DNA of 61,550 bases, taken from Clostridia bacterium. Lineage in GTDB: Bacteria; Bacillota; Clostridia; RGIG7378. The stretch covers positions 1 through 61,550 of the forward strand of contig JAFYSJ010000011.1 of the NCBI GenBank assembly GCA_017559445.1, written 5' to 3'. Positions 1 through 61,550 of this stretch are shown here, piece by piece. Under the pieces are notes generated by a model. It did not search any database. It worked only from the letters and a program-made list of their open reading frames with translations, and was not told where the DNA came from. Position numbers and translations under genes: made by a program. Every line of letters starts with the position of its first letter. Positions within the stretch are counted from its first letter, which is position 1.

Positions 1-54
1 GACCTTTTGAAGTTCGATGCACAGGACTTTGTTAAGGCCATTTTCGAGGACTGA
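1..54 (+). CDS. C-terminal end of an unidentified protein (cut by window start)
   Basis: Frame 1 reads 17 codons ending in TGA at 52-54; the visible end of the protein is DFVKAIFED. The gene begins before the window. The tail is too short to assign a family. It ends a few bases before the promoter of the tRNA-Arg gene. Confidence 0.55.
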   Translation, partial: DLLKFDAQDFVKAIFED

Positions 55-59
55 TATTC

Positions 60-88
60 TTGACAGCCGGTATGCTTTAGCGCATAAT
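60..88 (+). promoter_or_regulatory. Promoter of tRNA-Arg
   Basis: TTGACA (60-65), a 17-base spacer and CATAAT (83-88) form a near-consensus sigma-A promoter. Transcription would start about seven bases further on, just before the mature tRNA at 102. Confidence 0.7.
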
Positions 89-101
89 TAACCGGCAATA
101 T

Positions 102-178
102 GTTTCCGTAGCTCAGCTGGATAGAGCGGCCGCCTCCTAAGCGGCAGGTCGGGTGTTCGAATCGCCTCGGGAACACCA
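102..178 (+). tRNA. tRNA-Arg, anticodon CCU
   Basis: The full cloverleaf can be folded by eye. The 7-bp acceptor stem pairs GTTTCCG with CGGGAAC, with one G-U pair. The D arm is GCTC/GAGC, the anticodon stem is GCCGC/GCGGC around loop CTCCTAA (134-140), and the T arm has loop TTCGAAT. Anticodon CCT is at 136-138 and reads codon AGG. The 3' CCA is encoded. A terminator follows directly. Confidence 0.95.
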
Positions 179-181
179 TTT

Positions 182-215
182 AAGCCGAAAGCCATTATGG
201 TTTTCGGCTTTATGT
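182..215 (+). terminator. Intrinsic terminator after tRNA-Arg
   Basis: The 9-bp stem AAGCCGAAA/TTTCGGCTT (182-190 with 202-210) is followed by a short T-rich stretch. It sits four bases after the tRNA CCA end. Confidence 0.7.
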
Positions 216-297
216 ATTTAATAGGAAAAGTCATGTAATTCCAAGTCAAAATCTTGAGAATTTTTTATCTAAAATATGCAGACGAGATAAATTTTTG

Positions 298-306
298 TGA
301 TATAAT
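298..306 (+). promoter_or_regulatory. Candidate extended -10 promoter for the repeat array and purC
   Basis: TGATATAAT (298-306) is a perfect extended -10 element. No good -35 is visible, as is allowed for this class. A start near 313 would place the whole CTAG-hairpin array inside a purC leader of about 375 nt. No better promoter is visible between the array and purC. Confidence 0.45.
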
Positions 307-317
307 TGTTTGCGGCT

Positions 318-640
318 ATTTTTAGTGCTTGGTGGTTAGTGAATGTCCCTGAGATGCTGCGCATCTAGTGTTTGGTGCTGAGTGTTTAGTGTTTAGTGAA
401 TGTCCCTATGTTCCAATGGTCATTTCAAGCACGACGTACATTTCACTAGCGAATGCAATGAGCGGTCTACTAGCGCGTTAGCGCGGCTCACTAGCCGAAG
501 GCGGCCTACTAGCGCGATAGCGCGGCTCACTAGCCAAAGGCGGCTCACTAGCGCAGCGGCCACTAGCCGAAGGCGGCTCACTAGCGAGTGAAACGAGCGG
601 ATACTAGCCAAAGGCGGTTCACTAGCGCGATAGCGCGTAT
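318..640 (+). repeat. Modular CTAG-hairpin repeat array (copy 1)
   Basis: This non-coding stretch has two parts. The first (about 318-410) is a run of GTGTTTAGTG-like words and a GATGCTGCGCATC palindrome. The second (about 445-640) has ten short modules, each opening with CTAG and closing with GCGG plus a linker such as CTCA or CCTA. Many module cores are small palindromes, for example GCCGAAGGC and GCGC-GATA-GCGC. The same words appear as reverse complement after rpoD at 54231-54545. Open frames here are by-products of the repeats. Confidence 0.85.
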
Positions 641-689
641 AACAGATAATTTTATCGTCGTAAAGAAAGCGACAGATGGGAGATAAAAT

Positions 690-1388
690 ATGAAACAGGT
701 TTATGTAGGCAAGACAAAGGATGTTTACGCTCTTGACAACGGCAACGTTATGCTTAAGTTCAAGGACGATTGCACAGGTAAGGATGGCGTATTTGATCCA
801 GGTGAGAATACAGTAGGTCTTACAATTGATGGTATTGGTCGTGCAAATCTTCAGACTTCCGTATATTACTTCGAGCTTCTCAAGAAGGCTGGCATTAAGA
901 CACATTATGTAAGTGCTAACCTTGATGATGCTACTATGGAAGTTCTTCCAGCAGAGTGCTTCGGTAAGGAGCTTGGTGGCGGTGGCCTTGAGGTTATTTG
1001 CCGTCTCGTTGCTACAGGTAGTTTCGTTCGCAGATATGGCGAGTACATTAAGGATGGTACAGTTCTTGAGGGTGGTTACGTAGAGTGCACATTCAAGAAT
1101 GATGAGAAGGGCGATCCATTGGTAACAGGCGAGGGCCTTGTTGCTCTTAAGGTTATGACAGCAGAGATGTTCCAGAGCCTTAAGGATCAGACTCTTAAGA
1201 TTACTAAGATTGTTGCAGACGACCTTAAGACACTTGGTCTTGACCTTTGGGATATTAAGTTCGAGTTCGGTTACAACAACGGCGAGGTTGTTCTTATCGA
1301 CGAGATCGCTTCTGGTAACATGAGAGTTTACAAGGATGGCAAGATTGTTGATCCAGTAGAGCTCACAAAGATTATCAACAACAGATAA
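690..1388 (+). CDS. purC: Phosphoribosylaminoimidazole-succinocarboxamide (SAICAR) synthase
   Basis: PurC joins CAIR and aspartate with ATP to make SAICAR in de novo purine synthesis in the cytoplasm. The 232-residue length matches the stand-alone bacterial enzyme. The N-terminus has [10 protein letters not shown], equivalent to the usual YxGKxKxVY ATP-binding start; the substrate loop [13 protein letters not shown] is near residues 106-118, and DIKFEFG and [11 protein letters not shown] lie in the C-terminal part. ATG at 690 follows a GGGAG Shine-Dalgarno. No other pur gene is visible nearby. Its mRNA may begin before the CTAG-hairpin array. A strong terminator closes the unit. Confidence 0.97.
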
Positions 1389-1391
1389 TTT

Positions 1392-1437
1392 AATTAATTA
1401 GATTCATGAACGCAGGTTAGAAATAGCCTGCGTTTTT
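1392..1437 (+). terminator. purC terminator, first copy of a 46-bp duplicated terminator
   Basis: The stem AACGCAGGTTA/TAGCCTGCGTT with a GAAA loop (1409-1434) is followed by five T. The 46 bases at 1392-1437 recur at 3302-3347 with one mismatch, bracketing the ECF sigma cassette. Confidence 0.9.
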
Positions 1438-1464
1438 GCTTATAATGAATTTGTAAAATATTTT

Positions 1465-1494
1465 TGTAACGTTTTGCGTATTTCCTAATCTAAT
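1465..1494 (+). promoter_or_regulatory. Candidate ECF-type promoter of the sigma operon
   Basis: TGTAACGTTTT (1465-1475) resembles the AAC-containing -35 of ECF promoters. ATCTAATA lies about 16 bases downstream, 20-odd bases before the start codon of the sigma gene. This arrangement suggests autoregulation. It rests on motif likeness only. Confidence 0.45.
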
Positions 1495-1515
1495 AAGTGA
1501 AAGGGTGGTGATGAT

Positions 1516-1992
1516 GTGGCTGATTTTGAAAGGATTTTTAAAGAAAATCAGGAATTTGTATTTAAATATCTAATGAAAATGACATAGGACATATCACTAT
1601 CCGAAGAACTGACTCAAGAAACATTTTTTAGGGCGTATATGAACATTTCATCCTTGAGAAATGAGGAGAAAATTCTTAGCTGGCTTTGTCAAATTGCAAA
1701 GAATACATATTTTGCATGGTATAAGGAACAAAAGAAAAAGAGTTCGTTTGATAATCTTGAGGATACATACTGCGATAAAAATGTAGAAGAAGATATTGTC
1801 CAAATGGAGCTTACACGTAAAGCAATGGATTGTTTGAACAACCTGGAAGAACCATACAAGGAGGTTTTTAAACTTTATGTATTTGGAGAGTTTTCTCTTA
1901 AGGATATTAGCTTAGCATTCGGAAAAAGCGAAAGCTGGGCTAGAGATACATTTTATCGAGCTAAGCAAAAGATAGTAGAGAGTATGAGGTAA
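1516..1992 (+). pseudogene. ECF-family RNA polymerase sigma factor, interrupted by an in-frame TAG
   Basis: Read from GTG 1516, after AAGGGTGG, the frame gives ADFERIFKENQEFVFKYLMK, then TAG at 1585-1587. It continues in the same frame through DISLSEELTQETFFRAY, a typical sigma region 2 sequence, to the stop at 1990. The region 4 helix-turn-helix is near EFSLKDISLAFGKSESWARDTFYRAKQKI. Apart from this one codon the gene is intact at about 158 codons. An ATG at 1639 could begin a shorter product that lacks most of region 2, so it would not bind core polymerase or the -10 normally. The anti-sigma partner follows by 5 bp. A single nonsense mutation or a sequencing error are the likeliest explanations. 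Confidence 0.75.
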
Positions 1993-1997
1993 GGGTT

Positions 1998-2597
1998 ATG
2001 GATTGTAATATTGTTAAAGACTTAATTCCACTGTATATCGACGGATGTTGTAGTTCGGAGAGTGCAAAAACTGTGGAAGATCATATAAGCAAATGCCAAG
2101 AGTGCAGGGAATTGCTCGAAATAATGAAGACTCCAGCAAATATTGAGGAGGAAACTATACCAAACAAATTTGGTAGAATTAATTTGTGGAAAGCATCTGT
2201 TTTGCAATCAGTTTTATTGTTTGTTGCTTTCGGATTAATAGCAATTGGGGTTGCAATGGAAGCCAGAACTCCTTTGGGATTACTTAATGGATATTGGGCT
2301 TTTAATCTTGTTGTTCCAGCGACAGGATTGTTGCTTTCTTTGACAACTTGGTATTTTGTAAGGTTGTTTAGGAACAAAAAGAGATTTTCTGATGCATGTT
2401 CCTTAATAACCCTGGCAATTATTATTTGTGCATGGATATGGGCAATGATGCATTATGAGGCTAGTTTTATTAATGAGCCGGAAATTTTGTTCGCGTCTAT
2501 TTTATTAAATTCTATGGGGATAGCCTTAACTGTGATTTTCTGTTTTCTTTCAAAGGTTTTGTCTAACAAGTATGCAAAACTGTTAGGCAAAGAATAG
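1998..2597 (+). CDS. Anti-sigma factor with N-terminal zinc finger and membrane segments
   Basis: The N-terminus (MDCNIVKDLIPLYIDGCCS, then DHISKCQEC) has the HxxxCxxC zinc-finger pattern of ZAS anti-sigma factors, with H29, C33 and C36. The rest of the 199-residue protein has about four membrane helices near 68-86, 95-122, 133-152 and 160-185. ZAS proteins hold an ECF sigma at the membrane until a signal releases it. The gene starts 5 bp after the ECF sigma frame, as expected for such a pair. Because that sigma gene carries a stop codon, this protein may now lack its partner. Confidence 0.8.
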   Translation: MDCNIVKDLIPLYIDGCCSSESAKTVEDHISKCQECRELLEIMKTPANIEEETIPNKFGRINLWKASVLQSVLLFVAFGLIAIGVAMEARTPLGLLNGYWAFNLVVPATGLLLSLTTWYFVRLFRNKKRFSDACSLITLAIIICAWIWAMMHYEASFINEPEILFASILLNSMGIALTVIFCFLSKVLSNKYAKLLGKE

Positions 2598-2606
2598 GAG
2601 AATCTT

Positions 2607-3311
2607 ATGAAAAAGGTAGTATCAATCTTAAGATGGGCAATGTTCATTGTAGTAGCCTTATATCCACTTGGAAGATTAGTAGCTTTTTTTCTAGGATATA
2701 CCTTTAAATTGAATTATGTTTCAGGATGTGTTATAGCAATTTCGGTTTTATCATTAGCTAATGTTATCTTGGAGTTCGTTTTTAAATTTGAAGAAGGCAA
2801 CGAAGTTATCAAAGTACTTCTTGCTATATTAACACCCCTATCCTTAATTAGCTGTTTCTTAATGCTTGGAATATGCCCAGATGGATGGAATTGTTTATGC
2901 TTGATGGTTGTGCCTGTTTGCTGTTGTTTCTTGACAGTGTGTCAGGGAAAGCCTTTTGTGCTAAAAAGTATTTCATTGGTGCTTTCTGCCGTTATGCTAA
3001 TAATACTTATTCCAAGCGCATTTCTTGGTTTGCTTTTTGGAGGATTATCTTCTGATGAAGTTATTCAAACTGTAGAATCTCCAAGTGGGGCATATTATGC
3101 GGAAGTTGTTGCCAATAACCAAGGAGGCTTGGGAGGTAGTACCATTGTTAAAGTGTATAAAGATACAAAACTAGATTTCTTTCTTTTTGAATTTGAAGAT
3201 AAACCTCAAAAGGTTTATGTTGGCAATTGGGGAGAGTTCTATGGAATGGATGTTTATTGGAACACCGATAAAATTATAGTTATTGATGGCAGAGAATATA
3301 AAATTAATTAG
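2607..3311 (+). CDS. Multi-spanning membrane protein with soluble C-terminal domain
   Basis: The 234-residue product has about five membrane helices in residues 8-147, then a soluble tail of about 85 residues starting SSDEVIQTVESPSGAYYAEV. The tail resembles the SP(D/S)GxY start of DUF5412-type domains, but I cannot confirm membership. ATG 2607 follows AGGAG, 9 bp after the anti-sigma gene, so the two form one operon with the sigma gene. The last two codons and the stop fall inside the second copy of the duplicated terminator sequence. The function is unknown; a role in the signal sensed by the ECF system is only suggested by position. Confidence 0.65.
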   Translation: MKKVVSILRWAMFIVVALYPLGRLVAFFLGYTFKLNYVSGCVIAISVLSLANVILEFVFKFEEGNEVIKVLLAILTPLSLISCFLMLGICPDGWNCLCLMVVPVCCCFLTVCQGKPFVLKSISLVLSAVMLIILIPSAFLGLLFGGLSSDEVIQTVESPSGAYYAEVVANNQGGLGGSTIVKVYKDTKLDFFLFEFEDKPQKVYVGNWGEFYGMDVYWNTDKIIVIDGREYKIN

Positions 3312-3347
3312 ATTCTTGAACGCAGGTTAGAAATAGCCTGCGTTTTT
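3302..3347 (+). terminator. Terminator of the ECF operon, second copy of the 46-bp duplication
   Basis: The stem AACGCAGGTTA/TAGCCTGCGTT (3319-3344) is followed by a T run. The block matches 1392-1437 at 45 of 46 bases, including the AATTAATTAGATTC lead-in that here supplies the last sense codons and the stop of the preceding gene. Confidence 0.9.
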
Positions 3348-3430
3348 TGTAGAAATATGTTGGTAAACTAAGTTAGGCATGATAAACTATAAATATACAC
3401 AGATACATTCTTTTGTAGGAGGATGACAAA

Positions 3431-4306
3431 ATGAGGAATTTAACAATTAAGAGACATAAGAGTTTTGTTGGTTGTGCAGTTAAACTTAAGGTTTATATCG
3501 AGGATCCAACATCTAATGAACTCACCATTAGTAAGGTATCTTGCCGCAAAATTGGCGAACTTAAAAATGGAGAGGAGAAGACATTCCAGGTAGAGGAAGA
3601 AGCACGCAAGGTTTTTGTAATAGCTGATAAGTTAAGTAAGGATTTCTGCAACGAGTATTACCAGTTGCCCGAGTCATCCGAGGATATTTATCTTTCAGGA
3701 AAGCCTAAATATAATCTAGCTACAAGTAATGCTTTTAGATTTGATGATAACGATAGTGAAGAAGTTAAGCTTTATCGAGAGAAGAAAAAGGGAATTGGCA
3801 TTGCAGTCCTGATTATTGCTGCAATTGTAGGTTTTGGCGCAGGATTTATAGCCACAAGTGGATTGTTTGATGATTTGTTCTCTAAGACTGCATATCCAAA
3901 AACATTTACATCTAATGGTTTGACTATTACTTTGACAGAAGCTTTTGATGAAGTGGAAATGTCATCATATAATGTGGTATTTGATTCTAAACATGTGGCT
4001 GTTTTTGCGTTGGAAGAAGAATTTTCTTTGATGGCTGGATTAGAGGATTACACTGTTAGACAGTACTTGGAGTTGGTAATTCAAGCAAACAACCAGGGAA
4101 ATATTTCGGTTAAATATGAGGATGGATTATACAGCTATGTTTATGATGCTACTAATCCACAGACAAAGGATACATACACCTATTTTGTGTATGGTTTCAA
4201 ATCAGATGACTCCTTCTGGTCAGTGCAGTTTGCAGTGTTGGCAGATGAGGCAGAAGAGTTTGAAGAACAGATTATAGAATGGGCAAAGACAATTGAGGTT
4301 GAGTAA
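3431..4306 (+). CDS. Membrane-anchored protein of unknown function
   Basis: I do not recognise this 291-residue family. Residues 1-110 look soluble and beta-rich. A single hydrophobic segment runs from about 121 to 143 (GIGIAVLIIAAIVGFGAGF) after a KKK stop-transfer cluster. A second soluble domain of about 145 residues follows, with EWAKTIEVE at its end. With the lysines inside, the C-terminal domain would face outside. ATG 3431 has a good GGAGG site. It precedes the leucine-rich-repeat gene by 26 bp, probably in one transcript. AT-rich codon choice sets it apart from the neighbouring housekeeping genes. Confidence 0.65.
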   Translation: MRNLTIKRHKSFVGCAVKLKVYIEDPTSNELTISKVSCRKIGELKNGEEKTFQVEEEARKVFVIADKLSKDFCNEYYQLPESSEDIYLSGKPKYNLATSNAFRFDDNDSEEVKLYREKKKGIGIAVLIIAAIVGFGAGFIATSGLFDDLFSKTAYPKTFTSNGLTITLTEAFDEVEMSSYNVVFDSKHVAVFALEEEFSLMAGLEDYTVRQYLELVIQANNQGNISVKYEDGLYSYVYDATNPQTKDTYTYFVYGFKSDDSFWSVQFAVLADEAEEFEEQIIEWAKTIEVE

Positions 4307-4332
4307 TTAGATTGTTTAGGTAGGAGATAACC

Positions 4333-5250
4333 ATGGGTTCGTTTGTAGAGTCGTCTAATTGCTACGAGATGCCATTTAGAACAGCAACTAAATATGAAAT
4401 ATTTCCACCAGGTACAAGTGATACAGTAATAATTGATACTCTTGCAAAATCAAATATAAGTCACATTCAAGCTACTAGGGCTCCAACAGAGGAAGATATA
4501 GCTATTTTAAATGAGATATTTAGACGTAATCCTAATATAGCATTTAGAATATATAGCTTGTCTCCAGAAAAGGTGGATCTTGCGATGTTGTCTAGGCTAA
4601 CTAATTTAAAACTTCTCTATTTAGATTTTTGGCCTAAGGTAGACAATATTGAGGTAGTGCAGAAGTTAGATTTAGATTATTTGTCTTTAAGTTGTTTTCA
4701 AGTAAAAGATTACAGCTTTTTGAAGAATGTAAGTTCGACACTTAAAGGATTAACAGTTTTTTTAGAAGATAAGACCTATAAAATGGATATTAACTATATC
4801 CTTCATATGACAGAGCTAGAAAGGCTAGGCCTTAGAAATGTGAAGAGAGGTCTTGATAAATTAAATGAATTCAAGAACCTGGAAGAACTGTCTTTAAGGT
4901 CAACAAGTATTACTGATTACAGTTTTCTAAAGGAAATGAATGTTAAGAAACTCTATCTTGCTATGCAAAATGCGGAGTATTTTAATACTTTTGGAAACTG
5001 TGAGTCTATTGAAGAAATTAAAATTTGGATGAATAGGCACTTAACTGATTTAACATTCCTCTACCAATTTCCTAATTTGAAGAAGATTGAAATTGATAAT
5101 CAAAATAAAGTGGAAAGTATTCCAGATTTGAGAGTATTTTCGAAACTTGAAGAGTTTTGCTTCTATCGTAGGGATCCGCAGGAAATACGAAATCAGTGTA
5201 ATCCAGATGTTAAAATTAAAACAAAGTATGGCTGTTATGCTGATGTTTAA
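4333..5250 (+). CDS. Leucine-rich-repeat protein
   Basis: The 305-residue protein has no signal peptide or membrane helix. From about residue 85 it shows irregular leucine-rich repeats (LTNLKLLYLDF, LDLDYLSLS, MTELERLGLRN, FKNLEELSLRS, VKKLYLAM, FPNLKKIEIDN, FSKLEEFCFY). Such folds usually bind other proteins; a cytoplasmic location follows from the lack of export signals. It starts at ATG 4333 after TAGGAG and ends the accessory block, sharing a bidirectional terminator with the Crp/Fnr gene on the other strand. The specific partner is unknown. Confidence 0.7.
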   Translation: MGSFVESSNCYEMPFRTATKYEIFPPGTSDTVIIDTLAKSNISHIQATRAPTEEDIAILNEIFRRNPNIAFRIYSLSPEKVDLAMLSRLTNLKLLYLDFWPKVDNIEVVQKLDLDYLSLSCFQVKDYSFLKNVSSTLKGLTVFLEDKTYKMDINYILHMTELERLGLRNVKRGLDKLNEFKNLEELSLRSTSITDYSFLKEMNVKKLYLAMQNAEYFNTFGNCESIEEIKIWMNRHLTDLTFLYQFPNLKKIEIDNQNKVESIPDLRVFSKLEEFCFYRRDPQEIRNQCNPDVKIKTKYGCYADV

Positions 5251-5256
5251 TTCAAA

Positions 5257-5284
5257 AAAGGTCGCGATTTGATTCGCGACCTTT
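5257..5284. terminator. Bidirectional intrinsic terminator
   Basis: GGTCGCGA (5260-5267) pairs with TCGCGACC (5274-5281), with A-rich and T-rich flanks on either side. It can end both the leucine-rich-repeat gene (+) and the convergent Crp/Fnr gene (-). Confidence 0.85.
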
Positions 5285-5302
5285 AACTTTATTAAGATTG
5301 TT

Positions 5303-5956
5303 TTATTCCTCAGGGTAGCGTTCTTCGATGCTCAGAAGCTCAATGGTTCCTCGTGTTAACTTAACAAGTCCTTCACTTTGGAAATATTTAAGCATGCGGG
5401 TTACAACTTCACGAGCAGTACCGAGATGATTGGCGATCTTGTCATGTGTAATAACCAAGGAACGAGAATCATCAATGCGGCTCTCATTAATGAGGAAAGA
5501 GGCGAGACGCTTGTCGAAACTGGACCACATAATCTGCTCCACTAGCCACATAACTTCGGAGAATCTAGATGCCATAATCTGGTTAGTATAGTTGGCCAAA
5601 ACAGCGGAACCTTCCATAATTCCCTGATATGTGCCAGCAGGAATGTTGATTACTTCACAACTCTTTTCAACCTCGATTATGATGTTGAACTGAATGCTGC
5701 GCATCATGCAAGAGGCTGTGAACAAGCAGATATCCCAAGGGAAAAGGCGATACAAAGTAACCTCTCTACCTTTGTCAGAGAGAATGTATGCGCGAAGCTG
5801 TCCGGTCTTAACTAAGTAAAGTCCACGACATGAACCAATGCCATCGTGAAGAATAGTGCCAGCAGGAATTGTTGTAGTAACAGCAGCCTTGTTTAGGGCA
5901 TTTTGCTCCTCATTAGTTAGCTGTGACCATATGGGGAAAAACTCTGAAACGTCCAT
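5303..5956 (-). CDS. Crp/Fnr-family transcription regulator
   Basis: The 217-residue protein has a cyclic-nucleotide-binding fold (about residues 7-120), a dimer helix, and a winged helix-turn-helix near 169-192 (THDKIANHLGTAREVVTRML). It lacks the N-terminal cysteine cluster of Fnr, so it is not an obvious iron-sulfur sensor. It carries DICLFTASCMM near 75-85, a cysteine-containing stretch I recall from clostridial members of the family; the ligand is unknown. It is divergent from rubrerythrin across 125 bp, so control of oxidative-stress defence is a reasonable inference. The start ATG has GGAGG upstream. Confidence 0.88.
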   Translation of the reverse strand: MDVSEFFPIWSQLTNEEQNALNKAAVTTTIPAGTILHDGIGSCRGLYLVKTGQLRAYILSDKGREVTLYRLFPWDICLFTASCMMRSIQFNIIIEVEKSCEVINIPAGTYQGIMEGSAVLANYTNQIMASRFSEVMWLVEQIMWSSFDKRLASFLINESRIDDSRSLVITHDKIANHLGTAREVVTRMLKYFQSEGLVKLTRGTIELLSIEERYPEE

Positions 5957-5976
5957 TTTTTGTACCTCCGAAAAAG

Positions 5977-6005
5977 ATTATAAATGTTATTGAGAAAAGT
6001 GACAA
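5977..6005 (-). promoter_or_regulatory. Promoter of the Crp/Fnr regulator gene
   Basis: On the minus strand TTGTCA (6005-6000), a 17-base spacer and TATAAT (5982-5977) form a near-consensus promoter. The dyad ATTG-N10-CAAT at 5989-6006 covers the spacer and the -35, which would suit autoregulation. The dyad is short and could be chance. Confidence 0.6.
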
Positions 6006-6036
6006 TGTTACTGAAGATAAATTTGGAAAAATGTAT

Positions 6037-6061
6037 TATAATGCCATCAAATGAAATTGAT
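6037..6061 (+). promoter_or_regulatory. -10 element and ATCAA-N6-TTGAT dyad before rubrerythrin
   Basis: TATAAT (6037-6042) lacks a good -35, as is common at activated promoters. ATCAA-ATGAAA-TTGAT (6046-6061) is an inverted repeat at the expected transcription start. Either this dyad or the one at 5989-6006 could bind the divergent Crp/Fnr protein. Confidence 0.4.
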
Positions 6062-6081
6062 TTTTACGGAGGATACATAAT

Positions 6082-6744
6082 ATGGAAAAGAGAAAGTGTA
6101 AGATTTGTGGATATGTTCATGAGGGCCCAATGGGTGAGGATTTTGTTTGCCCACGTTGCCGCAAGGATGCTAGCTTCTTTGAGTTGGTTGTAGAGGAGCA
6201 GAAGCAGGTTAACAAGTATGCTGGCACACAGACAGAGAAGAACTTGGCAACAGCATTTGCTGGTGAGTCTCAGGCTCGTAACAAGTACACATATTTTGCA
6301 TCTGTAGCATCTAAGGAAGGTTATGATCAGCTTGCTGAGATTTTCCTCAAGACAGCACGCAACGAGCAGGAGCATGCTAGAATTTGGTTCCAGGAGCTTG
6401 GCCACATTGGCAACACAGCAGAGAACCTTTTGGCAGCTGCTGAGGGCGAGAACTATGAGTGGACAGATATGTACGATGGCTTTGCTAAGGACGCTGAGAG
6501 AGAGGGATTCCCAGAGCTCGCAGAGAAGTTCAGAGCAGTTGCAGCAGTAGAGAAGGCTCATGAGGAGAGATACAGAAAGCTTCTTAACAACGTAGAGATG
6601 AAGCAGGTATTCGAGAAGTCTGAGGAGACAATGTGGGAGTGCAGAGTTTGCGGCCACCTTGTAATTGGCAAGAAGGCTCCTGAGGTTTGCCCAATCTGCA
6701 GCTACGGTCAGAGCTTCTTTGAGGTAAGAAAGGAAAACTACTAA
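6082..6744 (+). CDS. Rubrerythrin with rubredoxin-like domains at both ends
   Basis: Rubrerythrins reduce hydrogen peroxide at a di-iron site in the cytoplasm of anaerobes. The 220-residue protein has an N-terminal rubredoxin-like knuckle pair (C6, C9, C23, C26), a ferritin-like four-helix domain (about 48-170; E62 in GESQAR, E97 and H98 in NEQEH, E157 and H160 in VEKAH), and a second rubredoxin-like domain (C187, C190, C203, C206). Classic rubrerythrin has only the C-terminal rubredoxin and reverse rubrerythrin only the N-terminal one. ATG 6082 follows ACGGAGG. It is divergent from a Crp/Fnr regulator. Confidence 0.93.
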
Positions 6745-6777
6745 TAAATAATTAGTGTTCATTATGGTTTCTAATGG

Positions 6778-6806
6778 AGAGGTCCAATATTGGACCTCTT
6801 TATTTT
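6778..6806 (+). terminator. Intrinsic terminator after rubrerythrin
   Basis: The 22-base perfect palindrome at 6778-6799 (AGAGGTCCAA and its complement) is followed by TTATTTTTT. Confidence 0.9.
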
Positions 6807-6871
6807 TTGTGTTGCCAATACTGCTATGTTCTCTATAATGGATAGGTGAATATTAATTTTGAGGATGAAAT

Positions 6872-7678
6872 ATGGTTAAGTTAATTGCCACAGATGTGGA
6901 TGGTACACTACTCAAAGATGGTACTTTTGAAATAAATCCTGAATACGAGCAGGTTTTTGGACAGCTTTTGGATAAGGGCGTTAGGATTGTTATTGCTAGC
7001 GGACGTCAGTATAAAAGCAGCATGAAGCTTTTTCCAAATATTGGACATAAGTTTGACTATGTGGCAGATGGTGGCGCCACATATAGATATAACGGTAAGG
7101 TAGAGGCATACCAGAGAATTCCTGAAGATGTAGTAGAGGAACTTTTGGCCGATTTTGCTAAGCTTGAGGATCCTGAACTTGATATTTCTTTGAACAGCTC
7201 AGACAAGTGTTATGTACCTGTAGAGGGTAGCCCTATGCACCTTTGGCTTAGGGATAGCTATAGATTTGACGTAACAGGCATGGAAAACAAGGATAAGTGC
7301 CCTCAGGACACAATCATTAAGATGGCCATTTACCATCCTACTAATTGTGAGGGTGCTTTGACTAAGGAATTTGTGGACAAGTGGTCTCCTAGACTTCACA
7401 TGGCATGTGCAGGTAACCAGTGGGTAGACTTTGTAATGCCGGGAATTAACAAGGGCGAAACCCTTTCTCGAATAGAAGAGCTTTCTGGCATTGAGTCACA
7501 GGATACAATTGCTTTTGGAGATAACCTTAACGATCTTGAAATGGGCGCTAGAGCAGGTAAGTTCTACTGCGTAGGCAATGCTAGAGATGAAGTTAAGGCG
7601 AAGGCAGATGAGATTTTGGAACCCTACTGGGAGTTTGGCGTTTTGAATAAACTTAAGCAGATATTGGCAGAAATGTAA
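6872..7678 (+). CDS. HAD-superfamily Cof-type phosphatase
   Basis: The 268-residue protein has the Cof/HAD-IIB layout: motif I DVDGTLL at residues 8-14 with nucleophile D8 and acid/base D10, motif II SGRQ near 43, and motif IV GDNLNDLEM near 220. A large cap lies between motifs II and III. These enzymes remove phosphate from sugar phosphates or cofactors in the cytoplasm; the substrate cannot be read from the sequence. ATG 6872 follows GAGG. It appears monocistronic between two terminators. Confidence 0.9.
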   Translation: MVKLIATDVDGTLLKDGTFEINPEYEQVFGQLLDKGVRIVIASGRQYKSSMKLFPNIGHKFDYVADGGATYRYNGKVEAYQRIPEDVVEELLADFAKLEDPELDISLNSSDKCYVPVEGSPMHLWLRDSYRFDVTGMENKDKCPQDTIIKMAIYHPTNCEGALTKEFVDKWSPRLHMACAGNQWVDFVMPGINKGETLSRIEELSGIESQDTIAFGDNLNDLEMGARAGKFYCVGNARDEVKAKADEILEPYWEFGVLNKLKQILAEM

Positions 7679-7695
7679 TTATATAAAGACAAAAG

Positions 7696-7720
7696 AGCCT
7701 CCTTTTGGAGGCTTATTTTT
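7696..7720 (+). terminator. Intrinsic terminator after the HAD phosphatase gene
   Basis: AGCCTCC (7696-7702), loop TTTT and GGAGGCT (7707-7713) are followed by TATTTTTAT. Confidence 0.85.
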
Positions 7721-7792
7721 ATGCCCTGAAGTTGGATAAATAAATTCTTTTGTGCAGGTAAGAAAAGTGCTTTTTGAAACATAACTCTCATA

Positions 7793-7807
7793 GCATTTAC
7801 TAAATGC
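7793..7807 (+). promoter_or_regulatory. Candidate operator before the sugar transporter
   Basis: GCATTTA-C-TAAATGC is a perfect 7-bp inverted repeat 30 bases before the binding-protein start. It could be a repressor or activator site for the transporter operon. No regulator gene is adjacent. Confidence 0.35.
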
Positions 7808-7837
7808 AACAAAACAAAATGTAAGGAGAGAACTAAC

Positions 7838-9136
7838 ATGAAAAAAGTACTAGCTATGTTTCTAGTCATTGCCATGGGACTGTCCATGGTAGCTTGTGGG
7901 GGTACTGACAAGACAGGTGATAATGGTGACAAGTCCGTTACACTTAATGTTGTAACTTCCTATGGTGGAGACGATGGTAATCGTAAAAATTTTGAGGATG
8001 CTGTTAAAGCGTATGAGCAGGATACGGGCAACAAGGTTAACGATGGCTCAGCCACATCCAACGAGGAGTGGAAGGCCAAGGTCATTACAGACTTTGAGAC
8101 AGGATCTGAGCCTGACGTATTGTTCTTTTTCACAAACGCTGATGCAGAGCCTTTTATCACATCCGGCAAGGTAGTTTCTATTGAAGAGATTAGAACAGTT
8201 TACCCTGATTATGCTAAGAATATGAAGGAATCCATGATGGCAACAGCATCAGATGGTAAGCATTATGCAGTGCCTTCCTCTGGATTCTGGGAGAATATGT
8301 TCGTTAACACAGAGGTTCTTGCAGCCTGCGGTGTTAGTGTTCCTGGACCTGACTATACATGGGAGCAGTTCTTGATTGACTGCCAGAAAATTAAGGATGC
8401 AGGATATACACCTATTGCATGCTCTTTGTTTGAGGTTCCCCATTACTGGTTCGAGTTCATGGTTATGAACAACGGTACAATCGACAACCAGCTTGATGTT
8501 CCAACAGTTGACGCAAATGGCAATTTGGTAGAGAATGCAACAGCTAAGAAGTGGATTGCAGCCCTTGAGGACCTTAAGACTTTGTACGACAAGGGATTCT
8601 TCCCAAACAACACTTTGACAGCAACAGACGCAGAGACAGTAGCTATGTTTGGCGAAGGCGAGGCAGCATTCTTAATCGATGGCTCATGGAAGGTAGGTTA
8701 CTTTACATCTAACCATGGTGATGAACTGGAAAATTACGCAATTTCCTATGTTCCGGCCAAGGGTAGCCGTTCTGCATCCGAGGCTATTGGCGGTATTTCC
8801 ATGGGTTATTTCATCACAACCAAGGCATGGAATGATCCAGCAAAGAGAGAGGCTGCAATTAAGTTTATTGAGCACATGACATCTGACGAGGTTATGAGCA
8901 AGTTTGTCACAACAGAGGTTACAGCCCTTGTAAATGGTGCTAAGCCCTCTGGCCTTAACGAGCTCCAGCAGTCTGCAGCAGATGCAAACTCCAAGATTAC
9001 AGGAGTTGTAGGCGCAGTTCAGGACGTTATTAGCAGTGAAGCAAAGGGCGATTTGTTCAGCAATATCCAGAAAGTTGTTACTGGACAGATGACAGCTAAG
9101 GAAGCAGTAGAATCTGCAATGAAATTGAATAAGTAG
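7838..9136 (+). CDS. Sugar ABC transporter substrate-binding lipoprotein
   Basis: The 432-residue protein has a lipoprotein signal peptide ending in SMVAC, with C20 as lipid anchor, and a family 1 extracellular binding-protein fold (EWKAKVITDFETGSEPDVLFF near residue 70, GEGEAAFLIDGSWKVGYF near 270). It would sit on the outer face of the membrane and hand a sugar or oligosaccharide to the two permeases downstream. Family 1 proteins mostly bind maltose-like or plant oligosaccharides; the exact ligand is unknown. ATG 7838 follows AAGGAGAG. Confidence 0.93.
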   Translation: MKKVLAMFLVIAMGLSMVACGGTDKTGDNGDKSVTLNVVTSYGGDDGNRKNFEDAVKAYEQDTGNKVNDGSATSNEEWKAKVITDFETGSEPDVLFFFTNADAEPFITSGKVVSIEEIRTVYPDYAKNMKESMMATASDGKHYAVPSSGFWENMFVNTEVLAACGVSVPGPDYTWEQFLIDCQKIKDAGYTPIACSLFEVPHYWFEFMVMNNGTIDNQLDVPTVDANGNLVENATAKKWIAALEDLKTLYDKGFFPNNTLTATDAETVAMFGEGEAAFLIDGSWKVGYFTSNHGDELENYAISYVPAKGSRSASEAIGGISMGYFITTKAWNDPAKREAAIKFIEHMTSDEVMSKFVTTEVTALVNGAKPSGLNELQQSAADANSKITGVVGAVQDVISSEAKGDLFSNIQKVVTGQMTAKEAVESAMKLNK

Positions 9137-9162
9137 TCCGATTTAGGGTCATAATTACTATG

Positions 9163-9200
9163 TTTGAGGCTGCCGCATATAAAGGCGGCCTCAAATTATT
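9163..9200 (+). terminator. Stem-loop between binding protein and permease genes
   Basis: TTTGAGG (9163-9169) pairs with CCTCAAA (9189-9195) and CCGC with GCGG inside, with a bulge. Only a weak T-rich tail follows. In binding-protein-dependent operons such elements give partial termination or protect the upstream message, so that binding protein exceeds permease. Confidence 0.6.
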
Positions 9201-9226
9201 TGTAGTAGAAAGATAGATGGTGGACT

Positions 9227-10153
9227 ATGAATTCTATGATTTATAAGAGAAAGACGCCTTTGTTGGTGTTTTTAATACCGGCCTTTTTATTTCTAGTAGT
9301 TTATCTTTATTATCCATTCTTACAAAACATAATAAACACCTTTATGGATATAGAGGGGTTGGGTAGACCTGCATCTGGATTTAATGAGGTGTGGTACGAA
9401 AACTATCAAAGGCTATTTACAGATCCAAATTTAAGAACAGCCTTAAAGAACACTTTGATTCTTACGGTTTGTACTGTTGTGTTTCAGGTGGGAATTGCCC
9501 TTGTGCTTGCTTTGATGGTGGATTCTATTAGGGTAGGAGGACAAGTATTTAGGACAGTTTATTTCTTCCCGATAGTTATTTCTGCAACTGCTTTGGGTCT
9601 TATGTTTAACTTAATCTTCCTGTATAGGGGAGGCATGATTAACCAGCTTCTGCTGAATCTGGGGCAGCTAGATTATGAGATTAAGGCCAATGGCAAAATG
9701 ATTGTGCAATGGATTGACTGGAAGGATGTAGAGCATTTTATGACCACTATGTTCTCGCCAGTTATTTGGCAGTACGTGGGCTTTTATTTTGTGATTATTG
9801 TGACAGGCCTTAACAATATACCTAGTGAACTTTTTGAAGCGGCGGAAATAGATGGAGCTTCTGGACTTAAAAAGATTAGGTATATAACGCTGCCACTTTT
9901 GAAAAATGTGTTGTTTACTTGTCTTATTTTAGCAATTACAGGTTCTCTTAAGGTCTTTGACTTGCCTTGGGTAATGTTTGGCGCAGGAATGCCCGAGAAT
10001 CAGGGCTGGCTTACTGGCACATATATGTACGACCAGACATTTAATAAGATGAATGTGGATTACGGTTCTACAATTGCTGTGTTAATCGTAGTGCTTGGTG
10101 TTTTGATGTCCACCTTGGCCAATAAGATATTCAAGCGTTCTGACGAGTATTAA
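9227..10153 (+). CDS. Sugar ABC transporter permease (MalF-like)
   Basis: The 308-residue inner-membrane protein has about six helices, the first near residues 10-32. It has the ATPase-coupling EAA loop EAAEIDGASGLKKIRYITLP near 203-222. It pairs with the following permease to form the channel of a CUT1-type sugar importer. It lies after the binding-protein gene and a stem-loop, and 9 bp before the second permease. No ATPase gene is present, so a shared MsmK-type ATPase elsewhere is likely. Confidence 0.94.
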   Translation: MNSMIYKRKTPLLVFLIPAFLFLVVYLYYPFLQNIINTFMDIEGLGRPASGFNEVWYENYQRLFTDPNLRTALKNTLILTVCTVVFQVGIALVLALMVDSIRVGGQVFRTVYFFPIVISATALGLMFNLIFLYRGGMINQLLLNLGQLDYEIKANGKMIVQWIDWKDVEHFMTTMFSPVIWQYVGFYFVIIVTGLNNIPSELFEAAEIDGASGLKKIRYITLPLLKNVLFTCLILAITGSLKVFDLPWVMFGAGMPENQGWLTGTYMYDQTFNKMNVDYGSTIAVLIVVLGVLMSTLANKIFKRSDEY

Positions 10154-10162
10154 GGAGGCAGC

Positions 10163-11020
10163 ATGAAGATCAAAAAGTTTTCTTTTTCTAAGTTGATAAT
10201 CTATTTGATTCTCATACTTTGGGGCCTTACGACTTTGTATCCCTTTGTGTGGGTAATATTGAACTCTTTTAGAAAGAAGGGGTTGATATTAAGCGATTCT
10301 TTTTCACTTCCTTTAGGGGAGGCCTTTACATGGGATAACTATATTACTGCAACAGAAAGATCGGACTTCAAAAATGCTTATCTCAACAGCTTTATAATCT
10401 CAGGCACAGTTACTATTGCTGTAATTATAATTGCGGGATTAGCATCCTATGGAATGGTGAGATATAGGTTTAAGGGAAGAGGGCTTCTATACAGCATGAT
10501 TACTGCGGGCATGATGTTTCCAGTTTTCTCCACCATTATTCCTGTGTTTAGAATGGAAGTTGTAATGGGAATTGCAGGAACGGGTAATCGTTGGCTCAGT
10601 ATTTTGGCTACCATATTGCCACAAATTGCAGGCAATTTATGTTTTGCCATAATAATCCTCATGGGTTTTATCCAATCGGTACCGGTGGATTTGGAGGAGA
10701 GTGCCTACTTGGATGGATGTAATATTTATCAGGTGTTCTTTAAGATTATTGTGCCGGTGGCTAAACCTTCCTTTGCAACGGTGGCTATTTTCTCGTTTCT
10801 ATGGAGCTACAACGACTTGTTTACCCAGTCCTTCTTTTTGAGGTACCCTCAGGAGAGGACAATAACTGGATTGTTAAATGAGATTAGTTCTCAAGCAGGA
10901 GTGAATTATGGATTGATGGCAGCTTCTGTTGTGTTGGTGGTTGTTCCAGTTTTGATCGTATACATTTTCTTGCAAAAGAATATTATTAAGGGATTAACTG
11001 CAGGAGCTATCAAAGGATAA
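10163..11020 (+). CDS. Sugar ABC transporter permease (MalG-like)
   Basis: The 285-residue membrane protein has about six helices and the EAA loop LEESAYLDGCNIYQVFFKII near 176-195. It is the second half of the CUT1 channel. ATG 10163 has the strong site AAGGAGG. The operon ends here with a terminator and no ATPase gene. Confidence 0.94.
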   Translation: MKIKKFSFSKLIIYLILILWGLTTLYPFVWVILNSFRKKGLILSDSFSLPLGEAFTWDNYITATERSDFKNAYLNSFIISGTVTIAVIIIAGLASYGMVRYRFKGRGLLYSMITAGMMFPVFSTIIPVFRMEVVMGIAGTGNRWLSILATILPQIAGNLCFAIIILMGFIQSVPVDLEESAYLDGCNIYQVFFKIIVPVAKPSFATVAIFSFLWSYNDLFTQSFFLRYPQERTITGLLNEISSQAGVNYGLMAASVVLVVVPVLIVYIFLQKNIIKGLTAGAIKG

Positions 11021-11039
11021 ATTGAATAATGTGTATTTG

Positions 11040-11071
11040 AGGATCGTTTCGAAGAGGACGGTCCTTTTTTA
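11040..11071 (+). terminator. Terminator of the sugar transporter operon
   Basis: AGGATCGT (11040-11047) pairs with ACGGTCCT (11058-11065), with one G-U pair, followed by TTTTTATT. Confidence 0.85.
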
Positions 11072-11101
11072 TTGCACTTTTTGCCTCGCATTTGAAATTT
11101 T

Positions 11102-11160
11102 GTGGAAATTTCATCCACTTTCCACCACCAAGTGACAAAAAATCGTGAAACCCTTGTGAA
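11102..11160 (+). promoter_or_regulatory. GTG-containing repeats upstream of mraZ, candidate MraZ sites
   Basis: GTGGA-N7-TCCAC (11102-11118) is an inverted repeat. GTGACA, GTGAAA and GTGAAA begin at 11132, 11145 and 11156, roughly one turn apart. MraZ regulates its own operon by binding tandem G-rich repeats near the promoter, so these are candidates; the motif differs from the E. coli TGGG boxes. Confidence 0.3.
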
Positions 11161-11198
11161 ATCTACAAAAATTACCACTTTTTGATGCCTAAAAACTA

Positions 11199-11227
11199 TT
11201 GCATCTGCGTACTTTTGGGCTTATAAT
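11199..11227 (+). promoter_or_regulatory. Promoter of the dcw (division and cell wall) cluster
   Basis: TTGCAT (11199-11204), a 17-base spacer and TATAAT (11222-11227) lie 75 bases before mraZ. This is the only strong promoter seen before mraZ, and most of the cluster has tight gene overlaps. Confidence 0.75.
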
Positions 11228-11301
11228 AGGCCTATCGAGGGGGATTGAGGATAGAAATCCCGTAGAAAACCGACTTTGTGGATTAAATAGGTGAATTTCA
11301 A

Positions 11302-11778
11302 ATGGCACGACGCTATTGGCTGAAAGGTGAATATACACACACTATCGACCAAAAGGGCAGGACATATCTTCCTGCTCGATTTCGTGATGTTTTGGGCGAG
11401 AACGTCGTTGTAGGTTTGGGTCTCACCAATGACCACATGGTTATTTACCCCGAGGACAGATATGACGAGATTGCAGCTAACATTGAGGAGCTGGCAGATG
11501 AGGCAGATGAGGGCGTAGAGGTTCTTAGAGATTACATCTTTAACAACAGCTACGATGTGGAGACTGATAAGACAGGACGTTTCACAATCCCACCGAACCT
11601 TCGTAACAAGTTCGACATGTCTGATGAGATTGTTATTACAGGCGATGGCGATAAGGCCAAGATTTGGACAAGAGAGATGTACAACTTGCGTCAGGCTAAC
11701 AAGGACGTTCAGAGCGTTCAGGCCCTTGCATCTAAGTACAAGATCTTTAAGCGCAGAGACGATGATGACACGCTTTGA
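11302..11778 (+). CDS. mraZ: Transcriptional regulator MraZ
   Basis: MraZ is a SpoVT/AbrB-like DNA-binding protein that heads the dcw cluster and controls its promoter. The protein starts MARRYWLKGEYTHTIDQKGR and has two AbrB-type repeats, the second with DKTGRFTIPPNLR near residue 91. At 158 residues it is slightly longer than the usual 143 or so, with an acidic end. The rsmH start lies inside its last codons. Confidence 0.96.
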   Translation: MARRYWLKGEYTHTIDQKGRTYLPARFRDVLGENVVVGLGLTNDHMVIYPEDRYDEIAANIEELADEADEGVEVLRDYIFNNSYDVETDKTGRFTIPPNLRNKFDMSDEIVITGDGDKAKIWTREMYNLRQANKDVQSVQALASKYKIFKRRDDDDTL

Positions 11779-12706
11779 ACATATCCCCGTAATGCTTAAT
11801 GAATGCATTGAGGGATTGAATATTAAACCTAACGGCACTTACTTAGATGGCACTGTTGGTGGAGCAGGACATAGTTCCCAGATTCTTAAGAGACTTAAGG
11901 GCGGAACATTGATTGCAGTAGACAGAGATCCTGTTGCATTGGCGACAGCCAAGAGCAGATTAGAGCCCATCAAGGGAGACAACACAGTTATTTATGCCAA
12001 CAGAAATTATTCTGAGATTAGAAGTATTGTGGCAGAGGCTGGAGTTGAAGGCTTAGACGGAGTTCTCATTGATATGGGAGTTTCTTCTCATCAGTTCGAT
12101 GAGGAGGAGAGAGGATTCTCTTATCAGAAGAATGGCCCACTGGACATGAGAATGAATCAGTCAGTAGGTATGACAGCAGCAGATGTGGTTAACCAGTACA
12201 CTCCTGAGGAACTCAACAGAGTTTTTAGAGAGTATGGCGAAGTTAATTACGCTAGCGCAATTACAAACGCAATTGTTCGCAGGAGAGAGCGTAGCCCCTT
12301 TGAAACAACATTGGATTTGGCAGAGGTTGTGGCAAACGCAACACCAGCTAAGTTCAGGAGACAGGGACATCCTGCTAGACAGATATTCCAGGCACTCAGA
12401 ATTGAGGTTAACAACGAGCTTGGAGTTGTTCCAGCCACTATCGAGGATGCATCTAAGTGCATGAACGTAGGTGGCAGAATTTGTGTAATTTCATTCCATT
12501 CTTTGGAGGACAGGCTGATTAAGAAGGCCTTTGAGAAATTAGACAATCCCTGTACATGCCCCGCAGATTTCCCAATTTGCACATGTGGCAAGGTAAAGGA
12601 GTACAGCAAGGTTACAGGTAAGCCAATTGTGGCTAACCAAGAGGAGTTAGATATTAACCCTAGATCACGAAGTGCCAAGCTGAGAATTGTAGAGAAGATT
12701 AAGTAG
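11762..12706 (+). CDS. rsmH: 16S rRNA (cytosine1402-N4)-methyltransferase
   Basis: RsmH methylates C1402 in the ribosomal P site using S-adenosylmethionine. The 314-residue product begins MMTRFEHIPVMLNE and has the SAM motif DGTVGGAGHS near residues 32-41, GVLIDMGVSSHQ near 100, and a C-terminal ISFHSLEDR. The frame stays open upstream inside mraZ, but homology starts at the double ATG at 11762/11765. The overlap of 17 bp with mraZ suggests translational coupling. The CxC-rich stretch NPCTCPADFPICTCGK is usual for the family. Confidence 0.95.
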   Translation: MMTRFEHIPVMLNECIEGLNIKPNGTYLDGTVGGAGHSSQILKRLKGGTLIAVDRDPVALATAKSRLEPIKGDNTVIYANRNYSEIRSIVAEAGVEGLDGVLIDMGVSSHQFDEEERGFSYQKNGPLDMRMNQSVGMTAADVVNQYTPEELNRVFREYGEVNYASAITNAIVRRRERSPFETTLDLAEVVANATPAKFRRQGHPARQIFQALRIEVNNELGVVPATIEDASKCMNVGGRICVISFHSLEDRLIKKAFEKLDNPCTCPADFPICTCGKVKEYSKVTGKPIVANQEELDINPRSRSAKLRIVEKIK

Positions 12707-12715
12707 AGGTACACA

Positions 12716-13585
12716 ATGTCAACAGTAATGAGAGAAAGGACATATGAGAGAGACGTTAACTCCAGATATGATGGTGTTAGCTACTCTAATGCTGCCTACT
12801 CCACTACTAGAGACAATGGACATGGCAGAGCTACAGAGACTTATTACAGAAGAATAAGAGAGGATGAGATTGATCCAAGCCTTAGACTTCTTAGACAGAA
12901 CACAAGAGATTCTGTTAATATCTCTAGAACATCTGGTCGCATTTCTCCTAATATGAACATGGAGAGAGGCGAGTACATGAACTCCTTTAATTTTGATAAG
13001 GAGAGGGAGAGCAGACCTCTTTTCTTGGACAGTCTTAGATCTGCAGAACCTGTAGAGTATACATATGGCAATGTTGCTACAGTTGTTGAGCCAGAAGTAG
13101 TTCCTCAGCACACTCAGGAACCTACTAAGCTTCCTAAGAGACGTATTCGCGTTATTCCTGGAGACAAGCCCCAGCAACAGGCTAATCCAGTTATTAAAGT
13201 TTTCTTGGCTTTGGGAGTTGTATTTTGTGCATGTCTTGTGGCACTTAGCGTTATTGTTGGCTTGGTAGCAGATAGCTATAGAGTACAGACTAAGGAAATT
13301 CGCAATCAAATTGCCGAGATTGCAGAAGCTACAGAAAAATTAAATGTCTCCTATACACTTGCATTGAGCGAAATTAAGAGTATGCTAATGGAGGAGGGTG
13401 CAATTTTGGCAGATGCTGGCAACTTGCACACACCTTATACATATCAGGTCAACAGCGTGACACCAGATAGACTGGATTTCACCGTAATCTCCGATAATTA
13501 TTCTGTTGAGGCAGGCGAGAGAGGAACATTTGGCTCCGAGGTTCGCATTTTTGCTTCTAACCTGTGGAGTTTGCTTACGGAATAA
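12716..13585 (+). CDS. FtsL-like division protein with long N-terminal extension
   Basis: The gene lies between rsmH and the PBP, where ftsL is found. The protein has one membrane helix at about 159-185 followed by a coiled-coil-like stretch (QTKEIRNQIAEIAEATEKLN), as in FtsL. The other parts are unusual: about 155 cytoplasmic residues rich in Arg, Tyr, Ser and Glu precede the helix, and the total is 289 residues against about 120 for normal FtsL. The assignment rests on position and topology. ATG 12716 follows AGAGG. Confidence 0.7.
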   Translation: MSTVMRERTYERDVNSRYDGVSYSNAAYSTTRDNGHGRATETYYRRIREDEIDPSLRLLRQNTRDSVNISRTSGRISPNMNMERGEYMNSFNFDKERESRPLFLDSLRSAEPVEYTYGNVATVVEPEVVPQHTQEPTKLPKRRIRVIPGDKPQQQANPVIKVFLALGVVFCACLVALSVIVGLVADSYRVQTKEIRNQIAEIAEATEKLNVSYTLALSEIKSMLMEEGAILADAGNLHTPYTYQVNSVTPDRLDFTVISDNYSVEAGERGTFGSEVRIFASNLWSLLTE

Positions 13586-13635
13586 TGTTACACTGCTGTG
13601 ACATATATTAAATAGGCAACTAGAGCAGGTTATTG

Positions 13636-15948
13636 ATGAATTCAACATATATCAAACGTAAGAGAATACTTATTTCTATGGCAGGGTTTGTTATCCTTGC
13701 CTTAATTTGCGTGTGTAGATTAGTTCAGGTGCAGCTTATTGATGGCGAATACTATGCACGTAAGGCTGCAGCAAACCAGACAAGAGAGAGAACAATAACT
13801 GCCAAGCGTGGCATTATTTATGATGCCAATTTTAACGTTTTGGCACAGAGCGATTCCACCGTTACAATTTCAATTAATCCCCAGACCATTAAGAGTATTT
13901 CTAATGTGGCATCCCAGGAGGTTGCAAAGAGCGAAGGTAATGTTTTAAGTGACCTTGGTGCCAAGATTTGGGGCTGGATTAAGGGCGTTTTTGGCAAGGA
14001 TACTGTTACAAATGAGCCTGTTACCCCAGAGGAGCCAGAGGTTGTAATTGATCGTAAGCAGGCTTTGTTGGACGGGCTTTGTGAGATTTTGGAAATGGAA
14101 TATTCCGAGCTCATGAAGTATGTAGATAAGAATTCTAACTACGAAGTTATTAAGAAGAAGGTTCAGCCAGAGGTAGGAGATAAGGTTATCGCCCTTTTGG
14201 ATGAGCTTAATATTACATCTGGCGTAAATGTTGATCCAGATAACAGCAGACTTTACCCATATGGATCTCTTGCATCTCAGATAATCGGTTTCACAGGTTC
14301 TGATAATCAGGGTCTCTATGGTTTGGAATCCAAGTATGAGAAGTATCTTAAGGGTACATCCGGCAGAATTGTATATCTTACAGACGGTTTGGAGAGAGAT
14401 ATTCCAGACAGCTACGAGTACTATATTCCTGCAGAGGATGGATATAGCATCCAGACAACTATCGATGTAAATATTCAGTACATTATTGAACAGAATCTTA
14501 AGGAAGCTATCGAAAAGTATAGTATTGTGGATGGTGGCACAGTTGTTGTTATGAATCCAAACACTGGTGCTATTCTTGGTATGGCTAGCTACCCAGATTA
14601 TGATCCTAACACACCATTTAGTAAGCCAGCAGATATCGATATTGTAGATTGGACTAATATGTCTCAGATTGAGCAGAGTACTGCTTTGGTAGAGAGATGG
14701 AAGATTAACGCAATCGCAGATACATATGAGCCTGGCTCTACTTTTAAGGCTATTGTTGCAGCTATTGGTTTGGAGACAGGTTCTATTAAGCCATCTACAA
14801 TGGTTAACTGTAGCCCAATTGAAATGAGCGGCTTTACAATTAACTGTTGGTCACTGGATCACCATGGTTCAGAGGATTTTGCCCATGGTGTATATAACTC
14901 CTGTAACCCTGTATTTGTAAGGCTTTCTCAGCTTATTGGTGTTAACCGTTTCTACAAATACGTTAGAGGCTTTGGCTTCTATGACAAGACAGGTATTGAT
15001 TTGCCAGGTGAGAGTAACTCCTTGTTCCATGAGAATCCAACAGAGCTTAACATGGCTACTGCTTCTTTCGGACAGAGATTTACTATTACACCAATTCAGC
15101 TTATTACCTCATACGCAGCCATTGCAAATGGTGGATATTTGCTTGAGCCATATGTTGTAAGCAACGTAATTGACTCCAAGGGTAATATTGTTGAATCCAA
15201 TTCCCGTAAGGTTGTTAGACAGATTATCTCCACAGAGACTTCCAAAACAGTTCTCGATTTGCTTGAGGGCGTAGTTAGCGAAGGCGGCGGTGGTAACGCA
15301 TATGTTGCAGGTTATAGAGTAGCAGGTAAGACAGGTACATCCGAAACATTGATCGAAGGTCAGTACATTGCATCTTTCTCTGCAATTGCACCTGCAGATG
15401 ATCCAGAAATTTGCGTTCTTGTTATTCTTAAGAACCCACAGGGTGACAGCTACTATGGTTCTAAGGTTGCAGCTCCAACAGCAGGTAAGATTGTTGAAGA
15501 AATCTTGGAATACATGGGCGTCGAGAGAGAATACTCTGACAAGGACGTAGTTAAGATGGGTTCCGAGGTTTCCGTTCCAGTATTGGAGGAACTCACAGTT
15601 GCTGAGGCACAGGCTAAGCTTAATAGCATTGGTCTTACAGCTAAATTTGTTGGTTCTACAGCTTCTGATGCAGTAGTTGTACACCAGGTGCCAGATGCAA
15701 ATTCTAAGCTTACAAGTGGCTCTATTGTGGTCCTATACACAGGTGAGTACACAGAGGATAAGACAGTTAAGGTTCCTAATTTGTCATCCATGACTATTGA
15801 CGAGGCATGCAGAGCACTTCACGCCATTGGCCTTAATATTGAGGTTAGCGGTAGAGGTAAGGCTGAGGCTCAGAGCATTAGCTATGGCGAGACAGTTACA
15901 ATGGGAACAGTTATTAAGGTTGACTTTAGAGTTAACTTCTCTGACTAA
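13636..15948 (+). CDS. Peptidoglycan transpeptidase, class B PBP (FtsI/SpoVD type) with two PASTA domains
   Basis: This septal transpeptidase cross-links stem peptides outside the membrane. One helix lies near residues 12-33, then the PBP dimer domain, then the catalytic domain with STFK (368-371), SCN (422-424) and KTG (565-567). Two PASTA domains follow (about 585-640 and 700-770). The transpeptidase motifs are intact. ATG 13636 is preferred to TTG 13633 because AGCAGG lies six bases upstream. PASTA-bearing PBPs at this locus in spore formers are called SpoVD or PBP2B; with one copy here, which role it has cannot be decided. Confidence 0.94.
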   Translation: MNSTYIKRKRILISMAGFVILALICVCRLVQVQLIDGEYYARKAAANQTRERTITAKRGIIYDANFNVLAQSDSTVTISINPQTIKSISNVASQEVAKSEGNVLSDLGAKIWGWIKGVFGKDTVTNEPVTPEEPEVVIDRKQALLDGLCEILEMEYSELMKYVDKNSNYEVIKKKVQPEVGDKVIALLDELNITSGVNVDPDNSRLYPYGSLASQIIGFTGSDNQGLYGLESKYEKYLKGTSGRIVYLTDGLERDIPDSYEYYIPAEDGYSIQTTIDVNIQYIIEQNLKEAIEKYSIVDGGTVVVMNPNTGAILGMASYPDYDPNTPFSKPADIDIVDWTNMSQIEQSTALVERWKINAIADTYEPGSTFKAIVAAIGLETGSIKPSTMVNCSPIEMSGFTINCWSLDHHGSEDFAHGVYNSCNPVFVRLSQLIGVNRFYKYVRGFGFYDKTGIDLPGESNSLFHENPTELNMATASFGQRFTITPIQLITSYAAIANGGYLLEPYVVSNVIDSKGNIVESNSRKVVRQIISTETSKTVLDLLEGVVSEGGGGNAYVAGYRVAGKTGTSETLIEGQYIASFSAIAPADDPEICVLVILKNPQGDSYYGSKVAAPTAGKIVEEILEYMGVEREYSDKDVVKMGSEVSVPVLEELTVAEAQAKLNSIGLTAKFVGSTASDAVVVHQVPDANSKLTSGSIVVLYTGEYTEDKTVKVPNLSSMTIDEACRALHAIGLNIEVSGRGKAEAQSISYGETVTMGTVIKVDFRVNFSD

Positions 15949-15958
15949 CGGAGGAAAT

Positions 15959-17428
15959 ATGGCAAGACTTGTTGATTTGCTTAAAAGAGTAGATGTTGAG
16001 TATATATCTGGCGATGTGGATTGCCAGGTATCTGCTGTTACCTTTGATTCCAGAAGATGTGGTCCTGGTACATTGTTTGTATGTATCGACGGATTTTCCA
16101 CAGATGGCCACAAGTACCTTGGAGATGCAGTAGCACTTGGTACTAGAGTATGCATTGTAACTAGAGACGTGGAGGCTCCAGAGGGAGTTACTGTTGTTAA
16201 GGTTAAGGACAGCAGAAATGCCATGGCTGCAGTTGCATGTGAGCTTTATGATAACCCTTCTCGCAAAATGCATTTGCTTGGAATCACAGGCACAAAGGGT
16301 AAGACTACAACAGCATATATTTACTGGTCTATTCTCAATTCTTTGGGCTATACAACAGGCATGATCGGCACATTGGGCAATTACATTGCAAATGACAAGA
16401 TCAACACTGGCAGAAGCACTCCTACAACTCCAGAATCCTGCGATTTGCAGTACACATTCACATACATGATGGAAAAGGGTGCACAGGATGCTGTTATGGA
16501 AGTAACATCCCAGGCCCTTAAGCTTAGCAGAGTAGCATATACAGAGTACGAGACAGGTATATTTATGAACTTGACTCGTGACCATATTACTGAGAGAGAG
16601 CACCCAGATATGGAGGACTACTTTATGTCCAAGGCTAAGCTCTTTAACATGTGTAAGCAGGCAGTTATTAACGTGGACTCCGAATACGGACAGAGATTGT
16701 TGCCCATGGTTACGGTTCCTGTTTACAAAATGTCATTAACTGAGGGAGATATTTACCCAACCAACGTTGAAACAGAGGCTTTGGGTATGAGCTTTGACAT
16801 TAACACACCTTGGGGAAATGCTAAGATTAGCACTAACCTTCAGGGAATGTTTAACGTATACAACATTATGGCAGCAGTTAGTGCATGTTGCTTGAGAGGT
16901 ATTGACCTTGAGACTGCAGCAAAGGCTGTTGGTAGAGTATGTGTTCCAGGCCGTCTCGAAGAGGTTACAATCGACGCTCCATTTAAGGTGCTTATTGACT
17001 ATGCTCATACTCCAGACAGCTTAGAGAACGTGTTGAGAGCTCTTAAGGATGTGACAAAGGGCAGAGTTATTTGTCTCTTTGGCTGTGGTGGCGATAGAGA
17101 TCACGGTAAGCGTCCTCAGATGGGCAAGATTAGCTGTAGCTTAGCTGATATTTCCATTATTACATCTGATAACCCTAGAACAGAGGATCCAGACGCCATT
17201 ATCGACATGATCGAGGAGGGTGCTAAGGAAACTTCTGGCAAGTATGTTCGCATCACAGATCGTAAGGCTGCTATTAAGCAGGCACTTATTCTTGCAGAGG
17301 CAGGAGATGTGGTGGTTTTGGCAGGCAAGGGTCAGGAAACATACCAGATGTTTGGTGACAGAACTATTCCTTTTGACGAGAGAGTAATTACTAAGCAGGC
17401 ATGGGAGGAAATTCAGAATGAAGGTTAG
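15959..17428 (+). CDS. murE: UDP-MurNAc-tripeptide synthetase, meso-diaminopimelate adding
   Basis: MurE adds the third amino acid to UDP-MurNAc-L-Ala-D-Glu in the cytoplasm. The 489-residue protein has the ATP loop GITGTKGKTTT at 108-118 and the substrate motif DNPR at 404-407. DNPR marks enzymes that use meso-diaminopimelate rather than lysine. The open frame extends into the PBP gene, but ATG 15959 has an ideal GGAGG site and matches the family start. It overlaps murF by 11 bp. Confidence 0.95.
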   Translation: MARLVDLLKRVDVEYISGDVDCQVSAVTFDSRRCGPGTLFVCIDGFSTDGHKYLGDAVALGTRVCIVTRDVEAPEGVTVVKVKDSRNAMAAVACELYDNPSRKMHLLGITGTKGKTTTAYIYWSILNSLGYTTGMIGTLGNYIANDKINTGRSTPTTPESCDLQYTFTYMMEKGAQDAVMEVTSQALKLSRVAYTEYETGIFMNLTRDHITEREHPDMEDYFMSKAKLFNMCKQAVINVDSEYGQRLLPMVTVPVYKMSLTEGDIYPTNVETEALGMSFDINTPWGNAKISTNLQGMFNVYNIMAAVSACCLRGIDLETAAKAVGRVCVPGRLEEVTIDAPFKVLIDYAHTPDSLENVLRALKDVTKGRVICLFGCGGDRDHGKRPQMGKISCSLADISIITSDNPRTEDPDAIIDMIEEGAKETSGKYVRITDRKAAIKQALILAEAGDVVVLAGKGQETYQMFGDRTIPFDERVITKQAWEEIQNEG

Positions 17429-18788
17429 TGTATCATACGTTGCTAAGGCCACAGCAGGTCGTATTACACGCGATAACAGTCAGCTTGTCATCAATAATGT
17501 AAGCATAGATTCTCGTAAAATTCCTGAGCATTGTTTATATATTCCAATTGTAGGTGAGAGAAACGATGGACATACATTTATTGAGTCTGCAATCCAAAAC
17601 GGTGCAGAGGCATTTGTGTACGATCCAACGAGATTTGATATTTCAACAGCAAATATTCCTGAGGGAGTAGCTGCTATCGAAGTAAATGATACATGGCATG
17701 CATTGGCAAACTTGGCAAGTCAGTACAGAATTGACTTGGGAGTTAAAGTAATTGCAGTAACAGGTAGCGTAGGTAAGACAACTACTAAGGAGTTCCTTTA
17801 CAGCGTACTTTCTATTAAGTTTAAGACATCCAAGACACAGGGTAACTTAAACAACCAATACGGTGTACCACTTACTCTTTTGGCCATTCCAGATGACACA
17901 GAGTATGCAATTGTAGAAATGGGAATGAATCACTTTGGAGAAATTTCTCTTTTGAGTAAGATTGCAAGGCCAGATTATGCTGTTATTTCTAATATTGGCG
18001 TTGCTCATATTGAGAATTTGGGCAGCAGAAGAGGCATCTTCAGAGCAAAAATGGAGGTTGTAGATGGCATGAAGGCATCTGGAACCTTAGTTGTAAATGG
18101 CGATGACGACATGCTTAGAACTTTGCCAGGCAAGGTTCCACAGAGAGTTGCCACATTTGGTCTTGATCGCAGTTGCGACAGAGCAGCATCTCAGATCGAG
18201 GTTGTTCGCGATGGCGTTACATTTGTGGCTATGCATCAGAGATTTAATATACACATTCCTGGTAAGCACAATGTTTACGATGCAATGGCTGCAATTTCTC
18301 TTGGCGAGATTCTTGGTATGTCAACAGAGGAAATGTGTGTTGGCGTATCTAGATGCAAGGGCGAAGCTAACCGTATGCAGTTGACTGAGTCAGAGGGAAT
18401 CGTGTACATTAACGATGCTTATAACGCAAACCCTGTTTCCATGAAGGCTGCAATCGACACAATTTGTGAGATGCCTTGTGATGGACGCAGAATTGTAGTT
18501 TTGGGCGATATGTTCGAACTTGGAGAGCAGGCCCTTGATATGCACAAGGAAATTGGTAAGTATTGTGCTAATTCTAGAGTGGACATTTTGGTATCTGCAG
18601 GTTCATTTGCTAAGGATATGGTGGCAGAGGCTAAGGAAAATGGCTTGGATGACTGTTATGCTGCAGCAGATGCACTTGAGGCAGGAGAGATTGCTTCTAA
18701 GTTGGTAAGATATGGAGATACAGTATTGTTTAAGGGTTCTCGCGGCATGACCATGGAGAAAAGCTTTTACAAGGTGTTGGGAGAGTAA
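17418..18788 (+). CDS. murF: UDP-MurNAc-tripeptide-D-Ala-D-Ala ligase
   Basis: MurF attaches D-Ala-D-Ala to complete the UDP-MurNAc-pentapeptide. The 456-residue protein has the Mur ligase ATP loop AVTGSVGKTTTKEF near residue 114, NQYGVPLTLL near 145, and VYINDAYNANPVSMKAA near 328. The start lies inside the end of murE, implying coupled translation. MraY follows after four bases. Confidence 0.96.
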   Translation: MKVSVSYVAKATAGRITRDNSQLVINNVSIDSRKIPEHCLYIPIVGERNDGHTFIESAIQNGAEAFVYDPTRFDISTANIPEGVAAIEVNDTWHALANLASQYRIDLGVKVIAVTGSVGKTTTKEFLYSVLSIKFKTSKTQGNLNNQYGVPLTLLAIPDDTEYAIVEMGMNHFGEISLLSKIARPDYAVISNIGVAHIENLGSRRGIFRAKMEVVDGMKASGTLVVNGDDDMLRTLPGKVPQRVATFGLDRSCDRAASQIEVVRDGVTFVAMHQRFNIHIPGKHNVYDAMAAISLGEILGMSTEEMCVGVSRCKGEANRMQLTESEGIVYINDAYNANPVSMKAAIDTICEMPCDGRRIVVLGDMFELGEQALDMHKEIGKYCANSRVDILVSAGSFAKDMVAEAKENGLDDCYAAADALEAGEIASKLVRYGDTVLFKGSRGMTMEKSFYKVLGE

Positions 18789-18792
18789 ATAA

Positions 18793-19749
18793 ATGAGACC
18801 ACAGATTCTATTTTTTGCACTTGTTACTATACTTACAATAGCATTTGGTAAGCCTGCTATTGAGCTCTTGCGCAGACTTAAGTTCGGTCAGAGCGAGAGA
18901 GCAGAAGGACCACAGTCCCACCTCAAAAAGCAGGGAACACCAACAATGGGAGGCGTTTTCTTCCTTTTGGCATTGCTTGTAGCATCTGTAGTGGCATTTT
19001 TCTTTCATAAGGATATTCTTCCACTTTTGCTTGTTACCATGGGCATGGGCCTCGTTGGTCTTGCAGATGACTTGGTTAAGATTAAGGTGGATAAGCATGG
19101 CCTTAGAGCATGGCAAAAGTCTATTTTATTAGTTGTTTTTGCTGCTGCATACATTGGTTGGGATATGTGGCAAAAGGGTGGAGTATACTCCATTGACTTT
19201 ATTTTCTTCACATGGAATATGCCAGGATGGCTCTATGCGGTGATTATGCTTTGCTTCTTCTACTACGTTACTAACTGTGTAAACTTGACAGATGGCGTAG
19301 ATGGATTGGCCTCTTCTACTATTGGAGTAACTATGTTCTCATTGGTATTTGCCTTTGAGTACATATTGAAGGACACAGCTGCATCTGTATTTTCTGCAAT
19401 GGTTTTGGGCGCATGTGTAGGATTTTTGGTGTATAACAGACATCCTGCTAAGGTGTTCATGGGAGATACAGGTTCCTTGGCATTGGGCGGTGCTTTCTCA
19501 GCTCTTATGATGAGAACAGGCTTGCCAGTGATTGCTATTTTTATGGGCATTATCTTCATTGTGGAAGGTGTGTCAGTAATGATTCAGGTTGCTGTGTTTA
19601 AGGCAACAGGTAAGCGTGTATTTAGGATGACTCCTATTCATCACCATTTTGAACTTGGCAAGTGGTCAGAGAAGAAGATTGTTACAGTTTTCTCTTTGGT
19701 TACATTGGTGGGAGCAGCTATTAGCGTTTGGTGTTTGATGATTAATTGA
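18793..19749 (+). CDS. mraY: Phospho-MurNAc-pentapeptide transferase
   Basis: MraY moves phospho-MurNAc-pentapeptide onto undecaprenyl phosphate to form lipid I. The 318-residue membrane protein has about ten helices and the family motifs GLADDLVK near residue 94, NLTDGVDGLA near 163, GDTGSLALG near 224 and IHHHFEL near 281. The ribosome site GGGAGAG lies in the end of murF. murD, which usually follows, is absent; AT-rich repeats follow instead. Confidence 0.96.
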   Translation: MRPQILFFALVTILTIAFGKPAIELLRRLKFGQSERAEGPQSHLKKQGTPTMGGVFFLLALLVASVVAFFFHKDILPLLLVTMGMGLVGLADDLVKIKVDKHGLRAWQKSILLVVFAAAYIGWDMWQKGGVYSIDFIFFTWNMPGWLYAVIMLCFFYYVTNCVNLTDGVDGLASSTIGVTMFSLVFAFEYILKDTAASVFSAMVLGACVGFLVYNRHPAKVFMGDTGSLALGGAFSALMMRTGLPVIAIFMGIIFIVEGVSVMIQVAVFKATGKRVFRMTPIHHHFELGKWSEKKIVTVFSLVTLVGAAISVWCLMIN

Positions 19750-19872
19750 TAATGGTTAATGATTAATGAGTAATGATTAATAGTCAATTGCACATTCTTC
19801 ATTTCATATTATAAATTCCTCATTCCTCATTCAAAATTATAAATTCCTCATTCTTAACTAAAAACCGGAGGT
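19750..19872 (+). repeat. AT-rich short-word repeats between mraY and ftsW
   Basis: The gap carries TAATGATTAATGAGTAATGATTAAT-type words (about 19753-19783) and an 18-base direct repeat ATTATAAATTCCTCATTC at 19808-19825 and 19836-19853. No gene fits. It is the only sizeable gap inside the otherwise packed dcw cluster and sits where murD often lies. Confidence 0.75.
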
Positions 19873-19875
19873 TAA

Positions 19876-21225
19876 ATGTCAGATCGTGAGAGATCACAAA
19901 TGAATAGAGAGCAAGGCCGTCGTCCTGCAGAACAGATTTCTGTGGATGAAGTAAGACGCTCAGCTAAGGCTAGGGGAGAAGAATCTCAGGAGCCTTCTAT
20001 TTTAAAGCGTCTTTTGCTCCAGTGGACACTTATTCGTAAGCCTGATTTCGGAGATGACGAAGAAGTTGCATGGGGTAAGAACAAGGGCCAGAAACTCAGA
20101 TTGTTAGACAGACCACACATGGATTTTGGTCTGCTTATTTGCGTTCTCTTGTTAATCGCTCTTGGCAGCATTATGGTTATTAGCTCAGGTGAGTCCATTT
20201 CTTTATGGGAATCTAGCAGCATTTTCTTGTTTGTTAAAAAGCAGGCTAAGGCCCTTATTATGGGCTTGGTGGCAGGAGTAGGTTGCTACTTGTTTGGATA
20301 TAAGAGAGCATATAAGTTCGCCACACCTATTATGATATTGGCGTTGCTTTCATGCCTTTTGGTATTCGTTCCAGGTATTGGTATTACAAGAAATGGTGCT
20401 TCTAGATGGATTGCTCTTGCAGGTATTGAGATTCAGCCTTCTGAGATTTTAAAGTTTGCAACTATCATTTTCGTATCTGCAAACCTTCATAAGGATACAG
20501 AGATTTTCTGTGATCCGAATTCTACTAAGAATAAGCGTACTTCTGTATTCTTGTCATACTTAGTGCTTATCTTTATGATTGCAGGCATTTTGCTTATTCA
20601 GCCCCATGCCAGTGCTACCATCATCATCCTTGGTTGCATTATTGGAATTCTCTTTATTGCAGGCTTGAAGATGAAGACAGTGCTTGTAATTGTTGGTGGC
20701 GGCCTTTTGACTTTGATTCCAGTAATTACTCTTTCTACATACAGATTGAAGAGAGTTTTGGCATTGCTGGATCCAAATGCAGTGGCTGAGTCATCTCACC
20801 AGTCCACACAGGCTTTATATGCCTTTGGTTCAGGTGGTTTCTTGGGCAAGGGACTTGGAAACAGTATTCAGAAATTCTCTTATTTACCAGAGCCAACTAA
20901 CGACTTCATTCTTCCTATTATTGGCGAGGAGCTTGGCTTTATTGGCGTAATGTTAGTGTTTGTGCTATTTGGCTACTTGATTGTAAGAGGAGTAACCATT
21001 TCAGCATATTCTAAGGATAACTTCTCAGGATTTATGGCCTTTGGCATTACGTTGCTCATTGGCTTGCAGTTCCTGTTTAACGTAGGCGTTGTTACATCTT
21101 TGATTCCTAATACAGGTATCACATTGCCATTTATTAGTTACGGTGGTAGCTCCATGGCAATTATGTGTGGAATGATGGGCTTCTTGCTCAGGATTTCCAA
21201 GGACGCCCTTTACGATAAGCTTTAA
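19876..21225 (+). CDS. ftsW: Septal peptidoglycan polymerase of the FtsW/RodA/SpoVE (SEDS) family
   Basis: SEDS proteins polymerise glycan strands from lipid II together with a class B PBP. The 449-residue protein has about ten membrane helices from residue 84 and the motifs RNGASRWIALAGIEIQPSEI near 173-193 and FISYGGSSM near 417. It has about 80 charged cytoplasmic residues before the first helix, longer than usual. ATG 19876 has the site CCGGAGG. By position with the PBP it is called FtsW; a SpoVE role is possible. murG, often next, is not present. Confidence 0.92.
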   Translation: MSDRERSQMNREQGRRPAEQISVDEVRRSAKARGEESQEPSILKRLLLQWTLIRKPDFGDDEEVAWGKNKGQKLRLLDRPHMDFGLLICVLLLIALGSIMVISSGESISLWESSSIFLFVKKQAKALIMGLVAGVGCYLFGYKRAYKFATPIMILALLSCLLVFVPGIGITRNGASRWIALAGIEIQPSEILKFATIIFVSANLHKDTEIFCDPNSTKNKRTSVFLSYLVLIFMIAGILLIQPHASATIIILGCIIGILFIAGLKMKTVLVIVGGGLLTLIPVITLSTYRLKRVLALLDPNAVAESSHQSTQALYAFGSGGFLGKGLGNSIQKFSYLPEPTNDFILPIIGEELGFIGVMLVFVLFGYLIVRGVTISAYSKDNFSGFMAFGITLLIGLQFLFNVGVVTSLIPNTGITLPFISYGGSSMAIMCGMMGFLLRISKDALYDKL

Positions 21226-21277
21226 CAGTTTTTCTCTGTGGGAATAGTATAGTGCTATACACCTGCAGGGAGAAATT

Positions 21278-22546
21278 ATGACTGAGTATGTTATAGAAGG
21301 TGGAACCCAGCTGTATGGCAAAATACGGATTCAGGGATCCAAGAATGCGTCGTTGCCTGTTTTGGCAGCAGTAGCCACCAACCATATAGATGTAGACATG
21401 TTTAATTGTCCCAGCATTTCAGATTGCGCGTACACTCTTAAGGTTTTAGAGTTGTGTGGAAGACATGTCCAGAGAAATGGGGATTTGATTAGGTTTACAG
21501 GAGATCCATTGGAGACAGATATTTCCGTAGGAGAAATATGCCAAATGCGATCAGGCATTCTCTTTGCAGGTGCTGTTTTAGGAAAATGCAAGGAAGTGAA
21601 GATATGTAGTCCAGGCGGTTGTGACATAGGACCAAGACCCATAGACCTTCACCTTAAGGCCTTTGAATCCTTAGGCGCTAAAATTGTCACAGAGGGTGAT
21701 GGTATAATAAGCATCTGGGGCCACAAAATGGCTGGAACTAGCCTTTGGTTAGATTATCCAAGTGTTGGTACCACAGAAAATGTGATGCTCTGTGCGGTTA
21801 ATTTGAAGGGCATAACAGAGATACATAACGCAGCAAGGGAACCGGAACTTGTGGAACTCCAGGCAGTTTTAAATGCCATGGGATACAAGGTATCGGGAGC
21901 AGGTTCCACAGTTATAACCATTATTGGTGGCAGGGACGAAACAATAACAAGCTGCACATACACTATTTGTGCAGATAGAATAGTTGCGGGAACATATATG
22001 ACAGCTGTTGCCTTAACGGGTGGCAATGTGGTAGTTACGGGAATTAATTCAGAAGAATTGGCATCTGTATCCGACGTAATTAGCAACGCAGGCTGTTATG
22101 TGGAGCAAGGACTTGGGTGGATAAGAGTTATTTCTGACGGCGATTTGCATCGCGTTAGGAATATAACAAGTAGCCCATATCCAGGTTTTCCTACAGATAT
22201 GCAACCTCAGACCATGGCCATGTTGGCTAAGGCAAGGGGCGTGTCAGTAATTAGAGAAACTGTTTTTGAAAATAGGCTTCGTCATGTGGATGAACTTTGT
22301 CGCATGGGAGCCGACATTATGGTCCATGGAGACACGGCCATAATAAATGGCGTAGATAGACTTCACGGTTCAAGGGTTAAGGCAACGGATTTGCGTAGCG
22401 GAGCAGCCTTGATACTGGCAGGATTAGGTGCAGATGGCAAAACGGTAGTCCAAGATACAGGTTGTGTGGATAGAGGATACCAAGATATTTGCGGAGATTT
22501 AAGGTCATTGGGAGCAGAGGTAATTAGGCTAGATGAAAAAGCTTAA
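21278..22546 (+). CDS. murA: UDP-N-acetylglucosamine 1-carboxyvinyltransferase
   Basis: MurA transfers enolpyruvate from phosphoenolpyruvate to UDP-GlcNAc, the first committed step of peptidoglycan synthesis. The 422-residue protein has GSKNASLPVLAA near residues 20-31 and the active-site loop SPGGCDIGPRP with C115, the residue fosfomycin alkylates, so the site appears sensitive by sequence. The end of the gene overlaps ftsQ by 14 bp. Confidence 0.95.
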   Translation: MTEYVIEGGTQLYGKIRIQGSKNASLPVLAAVATNHIDVDMFNCPSISDCAYTLKVLELCGRHVQRNGDLIRFTGDPLETDISVGEICQMRSGILFAGAVLGKCKEVKICSPGGCDIGPRPIDLHLKAFESLGAKIVTEGDGIISIWGHKMAGTSLWLDYPSVGTTENVMLCAVNLKGITEIHNAAREPELVELQAVLNAMGYKVSGAGSTVITIIGGRDETITSCTYTICADRIVAGTYMTAVALTGGNVVVTGINSEELASVSDVISNAGCYVEQGLGWIRVISDGDLHRVRNITSSPYPGFPTDMQPQTMAMLAKARGVSVIRETVFENRLRHVDELCRMGADIMVHGDTAIINGVDRLHGSRVKATDLRSGAALILAGLGADGKTVVQDTGCVDRGYQDICGDLRSLGAEVIRLDEKA

Positions 22547-23312
22547 CTTAAAGTTTACAGTTAAGAACATAATCGTACTGTCACTTGTGGCAGTGCTATT
22601 GCTTACATTACTTTTGATAGGCCTTTTACTTAAAATTGGTCATGTAAATGTGACAATTTCCACAGGATATGGCTACATCACCACATCTCAGGTAGAGCAG
22701 TGCTTGGATATTGAGGATAACAGTAGACTCCTTGCTGTAATGAACAAGTACAAGTCACTTTGGTTCTTTATGGACACCAAGGATTTGGAAAGTAAGTGTT
22801 TAGAGAACTTTATTTACGCAGACTCTGTCAAGTGCACAGTAGATGGTAAGGACATTAACATTGTTGTTAACGAGTGTTTGCCAGTGGTTTATGTGGCTTG
22901 TGGAGAGATGTATTTGCTCATGGATTCCAAGGGAAAAATTCTTGAGGCCCATGACGAAATGAAATTTGATTACCCCCTTTATGGAGGAAAAGTGGATAAC
23001 TTTTCTCTGGGTGGATATATCCAGATTGCAGAATCTGAACTTAAAACTATTAATAGAATTCGAACAGCTTTTGACAATACTGATTTGCATAGGGAAGTTT
23101 TGGGTAGGATAAATAAGTTTTCTATACAGAAAACAGGAGATATTATAATGATGACATCTGACGGCATTACCATTAACATGGGACCCGTTGATGATATAGA
23201 AGAAAACCTTTTTACACTTAAGGAAATTTTGGTAGAGTACTTGTGTAAGGGTCAGGTTGGTTATTTGGATTTTACAACTGGAGGAGATCCAGTTTTTACG
23301 GAATATAAGTAG
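22533..23312 (+). CDS. Cell division protein FtsQ/DivIB
   Basis: The 259-residue bitopic protein has a short cytoplasmic start, one helix near residues 14-34, then a POTRA-like segment beginning near IGHVNVTISTGYGYITTSQ and a beta domain. This matches FtsQ/DivIB, which links FtsL and partners at the septum. Sequence conservation in this family is weak; position between murA and ftsA supports the call. It starts inside murA. Confidence 0.85.
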   Translation: MKKLNLKFTVKNIIVLSLVAVLLLTLLLIGLLLKIGHVNVTISTGYGYITTSQVEQCLDIEDNSRLLAVMNKYKSLWFFMDTKDLESKCLENFIYADSVKCTVDGKDINIVVNECLPVVYVACGEMYLLMDSKGKILEAHDEMKFDYPLYGGKVDNFSLGGYIQIAESELKTINRIRTAFDNTDLHREVLGRINKFSIQKTGDIIMMTSDGITINMGPVDDIEENLFTLKEILVEYLCKGQVGYLDFTTGGDPVFTEYK

Positions 23313-23321
23313 GTTTGAGAT

Positions 23322-24542
23322 ATGAGAGGATTTATTGGAGCCATTGATATCAGATCATCCCACGTTAGTGCAGTAGTTGCTAGGGTTAATTCTGATGATA
23401 AGTTAGAAATATTGGGCAAGGCTACCCGTATGTTCCCCGTAGACGGTAAGAACCTCTACGATAATACAGAGCGTTTGGCAGCCGCCATTTCAGATACATT
23501 TTATGAGGCAAAGGACGAGGCTCAGGTAGAAATGAGCGACGCCTATATTGCTTTTACTACAGAAAAGTCTGGCCTTATGGAAGTTAAGGCACGCAGAGAT
23601 TTTGGTACAAGTGAGAGAGTTATGGAGCAGACAGATGCGATTTCTATCGTATCTTCTGGTTATGACTATCCTGTGCCAGAAAATATTGTTGTTACAGACG
23701 TTGTTCCACGTAAATTTGCATATGACGATGGAGAGGATACTATTTTCCCTTGGGGTAAGAGGACATCCTTTATTCAGGCAAACGTAGGATTGCAGGTTGT
23801 AGATAAGAACTTCCTGACTAAGCTTAGGGGAGTTGTTGCTAGAACACAGATTAGAGCAGTTGGATACTCTTTGTCAGGCGTTGCTACAGGTTATGCCGTT
23901 TTGACAACAGAGGAGAAGCAGGATGGAGCTATCGTTATTAACGTAGGTTCTAGCCATACAGATGTTAGCGTTTTCTTTGACGGTACACCTGTATTTTGCT
24001 CCACTATTCCCATGGGTAGTGACGATTGTACTAAGGATATTTCTACTAAGCTTGACGTAACATACGAGCAGGCAGATGCCCTTCGTAGAATGTATGGCTT
24101 GGCAGCGATTTCTCTTATTGAGGACGATCACATGGTGCCAATTGCAGTGAATAGTGATTGCATGTTGTCTGATATCGTACGCATTATTGAGAGCAGATAT
24201 ACCAAGATTTTTGAGTTGGCAGATACTTTGGTTGCTAGAGAGGACTTTGGCCGTCAGGAACCAGAAAATGTGGTTATTACAGGTCTTGGAGCATCTTCTA
24301 CCGAGGGCCTCACAATGCTCTGCGATTCCGTGATGAAAAAGAAGAGTCGCAACGGCAGAATTTTGGCAAGTTTTGGTGGAAGAGTAGAGAATGTAGGTGC
24401 TGTAGGTTTGGCAGAATACATTTTCGAAAACATCGAATACGGCAAGCAAACATTGTTTGCAGACTTCATTGCTAGGGATGAAGAGCCAATAAATGTGAGA
24501 AAGAAGTCCTTCTTTGACTTCTTTAAGGGAAAAAATCGTTGA
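23322..24542 (+). CDS. ftsA: Cell division actin-like protein FtsA
   Basis: FtsA tethers FtsZ filaments to the membrane. The 406-residue protein has actin-fold phosphate loops (GAIDIRSSHVSAVVAR near residue 6, IVINVGSSHTDVSVF near 206), the SHS2 1C subdomain, and VVITGLGASSTEGL near 310. It ends in the amphipathic helix KKSFFDFFKGKNR that fits membrane attachment. It sits directly before ftsZ, as usual. The ftsZ promoter overlaps its stop codon. Confidence 0.92.
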   Translation: MRGFIGAIDIRSSHVSAVVARVNSDDKLEILGKATRMFPVDGKNLYDNTERLAAAISDTFYEAKDEAQVEMSDAYIAFTTEKSGLMEVKARRDFGTSERVMEQTDAISIVSSGYDYPVPENIVVTDVVPRKFAYDDGEDTIFPWGKRTSFIQANVGLQVVDKNFLTKLRGVVARTQIRAVGYSLSGVATGYAVLTTEEKQDGAIVINVGSSHTDVSVFFDGTPVFCSTIPMGSDDCTKDISTKLDVTYEQADALRRMYGLAAISLIEDDHMVPIAVNSDCMLSDIVRIIESRYTKIFELADTLVAREDFGRQEPENVVITGLGASSTEGLTMLCDSVMKKKSRNGRILASFGGRVENVGAVGLAEYIFENIEYGKQTLFADFIARDEEPINVRKKSFFDFFKGKNR

Positions 24543-24567
24543 AAACCATAGTTTATTAATATATAAT
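24539..24567 (+). promoter_or_regulatory. Promoter of ftsZ
   Basis: TTGAAA (24539-24544), a 17-base spacer and TATAAT (24562-24567) form a strong promoter overlapping the ftsA stop codon. It would give ftsZ extra expression beyond the cluster promoter. Confidence 0.75.
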
Positions 24568-24603
24568 GGTGTGGTTAAAAGACTATAATTTGGAGGACCA
24601 GAT

Positions 24604-25728
24604 ATGTCAGGTTTAGATATGGGATTAAATTCCTCTTTTGCAAATATTAAGGTTGTTGGCTGCGGTGGTGCAGGTAACAATGCTATTAACAGAATGATTG
24701 AGGCTAACGTTGATGGCGTTGAGTTCATCGTTGTTAACACAGATAGACAGGCTATTACCATTTCTTCTTGTGAGAACAAGCTCCAGATTGGTGAGAAGCT
24801 TACTAAGGGTCTTGGCGCAGGCGGTAACCCTGAGATCGGACGCAAGTCTGCTGAGGAGTCCAAGGAGGACATTAAGCAGAAGCTTCAGGGCGCTGACCTC
24901 GTATTCGTTACAGCAGGTATGGGCGGCGGCACAGGTACAGGTTCTGCTCCTGTAGTTGCAAGCATCGCTAGAGAGATGGGCATCTTGACAGTTGCTGTTG
25001 TAACTAGACCATTTTCCTTCGAGGGTAAGCCTCGTATGCGTTCCGCAGAGGAGGGCATTAAGGAGCTTAGAGACAACGTTGACTCTCTCGTAGTTATTCC
25101 TAATGACAAGCTTCTTCAGATTGCTGATAAGAAGATGTCTATGCTTAAGGCATTCAACATTGCTGATGACGTTCTTAGACAGGGTATTCAGGGTATTTCC
25201 GATTTGATTACTAAGCCAGGCGTTATCATCCTTGACTTCGCAGACGTTAAGACAATCATGCAGGATTCCGGCCTTGCTCACATGGGTATTGGTAGAGGAT
25301 CCGGCGATAACAAGGCTGCAGATGCAGCTGCTATGGCAGTTTCCAGTCCTCTTCTCGAGACATCTATCGATGGTGCTACTAGAGTATTGGTTAACGTTAC
25401 AGGTGGTGAGGACATGTCCTTGTTCGACTTCTACTCCGCATCTGAGTCCATTAGAGCTCTTGCACATCCCGATGCAGAGATTATCATCGGTACAGCTATC
25501 GATCCTACTCTTGGAGATGACATCATCGTTACTGTTATTGCTACAGGTATTGATCAGTCTACAGTTAGCGGTCTAGCTCACAGAGAGGAGCCCGTAGTTC
25601 CACGTACAGCTCCTAAGGCCGCAGAAGAGCAGAGCACAGAGGATAGATATTCTAGACCAGCTACTAAGGCTCCTTCCATAGAAGATGGTCCTGATATTCC
25701 ATACTTCCTCAATAACATTCGCAAGTAA
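24604..25728 (+). CDS. ftsZ: Cell division GTPase FtsZ
   Basis: FtsZ is the tubulin-like GTPase of the division ring. The 374-residue protein has the G-box [11 protein letters not shown] with GGGTGTG at 107-113, the T7 loop near [13 protein letters not shown] to ADVKTIM, and a conserved tail [11 protein letters not shown] that binds FtsA. ATG 24604 has the site TTGGAGG. A terminator ends the dcw cluster after it. In many relatives spoIIGA-sigE follow; here they are 19 kb further on. Confidence 0.98.
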
Positions 25729-25743
25729 GTCAATTTGACGCAG

Positions 25744-25775
25744 AGAGCGGCGATTATAATACGCCGCTCTTTTTT
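25744..25775 (+). terminator. Terminator of the dcw cluster
   Basis: AGAGCGGCG (25744-25752) pairs with CGCCGCTCT (25762-25770), followed by TTTTT. Confidence 0.92.
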
Positions 25776-25799
25776 AATATAAAACAAAGGAGAAACAAT

Positions 25800-26513
25800 A
25801 TGTCTACACCCCATAATAGTGCTAACAAGGGCGATATCGCCAAGATCGTGCTTATGCCAGGAGATCCTCTCAGAGCACAGTATATTGCAGAGAACTTTTT
25901 AGAGAATCCAGTTTGCTTCAACAGAGTTAGAGGCATGCTTGGCTTCACAGGAACATATAAGGGCAAGACTGTTTCAGTTATGGGACACGGTATGGGTAAT
26001 GCTTCTATCGGTATTTATTCCTACGAGCTTTACCATCATTATGATGTAGATTGTATTATGAGAGTCGGTTCTGCTGGAGCCCTTCATGATGACCTTAAAC
26101 TTAAGGACATTATTTTGGCACAGGGTGCATGCACAGACTCTAATTACGCAGAGCAGTATGATTTGCCCGGCACATATTGCCCTATTGCAGACTTTGATAT
26201 GCTTCGCACAGCAGCAGATACAGCTGACGAGCTTGGCATTAAGTACATGGTAGGTAATGTTTCTGCATCTGACCACTTCTATTCTATGTATGAGCGTGGA
26301 GCAGATAAGTGGAAGGCCATGGGCGTTTTGGGATTGGAGATGGAGTCTGCGGCACTTTACATGAACGCAGCAGAGGCTCATAAGAGAGCTCTTACAATCC
26401 TTTCTATTTCCGACCATATTTACACAGGCGAACAGCTTTCACCTGAGGAGAGACAGGTAGGATTTAATAATATGATTAAGCTGGCATTAGAGACAGCAAT
26501 TAAATTAATTTGA
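25800..26513 (+). CDS. deoD: Purine-nucleoside phosphorylase, DeoD type
   Basis: DeoD splits purine nucleosides with phosphate to base and ribose 1-phosphate in purine salvage. The 237-residue hexameric-type protein has MPGDPLRAQYIAE near residue 18, GHGMGNASIGIYSYEL near 62, and VLGLEMESAALY near 176, with the ME pair that contacts ribose. ATG 25800 follows AAAGGAG. leuA starts 7 bp later, so they may share a transcript. Confidence 0.95.
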   Translation: MSTPHNSANKGDIAKIVLMPGDPLRAQYIAENFLENPVCFNRVRGMLGFTGTYKGKTVSVMGHGMGNASIGIYSYELYHHYDVDCIMRVGSAGALHDDLKLKDIILAQGACTDSNYAEQYDLPGTYCPIADFDMLRTAADTADELGIKYMVGNVSASDHFYSMYERGADKWKAMGVLGLEMESAALYMNAAEAHKRALTILSISDHIYTGEQLSPEERQVGFNNMIKLALETAIKLI

Positions 26514-26520
26514 GGAAAAC

Positions 26521-28059
26521 ATGTCCAAGATTATTCAGTTTACAGACGTAACATTAAGAGACGGAGAACAGACACCTGGCGTTAGCTTTAGTGTCAGAGA
26601 AAAAACAACAGTTGCATCATTACTTGAAAAGTTAGGCGTTAACTGCATCGAGGCAGGATTTGCATCTGCATCTGCCAGCGATATGGAGGCTATTGACAAG
26701 ATTGCCCGTCAGGCAAAGTCAAATACTACAGTTTGCTCCCTTGCTAGATGTAAGGTAGAGGATATCGATGCTGCAGCTAGAGCTTTAGCACATGCTTCTA
26801 AGCCTAAGATTCACATGATTATTGGCTGCTCTGACATTCACCTTAAGTATAAGTTTGGCACAACTCCTGAGGAGATGCTTAGACGTATTAAGAGCATCAT
26901 TAGCTATGGTGCTTCTACAGGTATGCAGATTCAGTTCTCTGCAGAGGATGCTACTAGAACAGATAGAGAATTTTTGAGGACAGTTTATTTGACTGCACTT
27001 GAAGCAGGTGCAGATATTATTAACATCACAGACACAGTTGGATATTGTCTACCTCATGAGTATGAGGACCTTGTTCGCAATGTTCGTTCTTGGGTAGGAG
27101 ATGACGTTCTCTTGAGCGTTCACTGCCATAATGATTTGGGCCTTGCTACAGCCAACTCTTTGGCTGGTATTAGAGGTGGTGCAGATATTGTAGAGTGTAC
27201 TCTTAACGCCATGGGCGAGAGAGCAGGAAACGCTTCATTGGAGGAGGTTGCCATTGCAATGCGTGTTCGTGCAGACCTTATGGATTACAAAGATACAATC
27301 AAGGCTAAGCATATCTATCCAATTTGTAAGGCTGTTGCCACATATTCAGGTCTTTCTGTAGGACATAACAAGCCAATTGTAGGTGATAACTGCTTTACAC
27401 ATCAGTCTGGTATTCACCAGAATAGCGTTCTTAAGAACCCTTCTACATACGAGTTGTTTAATCCAGGACTTATTGGTAGAACATCTGGCGGAGAACTTAT
27501 GCTTAGTAAGCTTTCCGGTAGACATGGTTTTGAGGAGAGACTTAAGGAGCTTGGCCATGAGTTGGCCAAGGAGGAGTTGGACGACGCATTTACAAGATTT
27601 ATGGCTCTTGCAGAGTTCCGTAAGACAGTTTCTGACAAGGAAATTTCTGCTATTGCACAGTCATATACTTCTAAGGTTAACCACACTTATGTGCTTAAGA
27701 ATTACCAGTCCATTTCTGGCAGCAATGCTATTACAACAGCTACAGTTAACATCGGAATGCCCGGTGGAGATGTGCTTAAGGCTGCAGCTGGAGACGGTCC
27801 TGTAGACGCTATCTTCCGCGCAATTGAAGAGGCCACAGGCTTTAGCATGAAGCTTAGATCCTTTGACGTTAAGGGCGTTGACGAAGGTAAGGACTCTCTT
27901 TGTGAGGTTAGACTTATTATGGAAAAGGACGGCAGAAGATTTATCGGCAGAGGTATTAGCGCCGACATGATCGCTGCTTCCGCACATGCTTACATGAATG
28001 CACTTAACAGAGCAGTGCAGGTTGTTGAAAGCTTTAAGGAGATTACAAGTTATGAATAA
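26521..28059 (+). CDS. leuA: 2-isopropylmalate synthase
   Basis: LeuA condenses acetyl-CoA with 2-oxoisovalerate, the first step to leucine. The 512-residue protein has the DRE-TIM metal-binding start TLRDGEQTPGVSF near residue 11, SVHCHNDLGLATAN near 199, FTHQSGIHQN near 292, and a C-terminal LeuA dimer domain (about 370-500) of the leucine-feedback type. Citramalate and homocitrate synthases are related, but length and domain order favour LeuA. Other leu genes are absent. It overlaps the next gene by 8 bp. Confidence 0.9.
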   Translation: MSKIIQFTDVTLRDGEQTPGVSFSVREKTTVASLLEKLGVNCIEAGFASASASDMEAIDKIARQAKSNTTVCSLARCKVEDIDAAARALAHASKPKIHMIIGCSDIHLKYKFGTTPEEMLRRIKSIISYGASTGMQIQFSAEDATRTDREFLRTVYLTALEAGADIINITDTVGYCLPHEYEDLVRNVRSWVGDDVLLSVHCHNDLGLATANSLAGIRGGADIVECTLNAMGERAGNASLEEVAIAMRVRADLMDYKDTIKAKHIYPICKAVATYSGLSVGHNKPIVGDNCFTHQSGIHQNSVLKNPSTYELFNPGLIGRTSGGELMLSKLSGRHGFEERLKELGHELAKEELDDAFTRFMALAEFRKTVSDKEISAIAQSYTSKVNHTYVLKNYQSISGSNAITTATVNIGMPGGDVLKAAAGDGPVDAIFRAIEEATGFSMKLRSFDVKGVDEGKDSLCEVRLIMEKDGRRFIGRGISADMIAASAHAYMNALNRAVQVVESFKEITSYE

Positions 28060-29326
28060 AAAGGCGATTTTGTGCCTGATTCTAGCATTTTTGTGCCTTA
28101 TTCTAGCATTTGTTCTTGATTTGATTGCATGTAATGGAGGAGATACTACTGACACATCAGGTGGTTCATCTGACTTTGTGTTTGATACTAATGTAGAATC
28201 CTTCGAAGGCATGACAGTTAAGTTTGGAGCATGGTGGAATATTGCATGGCCAGAGGAACCTCGAAATGAGGCAGAGGCACCTGTTGTAAATGCAATAAAT
28301 CAGCTTGAAAGTACTAAGGATGTTAACTTTGAGTACATTAAGATTGATTACGATAATTACTACAGCACTATTGTCGATTCTATCCAAAATGGAAATCCAG
28401 TGGCAGATTTGTTCTGGATTGAGTCAAGCAAACTAGATTATTTCCTTGAAAAAGAGTTGCTCATTCCCTTTAGCTACTCCACAGAGCTTGATTTGACAGA
28501 GAATAAGTGGGATCAGTTCTGTAACTTAAATTCCATTCAGTATGGTTACGTATATGGCGTATATTGGGGACAGTCTCTTCCAGGATACGTGCTTTATGTA
28601 AACACTGAGTATGTAGATATGGAGTCCGTTGAAAATGCTATTTCTCAGGGAACATGGAATTGGGATATGTTGTCTAGCTTGGCAATATCTGCTAAGGAAG
28701 TTGGAGCCAATGGTTTTGGTGGCGATTATTTAGAGGCAATGCTTGCCACAAATGGGGCAGACATTACAGATGTAATTAAAGCTAATGATCGTGCAACAGC
28801 TATGCTAAATTACATTCAGAAAATGGCAGCAGCTGGTGCTATTTACGAGGATGATAGCTTCTTCCAGGGTAATGCGGCATTTTATGTTGGTAAGGCCAAC
28901 GAAAAGACTGATTTAGATAGCAAGTATCACATAGTTACATTGCCTAAGGGCCCAGATGCTGAAGAGTATATTTCCATGACAACAGACTTTATGGTTCTTG
29001 TTATGGCAAAGGGTACCAAGTCATACTTTAATTTGGAAACAGCCCTTAACCTTTACACAGACATCATGTGGAAATATGACACAGAAACATATCCAAACCA
29101 CCAGTTAGAGGATGTTACTAACTTCTTCACAGCTGTTGGCACTAAGGTTTATGCCCAGAATATTAGGGATTATGATGAGGTAATTACACCATTTATGGAT
29201 GTGCTTTTGGATGGTAAAACATCCACATCTCAGCTTTTGGAAATGTTTAGATTGGAGTTTTCTAAGTATCCAGTTCCAGAAAAGACAACAGATCCAAGTA
29301 TTGATAAACCAGGTGATGTTGGATAA
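28052..29326 (+). CDS. Extracellular solute-binding lipoprotein, orphan, overlapping leuA
   Basis: The 424-residue protein has a signal peptide with lipobox LIAC (C27) and a family 1 binding-protein fold (VKFGAWWNIAWP near residue 58, GNAAFYVGKANEKT near 278). ATG 28052 lies in the leuA stop region (ATGAATAA), with AAGGAG upstream; the frame is open further upstream, but the signal peptide sets the start. The signal core repeats LCLILAF twice through a 21-bp tandem duplication. No permease or ATPase is adjacent, so partner and ligand are unknown. Confidence 0.85.
   Translation: MNKKAILCLILAFLCLILAFVLDLIACNGGDTTDTSGGSSDFVFDTNVESFEGMTVKFGAWWNIAWPEEPRNEAEAPVVNAINQLESTKDVNFEYIKIDYDNYYSTIVDSIQNGNPVADLFWIESSKLDYFLEKELLIPFSYSTELDLTENKWDQFCNLNSIQYGYVYGVYWGQSLPGYVLYVNTEYVDMESVENAISQGTWNWDMLSSLAISAKEVGANGFGGDYLEAMLATNGADITDVIKANDRATAMLNYIQKMAAAGAIYEDDSFFQGNAAFYVGKANEKTDLDSKYHIVTLPKGPDAEEYISMTTDFMVLVMAKGTKSYFNLETALNLYTDIMWKYDTETYPNHQLEDVTNFFTAVGTKVYAQNIRDYDEVITPFMDVLLDGKTSTSQLLEMFRLEFSKYPVPEKTTDPSIDKPGDVG
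28070..28111 (+). repeat. 21-bp tandem duplication in a signal peptide
   Basis: Units 28070-28090 and 28091-28111 differ by one base and each encodes LCLILAF in the lipoprotein signal core. The duplication lengthens the hydrophobic stretch by seven residues while keeping frame. Confidence 0.9.
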
Positions 29327-29335
29327 TAGCAAATG

Positions 29336-29364
29336 TTGACCGATTATGGTGGCTTTGTTAAAAT
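29336..29364 (+). promoter_or_regulatory. Promoter of the cysS operon
   Basis: TTGACC (29336-29341), a 17-base spacer and TAAAAT (29359-29364) lie 64 bases before cysS. A small TGGCCAATGGCCA palindrome follows in the leader. Confidence 0.7.
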
Positions 29365-29427
29365 TATTTAGTTGGCCAATGGCCATATTTTAGTTAATTC
29401 CTGCCTATGGCAGTTAGGAGAGAGAGT

Positions 29428-30819
29428 ATGAAGATTTACAATACACTTTCAAGACAAAAGGAAGAATTACAGCCTATTCAGGGCAATGATGTTCGCATGT
29501 ATTCCTGCGGACCAACAGTATATGGTTTCGCACATATTGGTAACATGCGTACTTATATCTTTATGGATTTGCTCCGTAGAGCACTTAAGTCCAATGGTTA
29601 CAACCTTACAGGTGTAATGAACATTACAGACGTAGGTCACCTTACATCTGACGGAGACGCAGGTGAGGATAAGATGGAGAAGGGCGCTCGTAGAGAGGGC
29701 AAGACTCCTTGGGAGATCGCAGAGTTTTACACAAATGCATTTATGGCAGACTGTGGTAGACTTCACATCGACATGCCCGAGATCACACCTAAGGCTACAG
29801 ATAACATTCAGGAGATGATTGATTACGTACAGGAGCTTGTTGCACTTGGTTACGGATATGAGACATCTGATGGTATTTACTTTGATATTGCTAAGTTCCC
29901 CAACTATGGTAAGTTGTCCGGAATTAACCTTGAGGACCAGAAGTCTGGTGCTAGAGTTGAGGTTAATGTGGAGAAGCGTAATCCAGCAGACTTCGCTTTG
30001 TGGAAGAAGGCTCCTAAGGAGCATATCATGCAGTGGCCCAGCCCCTGGGGAATGGGTTATCCAGGATGGCACATTGAGTGCTCAGTAATGTCACGTAAGT
30101 ACTTGGGTGAGTATTTTGACATTCACACAGGTGGCGTAGACCATATCCCGATTCACCACGAGAACGAGATTGCTCAGTCCGAGGCTATTAACGGTGGTAA
30201 TCCTGCTGTTAAGTATTGGATGCACAGTGAGTTCATGATGGTTAACAACGGCAAGATGTCTAAGAGCCTTGGCAATGTATGGACAGTTACAGATCTTGAG
30301 AAGATGGGCATTCCAGCAATGGCATTTAGATATTTCTGTTTGAACGCTCACTACAGAAACAAGCTTAACTATACAGAGGAGTCTATTAGAGCAGCAGTTA
30401 TTTCCTGTGGCAGATTCTACGAGGGCGCATATGCTCACAAGGGCAAGGATGGCGTTGTGGATGCAGAGGTTATTAACAAGGCATTGGCAGACTTCTTCGA
30501 GGCAGTTAACGATGACCTTAACGTACCTAAGGCACTTGGTATTGCATGGAACTTGATTAAGACAGATGTTAAGTCAGATGCAGTATGGCAGGCACTTGTT
30601 AAGATGGATGAGATTCTTGGCCTTGATCTTGCTGGCTACGAGCCACAGAAGGCTGAGGATGACCAGATTCCTGCAGAGGTTCAGGAGCTTTTGGACCAGA
30701 GAGCAGAGGCTCGTAAGTCTAAGAACTGGGCTCTTTCTGACGAAATTCGTAACAAGCTTTCCGACATGGGCTACGTAGTTAAGGATTCCGCAGAGGGACA
30801 GAAGCTGGAGAAGAAATGA
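29428..30819 (+). CDS. cysS: Cysteinyl-tRNA synthetase
   Basis: CysS charges tRNA-Cys. The 463-residue class I enzyme has the zinc cysteine C27 (YSCGPTVY), HIGN at 36-39, WHIECSVMS near 206, HHENEIAQSEA near 233, and KMSKS near 267. ATG 29428 after TAGGAGAG is the start; an in-frame upstream ATG at 29407 lacks a site and homology. It overlaps mrnC by the classic ATGA, opening a tRNA/rRNA operon. Confidence 0.97.
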   Translation: MKIYNTLSRQKEELQPIQGNDVRMYSCGPTVYGFAHIGNMRTYIFMDLLRRALKSNGYNLTGVMNITDVGHLTSDGDAGEDKMEKGARREGKTPWEIAEFYTNAFMADCGRLHIDMPEITPKATDNIQEMIDYVQELVALGYGYETSDGIYFDIAKFPNYGKLSGINLEDQKSGARVEVNVEKRNPADFALWKKAPKEHIMQWPSPWGMGYPGWHIECSVMSRKYLGEYFDIHTGGVDHIPIHHENEIAQSEAINGGNPAVKYWMHSEFMMVNNGKMSKSLGNVWTVTDLEKMGIPAMAFRYFCLNAHYRNKLNYTEESIRAAVISCGRFYEGAYAHKGKDGVVDAEVINKALADFFEAVNDDLNVPKALGIAWNLIKTDVKSDAVWQALVKMDEILGLDLAGYEPQKAEDDQIPAEVQELLDQRAEARKSKNWALSDEIRNKLSDMGYVVKDSAEGQKLEKK

Positions 30820-31253
30820 CATCAGGCTTCCGCAATCGCACATACACAGATTCAGAGTTGATTAATATGCCCACATCCTTTTTGGCATATATAGGAGACA
30901 CTGTTTTTGAGTTACATACTAGAACTAATACCATTACTCTTAAGGCTGGTAGCATTCAGGAGATTCACTGTGCCACAGTATCTCGTGTTAGGGCAGGAGC
31001 CCAGGCTGCAGCCGTAAGAGGGATGATGGATTTTTTGACAGAGGCAGAGCAGGATTTAGTTCGCAGAGCACGTAATGCCCACCAGGGTACGACAGCTAAG
31101 CATGCAACTAAAGCTGACTACAGATTAGCCACAGCATTTGAGTGTTTGCTCGGTTTCCTTTACTTAAAAGGTGATGACGAGAGACTTGCACAGATCATGA
31201 CTAAGGCAGATGAAATTATCGGCCAATTGCCGGCAAGGAGTGTAAATGGATAG
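30816..31253 (+). CDS. mrnC: Mini-ribonuclease III
   Basis: MrnC matures 23S rRNA in Firmicutes. The 145-residue protein is an RNase III catalytic domain without the double-strand-binding domain. It has AYIGDTVFELHTR at 24-36, with the acidic metal ligands, and ATAFECLLGFLYLKG near 106. It overlaps cysS by 4 bp and rlmB by 8 bp. The cysS-mrnC-rlmB order is standard. Confidence 0.93.
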   Translation: MTSGFRNRTYTDSELINMPTSFLAYIGDTVFELHTRTNTITLKAGSIQEIHCATVSRVRAGAQAAAVRGMMDFLTEAEQDLVRRARNAHQGTTAKHATKADYRLATAFECLLGFLYLKGDDERLAQIMTKADEIIGQLPARSVNG

Positions 31254-32136
31254 AAAGTATTCACAGGGTGGTAACAAGAAGGGTTCTGGTAAGCCAGCAT
31301 ATGGATCCAAGGGACCTGCACCTAAGTTTAAGAGCGGACCTAAGGGCGGTGCTAGACCAGCTCCTAAGGCACATACAACAAATGCTAGAGACAACTACGA
31401 GAGAGACGACCTTATTGAGGGCCGTAACCCTTGTTTGGAGGCACTTGAGGCAGGCCGTAGCATTAACAGAATTATGATTGCTAAGGGCACACATGATTCC
31501 ACAATTGCTAAGATTATGCACCTTGCTAAGGAAAGCCATATTCCACTTCAGGAAGTAGATCGTACAGCTTTGGACAAGATTTCCGTAGTAGGTTCTCACC
31601 AGGGCGTTATTGCCTTGGCTGCGGCTAAGGAATATTGCTCCGTAGACGATATTTTGAAGCGTGCTGAGAATTTGGGACATGCTCCATTTATCATCATTTT
31701 GGATGGTATTAACGACCCTAACAACTTTGGTGCAATTATTAGATCTGCAGAGTGCGCAGGCGTAGATGGTATCATCATTCCTGAGCGCAGATCTGTTCAG
31801 GTAACTCCTGTAGTTGCTAAGGTATCAGCAGGTGCATGCGAGCATATGATGATTGCTAGAGTTGTAAATATTTCTTCTACTATTCGCGAGCTTAAGGAAA
31901 AGGGCTTGTGGATTGTTGGTACAGACGGTTCTGCACCTCAGTACTACAAGGATGTAGATTACACAGCACCTATCGCTCTCATTATTGGTAGCGAGGGAGA
32001 GGGTATGAGCAGATTGGTTATGTCCAACTGCGATCATTTGGTTAAGATTCCTCTCAAGGGTAAGGTTAACTCCCTTAATGCAGCAACTGCAGCAGCTGTT
32101 GTTATGTTTGAGGCAGTTTCTCAGAGGAGCAACTAA
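31246..32136 (+). CDS. rlmB: 23S rRNA 2'-O-methyltransferase, RlmB/TrmH family
   Basis: This SPOUT methyltransferase uses SAM to methylate a ribose in 23S rRNA. The 296-residue protein has a basic Gly/Lys/Pro-rich start (about 45 residues), an L30e-like substrate domain, and SPOUT motifs DGINDPNNFGAIIRSAECAG near 151-170, IIGSEGEGMS near 245, and PLKGKVNSLNAATAAAVV near 268. ATG 31246 lies inside the end of mrnC. The family call is firm; the exact site (G2251 in RlmB) is inferred. Confidence 0.9.
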   Translation: MDRKYSQGGNKKGSGKPAYGSKGPAPKFKSGPKGGARPAPKAHTTNARDNYERDDLIEGRNPCLEALEAGRSINRIMIAKGTHDSTIAKIMHLAKESHIPLQEVDRTALDKISVVGSHQGVIALAAAKEYCSVDDILKRAENLGHAPFIIILDGINDPNNFGAIIRSAECAGVDGIIIPERRSVQVTPVVAKVSAGACEHMMIARVVNISSTIRELKEKGLWIVGTDGSAPQYYKDVDYTAPIALIIGSEGEGMSRLVMSNCDHLVKIPLKGKVNSLNAATAAAVVMFEAVSQRSN

Positions 32137-32939
32137 TGGTTATTTGGTCAGACAATATCCAAGAATATCTTGCAGGACTTGATGCTAAGGATCATTTGTC
32201 CAATGCAGGTACAATTTATTATCTAAAGGAGTTGTCTGACGAAAATGCAACTTATCCAGCTGGTGAAGGCGTAAATTTGCTGGCTAGAATAGGAGATGCA
32301 GTAGCTGTTATAAACGGCATGTCTTTGGAGATTGAATGTCCCTCGGTGGAAATTTGGCTCTTTGGAGATAATGGCCAGGACATGACAGATCTTGTGAATT
32401 GCCTGTTCCATAAATATGCTGGTGTTAGCTGTGAGTTTCACTGTTTCAACCAAGATGTTGTGGATTTCCTTGAGCAAAAGGGGGCAGAGACTTACGACGA
32501 AACATTGGAGTACGTAGGTCATGGCCTTAAGTTCAATCAGGCAGATGACATTCTCAAACTGACAGAGGAACATTTTGAAGTGTTAGCCCAGTCAGAGGAT
32601 GAGGATATTGCCATGTATTGTGGAGAGCTTCCACTTAGCGAAGGAAATTACGCAGTTTATGGCAAAATGGAGTGCGATTCTCCAATTACAATTTGTACAT
32701 TAGAATTTAACCATAATGGTTTTGCTGATTTGGTGGAGCCAATTTGGGTATATACGTCAACCAATTGTCGAAGAAATGGGTTGGCAAAGAGGTGCATAGG
32801 CCATGCTCTTTCAAATGTTGATGAGAATGTGTTGGTTATGTATCACATGGAGTCAGAGAATCAGTCATCTATTAAATTGGCTGAATCTTTGGGCCTTATC
32901 TTTAATAATAAATGTGTTTCATTGGCGGTGGATTTATGA
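32136..32939 (+). CDS. GNAT-family acetyltransferase-like protein
   Basis: The 267-residue protein has a poorly recognised N-terminal half and a C-terminal GNAT-like half. The acetyl-CoA-binding region is near VYTSTNCRRNGLAKRCIGHA, residues 207-226, which has the RxxGxA pattern. The usual terminal SIKLAESLGL motif is near 248. The start codon shares a base with the rlmB stop codon, and the gene overlaps the kinase gene by 4 bp. The acetyl acceptor is unknown. Confidence 0.75.
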   Translation: MVIWSDNIQEYLAGLDAKDHLSNAGTIYYLKELSDENATYPAGEGVNLLARIGDAVAVINGMSLEIECPSVEIWLFGDNGQDMTDLVNCLFHKYAGVSCEFHCFNQDVVDFLEQKGAETYDETLEYVGHGLKFNQADDILKLTEEHFEVLAQSEDEDIAMYCGELPLSEGNYAVYGKMECDSPITICTLEFNHNGFADLVEPIWVYTSTNCRRNGLAKRCIGHALSNVDENVLVMYHMESENQSSIKLAESLGLIFNNKCVSLAVDL

Positions 32940-33772
32940 AGAGAGCAGCTGTTATTCAGGATATTTCTGGTTTTGGCAAGTGCTCACTTACAATGTCACT
33001 GCCTGTCTTAAGTGCCTGCGGCGTAGAGGCTTGTCCTATGCCAACGGCAGTTTTGTCTACTCATACCAGCGAATTTACAAATTACACATATAGGGATTTG
33101 ACAGAGGATATGCCCAGCTACATTAAGCATTGGGCTTCTCTTGGTATTGAGTTTTCTTCTATTTACAGCGGTTATCTCGGCTCGCTTAAACAGGTTCAGA
33201 TTGTTTCTGATTTTGTAGATCAGTTTAGGAAAGAAAATACTTTTGTGCTTATTGATCCTTGCATGGGAGATGGCGGAGAACTGTATTCTGGTATTCCAGA
33301 TGAGATGATTCAGACAATGTTGGGCCTTTGCCATAAGGCGGATCTTATTGTTCCAAACATGACCGAGGCAGAGCTTATGCTTGGACTTCCTCACAGAACT
33401 GGAATTGTGGAGCCTGAGTATGGTGAAATGCTTGCAACTTTCCTTATGCTTAAGGGAATTAAGCGCGTTGCTGTAACAGGTATTCCTTATGGTAATAACA
33501 AAGTTGGTGTGTGGGTGTGCGATTCTGTTGCCAAGACATGCAGAAACATTGTTACAAATAGAGTGGATGGGTTTTTTTACGGAACAGGTGATTTGTTCGC
33601 ATGTAGTTTGTTAGCAGGTATCGAAAATGGCAAGACTATTTTGGAGGCTGCAGAAATTGCTTCTAAGATTACATCTTTGGCTGTTCATAAGACATCCGAG
33701 GCTGGAATTATTCCTAAAAATGGATTATTATTTGAGGGATGCATTCCGGACTTGATGAATTCTCTTTTGTAG
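32936..33772 (+). CDS. Pyridoxal/pyridoxine kinase-like protein (PfkB family)
   Basis: The 278-residue protein is a ribokinase-fold kinase closest by eye to PdxY/PdxK, which phosphorylate vitamin B6 vitamers. It starts AAVIQDISGFGKCSLT, has VLIDPCMGDGGELYSGI near 104 and the anion-hole region GTGDLFACSLLAGI near 218 with catalytic D221. Start ATG 32936 forms an ATGA overlap with the previous gene; an upstream in-frame ATG at 32912 is less likely. The substrate is inferred. Confidence 0.85.
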   Translation: MKRAAVIQDISGFGKCSLTMSLPVLSACGVEACPMPTAVLSTHTSEFTNYTYRDLTEDMPSYIKHWASLGIEFSSIYSGYLGSLKQVQIVSDFVDQFRKENTFVLIDPCMGDGGELYSGIPDEMIQTMLGLCHKADLIVPNMTEAELMLGLPHRTGIVEPEYGEMLATFLMLKGIKRVAVTGIPYGNNKVGVWVCDSVAKTCRNIVTNRVDGFFYGTGDLFACSLLAGIENGKTILEAAEIASKITSLAVHKTSEAGIIPKNGLLFEGCIPDLMNSLL

Positions 33773-33790
33773 AGGGGAAAGGAATTTTAT

Positions 33791-35500
33791 ATGAAATTAA
33801 AGCTTTATCAGATGGACCATATTACCGATATCAAGGATATGCTTACTAAGAGCTTAGCTCAGTTTAGCGATAGAAACTTGTTCTTGGTTAAGGATTCTCA
33901 CAATCAGCCTTACAGAGGCATTACTTACGCTCAGTATGGAGAAGATGTTCACGGTTTAGGCACAGCACTTGTGGCTCGTGGATATCAGGGTAAGAGAGTT
34001 GCTGTTCTTGGTGAGAACTGCTACGGCTGGACTGTTGGTTACATGGCAACAGTTACTGGCGTTGGTATTATTGTTCCCATCGACAAGGAGCTTCCAGCAG
34101 AGGAGATTGCCAACATGATCAGGCGCGCAGATGTGTCTGTTGTGATTTTCTCTGACAAGTATTTTGATAAGATCAAGGGTATTAAGGACGCATGTCCATC
34201 TGTATCCTTGTTTGTAAATATGGGTTCCAAGCAGGATCCGGATTTTGCCACAACATTGCTTAATGACCTTATTGCAGAGGGTAATGAGCTTATGGCACAG
34301 GGCAACATGGACTACATGAATGCCAAGATTGATCCATATGTAATGTCTGTATTGCTCTTTACATCTGGTACAACATCTGAGGCAAAGGCAGTAATGCTTA
34401 GCCACCACAACATTGTATCTAACCTTATGGCAATGGGTGCCATGGTAGACGTTAAGGGAGGCACATGCCTTTCTGTATTACCACTTCACCACACTTACGA
34501 GTGCACATGCGGATTCCTTTATTCCGTATATGGTGGATGTACAGTGGCATTCTGCGAGGGCCTTAGATATGTTCAGCAGAACATGGCAGAGGCTAAGGTT
34601 ACTTACGTTTTGACAGTACCATTGCTTGTTGAGACAATGTACAACAAGATTTGGGCAAATATTGATAAGAATGGCCTTCGCAAAAAGGTTGAGACTATTA
34701 TTAAGATGAACAATGCTAGCCGTAAGGTTGGAATCGACATGTCTCGTAAGCTTTTTAAGAAGATTCACGAGGCATTTGGCGGTGAGCTTGGACTCTTTGT
34801 CGTAGGCGCAGCTCCCATGAACCCAGAGGTTTCTAAGGGCTTGTACGACCTTGGCATTAGAGTTCGTCAGGGATACGGACTTACAGAATGTGCTCCAATT
34901 ATCGCTCTTGGTGCAGATACCTACTATAAGGATGAGGCTGTTGGATACCCAATTCCAGGAGTTGAGATTGAGATTTACAATCCTAATGAAGAGGGTTCCG
35001 GTGAGATCATCGCTAGAGGCGATAACATCATGCTTGGTTACTACGAGAATCAGGATGCAACAGATGCTGTTATTTACGATGGTTGGTTCCATACAGGTGA
35101 CGTTGGTCACAAGGATAAGGACGGATTTGTTTACATCACAGGTCGTTGTAAGAACATGATTCTTACTAAGAATGGTAAGAACGTTTATCCCGAAGAGATT
35201 GAGCCCATGGTTTTGGAGCTTGAGACAGTTAAGGAATGCGTTATCTTTGAAGAAAAGATGGACGATGGCGATGCTCGTATTGCATGTATGGTATATCCTA
35301 ACGTGGATGCCATTAAGGCCAAGTATTCCATTGAGGAGCCAACTAAGGAGCAGATGGAGAAAATCATATTTGATGAGATCAAGGAAAATGTTAACTCCAA
35401 GCTTGTTACTTACAAGGCTATCCGCAATGTAATCGTAAGAGAAACAGAATTTATTAAGACAACAACTCTTAAGATTAAGAGACATTTGATTAATCAATAA
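33791..35500 (+). CDS. AMP-forming acyl-CoA synthetase (long-chain fatty acid type)
   Basis: The 569-residue adenylate-forming enzyme activates a fatty acid with ATP and CoA. It has the ATP loop LLFTSGTTSEAKAVMLSH near 190, YGLTECAPI near 360, and GWFHTGDVGHKDKDGF near 432, and ends with the C-terminal lid. The loop reads TSEAKA where TGxPKG is common. No helix is seen, so it is likely cytoplasmic or peripheral. The gene follows the kinase gene by 18 bp and precedes pta by 16 bp. Confidence 0.88.
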   Translation: MKLKLYQMDHITDIKDMLTKSLAQFSDRNLFLVKDSHNQPYRGITYAQYGEDVHGLGTALVARGYQGKRVAVLGENCYGWTVGYMATVTGVGIIVPIDKELPAEEIANMIRRADVSVVIFSDKYFDKIKGIKDACPSVSLFVNMGSKQDPDFATTLLNDLIAEGNELMAQGNMDYMNAKIDPYVMSVLLFTSGTTSEAKAVMLSHHNIVSNLMAMGAMVDVKGGTCLSVLPLHHTYECTCGFLYSVYGGCTVAFCEGLRYVQQNMAEAKVTYVLTVPLLVETMYNKIWANIDKNGLRKKVETIIKMNNASRKVGIDMSRKLFKKIHEAFGGELGLFVVGAAPMNPEVSKGLYDLGIRVRQGYGLTECAPIIALGADTYYKDEAVGYPIPGVEIEIYNPNEEGSGEIIARGDNIMLGYYENQDATDAVIYDGWFHTGDVGHKDKDGFVYITGRCKNMILTKNGKNVYPEEIEPMVLELETVKECVIFEEKMDDGDARIACMVYPNVDAIKAKYSIEEPTKEQMEKIIFDEIKENVNSKLVTYKAIRNVIVRETEFIKTTTLKIKRHLINQ

Positions 35501-35516
35501 TACAAAGGAGAGAGAA

Positions 35517-36515
35517 ATGGGTAAGTTTATTGATGAGATTATCGTAAAGGCCCGCAACCTTGGTAAGACAATTATCTTGCCAGAGTCTGAGGACATTAGA
35601 ACAATCGAGGCCACAGCTAAGATTTTGGAGCAGGGTATTGCTAAGGTCGTGCTTATTGGAAATCCTGATGATGTAAATGCATTGGCAGCTAAGGCAGGCG
35701 TTGACGTTTCTGGTGCTACAATTATCGATCCTATGAACTATGATCGTTTCGAGGAGTTTAGAGATAAGCTTGTTGAGCTTCGTAAGGCTAAGGGTATGAC
35801 AGAGGAGAAGGCAACAGAGATGCTTAAGTCTCACATTCCTTTCGGTATTATGTGCCTTAAGATGGGTATTGGCGATGGCTTGGTAGCAGGTGCATGCCAC
35901 TCCACAGCAGACACAATGAGACCTGGTCTCCAGATTATTAAGACAGCTCCAGACGCTAAGATGGTTTCTTCCTTCTTTGTAATGAGTGTTCCTAACTGTG
36001 ATTTGGGCGAGAATGGCACATTTGTATTTGCAGATCCTGCACTTAACGAGAATCCAGATGCAGAGAAACTTTCTGAGATTGCTGTTAGCTCTGCTAAGTC
36101 CTTCGAGGCTCTTATTGGCGCTAAGGCAAATGTTGCAATGCTTTCTTACTCCACATATGGTAGTGCTCACAGCGAGCTTACAGAGAAGGTTGTGGAGGCT
36201 ACAAGACTTGCTAAGGAGAAGGCTCCTGACATTAACTTGGATGGTGAGCTTCAGGCAGATGCAGCTATCGTTCCTAGTGTAGGTGAGTTCAAGGCTCCAG
36301 GTAGCCCAGTAGCAGGTAAGGCAAACGTTCTTATTTTCCCTGACCTTAACGCAGGTAACATTTCTTACAAGCTTGTACAGAGACTTGCTAAGGCTGAGGC
36401 ATACGGACCCATCATGCAGGGTTTTGCAAAGCCGGTTAACGACCTTTCTAGAGGTTGCAGTGTAGAGGATATTGTTGGCGTAGTAGCAGTAACTGCAGTT
36501 CAGGCAGCAAATTAA
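35517..36515 (+). CDS. pta: Phosphate acetyltransferase
   Basis: Pta converts acetyl-CoA and phosphate to acetyl phosphate, the step before acetate kinase in fermentative ATP production. The 332-residue protein is the short single-domain form. It has LPESEDIRTIEA near residue 19, VAGACHSTADTMRPGLQII near 121 and ANVLIFPDLNAGNISYKLVQ near 263. ATG 35517 follows AAAGGAGAG. ackA follows by 24 bp. Confidence 0.96.
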   Translation: MGKFIDEIIVKARNLGKTIILPESEDIRTIEATAKILEQGIAKVVLIGNPDDVNALAAKAGVDVSGATIIDPMNYDRFEEFRDKLVELRKAKGMTEEKATEMLKSHIPFGIMCLKMGIGDGLVAGACHSTADTMRPGLQIIKTAPDAKMVSSFFVMSVPNCDLGENGTFVFADPALNENPDAEKLSEIAVSSAKSFEALIGAKANVAMLSYSTYGSAHSELTEKVVEATRLAKEKAPDINLDGELQADAAIVPSVGEFKAPGSPVAGKANVLIFPDLNAGNISYKLVQRLAKAEAYGPIMQGFAKPVNDLSRGCSVEDIVGVVAVTAVQAAN

Positions 36516-36539
36516 TAAATATATAGTGAGGATTATGGT

Positions 36540-37730
36540 ATGAAGGTTTTAGTTATTAACTGTGGCAGCTCTTCTCTTAAGTATCAGCTGCTTGATATGC
36601 CCCAGGGTGACGTAGTTGCTAAGGGTATTTGCGAGAGAATTGGTATCGATGGACAGCTCGTTCACAACAACATGTCCACAAAGACAACTTGGAAGGTTCC
36701 AATGCCTACACATGGTGAGGCTATTAAGTCTGTATTCAAGGCTTTGACAGATGCAGAGATTGGCGTTATCTCTGACCTTAGCGAGATTTCCGCAGTTGGA
36801 CATAGAGTTCTTCACGGTGGTGAGGAGATTACACAGTCTGTTGTTATCGACGATCACGTAATCGACGTTATCGACGCACATATTCCATTGGGACCTTTGC
36901 ACAACCCTGCTAACTCCCTTGGTATTAAGGAGTGCCGCAAGCTTCTTCCTGATGTTCCTCAGGTAGCAGTTTTCGATACAGCTTTCCACCAGACAATGCC
37001 TCCTAAGGCATACATGTACGCTCTTCCTTATGAGATGTACGAGAAGCACCACATTCGTAGATATGGTTTCCACGGAACAAGCCACATGTATGTTGCTAAC
37101 AGATGTGCTGAGGTTCATGGTAAGCCAATCGAGGACCTTAAGATTATCACATGCCACTTGGGCAATGGTTCTTCCATTTCTGCTGTAGACCATGGTAAGT
37201 GCGTAGATACAACAATGGGTCTCACTCCATTGGAAGGCACACCTATGGGTACACGTTGTGGTTCCATCGACCCTGCTATTGTTAAGTTCATTATGGATAG
37301 AGAGAACATGACAGCTGATGAGGTTGATACTCTCATGAACAAAAAGAGTGGTGTTATGGGTATCTCTGGTGTAAGCAGCGACTTCCGTGATATCAACGAT
37401 GCGGCAGATAACGGCAACGAGAGAGCAAGACTTGCTTTGGATATGTTCTGCTACAGCGTTAAGAAGTATATTGGTGCTTACATTGCAGCAATGGGTGGTT
37501 GTGATTGTATCGCATTCACAGCTGGTGTTGGTGAGAACGACAAGGTTGTTCGTGCTGGTGCATGTGAGGGCATGGAGTTCTTTGGCATCGAGATCGACCC
37601 TGTAAAGAATCTTACAAGAGGCGAGGAGATGCTTATTTCCACACCTGATAGCAAGATTTCCGTTTATATCATTCCTACAAACGAGGAGCTTGCAATTGCT
37701 CAGGAGACAATGAGACTTACAACAAAGTAA
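36540..37730 (+). CDS. ackA: Acetate kinase
   Basis: AckA makes acetate and ATP from acetyl phosphate and ADP. The 396-residue ASKHA-fold protein begins MKVLVINCGSSSLKYQLL and has HRVLHGGEE near 88, FDTAFHQTMP near 147, RRYGFHGTSH near 172 and FTAGVGENDKVVR near 324. It ends the operon; a strong terminator follows. Confidence 0.97.
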   Translation: MKVLVINCGSSSLKYQLLDMPQGDVVAKGICERIGIDGQLVHNNMSTKTTWKVPMPTHGEAIKSVFKALTDAEIGVISDLSEISAVGHRVLHGGEEITQSVVIDDHVIDVIDAHIPLGPLHNPANSLGIKECRKLLPDVPQVAVFDTAFHQTMPPKAYMYALPYEMYEKHHIRRYGFHGTSHMYVANRCAEVHGKPIEDLKIITCHLGNGSSISAVDHGKCVDTTMGLTPLEGTPMGTRCGSIDPAIVKFIMDRENMTADEVDTLMNKKSGVMGISGVSSDFRDINDAADNGNERARLALDMFCYSVKKYIGAYIAAMGGCDCIAFTAGVGENDKVVRAGACEGMEFFGIEIDPVKNLTRGEEMLISTPDSKISVYIIPTNEELAIAQETMRLTTK

Positions 37731-37747
37731 TCTAGAATTGATTTTAG

Positions 37748-37779
37748 ATAGGGCTTACCAATTGGTAGGTCCTATTTTT
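37748..37779 (+). terminator. Terminator of the pta-ackA operon
   Basis: A 14-bp stem (37748-37761 with 37762-37775) is followed by five T. Confidence 0.92.
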
Positions 37780-37830
37780 GTGCAAAACATATTTACAAAA
37801 TGTTGTAAAATCTTATGATTTTTTAATGGA

Positions 37831-37858
37831 ATGACAGTAAAATAATACCTAGTATAAA
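37831..37858 (+). promoter_or_regulatory. Candidate promoter of the cellulase gene
   Basis: ATGACA (37831-37836), a 16-base spacer and TATAAA (37853-37858) lie 85 bases before the start codon in an AT-rich gap. Confidence 0.5.
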
Positions 37859-37942
37859 ATCGTGAACATATGGTTTAGAAACATAGACTTTATAACTTTT
37901 TAATTGTATATTTTATATACAAATAGGGAAACAGGGGGAAAT

Positions 37943-39178
37943 ATGAAGAAGATTTTGATGGTTGCTTTTGCAATGGTAATGGTATTTGCTTTTGCAGCAT
38001 GTGGACAGAATGCAGTAACACAGGATGCTCCAACAGGTACACCTACAGCATCTCCTACAGAGACGCCAACTGCTGAACCCACAGCAGAACCAACACCTAC
38101 AGTAGTACCAACAGCAACACCGGTACCAACTGCTACACCAACACCTAAGCCAACTCCTTCAGTTGATATGAGCAAGTACGACTCATATGTTACAGATGGT
38201 ACATGGCTTTGCACTCCAGAACCATTGGATTGCCTTAATCTGGTAAGCACTCCTGTTGAGAGATATGGTCAGCTTCAGGTTATTGGATCTCAGCTTTGTG
38301 ATGAAAACGGCAATGCTGTAGAACTTCACGGAGTTAGCTCCCACGGTCTTCACTGGTACGGTGAGTTTGTTAACAAGGACACAATTGAGTGGCTCATGCG
38401 TGACTGGAATATCAATATTTTCAGAGCGTCCATGTACACAGGCGAAAAGGGCTATTTAACAAACCCTAATGTTAAGAATAAGCTTATGGAGGCTATAGAT
38501 GCATGTCTTGAACTTGGCCTTTACGTAATTATTGATTGGCACATGCTTCAGGATAACAATCCCATGGATAACGTAGATGCTGCGGTTGAATTATTTAAGG
38601 AAATGGCTACTAAGTATGGCGATAACCCTAACGTAATTTATGAGATTATGAATGAGCCTAATGGCAGAGATGTGAACTGGATTGATCACTGTAAGCCATA
38701 TGCAGAGAGACTTATTTCTGAGATTCGTGCAATCGATCCAGATAACCTTATTTTGGTAGGTAACCCACAGTGGTCATCTATGCCAGAGGAAGTTTTGGAG
38801 TCTCCATTAGGTGAAGAGTACAGCAAGAACATTGCTTATGTATACCACCTATACACCAATGAGGGTCTTGACCATACAGAAGTATTGGAAGAGGCAATGA
38901 AAATGGGACTTTGCATCTTTGTATCCGAGTGGGGAGCAATGGACGCAGATGGTGATGGTGAGCTTGGTAAGGCAAATGGTAATCAGTTCATCAGATGGAT
39001 GGATAAGAACAACATTTCCTGGTGTGCATGGAGCATTAGTGATAAGAGAGAAACATGCGCCTTCCTCGTAAATGGAGGAAGAAACAACAGACCATCCTTT
39101 ACAGGTGGTTGGAAGGACACTCAGCTTACAGAATGGGGCACATATTTGAGAAACAAACTTCGTACAATTAACGAATAA
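37943..39178 (+). CDS. Lipoprotein GH5-family cellulase (endo-1,4-beta-glucanase)
   Basis: The 411-residue enzyme is expected to cut internal beta-1,4-glucan bonds at the cell surface. It has a signal peptide with lipobox FAAC (C20), a Pro/Thr-rich linker from 29 to 73 with repeated TPTAEPTA-like words, and a GH5 barrel. RASMYTGE lies near 161 and DWHMLQDNNP near 198. The acid/base is E238 in MNEPNG, and the nucleophile is E329 in VSEWGAMD. No carbohydrate-binding module or dockerin is seen. Start ATG 37943 follows CAGGGGG. It stands alone, unlinked to a polysaccharide locus. Confidence 0.92.
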   Translation: MKKILMVAFAMVMVFAFAACGQNAVTQDAPTGTPTASPTETPTAEPTAEPTPTVVPTATPVPTATPTPKPTPSVDMSKYDSYVTDGTWLCTPEPLDCLNLVSTPVERYGQLQVIGSQLCDENGNAVELHGVSSHGLHWYGEFVNKDTIEWLMRDWNINIFRASMYTGEKGYLTNPNVKNKLMEAIDACLELGLYVIIDWHMLQDNNPMDNVDAAVELFKEMATKYGDNPNVIYEIMNEPNGRDVNWIDHCKPYAERLISEIRAIDPDNLILVGNPQWSSMPEEVLESPLGEEYSKNIAYVYHLYTNEGLDHTEVLEEAMKMGLCIFVSEWGAMDADGDGELGKANGNQFIRWMDKNNISWCAWSISDKRETCAFLVNGGRNNRPSFTGGWKDTQLTEWGTYLRNKLRTINE

Positions 39179-39244
39179 TGGTTCGTTAAATTTAAAGCAC
39201 ATTCTTAATAGATTGGCTGATAAACAAAAGATAAGTAAAAGATA

Positions 39245-39268
39245 GGCACAGCAGATATCTGTTGTGCC
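39245..39268. terminator. Bidirectional terminator between cellulase and azlD
   Basis: GGCACAGCAGAT and its near-complement form a 24-base palindrome at 39245-39268, followed by T-rich sequence on the plus side. It serves both convergent genes. Confidence 0.75.
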
Positions 39269-39275
39269 TTGTGTT

Positions 39276-39581
39276 TTATATGAGAGTCATTAATAATTCT
39301 GTTACGTAAACAGCCACGCAGCTAGAGGCTGCAACTATAACTAAGCTCTTGTTGCGTAGGGCGAAAAGTATGGCCACCAATAATCCTACTGCTCCGCTAA
39401 TTATGTGGTTAGTAGCGAATAGAATAGATGGGAAGATCATAGCGGAAAGACATGCGCAAGGCACATATTTGAGGAATGATCTAATGTATTTGTTAGTAAT
39501 CTTACCTCTAAAGATTGTAAGGGGAAGTGCTCTAACTAAATATGTTGTAATGGCCATTACGGCAATATATGCATAAATCAT
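39276..39581 (-). CDS. azlD: Branched-chain amino acid exporter, small subunit AzlD
   Basis: The 101-residue protein has about four membrane helices and starts MIYAYIAVMAITTYLVRALP, typical of AzlD, with R17 and P20 of the conserved TYLVRALP. It works with AzlC to export branched-chain amino acids and analogues. Its ATG overlaps the azlC stop by 4 bp, so the two are coupled. Confidence 0.9.
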   Translation of the reverse strand: MIYAYIAVMAITTYLVRALPLTIFRGKITNKYIRSFLKYVPCACLSAMIFPSILFATNHIISGAVGLLVAILFALRNKSLVIVAASSCVAVYVTELLMTLI

Positions 39582-40288
39582 GCTTCCACCTCCTCATCAG
39601 AGATAGGGAACATAAAGGCACAGATAACAGATGCCAGTACTGTAGAAATAACAATGGATAAACCAGAGGAAACTTCCTTAAGTCCAGGACCCCACTGGAA
39701 TAAACAAGAGAAGAAAATAGCAAGCAATGATACCCAAAGCAAGGGCCTACTCTTGAGAGCCTGTGGAACAACAATTGCAACAAACATTCCGTAAAGTGCA
39801 ACGCCCAGAGCGGTGGCAAGGGATGCTGGCAAAATGCTACCAACTAATGCGCCCAGGAAAGTGCCAGCTGTCCATCCAATAATTGGTAGAACTCCAAGTC
39901 CAAGCATGTATGAAACAGTTAATGGGTCAGGTCTAGCCATGGCCAAAGCGAAAATTTCATCTGTAATAACAAAGGAAGATGCAAGTCTAGCACCTAAACC
40001 AAAACGGTCACCCATTTTCTGACCAAGGGCAAGGCTCATTAGTGCATATCTACTGTTGATAATGAGCTGTGTAAGGAACATGTCAAAGAGGAGAGCAGCT
40101 TCGCTAATAACTGTAAGACCTGCAAACTGGCCTGCAGATGTCAAATTAGTAAAGGAAATAAGTGTGGCCTCAAATACGCTGATGCCTAAAGAGACAGCCA
40201 TGGTTCCAAAACCAAAGCTTACAGAAAAATATCCTATGAATACTGGCAAACTGGCAATTAAACCAGCTGAGAATTCCTTCTTATGCAA
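39578..40288 (-). CDS. azlC: Branched-chain amino acid exporter, large subunit AzlC
   Basis: AzlC is the main channel-forming subunit. The product of about 236 residues has about seven to eight helices with the family start LPVFIGYFSVSFGFGTMA, FTNLTSAGQFAG and SFVITDEIFALAM. A TTG at 40288 with AGAGGT about ten bases upstream is the chosen start. Another TTG at 40312 lengthens it by eight codons but lacks a ribosome site, and a stop codon lies two codons before it. No regulator is beside it. Confidence 0.9.
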   Translation of the reverse strand: MHKKEFSAGLIASLPVFIGYFSVSFGFGTMAVSLGISVFEATLISFTNLTSAGQFAGLTVISEAALLFDMFLTQLIINSRYALMSLALGQKMGDRFGLGARLASSFVITDEIFALAMARPDPLTVSYMLGLGVLPIIGWTAGTFLGALVGSILPASLATALGVALYGMFVAIVVPQALKSRPLLWVSLLAIFFSCLFQWGPGLKEVSSGLSIVISTVLASVICAFMFPISDEEVEA

Positions 40289-40474
40289 AGCTAAATAACC
40301 TCTAAAATTCAATATTCAGTAGATGATACTACTATTTGTTGAAATATGGAAGAAGATGACCAAAATATCCTTGATTTTCCTTGCTTTTAGGTGCTTTCTT
40401 TGGTAATATCTCAAACTGGTGCTAAGTGGGAATACCACTGCATTAGGATACATACCTAGTGTCAAAAATAACCA

Positions 40475-40502
40475 TTGACATACAATCTGTTTGCTGTATA
40501 AT
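40475..40502 (+). promoter_or_regulatory. Promoter of yceD-rpmF
   Basis: TTGACA (40475-40480), a 16-base spacer and TATAAT (40497-40502) are consensus, 37 bases before yceD. The rest of the 250-base divergent gap (40289-40474) shows only a small AGTGG-N5-CCACT hairpin near 40425-40440. Confidence 0.8.
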
Positions 40503-40538
40503 TATGCTGTTAATCTTTTGTTTTGACGGTGGAGTTAT

Positions 40539-41039
40539 ATGCTGATTGATGCACGTACAATAATTAGCTCTGATTCCTCTCTGAACTTTAAGTTCACAGA
40601 TATCCCAGAGGCTATCGTTGATTTTATTAGTCCAGAGACACACATCCGACAGGTTGTGACAGAGGTAGTTGCTAGACACGTTCTCGGCAGAATATATGTC
40701 ACTTTGGACATTAGGTGTGAGTACGATTCCGTTTGTGCCAGATGCATGGAGAATCTTACTAGACAGGTTGAGACACATAGTGATTTGTGTTATATCCCTG
40801 AGGGTAATGAGGCAGATGCAGAGGATGTAGATTTTACTACATATACAGGACATTTTATTGATTTGTCCGAGGCAATCATAGACGGTATATATTCCGCCAT
40901 GCCAGTTCGAGACCTTTGTGTTGAGGATTGCAAGGGTATTTGTCCTAAGTGTGGTATCAATCTTAACCTTGAGAGTTGCAATTGCAGCCATAAGGAGATT
41001 GACCCCAGATTAGCTGGATTGGCAAAATTATTGGAATGA
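40539..41039 (+). CDS. yceD: YceD family protein (DUF177), rRNA accumulation factor
   Basis: The 166-residue protein has the DUF177 layout: CEYDSVCARCMENL near 65-78, SEAIIDGIYSAMP near 112, and the paired cysteines CKGICPKCGIN near 129-139. It sits directly before rpmF, as in most bacteria, where it is needed for normal 23S rRNA levels or L32 assembly. ATG 40539 follows GGTGGAG. It shares a promoter and terminator with rpmF. Confidence 0.9.
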   Translation: MLIDARTIISSDSSLNFKFTDIPEAIVDFISPETHIRQVVTEVVARHVLGRIYVTLDIRCEYDSVCARCMENLTRQVETHSDLCYIPEGNEADAEDVDFTTYTGHFIDLSEAIIDGIYSAMPVRDLCVEDCKGICPKCGINLNLESCNCSHKEIDPRLAGLAKLLE

Positions 41040-41078
41040 GTAAAATTACTTACTATACACTAACAGGAGGTGTAGAAC

Positions 41079-41264
41079 ATGGCAGTACCTAAGAGAAAAG
41101 TTTCACATGCCAGAGGTGCAAAGCGTCGTGCTAACTGGAAGTTGGAGATCCCAGCTTTGGCAAGATGCCCCAGATGCCACGCTTACAAGCTGGCTCACAG
41201 AGTTTGCCCTGAGTGTGGTTATTATAAGAACACAGATGTGCTTCATCTGGATGCAGACAAATAA
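41079..41264 (+). CDS. rpmF: 50S ribosomal protein L32
   Basis: The 61-residue basic protein starts MAVPKRKVSHARGAKRRANW. It has the zinc-binding CPRCHAYKLAHRVCPECG pattern (two CxxC pairs), so it is the zinc-containing (C+) form. ATG 41079 has an ideal AGGAGG site, as expected for a ribosomal gene. Confidence 0.98.
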   Translation: MAVPKRKVSHARGAKRRANWKLEIPALARCPRCHAYKLAHRVCPECGYYKNTDVLHLDADK

Positions 41265-41284
41265 CTAGAGGCATAGACTTTACA

Positions 41285-41315
41285 AGCGGCAGGCTTATTT
41301 AACTGCCGCTTTTTC
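41285..41315 (+). terminator. Terminator after rpmF
   Basis: AGCGGCAG (41285-41292) pairs with CTGCCGCT (41303-41310), followed by TTTTC. It ends only about 14 bases before the next start codon. Confidence 0.9.
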
Positions 41316-41328
41316 TTTGTAAATTATT

Positions 41329-42636
41329 ATGAATGGAATCATTATTAAGTCAGTTGAACTAGATAGCATTTGTGACGAGGGCGGCATTAGAGCTGGTGAT
41401 TGCCTCGTTTCTATCAATGGTAATGCCATTGGTGATGTATTTGATTATCGTTTCGCAGTTATGGAAGAGGAACTCAAGATTGTTTTCCAAAGGGGAGACT
41501 CAGAGATTATCCTCGAGGTCGAAAAGGATCAGTACGATGACATCGGTTTAGAGTTTGATACATATCTTATGGACGAGGAACGCAGTTGTACTAATGACTG
41601 TGTGTTTTGCTTTATAAATCAGATGCCAAAGGGTATGCGCAAGAGCCTTTATTTCAAGGACGACGATGCTAGATTGTCATTCTTAAGTGGCAACTACATT
41701 ACCATGACTAATATGAAATACTCTGAGCTTGATAGAATTATTAAGTACAGATTATCACCAATTAACGTTTCCGTTCATGTTACTGAGCCAGAGCTTAGAT
41801 GCAAGATGATGCACAATAGATTTGCTGGCGATATTATGGACAAGCTTAGATACTTGGTAGAGGCAGGCATTTCCATTAACGCTCAGGTGGTTTTGTGCCG
41901 TGGATATAACGACGGTGCCATGCTTGAGAGGACAATGACAGATCTCATGACTTTGTGGCCTGGTATTGGTAGCGTAGCTATTGTACCTGCAGGACTTACA
42001 GACCACAGAGAGGGGCTTCCTTACATTGAGCCCCACGATGCCACATCTGCTAAGGAAAATCTTGAACTTATTTCAAAGTTCCAGGACATTTGCTTGGAAA
42101 AGTATGGTTCCAGAATGTTTTTCCCCTCTGATGAGTTCTTTTTGCTTTGCAAGGAGGAACTTCCAGGACCTGATTACTACGAAGGTTATCCACAGCTTGA
42201 TAACGGCGTAGGTATGATTGCTCTTTTTAGAGACGAGTTCCGCCAGGCAACACAGGGACATAAGTGCAAGAGACGTAAGGGTCGCAGAGTTACATTGGCA
42301 ACAGGTATGGCCTTTGCACCAGAGCTTACTAAGCTTATGGAGATATTCATGGAGGAGTTCCCAGCATTTGATATTCAGACTGTAGGTATAATCAACGACT
42401 TCTTTGGTCATAACATTACAGTTGCAGGCCTTTTGACTGGTCAGGATATTTCAAAGCAGTTGCAGGGCAAGGACTTAGGAGATGAACTTATTTTGCCAAG
42501 GGTAATGCTCAAGGCAGATGAGGATATTTTCTTAGACGATTGGACACCTGAGATGTTGTCAGAATCCTTAGGTGGTATTAAGATAACCTTTATAGACGAA
42601 GGCGCAGATGCTTTGATCAGCGCGATTTTAGATTAA
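41329..42636 (+). CDS. DUF512 family protein with PDZ-like and radical-SAM-like domains
   Basis: The 435-residue protein starts with a PDZ-like segment (GIIIKSVELDSICDEGGIRA), then SCTNDCVFCFINQMPKG near 87-103 with the CxxxCxFC cluster of radical SAM enzymes, and a C-terminal DUF512 part (FFPSDEFFLLCKEELPGPDY near 265). The family is conserved next to der, as here, but its reaction is unknown. ATG 41329 matches the family start, yet no Shine-Dalgarno is visible, and the rpmF terminator lies directly upstream. Confidence 0.9.
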   Translation: MNGIIIKSVELDSICDEGGIRAGDCLVSINGNAIGDVFDYRFAVMEEELKIVFQRGDSEIILEVEKDQYDDIGLEFDTYLMDEERSCTNDCVFCFINQMPKGMRKSLYFKDDDARLSFLSGNYITMTNMKYSELDRIIKYRLSPINVSVHVTEPELRCKMMHNRFAGDIMDKLRYLVEAGISINAQVVLCRGYNDGAMLERTMTDLMTLWPGIGSVAIVPAGLTDHREGLPYIEPHDATSAKENLELISKFQDICLEKYGSRMFFPSDEFFLLCKEELPGPDYYEGYPQLDNGVGMIALFRDEFRQATQGHKCKRRKGRRVTLATGMAFAPELTKLMEIFMEEFPAFDIQTVGIINDFFGHNITVAGLLTGQDISKQLQGKDLGDELILPRVMLKADEDIFLDDWTPEMLSESLGGIKITFIDEGADALISAILD

Positions 42637-42649
42637 CAGGAGAGTAACT

Positions 42650-43981
42650 ATGGCAAAACCGATTGTAGCAGTTGTAGGCAGACCAAACGTTGGCAAATCC
42701 ACAATTTTTAACTACCTTATTGGCAACAGAATCGCTATTGTAGATGATACACCAGGTGTTACTCGCGATAGAATTTATGGTGAGGCAGAGTGGCGTAACA
42801 GAACTTTTATGCTGGTAGATACTGGCGGTATTGAGCCCGTTAACCACGACTATATTTATGCACAGATGCGCAGACAGTCCCAGATGGCTATGGACATGGC
42901 TGATGTTATCTTGTTCGTTGTAGATGGTAAGACAGGTCTTACATCTGACGATGAGGAAGTTGCACAGATGCTTCGCAAGTGTAAGAAGCCTGTTGTTGTA
43001 TGTGTTAACAAGGTTGACTCCATGCAGACAATGGCAGATGACATGTATGAGTTCTACGGCCTTGGATTTGACGATTTGGTATGCGTTTCCGCAGTTCAGG
43101 CTCTGGGTATCGGAGACATGTTGGATGAGCTTTATAAGTATTTCCCAGACGGCGAGAACGAAGAGGATGAGTCCTTGATCACTAAGGTTGCCGTAGTAGG
43201 TAAGCCTAATGTAGGTAAGTCTTCTCTTATTAATAGATTGCTTGGCGAGGAGCGTATGATCGTTGCTAACATGCCAGGTACAACTAGAGATGCCATCGAC
43301 AGCCGCGTAACATATAACGGACACGAGTATATCTTTATCGACACAGCTGGTATTCGTAAGCAGAACAAGATTGATAACGATATCGAGTGGTACAGTACAG
43401 TTCGTAGCTGGGCTGCTATCGACAGAGCTGACGTTGTTCTCATTATGATTGACGCTGTAGAGAAGCAGAGCGAGCAGGATACTAAGATTGCAGGCTATGC
43501 CCACGAGAAGGGTAAGGCATGTATCTTCATCGTAAACAAGTGGGATGCTGTAGAGAAGGAAACTGGCACAATGAAGCAGTTTACAGATGACCTCTATAGA
43601 AGATTCCCATTCATGACATATGCTCCTGTATTGTTCATTTCTGCCCTTACAGGACAGAGAGTTCCTAAGCTTTATGAGCTTATTAACTACGTTGCAGATC
43701 AGTCTACAATTCGTGCCACAACAGGTATGCTTAACAGTATTTTGGCAGACGCTGTTGCCATGGTACAGCCACCATCTGACAAGGGACGTAGACTTAAGAT
43801 TTACTACATCACACAGGTTGGCGTTAAGCCTCCACAGTTTGCTGTATTCGTTAACTCTAAGAAGTTGTTCCATTTCTCATATGAGAGATACATTAAGAAC
43901 CAGCTTCGTAAGAACTTTGGCTTTGAAGGCTCTGACTTAGTAATGCTCGTTAGAGAAAAGAGCAAGGGAGAGGACATTTAA
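42650..43981 (+). CDS. der: Ribosome assembly GTPase Der (EngA)
   Basis: Der acts in 50S subunit assembly. The 443-residue protein has two GTPase domains in tandem, with P loops GRPNVGKS at 10-17 and GKPNVGKS near 184, switch II DTGG and DTAG, and a C-terminal KH-like domain (about 355-440). ATG 42650 follows CAGGAGAG. The stop overlaps the plsY start by one base. Confidence 0.97.
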   Translation: MAKPIVAVVGRPNVGKSTIFNYLIGNRIAIVDDTPGVTRDRIYGEAEWRNRTFMLVDTGGIEPVNHDYIYAQMRRQSQMAMDMADVILFVVDGKTGLTSDDEEVAQMLRKCKKPVVVCVNKVDSMQTMADDMYEFYGLGFDDLVCVSAVQALGIGDMLDELYKYFPDGENEEDESLITKVAVVGKPNVGKSSLINRLLGEERMIVANMPGTTRDAIDSRVTYNGHEYIFIDTAGIRKQNKIDNDIEWYSTVRSWAAIDRADVVLIMIDAVEKQSEQDTKIAGYAHEKGKACIFIVNKWDAVEKETGTMKQFTDDLYRRFPFMTYAPVLFISALTGQRVPKLYELINYVADQSTIRATTGMLNSILADAVAMVQPPSDKGRRLKIYYITQVGVKPPQFAVFVNSKKLFHFSYERYIKNQLRKNFGFEGSDLVMLVREKSKGEDI

Positions 43982-44667
43982 TGGAGTACATGCTGATTCT
44001 CCTGGTTGCAGGATATTTGCTTGGTAGCATTAATACTGCTTTGGCTGTGTCCAAGGTAAGATATGGCGAGGACATTAGGACTAAGGGTTCTGGTAATGCA
44101 GGACTTACTAATGCTTTGAGAGTGTATGGCAAGGGAGCAGCTCTTATGGTGCTTCTTGGTGACGTGGCTAAGGCTATTGTTGCAAGCCTTTTAGGTATCT
44201 TGGTACATAACACATTTATGGCTTCCGGTACTTCATTTTTAATTGGTGGTCAGGGGTTTGTTGACATCTATGGACAGATTGCCAACACAGGAGTAATCCC
44301 AGGAGCAATGTTTGCATGTTTCGGTGCTATTTTGGGACACAATTGGCCTTTGTACTTTAAGTTTAAGGGCGGCAAGGGAGTTTTGGTTTCAGCAGTTACA
44401 ATTTTTGTTCTTAGCTGGAAACTTGGACTTATTTGCATGGCATTGTTCGTAATCCTTGTGGCAATATTCAAGTATGTTTCCTTGGGATCTATTTCCGCAG
44501 CAATTTGCTATCCAATCTCCGTTTTAGTGGCCACACTTTGTGGTTGGCAGTATGGTAGCTGGTGGTACTTTGGCTTCGCTCTCGTAGTTGGCGTTTTAGT
44601 TGTATACAGCCACAGAAGCAACATTTCTAGACTTATTGCAGGCAATGAGAAAAAACTCAAGTTCTAA
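43981..44667 (+). CDS. plsY: Acyl-phosphate:glycerol-3-phosphate acyltransferase
   Basis: PlsY makes lysophosphatidic acid from acyl phosphate and glycerol 3-phosphate in the membrane. The 228-residue protein has about six helices and the motifs GSINTALAVSKVR near 16, SGNAGLTNALRVYG near 38, FKGGKGV near 134, and YSHRSNI near 204. It is coupled to der through a TAATG overlap. Confidence 0.94.
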   Translation: MEYMLILLVAGYLLGSINTALAVSKVRYGEDIRTKGSGNAGLTNALRVYGKGAALMVLLGDVAKAIVASLLGILVHNTFMASGTSFLIGGQGFVDIYGQIANTGVIPGAMFACFGAILGHNWPLYFKFKGGKGVLVSAVTIFVLSWKLGLICMALFVILVAIFKYVSLGSISAAICYPISVLVATLCGWQYGSWWYFGFALVVGVLVVYSHRSNISRLIAGNEKKLKF

Positions 44668-44696
44668 CTAAATACTGACAGACAGTGACACATATG

Positions 44697-44729
44697 ACAC
44701 CTTACAATTTAATTGTGAGGTGTTTTTTT
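44697..44729 (+). terminator. Terminator of der-plsY that also carries the spoIIGA ribosome site
   Basis: ACACCTTACAATT (44697-44709) pairs with AATTGTGAGGTGT (44711-44723), followed by seven T (44723-44729). The spoIIGA ATG begins at 44730. GAGGTG in the 3' arm is the only Shine-Dalgarno-like sequence for spoIIGA. Confidence 0.85.
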
Positions 44730-45479
44730 ATGTACGTTTACGTGGATCTTCTATTTATTGAAAATTGCATAATTAACTACCTAATTTTGTATTTGGGAGC
44801 AAAGTTAACAGGTCTTATGTATAACAAATGGCTTGTGCTTTTGGCGTCTATGCTAGGTGCTACGTATACGGTTTTGACGGCCATTTTTAGCTTTGTGCCC
44901 ATTTGGTTTAGTTTGCCCGGTAAATTTTGCATCTCTGTTGCAATGGTGCTCATGGCTTATTTGCCTGAGTCTGTTGGACAGTTCTTTAAGGGCACCTCTT
45001 GTTTTTACATATGTTCTTTTGTACTGGCAGGGGCAGTCATGGCAATAGACAGTCAATATACCAGGATTATTCCGGCAATATTGATTGGAGTAATGCTTTT
45101 TCTGATCTTAATTAGGTATCTCCGAAGGGGAATTGCCAAGGAAAACATAGTAAGGTTGGAACTTTTTAGAGACCAAGAGGAGCCGATTTGCGTAATGGCT
45201 TTGGCAGATACTGGATGCTCTTTAGTGGACCCAATTTCAGGAACTCCAGCCATTATTTTGCAGGACAAAACCATGAAGGTGCCAGATGACCAAGTGAGGC
45301 TTATTCCATATTCAACAGTCACAGATAGAGGGGTGCTTACAGGTATGAAGTTTCAAAAGGCGGTTGTCCATTGGGCGAAGTGTACCAAGGAGGTCCTAGG
45401 CCCCGTTGTATGTCCTGTTGAAAGGCAACTTGGCGGAGGTAGGTACAGAGCCATAATAAGTGCAGATGCATTTAAGTAG
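44730..45479 (+). CDS. spoIIGA: Sporulation sigma-E processing protease SpoIIGA
   Basis: SpoIIGA is a membrane aspartic protease that removes the pro-sequence of sigma-E in the mother cell. The 249-residue protein has about five N-terminal helices ([20 protein letters not shown] first) and a C-terminal protease domain with [17 protein letters not shown] near 163, where DTG holds the catalytic aspartate. Earlier in-frame starts lie inside the terminator. The gene sits before sigE, as in other spore formers. Confidence 0.93.
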
Positions 45480-45487
45480 GAGGAACT

Positions 45488-46198
45488 ATGAATCTAAATA
45501 GCATAATAGAGAGAATACTAAGGTCAATAGGAGATGTGTTTGATTCCAACGAGCTCCATTTTATAAGCGGCACAGAGGTTTTGCCAGAGCCTTTGGGTCC
45601 AGAGGAAGAGGCGGAAGTTCTGGCAAGGCTAGAGGAACCAGGTAGCGATAGTCGTAAGATTTTGATTGAGCATAACCTAAGACTTGTGGTCTACATTGCA
45701 CGTAGATTTGAAAACACTGGGGCATGTATGGATGATCTAATCTCCATAGGCTCCATTGGCCTCATAAAAGCCATAAATACATACAAGCCTGATAAGAACA
45801 TAAAGATTGCCACATATGCATCTAAGTGTATAGAAAACGAAATTTTGATGTATTTGCGCCGTAACCAAAGGACTAGAAACGAAGTGTCTTTGGATGAGCC
45901 TCTTAACGTGGACAGTGAGGGCAATGAGCTTTTGCTGTCTGACGTAATTGGCACAGATGAGGACATTCTTGCTAAGGATATGGAAGAGGAGTGCGAGCGT
46001 AAGGTATTAATGGACGCTGTTGCAGAACTTTCTGGCCGCGAGAGGCAGATTGTGGAGATGCGCTTTGGCCTAGGTGGTTGTAAGGAGCTTACTCAAAAGG
46101 AGGTCGCAGATACCTTAGGTATATCTCAGAGTTATATTTCTCGTTTAGAAAAGAGAATTTTCACAAGGTTAAAAAAGGAAATACAACAAAGGGCATAA
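45488..46198 (+). CDS. sigE: Sporulation sigma factor sigma-E (pro form)
   Basis: Sigma-E directs early mother-cell transcription in sporulation. The 236-residue protein has an N-terminal pro-region of about 25 residues, then sigma70 region 2 ([20 protein letters not shown] near 58, [16 protein letters not shown] near 86) and region 4 helix-turn-helix ([20 protein letters not shown] near 205). ATG 45488 follows TAGGAGG, 8 bp after spoIIGA. Spo0A boxes were not sought in detail. Confidence 0.96.
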
Positions 46199-46274
46199 TC
46201 TGAGAATTGCTCCGTATTTAATGGGCCAGCTTGGGAATAAATAAATATGGATCTCTAATTTATGCGGAGAGCAT

Positions 46275-47051
46275 ATGTATATAAACAAGGTGGAAATTAG
46301 CGGAGTCAACACATCCGTTTTACCCAATCTAACTTTTGTTGAAAAGGAGGAGCTTTTTGACAAAATAGACGCAGGTGATAAGTCTGCTAGGCAGGAGTTT
46401 ATTACTGGCAACTTAAAACTTGTGCTTAGCGTTATTCAGAGATTTAACAATCGTGGTGAAAATGTGGATGACTTGTTTCAGGTGGGCTGCGTGGGACTTA
46501 TTAAGGCCATAGACAACTTCGATAGGAGTCAGGGCGTTAAGTTTTCCACATACGCTGTTCCAATGATTATTGGCGAAATTAGGCGTTACCTTAGGGATAA
46601 CAATTCTATTAGAGTGTCCAGGTCTCTGAGGGATACGGCATATAGAGCCCTGCAGGCCAGGGACAAGCTTCGCGAGGAACTGGACGACGAGCCATCTTTG
46701 GAGCAAATTTCTAAGGAGATGGATGTTCCTTTAGCAGATGTGACTGTTGCGCTAGACGCAATCATGGAGCCAGTATCGCTTTTTGATTCAGTGGGAAATG
46801 ACGAGGACGATGCCCTTTACGTCATGGACCAGATTAAGGACGAAAAGGAAGATGTTGAAAAATGGACTAATGATATGGCCCTTAAGGAGGCTTTGAAGAA
46901 GCTTACAACCAGGGAGAGATTGGTCATTAACAGAAGGTACTATATGGGCAAAACACAGGTGGAAGTGGCAGAGGAAATAGGTATTTCTCAGGCCCAAGTT
47001 AGCCGCTTAGAGAAAAATGCACTATCTACGATAAAAAAGAATATGACTTAA
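46275..47051 (+). CDS. sigG: Sporulation sigma factor sigma-G
   Basis: Sigma-G drives late forespore transcription. The 258-residue protein starts VEISGVNTSVLPNL, the characteristic sigma-G N-terminus, and has QVGCVGLIKAIDNFD near 72, sigma70 region 3 near LREELDDEPSLEQI, and the helix-turn-helix TQVEVAEEIGISQAQVSRLE near 228. It follows sigE by 76 bp, the standard order. I could not pick out a sigma-F/G promoter in that gap. Confidence 0.97.
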   Translation: MYINKVEISGVNTSVLPNLTFVEKEELFDKIDAGDKSARQEFITGNLKLVLSVIQRFNNRGENVDDLFQVGCVGLIKAIDNFDRSQGVKFSTYAVPMIIGEIRRYLRDNNSIRVSRSLRDTAYRALQARDKLREELDDEPSLEQISKEMDVPLADVTVALDAIMEPVSLFDSVGNDEDDALYVMDQIKDEKEDVEKWTNDMALKEALKKLTTRERLVINRRYYMGKTQVEVAEEIGISQAQVSRLEKNALSTIKKNMT

Positions 47052-47095
47052 TAATGTAAATAGCCCTGAAAGGGCCTAAGTGTCCCTTTGCCAGA

Positions 47096-47124
47096 TTGAC
47101 AAACATGTATTTATTGCATAAAAT
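47096..47124 (+). promoter_or_regulatory. Promoter of the EF-G paralogue gene
   Basis: TTGACA (47096-47101), a 17-base spacer and TAAAAT (47119-47124) lie 70 bases before the start. A GCCCT-GAA-AGGGC hairpin without a T run (about 47062-47074) precedes it and may end sigG. Confidence 0.8.
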
Positions 47125-47193
47125 GTACAGAGTTTGGTGCACTTTTTGCTCAAACTTTATAAGAAATAGACAACAGACAGTACGGAGGAACAG

Positions 47194-49269
47194 ATGAAGA
47201 ATTATACATCCGAGCAAATTCGCAACGTTGCACTTCTTGGTCATGGTGGAAGTGGTAAGACATCTCTTGCAGAGGCAATGCTCTATCGTTGCAAGCATAT
47301 CGATCGTATCGGTAAGGTTACTGACGGCAACACAGCCAGTGATTTTGATCCCGAGGAGATTAAGAGAAAGTTTTCAATTTCTTCATCACTGCTTGCATGT
47401 GAATGGAAGAATACTAAGATTAACTTTTTAGATACACCTGGTTTCTTTGATTATGAGGGCGAAGTAACTGCTGCACTTAGAGTTGCAGGTAGCGCAGTTA
47501 TTTGTGTTCCAGCTAAGAACGGCGTTGAAGTAGGTACAGAGAAGGCAGTTAAGCGCTGCAGAGATTTGGGCCTTTCCGTTATCTTCGTAGTTACTAAGAT
47601 GGACGAGGAGAACGCTGACTATGCTAAGGTTATTGATGAGTTGAGAGAGAAGTTCGGTAAGAACGTTCAGCCAGCTCAGTTGCCAATCATGGACGGCAAG
47701 AAGCTTAAGGCTTATGCAGACCTTATTGAGAATAAGGCATATACATACACAGATGCAGCACCTATTGCTATGGATATTCCAGAGAATATCAAGGGCGAGG
47801 TTGCAACTATTTGGGAGCATCTTAAGGAGTACATCGCAGAGACAGACGAAGAGCTTATGATGAAGTTCTTTGCTGGCGAAGAGTTCACACACGAGGAACT
47901 CGTTACAGGTTTCACAGCAGCTGTTAGAGCAGGTTCTGTAATGCCAGTTATGTGCTCTTCTGCTATTAACAACGTTGGTATTGGCGTTATCCTTGATGCT
48001 ATTGCAACATATATGCCATCTCCATTGGATAGACTTGATACAGTTATGGCAGCAGATCCAGAGACAGGTGATCCAGTTGAGCTTTTGGCTAACGATGAGG
48101 GTACATTCTCTGCATTGGTTTACAAGACAGTTTCTGACCAGTTCGGTAAGCAGACTATGTTTAGAATCTTTAGTGGATGCCTTAAGGGTGATGCTACAGT
48201 TCTTAACACAACAACAGGTAAGACAGAGCGTCTTGCATCTCTCTTCAGCTTGAGAGGTAAGGTTAAGGAGCCAGTTACAGAGCTTCACTGTGGTGACTTT
48301 GGTTGCGTAACTAAGCTTGTTTCTACAGGTACTAACGATACACTTTGTGACGTTAATAAGCCTGTAGTATTGGATAAGATTGAGTTCCCAGTTCCTAACA
48401 TGCGTATGGCAGCTATTGCAGCATCTAGAGGCGATGAGGAGAAGATTGGTGTTGGCTTCGCTAAGATTATGGAAGAAGATCCAACATTTAAGTATGAGAA
48501 CAACGCTGAGACACACCAGATGGTTATTTATGGTTTGGGCGATCAGCATATCGATGTAATTAAGTCCAAGCTTAAGAATAAGTTCGGTGTTACAGTTTCT
48601 CTTGAGGAAGCTAAGGTTCCATACCGTGAGAAGATTAAGAAGAAGGTTAAGGTTCAGGGTAAGCATAAGAAACAGTCCGGTGGTCACGGTCAGTACGGTG
48701 ATGTATGGATCGAGTTCGAGCCACACGAGGGTGATGAGCTTATCTTCGCAGAGAACGTATTTGGTGGTTCCGTTCCTAAGCAGTATTTCCCTGCAGTTGA
48801 GAAGGGACTTCAGGATTGCGTTAAGAAGGGCGTTCTTGCTGGCTATCCTATGATCGGCCTTAAGGCTACATTGGTAGATGGTTCTTACCACGATGTAGAC
48901 TCCAATGAAATGTCCTTTAAGGTTGCAGCATCTCTTGCATATAAGCAGCTTACAACAGCTAACCCAGTATTGCTTGAGCCTGTTGTGCACATTGAGGTTA
49001 CAGTTCCTAACGATAACCAGGGCGACGTTATGGGCGACATGAACAAGCGTCGTGGTAGAGTTATTGGTGTTGACCAGTTGGCAGATGGCCTTTGCTGCGT
49101 AATCGGCGAAGTACCAGAGTCCGAGGTTATGAAGTACGCTACAGACCTTAGAGCTATGACTCAGGGTAGAGGTTCTTACACAACTAAGTTTGAGAGATAC
49201 GAAGAGGTTCCTCCATTCCAGGCACAGAAGATTATCGCTGCTGCAGAGAAGGATCACCACGAGGAGTAA
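47194..49269 (+). CDS. Elongation factor G paralogue (EF-G2-type GTPase)
   Basis: The 691-residue protein has the full EF-G domain order: GTPase domain with GHGGSGKT at 15-22, DTPGFFDY near 79-86 and TKMD near 134, domain II, then III to V with GGHGQYGDVWIEFEP near 493 and RGSYTTKFERYE near 664. GHGGSGKT and the sequence around it differ from canonical FusA (GHIDAGKTT), placing it in the EF-G-like group whose role in translation is not settled. It stands alone with its own promoter and terminator, away from rpsL-rpsG-tuf. Confidence 0.9.
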   Translation: MKNYTSEQIRNVALLGHGGSGKTSLAEAMLYRCKHIDRIGKVTDGNTASDFDPEEIKRKFSISSSLLACEWKNTKINFLDTPGFFDYEGEVTAALRVAGSAVICVPAKNGVEVGTEKAVKRCRDLGLSVIFVVTKMDEENADYAKVIDELREKFGKNVQPAQLPIMDGKKLKAYADLIENKAYTYTDAAPIAMDIPENIKGEVATIWEHLKEYIAETDEELMMKFFAGEEFTHEELVTGFTAAVRAGSVMPVMCSSAINNVGIGVILDAIATYMPSPLDRLDTVMAADPETGDPVELLANDEGTFSALVYKTVSDQFGKQTMFRIFSGCLKGDATVLNTTTGKTERLASLFSLRGKVKEPVTELHCGDFGCVTKLVSTGTNDTLCDVNKPVVLDKIEFPVPNMRMAAIAASRGDEEKIGVGFAKIMEEDPTFKYENNAETHQMVIYGLGDQHIDVIKSKLKNKFGVTVSLEEAKVPYREKIKKKVKVQGKHKKQSGGHGQYGDVWIEFEPHEGDELIFAENVFGGSVPKQYFPAVEKGLQDCVKKGVLAGYPMIGLKATLVDGSYHDVDSNEMSFKVAASLAYKQLTTANPVLLEPVVHIEVTVPNDNQGDVMGDMNKRRGRVIGVDQLADGLCCVIGEVPESEVMKYATDLRAMTQGRGSYTTKFERYEEVPPFQAQKIIAAAEKDHHEE

Positions 49270-49288
49270 TTCTACATACAGTATTTAC

Positions 49289-49323
49289 AAAGAGCATTTC
49301 CCATATGGGAGGTGCTCTTTTTT
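49289..49323 (+). terminator. Terminator after the EF-G paralogue gene
   Basis: AAAGAGCA (49289-49296) pairs with TGCTCTTT (49313-49320), with TCCC/GGGA inside, followed by T residues. Confidence 0.88.
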
Positions 49324-49389
49324 ATTTGGACAAACCATCATTTTAGACAATGTATCTGCATACACTATTCCCAATGGAGGTACATAGCT

Positions 49390-50232
49390 ATGACAGAATT
49401 ACTTAATATGTTAAGGTCCCTAGATGTAGTTGCTTATGGAATTATTGGCGCAATTTTGATTGTTTTTGCAGTATGTATAATTAGCGCCGTTAAAGTCAAA
49501 GCTGGATATGGAATCCTTAGAATGAAGCTTAAGAATAAGGATTACAGAAGGGACGCCAGATTTCAAAGTGAATTTATTAACAGTGTAGTAGATGAATACA
49601 CGGTGGCTGTTTCCACCAATGGTAGTGATATTAATACGTCGGCCATTGTAGACAAATGTATTCAGAGGGATTTAAAGGGACTTCTGTCTGGTGAAAGGTT
49701 CATTAAATCATCTGTTTCCACCATGATTATCTTAGGACTCCTTGGAACATTTCTTGGATTAACTCAATCTGTTAGCAGTTTGTCCACATTCTTTCAAAAT
49801 GGTGAGGATGTTAATTCGGTATTGCAAAGTGCAGGTAACGGTATTATGGATGCCATTAGTGGCATGGGTACAGCTTTTTCTACAAGTTTAGTAGGTGTAT
49901 TTTGCTCAATAATCATTACCTTAACAGGACTTGGATCTGTTGCAGAGGAGTCGAGAATTGCTATGATAACAGACCTTGAGGATTATTTGGATAACACCCT
50001 TTATAGTATTGTGGCAGATGAATATAGCACCAAGGATACAAAAATATATGTGGCAGTAAGCAGGGCTTTGGATGAATTTTTGGATAAGTTAAAGCCAATA
50101 AGTAGGCCCAAGGTCCCAGGAAACCTTATGGAAGCAGTTTCGGAAAAGTCCGTTCAACACACAGGATTTACTGTAAAGCAAGAGAGGAGACAGCCAAGTG
50201 AAGAAGACAACAAGACGACAGTTATTAGCTGA
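49390..50232 (+). CDS. MotA/TolQ/ExbB-like (ZorA-like) stator protein
   Basis: The 280-residue protein has three membrane helices (about 14-34, 109-130, 159-182). GLLGTFLGLTQSVSSL at 116-131 and GMGTAFSTSLVG at 158-169 match the proton-channel helices of MotA, ExbB and ZorA proteins. A cytoplasmic tail of about 95 residues follows. ATG 49390 has GGAGG nine bases upstream; the longer open frame begins inside the terminator and is rejected. It overlaps its MotB-like partner by 35 bp. No flagellar genes are near. The tail is far shorter than in Zorya ZorA. Confidence 0.82.
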   Translation: MTELLNMLRSLDVVAYGIIGAILIVFAVCIISAVKVKAGYGILRMKLKNKDYRRDARFQSEFINSVVDEYTVAVSTNGSDINTSAIVDKCIQRDLKGLLSGERFIKSSVSTMIILGLLGTFLGLTQSVSSLSTFFQNGEDVNSVLQSAGNGIMDAISGMGTAFSTSLVGVFCSIIITLTGLGSVAEESRIAMITDLEDYLDNTLYSIVADEYSTKDTKIYVAVSRALDEFLDKLKPISRPKVPGNLMEAVSEKSVQHTGFTVKQERRQPSEEDNKTTVIS

Positions 50233-51085
50233 GGGACAGAACTTTTGGCCCTCATTTACAGATATTATGTCAGGCATTGTACTCATTATGTTTTTGGTGC
50301 TCATAATGCTGTATATCAACAATTGTATGAAGGCAAGTCAGCTGGCAGCCGCAGAAAATGCACTAGGTATAGCAGTTTCATCCCTAGATGATGCCAATGG
50401 ACAGCTTGTGAGTTCCAATTTAAAGTCTGAAGAACTTCAGGCTTTAATTGATTTGTTAAAACAAAATGCAGAGCTTTCACAGGATGACTATAACGCTAAG
50501 ACCATTGAACTTCAGGAAGCATTGAATGAATTAGAAAACTTAAAGGGACAGTTACAGGAGGTAGCTTTGCTTAGACTTTCCGTGTATGACAAAATTGTAG
50601 ATGCTATAGAATCTCAAATGGGAACTACTGCATCAGATGGTAGCCCTTTGATTTCTGTAAATGATTCTCAGATTGTAATTAATGAAAATCTAGTTTTTGA
50701 CGTGGATTCCTACACCATTAGGCCTGAGGCTTATGAGCTTTTGGACTATTTAGGTCAGGCTTTTGTGACTATTCTTAAGGATCCGGAAGTAGGACAGTAC
50801 ATTAACGCCATTGTGATTGAGGGCCACACTGATGACACAGGTTCCGACTCATATAACAGGGACTTGTCTGCTAAGAGGGCAGTGGCAGTTCTAGATTATT
50901 TGTGCAAGGGAAACAAGGAATTATCATCAAAATATCAGGACCAGTTGGTGGCATCTGCATATGGCCAATGGAGGCCAGTTTCAAGTACAAACAAGTCAAA
51001 AAACAGAAGAATTGGTATTTCAATCATAGTTAAGGATGAATCTATCGAAAAAGTTATAAATAATTATATAAATTCTCAAAATTAG
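50198..51085 (+). CDS. MotB/OmpA-like (ZorB-like) stator partner
   Basis: The 295-residue protein has one membrane helix near 20-41, preceded by FWPSFTDIMSG with D22 in the place of the proton-carrying aspartate of MotB. A coiled coil follows (about 45-125), then a C-terminal OmpA-like peptidoglycan-binding domain (145-285) with VIEGHTDDTGSDSYNRDLSAKRA-like residues near 207-229. The start is GTG 50198 after GAGGAG, inside the ZorA-like gene. The pair should form an ion-driven motor anchored to the wall. dnaG follows, with no nuclease or helicase partner. Confidence 0.82.
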   Translation: MKKTTRRQLLAEGQNFWPSFTDIMSGIVLIMFLVLIMLYINNCMKASQLAAAENALGIAVSSLDDANGQLVSSNLKSEELQALIDLLKQNAELSQDDYNAKTIELQEALNELENLKGQLQEVALLRLSVYDKIVDAIESQMGTTASDGSPLISVNDSQIVINENLVFDVDSYTIRPEAYELLDYLGQAFVTILKDPEVGQYINAIVIEGHTDDTGSDSYNRDLSAKRAVAVLDYLCKGNKELSSKYQDQLVASAYGQWRPVSSTNKSKNRRIGISIIVKDESIEKVINNYINSQN

Positions 51086-51138
51086 GAAGGAAATCCCCGT
51101 TTTCTTGCGAATAAGACATTAGTAGGAAGCGGGTAATT

Positions 51139-52887
51139 ATGAGATATTCTGACAGCACAATCGATAAAGTAAGGGATGCCAATGACATTGTTGACGTAGT
51201 AGGTCAATATGTTAAATTGACGCGCAGTGGCAACCGATACAAGGGCCTTTGCCCATTTCATAACGAAAAGACTCCCTCTTTTGTAGTCACACCTGAGATG
51301 CAGATTTACAAGTGCTTTGGTTGTGGCAAGGGAGGTAATGTGTTCACCTTTATTCAGGAATTAGAGAAGGTGGACTTTACTACTGCTGTGGAAATGTTGG
51401 CAGAGAGGGCCCATATAGAGATCACTCCCGAGAATGGTCAGGCCAGTGGCGATGAACAGAGGGCTCGCACCATGTTGGAGATCAATAAGGAAGCGGCCAG
51501 GTTCTATTACAAGCATCTTAACAAGGATCCCAAGGCTATTGATTACGTAAGGCGCAGGGGATTGTCCAATGAGACAGTTAAGGCGTATGCCATTGGTGCC
51601 GCACCAGAAAGTTGGGATAGCCTTTATAAGCATCTAACAGGACTTGGTTACAAGGATAAGGATATTTTGGATTCTAAGCTTTGTGTTTCTAAGCAGCCAG
51701 GCAAGATATATGATGCATTCCGTGGTCGATTGATGTTCCCGATTTTAGATATCAAGGGCAGAGTCATTGCTTTTGGTGGCCGAGTTTATGACAACTCACT
51801 TCCCAAGTACATTAACTCACCTGAGACTAGAGTATATACCAAGGGTGTTAACTTATTTGGTCTTAATGTTGCTAAGTCCCATGCACAGAATGGCTTGATC
51901 TTGGTAGAAGGTTACATGGACTGTATTTCTTTGTTCCAGGCAGGCATTCCCAACGTAGTTGCTTCACTTGGTACTGCACTTACTGAGAAGCAGGCACGAC
52001 TTATTGCCGGTAGGACAAGCCGTGTATATATAAGCTACGATGCTGACGGTGCAGGACAGAACGCTATTGAGAAGGCAATTGCCATTTTCCGTAGGACAGG
52101 CATTGAGATTAGAGTTCTTAAGATACCAGGGTCTAAGGATCCAGATGAGTATATTAAGGCCAAGGGTAAGGAGGCATTCCTACAGCTTTTGGATAACTCA
52201 ATTACTGCCATCGAGTTCTTGGTTCAGAGATTGGAGATTAAGTATTCTCCAGAGACTAATAGACAGAATAGATCAGTTTTCCTCAAGGAGACAGCCAAGA
52301 TTTTGGCATCTATTAATTCTGAAACAGAGCGTGAATTGTACGCAAGACAGTATGGCAATAAGTACCAGGTGAACTACGAGAGCTTGCTTAGAGATTCATC
52401 TAGACAGCAGCCTGTAGAACAATCTGCACCACAGCAGACTATGGTAATGGCAGCTTCCAGCGAGACAGTAGCTATGCAGAACTTGCTTTTGGCCATGGTT
52501 TGTGCAGAAAATGCTTGTTTTAACAAGATAGATTGCTTAAATGCAGATTTGTTTGCAGATCCGGATGTTAAGGCAGCTTACTTGGTTGCCGAGGCAAAGT
52601 ATAAGTCCTACGGAGAAGTTACAATATCTTCTTTGATGCAGGATTTAAATCAACAGATGATAGAGGGTGTCACAGCCCAAGCCTATCACATTAACGACTG
52701 TGACGATGTTTTGGCAGCAGCCAAGGATGTCGCAGCCAAATTAAAGGTCAAAAACCTAATAGCCCTCAAAGAGCGCTTGTCAAATGAGTTGAAGCGACCA
52801 GACATTACAGGGGCAGAGGTTAATGAAATAAATATGAAAATCGCAAAATTGGCCATGGATATCGCCATAGCCAAAAAGGCAATATGA
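51139..52887 (+). CDS. dnaG: DNA primase
   Basis: DnaG makes RNA primers at the replication fork. The 582-residue protein has the CHC2 zinc finger (C38, H41, C59, C62), the catalytic core with GRLMFPILD near 195 and the toprim motif EGYMD near 256, and a C-terminal helicase-interaction domain of lower complexity. ATG 51139 follows a GAAGCGGG-like site. It precedes rpoD in the classical macromolecular-synthesis order; rpsU is not present before it. Confidence 0.96.
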
Positions 52888-52901
52888 GGAGGTTAAGCCA
52901 A

Positions 52902-54224
52902 ATGGACTTGACAATGGAAAAGGGTAAAGAGTTAGTTGAAAATCTCGTAAAGCTTGGACAGGAAAAGGGTTCCTTGACATATAAGGAAATCGACGAGATT
53001 TTGACAGAGGCAAAGCTGTCTCATGACCAGCACAGCGCTATTTACGATGTGCTTGAGCAGATTGGCATTGAGCTTATATATGAGGAAGATGGACCAGATG
53101 AGCTCGGTGGCGAAGAGGATTTGGATGATATCGATGTATCTGCAGAGGATATTTCTAATATTGACGAGAATATCGACAATATTATGGATGATGACGATTT
53201 AGATGACACAACAGATTTGGCTGGTTTGGCTGGTGTTAGCCTACCAGGTGGTGACGATGACGGTATGTCTGATAAGGGTGGTTCCGTACTTGGTTCTTTG
53301 GATGATCTTGACGATTCCGATATGCCTAACATGAGCGAAATCGAAGAGGTTTCTCCAGACGAGAACCCTGAGGTAGGTATTCCTGAGGGTGTTAACGTTG
53401 AGGACCATGTTAGAATGTACCTTAAGGAAATTGGTAAGGTACCACTTCTCACAGCAGAAGAGGAAATCGAGCTTGCTCAGAGAATGGAGGCAGGTGACGT
53501 TGAGGCTAAGCAGAAGCTTGCTGAGGCAAACCTTCGTCTTGTAGTAAGTATTGCTAAGAGACACGTAGGTCGTGGTATGCAGTTCCTTGACCTTATTCAG
53601 GAGGGTAACTTGGGTCTTATTAAGGCTGTAGAGAAGTTCGACTACAGACGTGGATACAAGTTCTCTACATATGCTACATGGTGGATTAGACAGGCAATTA
53701 CTAGAGCTATTGCTGACCAGGCAAGAACAATCCGTATTCCTGTTCACATGGTAGAGACAATTAACAAGCTTGTTCGTGTATCTAGACAGTTGGTTCAGGA
53801 GCTTGGTAGAGATCCATTGCCTGAGGAAATTGCTAAGGAAATGAACATGCCTGTTGAGAAGATTCGTGAGATCATGAAGATGAGCCAGGATCCAATCTCC
53901 CTTGAGACACCTATCGGTGAGGAGGAAGATAGCCATCTTGGTGACTTCATCCAGGATACAGATGCTCCAATGCCTTCTGATGCAGCAGCAACAATGCTTC
54001 TTAAGGAGCAGATTTCTGATGTGCTTAAGTCCTTGACTCCAAGAGAGGAGAAGGTTCTCCGTCTCCGTTTCGGTCTTGACGATGGCAAGGCTAGAACTTT
54101 GGAAGAGGTTGGTAGAGAGTTTAGCGTTACTCGTGAGCGTATTAGACAGATTGAGGCTAAGGCTCTTCGCAAGTTGCGTCACCCCAGTAGAGCTAAGAAG
54201 TTGAAGGATTATTTGCAGAGCTGA
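52902..54224 (+). CDS. rpoD: Primary RNA polymerase sigma factor (sigma-A/RpoD)
   Basis: The 440-residue protein recognises housekeeping promoters. It has region 1.1 (about 1-60), an acidic stretch (about 55-150), region 1.2, region 2 ([20 protein letters not shown] and [20 protein letters not shown]), region 3, and region 4 helix-turn-helix ([20 protein letters not shown]). ATG 52902 has AGGAGG nine bases upstream. An earlier in-frame ATG at 52884 contains that site and is rejected. No intrinsic terminator with a T run follows; a hairpin-repeat array does. Confidence 0.97.
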
Positions 54225-54230
54225 TGCTAA

Positions 54231-54545
54231 CGCAAGTGACCGCGCTGACGCGCTGTCGCGCTAGTGAGCCACGAGCAAAGCTCGTTAGTAGGCCGCTACG
54301 CTAGTGAGCCGCAACTGCGTTGCTAGTATACGCGCTGTCGCGCTAGTGAACCACGAGCAAAGCTCGTTAGTAGGCCGCTGCGCTAGTGAGCCGCAACTGC
54401 GTTGCTAGTATACGCGCTGTCGCGCTAGTGAGCCACGAGCAAAGCTCGTTAGTGAGCCGCTGCGCTAGTGAGCCGCCTTCGGCTAGTTGGTTGAGTAACT
54501 GGCAAGCAAAGCTTGCTGAAATCTAGAATGCATAGCATTCGGAAA
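54231..54545 (+). repeat. Modular CTAG-hairpin repeat array (copy 2) with an 82-bp tandem period
   Basis: The 334-base gap after rpoD is filled by hairpin modules such as CGAGCAAAGCTCG and GCAACTGCGTTGC, joined by CTAGTGAGCC or TTAGTAGGCC linkers. Three 82-bp copies start at 54250, 54332 and 54414; the first two are nearly identical and the third diverges at its end. The block is the reverse complement of the family at 318-640, e.g. CTAGTGAGCCGCCTTCGGC here and its complement there. It continues with AAGCAAAGCTT and GAATGCATAGCATTC hairpins. Confidence 0.9.
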
Positions 54546-54558
54546 ACTAACAAGAGAT

Positions 54559-56037
54559 ATGCACAAATACATTATGTCCATCGATGCAGGCACAACATCT
54601 GTCAGATGCATACTTTTTGACAGAAACCGTCAGCCTGTATCTGTGGCTAAACGAGAATTATCTATATATTATCCAGAAGATGGCTGGGTGGAGCAGGATC
54701 CAGATGAGATTTGGTCCTTTACCATGGGTGCCATCACCGAGGCTTTGACTCAGATTGGAGCAGAGCCAGAAGAAATCGATTCAATTGCAATTGCAAACCA
54801 AAGAGAGACCACAATTTTGTGGGACTCTCTTACTGGTAAGCCTGTTTACAGAGCTATTGTATGGCAATGCCGCCGTACAGCACCATTTTGCAATGAACTT
54901 AGGGAACAGGGACATGCTTCCATGATTTCTGCTAAGACTGGACTTGTTGTTGACCCATATTTTTGCGCCAGCAAAATCAGGTGGATTTTGGATAACTGTT
55001 CTGTGGCAAGGGAGTTGGCAGATGCTGGCAGACTTATGTTTGGCACTGTAGATTGCTGGCTCATGTGGCATTTAACTGGCCGTAAGTCACACGTTACAGA
55101 TTGCACAAATGCATCTCGTACTATGCTCTATAACATTCACTCCATGGAGTGGGATAGTGAGCTTATACAGTTGTTTGGATTGTCCAATGTGATTTTACCT
55201 CAGGTTTTGCCATGCTCAGCAGAGTTTGGCGTAGCAGATATTTGGCAACTTAACAGACCTATCCCGATTTGCGGAGTAGCAGGCGATCAGCAGGCGGCTT
55301 TGTTTGGAGAAGAATGTTTTGAACCAGGCGATGTTAAGAACACATATGGCACTGGCGGATTCCTCCTAATGAACACAGGAGACACTTCTGTGCAGTCAAC
55401 TAAGGGCCTCATTACATCTATTGCATGGCAAATTGGAGACAAGGTAAGCTATTGCTTAGAGGGCTCCGTATTTGTTGCTGGAGCTGCTATTAAATGGCTC
55501 AGGGATAAGGTTGGACTTATCGAAAAGGCTGGAGATACGGAAGAAATTGCCCTTAAGGCTGGAACAAATGGTGGTTGCTACCTAGTTCCTGCATTTAGTG
55601 GACTTGGTGCTCCATATTGGGATCCATCCGCAAGAGGCGTAATCGTTGGCCTTACTGGAGATACAGATAGCGGACATATTGTACGTGCAACTTTGGAATC
55701 CTTGGCATACCAGGTGCAGGATGTTTTGAACGCCATGGAACAGGATTCTGGATATAAAATTACTGCCCTTAAGGCAGATGGTGGAGCAGCAGATAACCAG
55801 TTCTTGCTTCAGTTCCAGTCAGATATTTCAAATGTACCAGTTAGCAAGCCTATGTGCATTGAGACAACAGCTTTAGGTGCAGCTATGTTAGCTGGTATTT
55901 ACACAGGATTTTACGATTTTGACCAGTTCAAATCTGAAGTAGAAAAAGAATTTATGCCAACAATAGACCAGGGCACTAGGGAAAATCTTTTGTCTGGTTG
56001 GCACAAGGCTGTTGATAGAGCTAAGGGATGGTCTTAA
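54559..56037 (+). CDS. glpK: Glycerol kinase
   Basis: GlpK phosphorylates glycerol to sn-glycerol 3-phosphate. The 492-residue FGGY kinase has SIDAGTTSVRCILFDR near residue 7, GWVEQDPDEIW near 40, IANQRETTILWD near 78, the glycerol-binding WQCRR near 99, and GLGAPYWDP near 346. No uptake facilitator is adjacent. The ribosome site is weak (AAGAG). The gene follows the repeat array, so its promoter may lie in or near the repeats. Confidence 0.94.
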   Translation: MHKYIMSIDAGTTSVRCILFDRNRQPVSVAKRELSIYYPEDGWVEQDPDEIWSFTMGAITEALTQIGAEPEEIDSIAIANQRETTILWDSLTGKPVYRAIVWQCRRTAPFCNELREQGHASMISAKTGLVVDPYFCASKIRWILDNCSVARELADAGRLMFGTVDCWLMWHLTGRKSHVTDCTNASRTMLYNIHSMEWDSELIQLFGLSNVILPQVLPCSAEFGVADIWQLNRPIPICGVAGDQQAALFGEECFEPGDVKNTYGTGGFLLMNTGDTSVQSTKGLITSIAWQIGDKVSYCLEGSVFVAGAAIKWLRDKVGLIEKAGDTEEIALKAGTNGGCYLVPAFSGLGAPYWDPSARGVIVGLTGDTDSGHIVRATLESLAYQVQDVLNAMEQDSGYKITALKADGGAADNQFLLQFQSDISNVPVSKPMCIETTALGAAMLAGIYTGFYDFDQFKSEVEKEFMPTIDQGTRENLLSGWHKAVDRAKGWS

Positions 56038-56055
56038 CAAACAAGAGGTATGTAA

Positions 56056-56973
56056 ATGGTTTCATTAAACGAGTATAGATTCCTGTCCAGCAATGGCAGA
56101 GATGAAATTAGAGTATATGAGTGGCGTCCAGAGACAGAGCCAGTTGCTGTTTTGCAGTTGCATCACGGAGTTAGCGAACACATCATGCGCTACAACGATT
56201 TTGCAAGATTCTTGGCAAGCAAGGGTGTTTTTGTAGTAGGTCATGACTGCGCAGGTCACGGCCATTCTGCACAGGAAGGTACTAGACTTAACTTTGGTAA
56301 TGGTGGCTGGAATGTTGTAGTTGAGGACTTTAAGACAATTTACGACAGATATTCTACACTTTATGCAGGTAAGCCATATTTTGCACTTGGCCACAGCATG
56401 GGTTCCTTTGTTTTGCGTACATTTATCTCCAGATTCCCTGGAAAGCTTACAGGAACTATTTTGTCCGGCACAGGATTTAAGGATTCTGCAATTACATCCG
56501 CAGGAAAGATGGTTGCCAATGCTGTTTGCGCTATTAAAGGTGAATTACATGTTAGCAATTTGGTTAACGGTTTAGCATTGGGCGCATATAACAATGGTTT
56601 GGGCGAAAAGGGTGGATACGATTGGCTCTCTTGCAACAAGGAGTCCAACGATAAATACATTGCTGACCCATGGTGCGGTGGCATCCCTACAGTTGGCCTT
56701 TATAGAGATATGTTCACAGGTCTCGCAGAGGTTTGCTCTAAGGATTGTGCAGACAAAATGGACAAGGAAACACCAGTTCTTTTGATCTCTGGCGCAGCAG
56801 ATCCAGTTGGTGATAAGGGCGAAGGTGTATACAAGGTTGCAAATCTCTTTAAGGAGAGTGGCGTAAAAAATGTTAAGACTTTGCTTTATCCCAGCATGAG
56901 ACACGAAGTACTTAACGAAAAGAACAAGCAGGAAGCATATGATATGGTCCTGAGATTTGTATTAGGAAAGTAA
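56056..56973 (+). CDS. Alpha/beta hydrolase, lysophospholipase/monoacylglycerol lipase-like
   Basis: The 305-residue serine hydrolase has [18 protein letters not shown] near 36, DCAGHGHSA near 66, and the nucleophile elbow GHSMGSF near 113 (S115). The acid aspartate is in [10 protein letters not shown] near 249, and the catalytic histidine is in MRHEVLNE near 282. This layout matches Hydrolase_4 enzymes that cleave monoacylglycerols or lysophospholipids. Lying after glpK fits a lipid-to-glycerol route, an inference from context. There is no signal peptide. Confidence 0.85.
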
Positions 56974-58265
56974 TGGAAAATACCCAGGCAAATACAATTG
57001 AAAAGGTAATCTTAGTTGGCATTAGCTGTGAGGGCGGTGCCGACTATGTTTCTCGTCAGGAGGCTGAGATTTCCTTAGATGAGTTAGAGGCTTTAGCTAA
57101 GACTTGTGGTTCTGAAATAGTTGGAAAGCTTATTCAGAGTAGACAGGGACCAGATAACGCTTACTACATCGGCAAGGGAAAGATTCAGGAGTTAAAGGAG
57201 TTAGGTGAGGCCACAGAGGCAGACACCGTTATTTTTGATGACGATTTAACTGGCGCTCAGATTAGAAATATAGAGGAGGCCATTGACCTTAAGGTTATTG
57301 ACCGTACAATGCTCATTCTCGACATTTTCGCCACAAGAGCTGTGTCTAATGAGGGTAAGCTTCAGGTAGAATTGGCACAGATGAAGTACCGTTTGCCTCG
57401 ACTTATTGGCCTTGGTAAGGCGCTTTCTCGTCAGGGTGGTGGAATCGGTACTAGAGGCCCCGGTGAAAGTAAGTTAGTTTCAGACAGAAAGCATATTAAG
57501 CGTCGTATTAACGCATTGGAAGAAAGACTTTCTCAAATGGAAAAGAGCCGTGAACTGTTGCGTAAAAGCAGACAGCGTAATGGAATTCCAACTGTTGCCA
57601 TTGTAGGTTATACAAATGCAGGTAAGTCCACTTTGATGAATAACCTTTGTGACAGTGACTGTTTGGCAGAAAATAAGCTTTTCGCTACTTTGGATACAAC
57701 AACACGCAGATACACTTTACCAGAGGGCAGAGATATTCTGATGATCGATACTGTAGGATTTATCCGTAAGTTGCCACATAACATTGTTGAAGCATTTAAG
57801 TCCACATTGGAAGAGGCAATGGATGCAGACATTCTCATTCACCTTTGCGATGCAGGGGACCCACAGTTAGACGACCACATTCGAGTTGTAGATAACTTGT
57901 TGACAGAGCTTAAGGCTAAGGATACAGATCCTATTTTGGTATTCAATAAGTGCGATACTTTGCCAGAGGGATTTGATCCAATTGTTTCCTTTGAATATAG
58001 ACATCGCAAGCCAATTATGATCTCCGCAGTAACAGGTGAGGGTATCCAGGATTTGATGGAAGCTTTGACCACTAGAGTTAACGGAGATTCTGTGGTGCAG
58101 TGGATTCTGATTCCCTGGGCACAGGCTGGAATGGAAAGCAAAATAAGGGATGAGGCATTGGTGCTTGAGGACCACAATGTGGAGGAAGGTAGACTTTTAA
58201 GAGTTCGCATTGAGCACAAGTTTGCTGACAGGATTGCTCCCTTTGTAACAGAGGTGAGACCATGA
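56973..58265 (+). CDS. hflX: GTPase HflX
   Basis: HflX splits stalled or stressed 70S ribosomes. The 430-residue protein has the N-terminal HflX domain, a glycine-rich linker ending [11 protein letters not shown] near 155-165, and the GTPase domain with GYTNAGKST near 211-219, [10 protein letters not shown] near 256 and NKCD near 323. The start shares one base with the hydrolase stop, and the end overlaps yigZ by 4 bp. Confidence 0.94.
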
Positions 58266-58888
58266 GCATGCCAGATAAGTACAGTACAGTTCTAGGCCAA
58301 GGCGAGTATATTTTGATTGAAAAAAAGTCAAAGTTTATTGCAAATGTGGCTCCTGTTGATACTGAAGAAGCAGCAAGGGAATATCTTGAGAGCATTCGCA
58401 AGAAGTATCCAGATGCAAGACATATTGTGTATGCATATTTGGTGTCTGGAGAAAGCACATACCAAAGATATTCTGACGATGGAGAACCTCAGGGAACAGG
58501 TGGTTTGCCAGTACTGGAAGCCATTAAGAGAGAGGGCCTGACCAACGTAATTTGCACAGTAACTAGATATTTTGGTGGCATTTTACTTGGTGCACCAGGA
58601 CTCACTCGTGCATATGGTTCATCTGCATCTCAGGCTTTGGTTGAGGCAGGTCGCAGGGATGTAATTAAGGTGCGTCAGGTTAATGTGATAGTTCCGCTTA
58701 ATGCAGTAAAGACACTTAACAGGTCACTTCCGGATAATAACTTTACTATTTTGGGAATCGAATACATGGCAGATGCAACATTTAAAGTGGCATGTACAGA
58801 GGACAGGATAGATGAGCTGTGTACCTTGATTAACGACTTAACAAATGGCGTTAACTTGGTTGAGCCAGGGGATGAGGTTTGGATGTAA
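58262..58888 (+). CDS. YigZ family protein (IMPACT-like UPF0029)
   Basis: The 208-residue protein has the two-domain YigZ layout. The N-terminal UPF0029 domain has [14 protein letters not shown] near 19, [11 protein letters not shown] near 56 and the signature [18 protein letters not shown] near 101-118. A small DUF1949 domain follows. The family is widespread, and its biochemical role is not settled. The start overlaps hflX by ATGA. Confidence 0.92.
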
Positions 58889-58892
58889 TGTT

Positions 58893-58917
58893 AGTACTTT
58901 TGACCGCACAAAGTACT
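58893..58917 (+). terminator. Possible weak terminator after yigZ
   Basis: AGTACTTT (58893-58900) pairs with AAAGTACT (58910-58917), but no T run follows, so termination is uncertain. Confidence 0.35.
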
Positions 58918-58956
58918 ACAAAAGTCGCCCGATACTTCCGAAAACTTCTTTCGCTC

Positions 58957-58985
58957 TTGACTCAATTCATTCCTTGATATATCCT
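58957..58985 (+). promoter_or_regulatory. Promoter of the tyrS T-box leader
   Basis: TTGACT (58957-58962), a 17-base spacer and TATCCT (58980-58985) place the start near 58992. Confidence 0.6.
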
Positions 58986-58991
58986 TAGATG

Positions 58992-59265
58992 CGTTAAAGG
59001 CAAAGAAGGGAACAAGTAGTATTTACTTAGACCGCATGAGAGAGGAGCCGGGTGGTGCGAGGCTTGCGGAGGGTATTTATGAATACATCCTGGAGCTGCG
59101 TACCGAACACATTTGTTAGTAGGCTACGACGGAGGCACTCCGTTATCTCAGTGCAGGAGTTTCATACTCCCTAAGGTCATGTTCGCGAGGTCATGACGAA
59201 GAAAGGTGGTAACACGGTATATTCCGTCCTTTCGTGGTAATACACGAGAGGACGTTTTTATTTTA
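58992..59265 (+). promoter_or_regulatory. Tyrosine T-box riboswitch controlling tyrS
   Basis: The leader of about 270 nt has the T-box elements in order: stem I with GGTGGTGCGAGG near 59051-59062, a specifier loop GAATACATCCTGGAG with UAC (Tyr) at 59084-59086, and the T-box AAGGTGGTAACACGG at 59203-59217. The UGGU bulge pairs with the ACCA end of uncharged tRNA-Tyr. The terminator is 59225-59236 paired with 59243-59254, followed by TTTTTATTTT. Uncharged tRNA-Tyr would favour the antiterminator and turn tyrS on. Confidence 0.95.
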
Positions 59266-59276
59266 AGGAGAAAATT

Positions 59277-60497
59277 ATGGGAATTTATGAGGAACTGAGA
59301 GCCAGAGGATTAGTTGCACAGGTAACTGACGAGGCTGAAATTAGAGACATGATCAACAGCGGTAAGGCTGTGTTCTATATTGGATTTGACCCTACAGCAG
59401 ATTCACTTCACGTAGGTCACTTCATGGCACTTTGCCTTATGAAGAGATTGCAGATGGCTGGTAATAAGCCAGTTGTATTGCTTGGTGGTGGTACAGGATA
59501 TATCGGAGACCCATCCGGTCGTTCTGACCTTCGTTCCATGCTTACACCTGAGACTATCGAGCACAACTGCCGTTGCTTCAAGGCTCAGATGGAGAAGTTC
59601 ATTGACTTTGGCCCTGGTGGTGCTATTGCAGTTAACAATGCAGATTGGCTTCTTAAGCTTAACTACGTTGACCTTCTTAGAGAGGTTGGCACATGCTTCT
59701 CTGTTAATAACATGTTGAGAGCAGAGTGCTACAAGCAGCGTATGGAGAAGGGTTTGTCCTTCCTTGAGTTTAACTACATGATCATGCAGTCCTATGACTT
59801 CTATCACCTTTATAAAGAGTACGGCTGCAACATGCAGTTCGGCGGCGATGACCAGTGGTCAAACATGCTCGGTGGTACAGAACTTATTAGACGTAAGCTT
59901 GGTAAGGACGCATTTGCTATGACAATCACATTGCTCCTTAACTCTGAGGGTAAGAAGATGGGTAAGACAGCAAATGGCGCTGTATGGCTTGATCCTAACA
60001 AGACATCTCCATTTGACTTCTACCAGTACTGGAGAAACGTACACGATAAGGATGTTCTTAAGTGTATCCGTATGCTTACATTCCTTCCTCTTGAAGAGAT
60101 TGACAAGATGGACGCATGGGAAGGTGCACAGCTTAACACAGCTAAGGAAATCCTCGCTTACGAGCTTACAAAGCTTGTTCATGGACAGGAGGAGGCAGAC
60201 AAGGCACAGGCTGCAGCAAAGGCTCTCTTTGTACACGGCGTAGAGGATGCTAACATGCCTACAACTCAGCTTACAGAGGATAAGTTGACAGATGGTGCTA
60301 TCTCCGTTATTGACCTCATGGTTACAACAGGACTTTGCGCATCTAAGAATGAGGCACGTAAGCTCATCTCTGGTGGCGGTGTTTCTGTAAATGGCGAAAA
60401 GGTTGCAGACATCATGGCAACAGTTACAGCAGCTCAGCTTACTGAGGGCGTAACAATTAAGAAGGGTAAGAAGACTTACCACAAGGTAACACTTTGA
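59277..60497 (+). CDS. tyrS: Tyrosyl-tRNA synthetase
   Basis: TyrS charges tRNA-Tyr. The 406-residue class I enzyme has the HIGH equivalent HVGH at 45-48 in GFDPTADSLHVGHF, GGDDQWSNM near 192, the KMSKS equivalent KMGKT near 227, and a C-terminal S4 RNA-binding domain (about 340-406). ATG 59277 has AAGGAG. Expression is under the Tyr T-box just upstream. Confidence 0.97.
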   Translation: MGIYEELRARGLVAQVTDEAEIRDMINSGKAVFYIGFDPTADSLHVGHFMALCLMKRLQMAGNKPVVLLGGGTGYIGDPSGRSDLRSMLTPETIEHNCRCFKAQMEKFIDFGPGGAIAVNNADWLLKLNYVDLLREVGTCFSVNNMLRAECYKQRMEKGLSFLEFNYMIMQSYDFYHLYKEYGCNMQFGGDDQWSNMLGGTELIRRKLGKDAFAMTITLLLNSEGKKMGKTANGAVWLDPNKTSPFDFYQYWRNVHDKDVLKCIRMLTFLPLEEIDKMDAWEGAQLNTAKEILAYELTKLVHGQEEADKAQAAAKALFVHGVEDANMPTTQLTEDKLTDGAISVIDLMVTTGLCASKNEARKLISGGGVSVNGEKVADIMATVTAAQLTEGVTIKKGKKTYHKVTL

Positions 60498-60505
60498 TTT
60501 AATGT

Positions 60506-60535
60506 AATGCGTCCTTAGGGGCGCATTGCTTTTTT
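60506..60535 (+). terminator. Terminator after tyrS
   Basis: AATGCGTCC pairs with GGGGCGCATT (60506-60527), followed after GC by six T. Confidence 0.85.
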
Positions 60536-60545
60536 AGGAGAGGAA

Positions 60546-61124
60546 ATGAGAATAATAGACATATCTCAAGAAATACTGAATTGTAACGTATATCCAGGAG
60601 ATCCAGCTCCACATATGACTCAAATTGCAGATATGGCAAAGGGTGATTTGTATAACCTTACAACACTTAGCATTTGTAACCATAACGGAACACATGTGGA
60701 TGCGCCTAAGCATTTCTTTGAAAATGGTATTTCTGTGGATCAGATTCCGTTGGATATCTTTGTTGGAGAGTGCTTTGTGGCAAGACATACAGGGGATGTA
60801 TTGAAAAAGGAAGCAGAGGAAATACTAAGTAGGGCAGGTAAAACAGAAAGACTCCTTATTGCTGGGGATGCGACAGTGACTGAGGAGGCAGCAATTGTAT
60901 TTAGAGATGCAGGAATTAAGCTCATTGGAAATGAAAGTCAGACAGTGGGTCCTAAGAATGCCCCAATGGCAGTGCATAAAATACTTTTAGGAGCAGAAAT
61001 TGTGCTTTTGGAGGGAGTAGTGCTGGATGGTGTAGAAGAGGGCCAATATTGGCTAAATGCGGCACCTATTTGCATAAAAGGAGCAGAGGGTGCACCAGTT
61101 AGGGCTTATTTGATCGAAAGATAA
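60546..61124 (+). CDS. Cyclase-family metal-dependent hydrolase (kynurenine formamidase-like)
   Basis: The 192-residue protein has the cyclase/KynB motif HNGTHVDAPKHF at 46-57, with metal-binding H46, H50 and D52, and starts IIDISQEILNCNVYPGD, where the WPGDP-like segment is YPGDP. Members hydrolyse N-formylkynurenine or other amides, or act on unrelated cyclic substrates. No tryptophan-breakdown genes are nearby, so the substrate is unknown. ATG 60546 follows TAGGAGAGG. Confidence 0.85.
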   Translation: MRIIDISQEILNCNVYPGDPAPHMTQIADMAKGDLYNLTTLSICNHNGTHVDAPKHFFENGISVDQIPLDIFVGECFVARHTGDVLKKEAEEILSRAGKTERLLIAGDATVTEEAAIVFRDAGIKLIGNESQTVGPKNAPMAVHKILLGAEIVLLEGVVLDGVEEGQYWLNAAPICIKGAEGAPVRAYLIER

Positions 61125-61138
61125 AAGAAAAATAAGAG

Positions 61139-61166
61139 TTCACTTTTTTAAAGAGTGTAGTATAAT
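61139..61166 (+). promoter_or_regulatory. Candidate promoter of ssrA
   Basis: TTCACT (61139-61144), a 16-base spacer and TATAAT (61161-61166) lie 16 bases before the tmRNA 5' end. The primary transcript would be trimmed by RNase P. Confidence 0.65.
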
Positions 61167-61181
61167 ACACAAGCAAACCAC

Positions 61182-61550
61182 GGGGATATACTGGTTTCGA
61201 CAGGGCAACCGAGGGGATTATGGCGGGTAGAGGGCTCCGATGGCCTCTTTAAAAATCGGAATTAAATATAAACGCAAACAATAATAATTTTGCATTTGCA
61301 GCTTAATTTTTAGCTGCTCGTCGGTCCGGGGGACCTGCCTCGCGGAGTGCCGGCGTCATAATGCAGGCCTTAGTAGAGGGTAGGTTAATCTACTGAACGA
61401 TATAGCCTAAGCTTTGCGGTCATATTGTATTTATGAAGCTACTGATGTGAACAGCTGGTCACGCTGCGTTTCACAGAGGGAATTTTAAATGCATGACTAC
61501 GCTCGTAGATGTAATCTCGGAAGATGCTTTGGACAGGGGTTCGACTCCCC
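61182..61550 (+). ncRNA. ssrA: Transfer-messenger RNA (tmRNA), 3' end cut by the window
   Basis: The 5' end has the tmRNA hallmark GGGGATATACTGGTTTCGAC, and the window ends in GACAGGGGTTCGACTCCCC, the T arm. Only the last acceptor bases and CCA are missing. tmRNA frees stalled ribosomes and tags the protein for proteolysis. The resume codon is GCA at 61274 and the tag frame reads ANNNNFAFAA, ending in TAA at 61304-61306. The alanine-rich end fits recognition by Clp proteases. Confidence 0.96.

What the first reader, a model, noticed from the sequence alone, without database searches (positions are those of the whole stretch)
49390..51085. Orphan ZorAB-like ion-driven motor pair embedded before dnaG-rpoD
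Two overlapping genes encode a three-helix MotA/ExbB-like protein and a MotB/OmpA-like partner with an aspartate in the motor-helix position (D22). GLLGTFLGLTQ and FWPSFTDIMSG are close in style to ZorA and ZorB of the Zorya anti-phage systems, but no ZorC, ZorD or ZorE follows, and the ZorA tail is short. No flagellar genes are near. The pair could be a stripped motor that signals to an unlinked effector, a division or envelope motor, or an unlinked remnant of a defence system. The place between an EF-G paralogue and dnaG is unexpected for a defence gene, so a housekeeping role in Gram-positive cells deserves thought.
Basis: partly seen in the sequence, partly recalled or inferred. Interest (0 to 1): 0.62.

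Follow-up and report, generated by a model that had tools for sequence, protein, structure and literature searches.

The report
ZorAB-like envelope motor of Clostridia
Two overlapping genes beside the DNA primase gene encode what looks like a small ion-driven rotary motor anchored to the cell wall; it is kin to the motor of the Zorya anti-phage system but belongs to a separate, chromosomally inherited Clostridia family without Zorya's DNA-cutting partners, so it is probably a housekeeping envelope machine.

Summary
A 280-aa MotA/TolQ/ZorA-like protein (49390-50232) overlaps by 35 nt a 295-aa ZorB/MotB-like protein (50198-51085), directly before dnaG-rpoD. Motor and wall-binding residues are intact, and both genes evolve about as slowly as dnaG. 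The pair is the genome's only MotA/ExbB and only OmpA gene; FliG is absent. It is kin to Zorya ZorAB but not a Zorya system: curated ZorA cut-offs are missed, the long tail that Zorya needs is absent, no ZorC/D/E follows, ZorC is absent from the genome, and a tree separates it from four Zorya pairs (100/99). Relatives occur in 52 of 391 sampled Clostridia genomes. Long-tailed ZorA (>=467 aa) is always followed by a dedicated TPR gene (37/37); short-tailed ZorA never (0/63). In one family tail and TPR were lost together; in three Acetivibrio-group genomes ZorB is gone, the motor decayed, and tail and TPR stayed. So the module has two separable halves, and the window lineage keeps only the motor. 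Best reading: a wall-anchored 5:2 ion-driven motor or gated channel with a housekeeping envelope role. What it drives is unknown. No experiment, and no complex prediction, was available.

The parts
49390..50232 (+). ZorA-like wheel subunit (MotA/TolQ/ExbB family), 280 aa, three TM helices, tail reduced to about 45 disordered residues
   Evidence: T120, T165, S166 polar ring conserved
50198..51085 (+). ZorB-like axle subunit, 295 aa: TM helix with Asp22, about 120-residue helical stalk, C-terminal OmpA peptidoglycan-binding domain
   Evidence: D22, D212, R227 conserved
49375..49379 (+). GGAGG ribosome-binding site of zorA
   Evidence: sequence, conserved in L011
49289..49320 (+). intrinsic-terminator-like hairpin between the EF-G gene and zorA (14 pairs, T run)
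51139..52887 (+). dnaG, 53 nt after zorB, probably co-transcribed; neighbour, not part of the motor
   Evidence: order zorA-zorB-dnaG-rpoD kept in sister species L011
52884..54224 (+). rpoD (housekeeping sigma factor), overlaps dnaG; neighbour

Best explanation
The pair encodes a 5:2 ion-driven motor of the ZorAB/TolQ/ExbB/MotA superfamily. Five ZorA-like wheels surround two ZorB-like axles; the axle aspartate (D22) faces a Thr/Ser ring (T120, T165, S166) that passes ions, perhaps Na+. The OmpA domains at the end of a long helical stalk grip peptidoglycan. Wall engagement opens the channel, and ion flow turns the wheel against the wall-fixed axle or leaks charge in response to wall state. The system is a chromosomally inherited, probably housekeeping envelope device of Clostridia, not phage defence. 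In many relatives the wheel carries a long cytoplasmic coiled-coil tail with a dedicated cytosolic TPR protein as output; the window lineage lacks both, so its output must be the wheel's small cytoplasmic face, the envelope, or the ion flux itself. Shown: homology, residue conservation, inheritance, tail/TPR coupling, absence of the known partners tested. Inferred: stoichiometry, ion flow, rotation, wall binding, role.
For: Profiles: PADLOC ZorB1 103.7 bits over residues 10-291, ZorA1 42.5 bits; nearest solved structures by profile are the Shewanella ZorA and ZorB of 8VVN; the family profile hits ZorA but no MotA. Predicted fold TolQ/ExbB/ZorA-like; ZorB model's best match is 8VVN ZorB. D22 98/98, T120 108/108, R227 98/98, D212 94/98. 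T165 is lost where ZorB is lost (L039). dN 0.22 and 0.17 against 0.18 for dnaG. Only MotA_ExbB and only OmpA gene of the genome; FliG absent. Same place before dnaG-rpoD in the sister species; conserved neighbourhoods within f7, f12, f39 and f53. Long tail with TPR 37/37, short tail 0/63; TPR family in 25/391 genomes, all with the ZorA-like gene; coupled loss inside f7.
Against: No experiment. Stoichiometry and rotation rest on homology. The output is not identified; the family sits at different loci in different families, so no neighbour reveals its task. Placement of the window lineage rests on long branches. Presence is patchy in some genera (several flagellated f7/g7 genomes lack it at the threshold used). 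Co-occurrence with flagella (40/52 against 110/339) is unexplained, though confounded by phylogeny. ZorD, ZorE, ZorF and ZorG were not sought genome-wide.
Confidence: 0.6

Rival explanations
1. A divergent Zorya-type anti-phage system: ZorAB senses envelope damage during phage entry and signals to a TPR or unlinked effector, or acts alone by depolarising the membrane.
For: Nearest kin are ZorA/ZorB. Zorya type III shows that partners can change (PMC8565338). The TPR gene could be an adaptor.
Against: Tail needed for Zorya defence (PMC11890865) is missing; no ZorC in the genome; ZorAB alone is reported as not sufficient for defence (PMC8565338); TPR partner has no PADLOC match and is absent here; core-gene neighbours and vertical inheritance; complete Zorya I operons in Clostridia are a separate clade.
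Confidence: 0.15
2. A sporulation-stage envelope motor, used by mother cell or forespore.
For: Both f1 genomes have TCAT-like and CATA(C/G)ACT boxes 14 nt apart just upstream of zorA, resembling a sigma-E promoter recalled from memory; spoIIGA-like, sigE and sigG genes lie 3-5 kb upstream.
Against: Two genomes only and no null test was made; by eye other clades show sigma-A-like TATAAT boxes.
Confidence: 0.09
3. An auxiliary stator or motility motor (flagellar or gliding).
For: ZorAB-like genes are enriched in genomes with FliG (40/52 against 110/339).
Against: No FliG in the window genome, the sister species or most f39 genomes that keep the pair. True MotA coexists as a distinct, 100/100-supported clade. 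No flagellar neighbours.
Confidence: 0.07
4. A decaying remnant of a defence or motor operon.
For: Tail and TPR gene are absent compared with long-tailed relatives.
Against: All motor and wall-binding residues intact; low dN at saturated dS; intact 35-nt overlap in both species.
Confidence: 0.04

Closest known systems
ZorA/ZorB of Zorya type I (8VVN Shewanella; Clostridial control operon L149)
   Same: Nearest profile and structure kin; W-x-S-x-x-D-x-M-S axle motif; OmpA wall-binding axle; TolQ-like three-TM wheel; Thr/Ser ring with polar residues as in the Na+-type core.
   Different: No ZorC or ZorD, no ZorE, no long tail, no beta strand in the predicted ZorA, longer ZorB stalk, separate clade (100/99), core-gene context.
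TolQ-TolR / ExbB-ExbD
   Same: Compact three-TM wheel; best fold matches of the ZorA model (TM-score 0.54 by query and 0.64-0.67 by target with TolQ).
   Different: Axle has an OmpA domain, not the ExbD/TolR fold; no other OmpA/Pal gene in the genome; ZorA scores only 17.5 bits against a TolQ cut-off of 221.
Flagellar MotA-MotB
   Same: Superfamily, aspartate axle, OmpA-type wall anchor.
   Different: MotA is a distinct clade; the family profile gives no significant MotA hit; no FliG in the host.
Tol-Pal with the TPR protein CpoB (comparison from general knowledge)
   Same: Motor, OmpA-like wall binder and a TPR protein in one operon, as in the long-tailed relatives.
   Different: CpoB is periplasmic; the TPR protein here has no visible signal peptide, is tied to the cytoplasmic tail, and is absent from the window genome.

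Membership tests
Zorya (types I-III) | ZorA homologue with MotA/TolQ/ExbB core | tested here: met
   PADLOC ZorA1 9e-12, 42.5 bits; the family profile finds Clostridial ZorA at 43 bits and no MotA
Zorya (types I-III) | ZorA passes curated family cut-offs | tested here: not met
   NF033915 40.7 bits against 100; NF033917 28.1 against 500; NF041792 14.4 against 700
Zorya (types I-III) | ZorB with axle Asp and OmpA domain | tested here: met
   PADLOC ZorB1 103.7 bits; D22 conserved. The NCBIfam ZorB1 cut-off is missed (39.5 against 400)
Zorya (types I-III) | Long cytoplasmic ZorA tail, required for defence | tested here: not met
   280 aa with disordered 238-280; requirement from PMC11890865
Zorya (types I-III) | Linked ZorC/D, ZorE or ZorF/G | tested here: not met
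   Neighbours are EF-G, dnaG and rpoD
Zorya (types I-III) | ZorC (EH_Signature) anywhere in the genome | tested here: not met
   absent from G000 and from all 52 genomes with the pair; control operons found in G191 and G220
Zorya (types I-III) | Unlinked ZorD, ZorE, ZorF or ZorG | not tested
   not sought genome-wide
Zorya (types I-III) | Zorya-type beta-sheet in the ZorA cytoplasmic domain | tested here: not met
   AlphaFold model all-helical; feature from PMC12505986
Zorya (types I-III) | Anti-phage activity | not testable with these tools
   needs phage challenge
Flagellar MotAB | MotA clade membership, FliG partner | tested here: not met
   MotA separate at 100/100; no FliG in the genome
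TolQR/ExbBD | ExbD/TolR-type axle | tested here: not met
   axle is OmpA-type; TolQ score 17.5 against 221
Clostridial ZorA-ZorB-TPR family (defined here) | Same clade of wheel and axle | tested here: met
   one clade with 28 relatives against four Zorya, 100/99
Clostridial ZorA-ZorB-TPR family (defined here) | Long tail and TPR partner (long-tailed branch only) | tested here: not met
   own-genome TPR search best E 0.11; the window belongs to a short-tailed branch
5:2 ion-driven rotary motors | A5B2 assembly and ion flow | not testable with these tools
   only monomer predictions were available

The most novel reading that the evidence does not exclude
A hitherto undescribed class of wall-anchored ion-driven motors of Clostridia, separate from flagellar, Tol/Ton and Zorya motors. 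It is a two-part module, wheel/axle plus cytoplasmic tail/TPR output, whose halves have been lost independently, and it shares ancestry with the motor recruited by Zorya for phage defence.
Probability: 0.42. Interest if true: 0.72.

Novelty: new variant of a known kind. Interest (0 to 1): 0.52.

Why it matters
Known 5:2 motors serve flagella, Tol/Ton import and stability, gliding, secretion or defence. A wall-anchored ZorAB-like motor kept as a core gene in Clostridia, including hosts without FliG or any other MotA/ExbB gene, would add an energised envelope machine and a possible source for the Zorya motor. The natural losses make a clean experimental design: tail and TPR lost with the motor kept, and motor lost with tail and TPR kept. 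It also warns that annotation by ZorA/ZorB similarity alone can mislabel such pairs as phage defence.

Tried and rejected
Single-sequence search of genome contigs with P0001 found nothing; the alignment query found 453 relatives. Plasmid search with ZorB gave only OmpA-domain matches; one (Sinorhizobium, L181) was read and is not ZorAB-like. Phmmer of ZorA alone against PDB: no hit; a profile was needed. Flagellar stator, TolQR and Zorya membership tested and rejected (see membership test). Shared neighbours in the Oscillospiraceae sister clade: no dnaG or other common gene found. The tail/TPR sign test on independent pairs has too few independent changes (2-4) for significance; the case rests on the 37/37 against 0/63 pattern and on the nested f7 loss. 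L057, L059, L060 and L061 are distant ZorA-like hits and were left out of the family counts.

Full report
WHAT IS THERE. The window (contig C18 of a 1.68-Mb Clostridia-type genome, 96% complete) carries a dcw cluster, ftsZ, sigE/sigG and an EF-G gene, then the pair, then dnaG-rpoD. The ZorA-like gene starts at ATG 49390 behind GGAGG; the ZorB-like gene starts at GTG 50198, overlapping by 35 nt. A 14-pair terminator-like hairpin at 49289-49320 separates them from the EF-G gene, and none was found between zorB and dnaG, so the likely unit is zorA-zorB-dnaG-rpoD. The only sister species held (G001; its contig is RGIG5486, sheep colon) keeps zorA-zorB-dnaG-rpoD and the genes beyond, but has a BspA-like repeat protein, not EF-G, upstream.

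SELECTION. Between the two species synonymous sites are saturated, while protein identity is 69% (zorA), 74% (zorB), 76% (dnaG) and 87% (rpoD), with dN 0.22, 0.17, 0.18 and 0.09. The pair is constrained like a core gene. It is the only MotA_ExbB match and the only OmpA match of the genome, and FliG is absent.

WHICH FAMILY. Pfam gives MotA_ExbB (25 bits, cut-off 22.9) and OmpA (64.9 bits). PADLOC gives ZorA1 (42.5) and ZorB1 (103.7, nearly full length); NCBIfam ZorA and ZorB models are hit far below their cut-offs. By profile, the nearest solved chains are ZorA and ZorB of Shewanella 8VVN. A family profile finds Clostridial ZorA at 43 bits and no MotA with significance, and ZorB of L149 above every MotB. 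The AlphaFold model of ZorA (pLDDT 80) is all-helical with three long helices and a disordered 238-280; Foldseek gives ExbB, TolQ and then ZorA. The ZorB model has a TM helix, a helical stalk to residue 141 and an OmpA fold, with 8VVN ZorB as best match. So: a TolQ/ZorA-type wheel with a ZorB/MotB-type axle.

NOT ZORYA PROPER. As positive control, Zorya I operons exist in two Clostridia genomes; the complete one is L149 ZorA680-ZorB244-ZorC396-ZorD1150, with a ZorD match of 1122 bits. ZorC-type EH_Signature is absent from the window genome and from all 52 genomes with the present family. Twenty-nine members form one side of a branch (100/99) against four Zorya pairs; the Zorya rows are long branches, so the exact relation is unsure. 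The tail, which Zorya needs for defence (PMC11890865), is missing. ZorD, ZorE, ZorF and ZorG were not sought genome-wide.

THE FAMILY. A profile finds it in 52 of 391 Clostridia genomes; a few of these are distant or tail-only matches. A scan of genome contigs gave 453 relatives, the best 80 mostly Clostridia, with one Myxococcales and one Proteobacteria MAG. Neighbourhoods are conserved within families but differ between them, and families largely cluster in the tree, which points to vertical inheritance with relocations. The closest supported kin of the window genus are short-tailed Oscillospiraceae of ruminants (99/97).

TAIL AND TPR. Among distinct complete loci, ZorA of 467 aa or more is followed by a TPR-type gene in 37 of 37; ZorA of 390 aa or less in 0 of 63 with room to see it. 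The TPR family occurs in 25 of 391 genomes, and every one also has the ZorA-like gene. It has TPR matches in most members, no PADLOC match and no visible signal peptide. In family f7 the short-tailed clade is nested within long-tailed relatives (94-100 support), beside the same downstream genes: tail and TPR were lost together. Three Acetivibrio-group loci show the opposite loss: L039 keeps ZorA and TPR but no ZorB, with Ala at the T165 position and Ser at the G123 position; L056 and L058 keep one TM segment, tail and TPR only. Elsewhere T120, T165, S166 and D22 are essentially invariant. I infer two separable halves: an ion motor, and a tail/TPR output. The number of independent changes is too small for a formal test. 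The window genome has no TPR partner (best E 0.11).

MECHANISM. Inferred: the OmpA domains (D212 94/98, R227 98/98) bind peptidoglycan and fix the axle; ions pass D22 and the Thr/Ser ring; the wheel turns or the channel conducts. The polar pair T165/S166 resembles the Na+-type core described for type I ZorAB (PMC11890865), but ion choice is untested. In the window lineage the output cannot be a long tail; it must be the short cytoplasmic face, envelope force or ion flux. An envelope housekeeping role fits the core-gene context and persistence without flagella. Enrichment in flagellated genomes (40/52 against 110/339) is unexplained and confounded by phylogeny.

NOVELTY. No paper found in the open library describes this Clostridial family; subscription literature was not searchable. 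PMC12505986 calls ZorAB a remote homologue that it left out of its tree. I rate it a new variant of a known kind.

Noticed in passing
window 49336-49365: ATCATTTT-14 nt-CATACACT upstream of zorA, partly kept in the sister species (TTCATTAT-14 nt-CATAGACT); resembles a sigma-E (sporulation) promoter, but two genomes only and no null test.
   Followed up: partly
L012 6696-7598, L013 3913-4887, L014 6757-7710, L016 5205-6188 and others (gene after zorB): Dedicated TPR-type protein family (about 300-335 aa) found only in genomes with long-tailed ZorA-like proteins.
   Followed up: yes
L039 8153-10717, L056 4507-7019, L058 8010-10456: ZorB-less loci (Acetivibrio group): ZorA motor residues or the whole motor lost, tail and TPR gene kept.
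   Followed up: partly
L149 90-7511, L150 105-6029: Zorya I operons in Clostridia genomes (ZorA-B-C-D complete in L149; ZorA incomplete at the contig start in L150).
   Followed up: partly
class sample of 391 Clostridia genomes: ZorAB-like genes are enriched in genomes with FliG (40/52 against 110/339), reason unknown.
   Followed up: partly
window 47194-49269: EF-G-family gene of 691 aa between sigG and the pair; not next to the pair in the sister species, where a BspA-like repeat protein lies instead.
   Followed up: no
L073 5587-7956, L090 3173-5045: Members in one Myxococcales and one Proteobacteria MAG group with each other inside the Clostridial family; transfer or contig contamination.
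   Followed up: no
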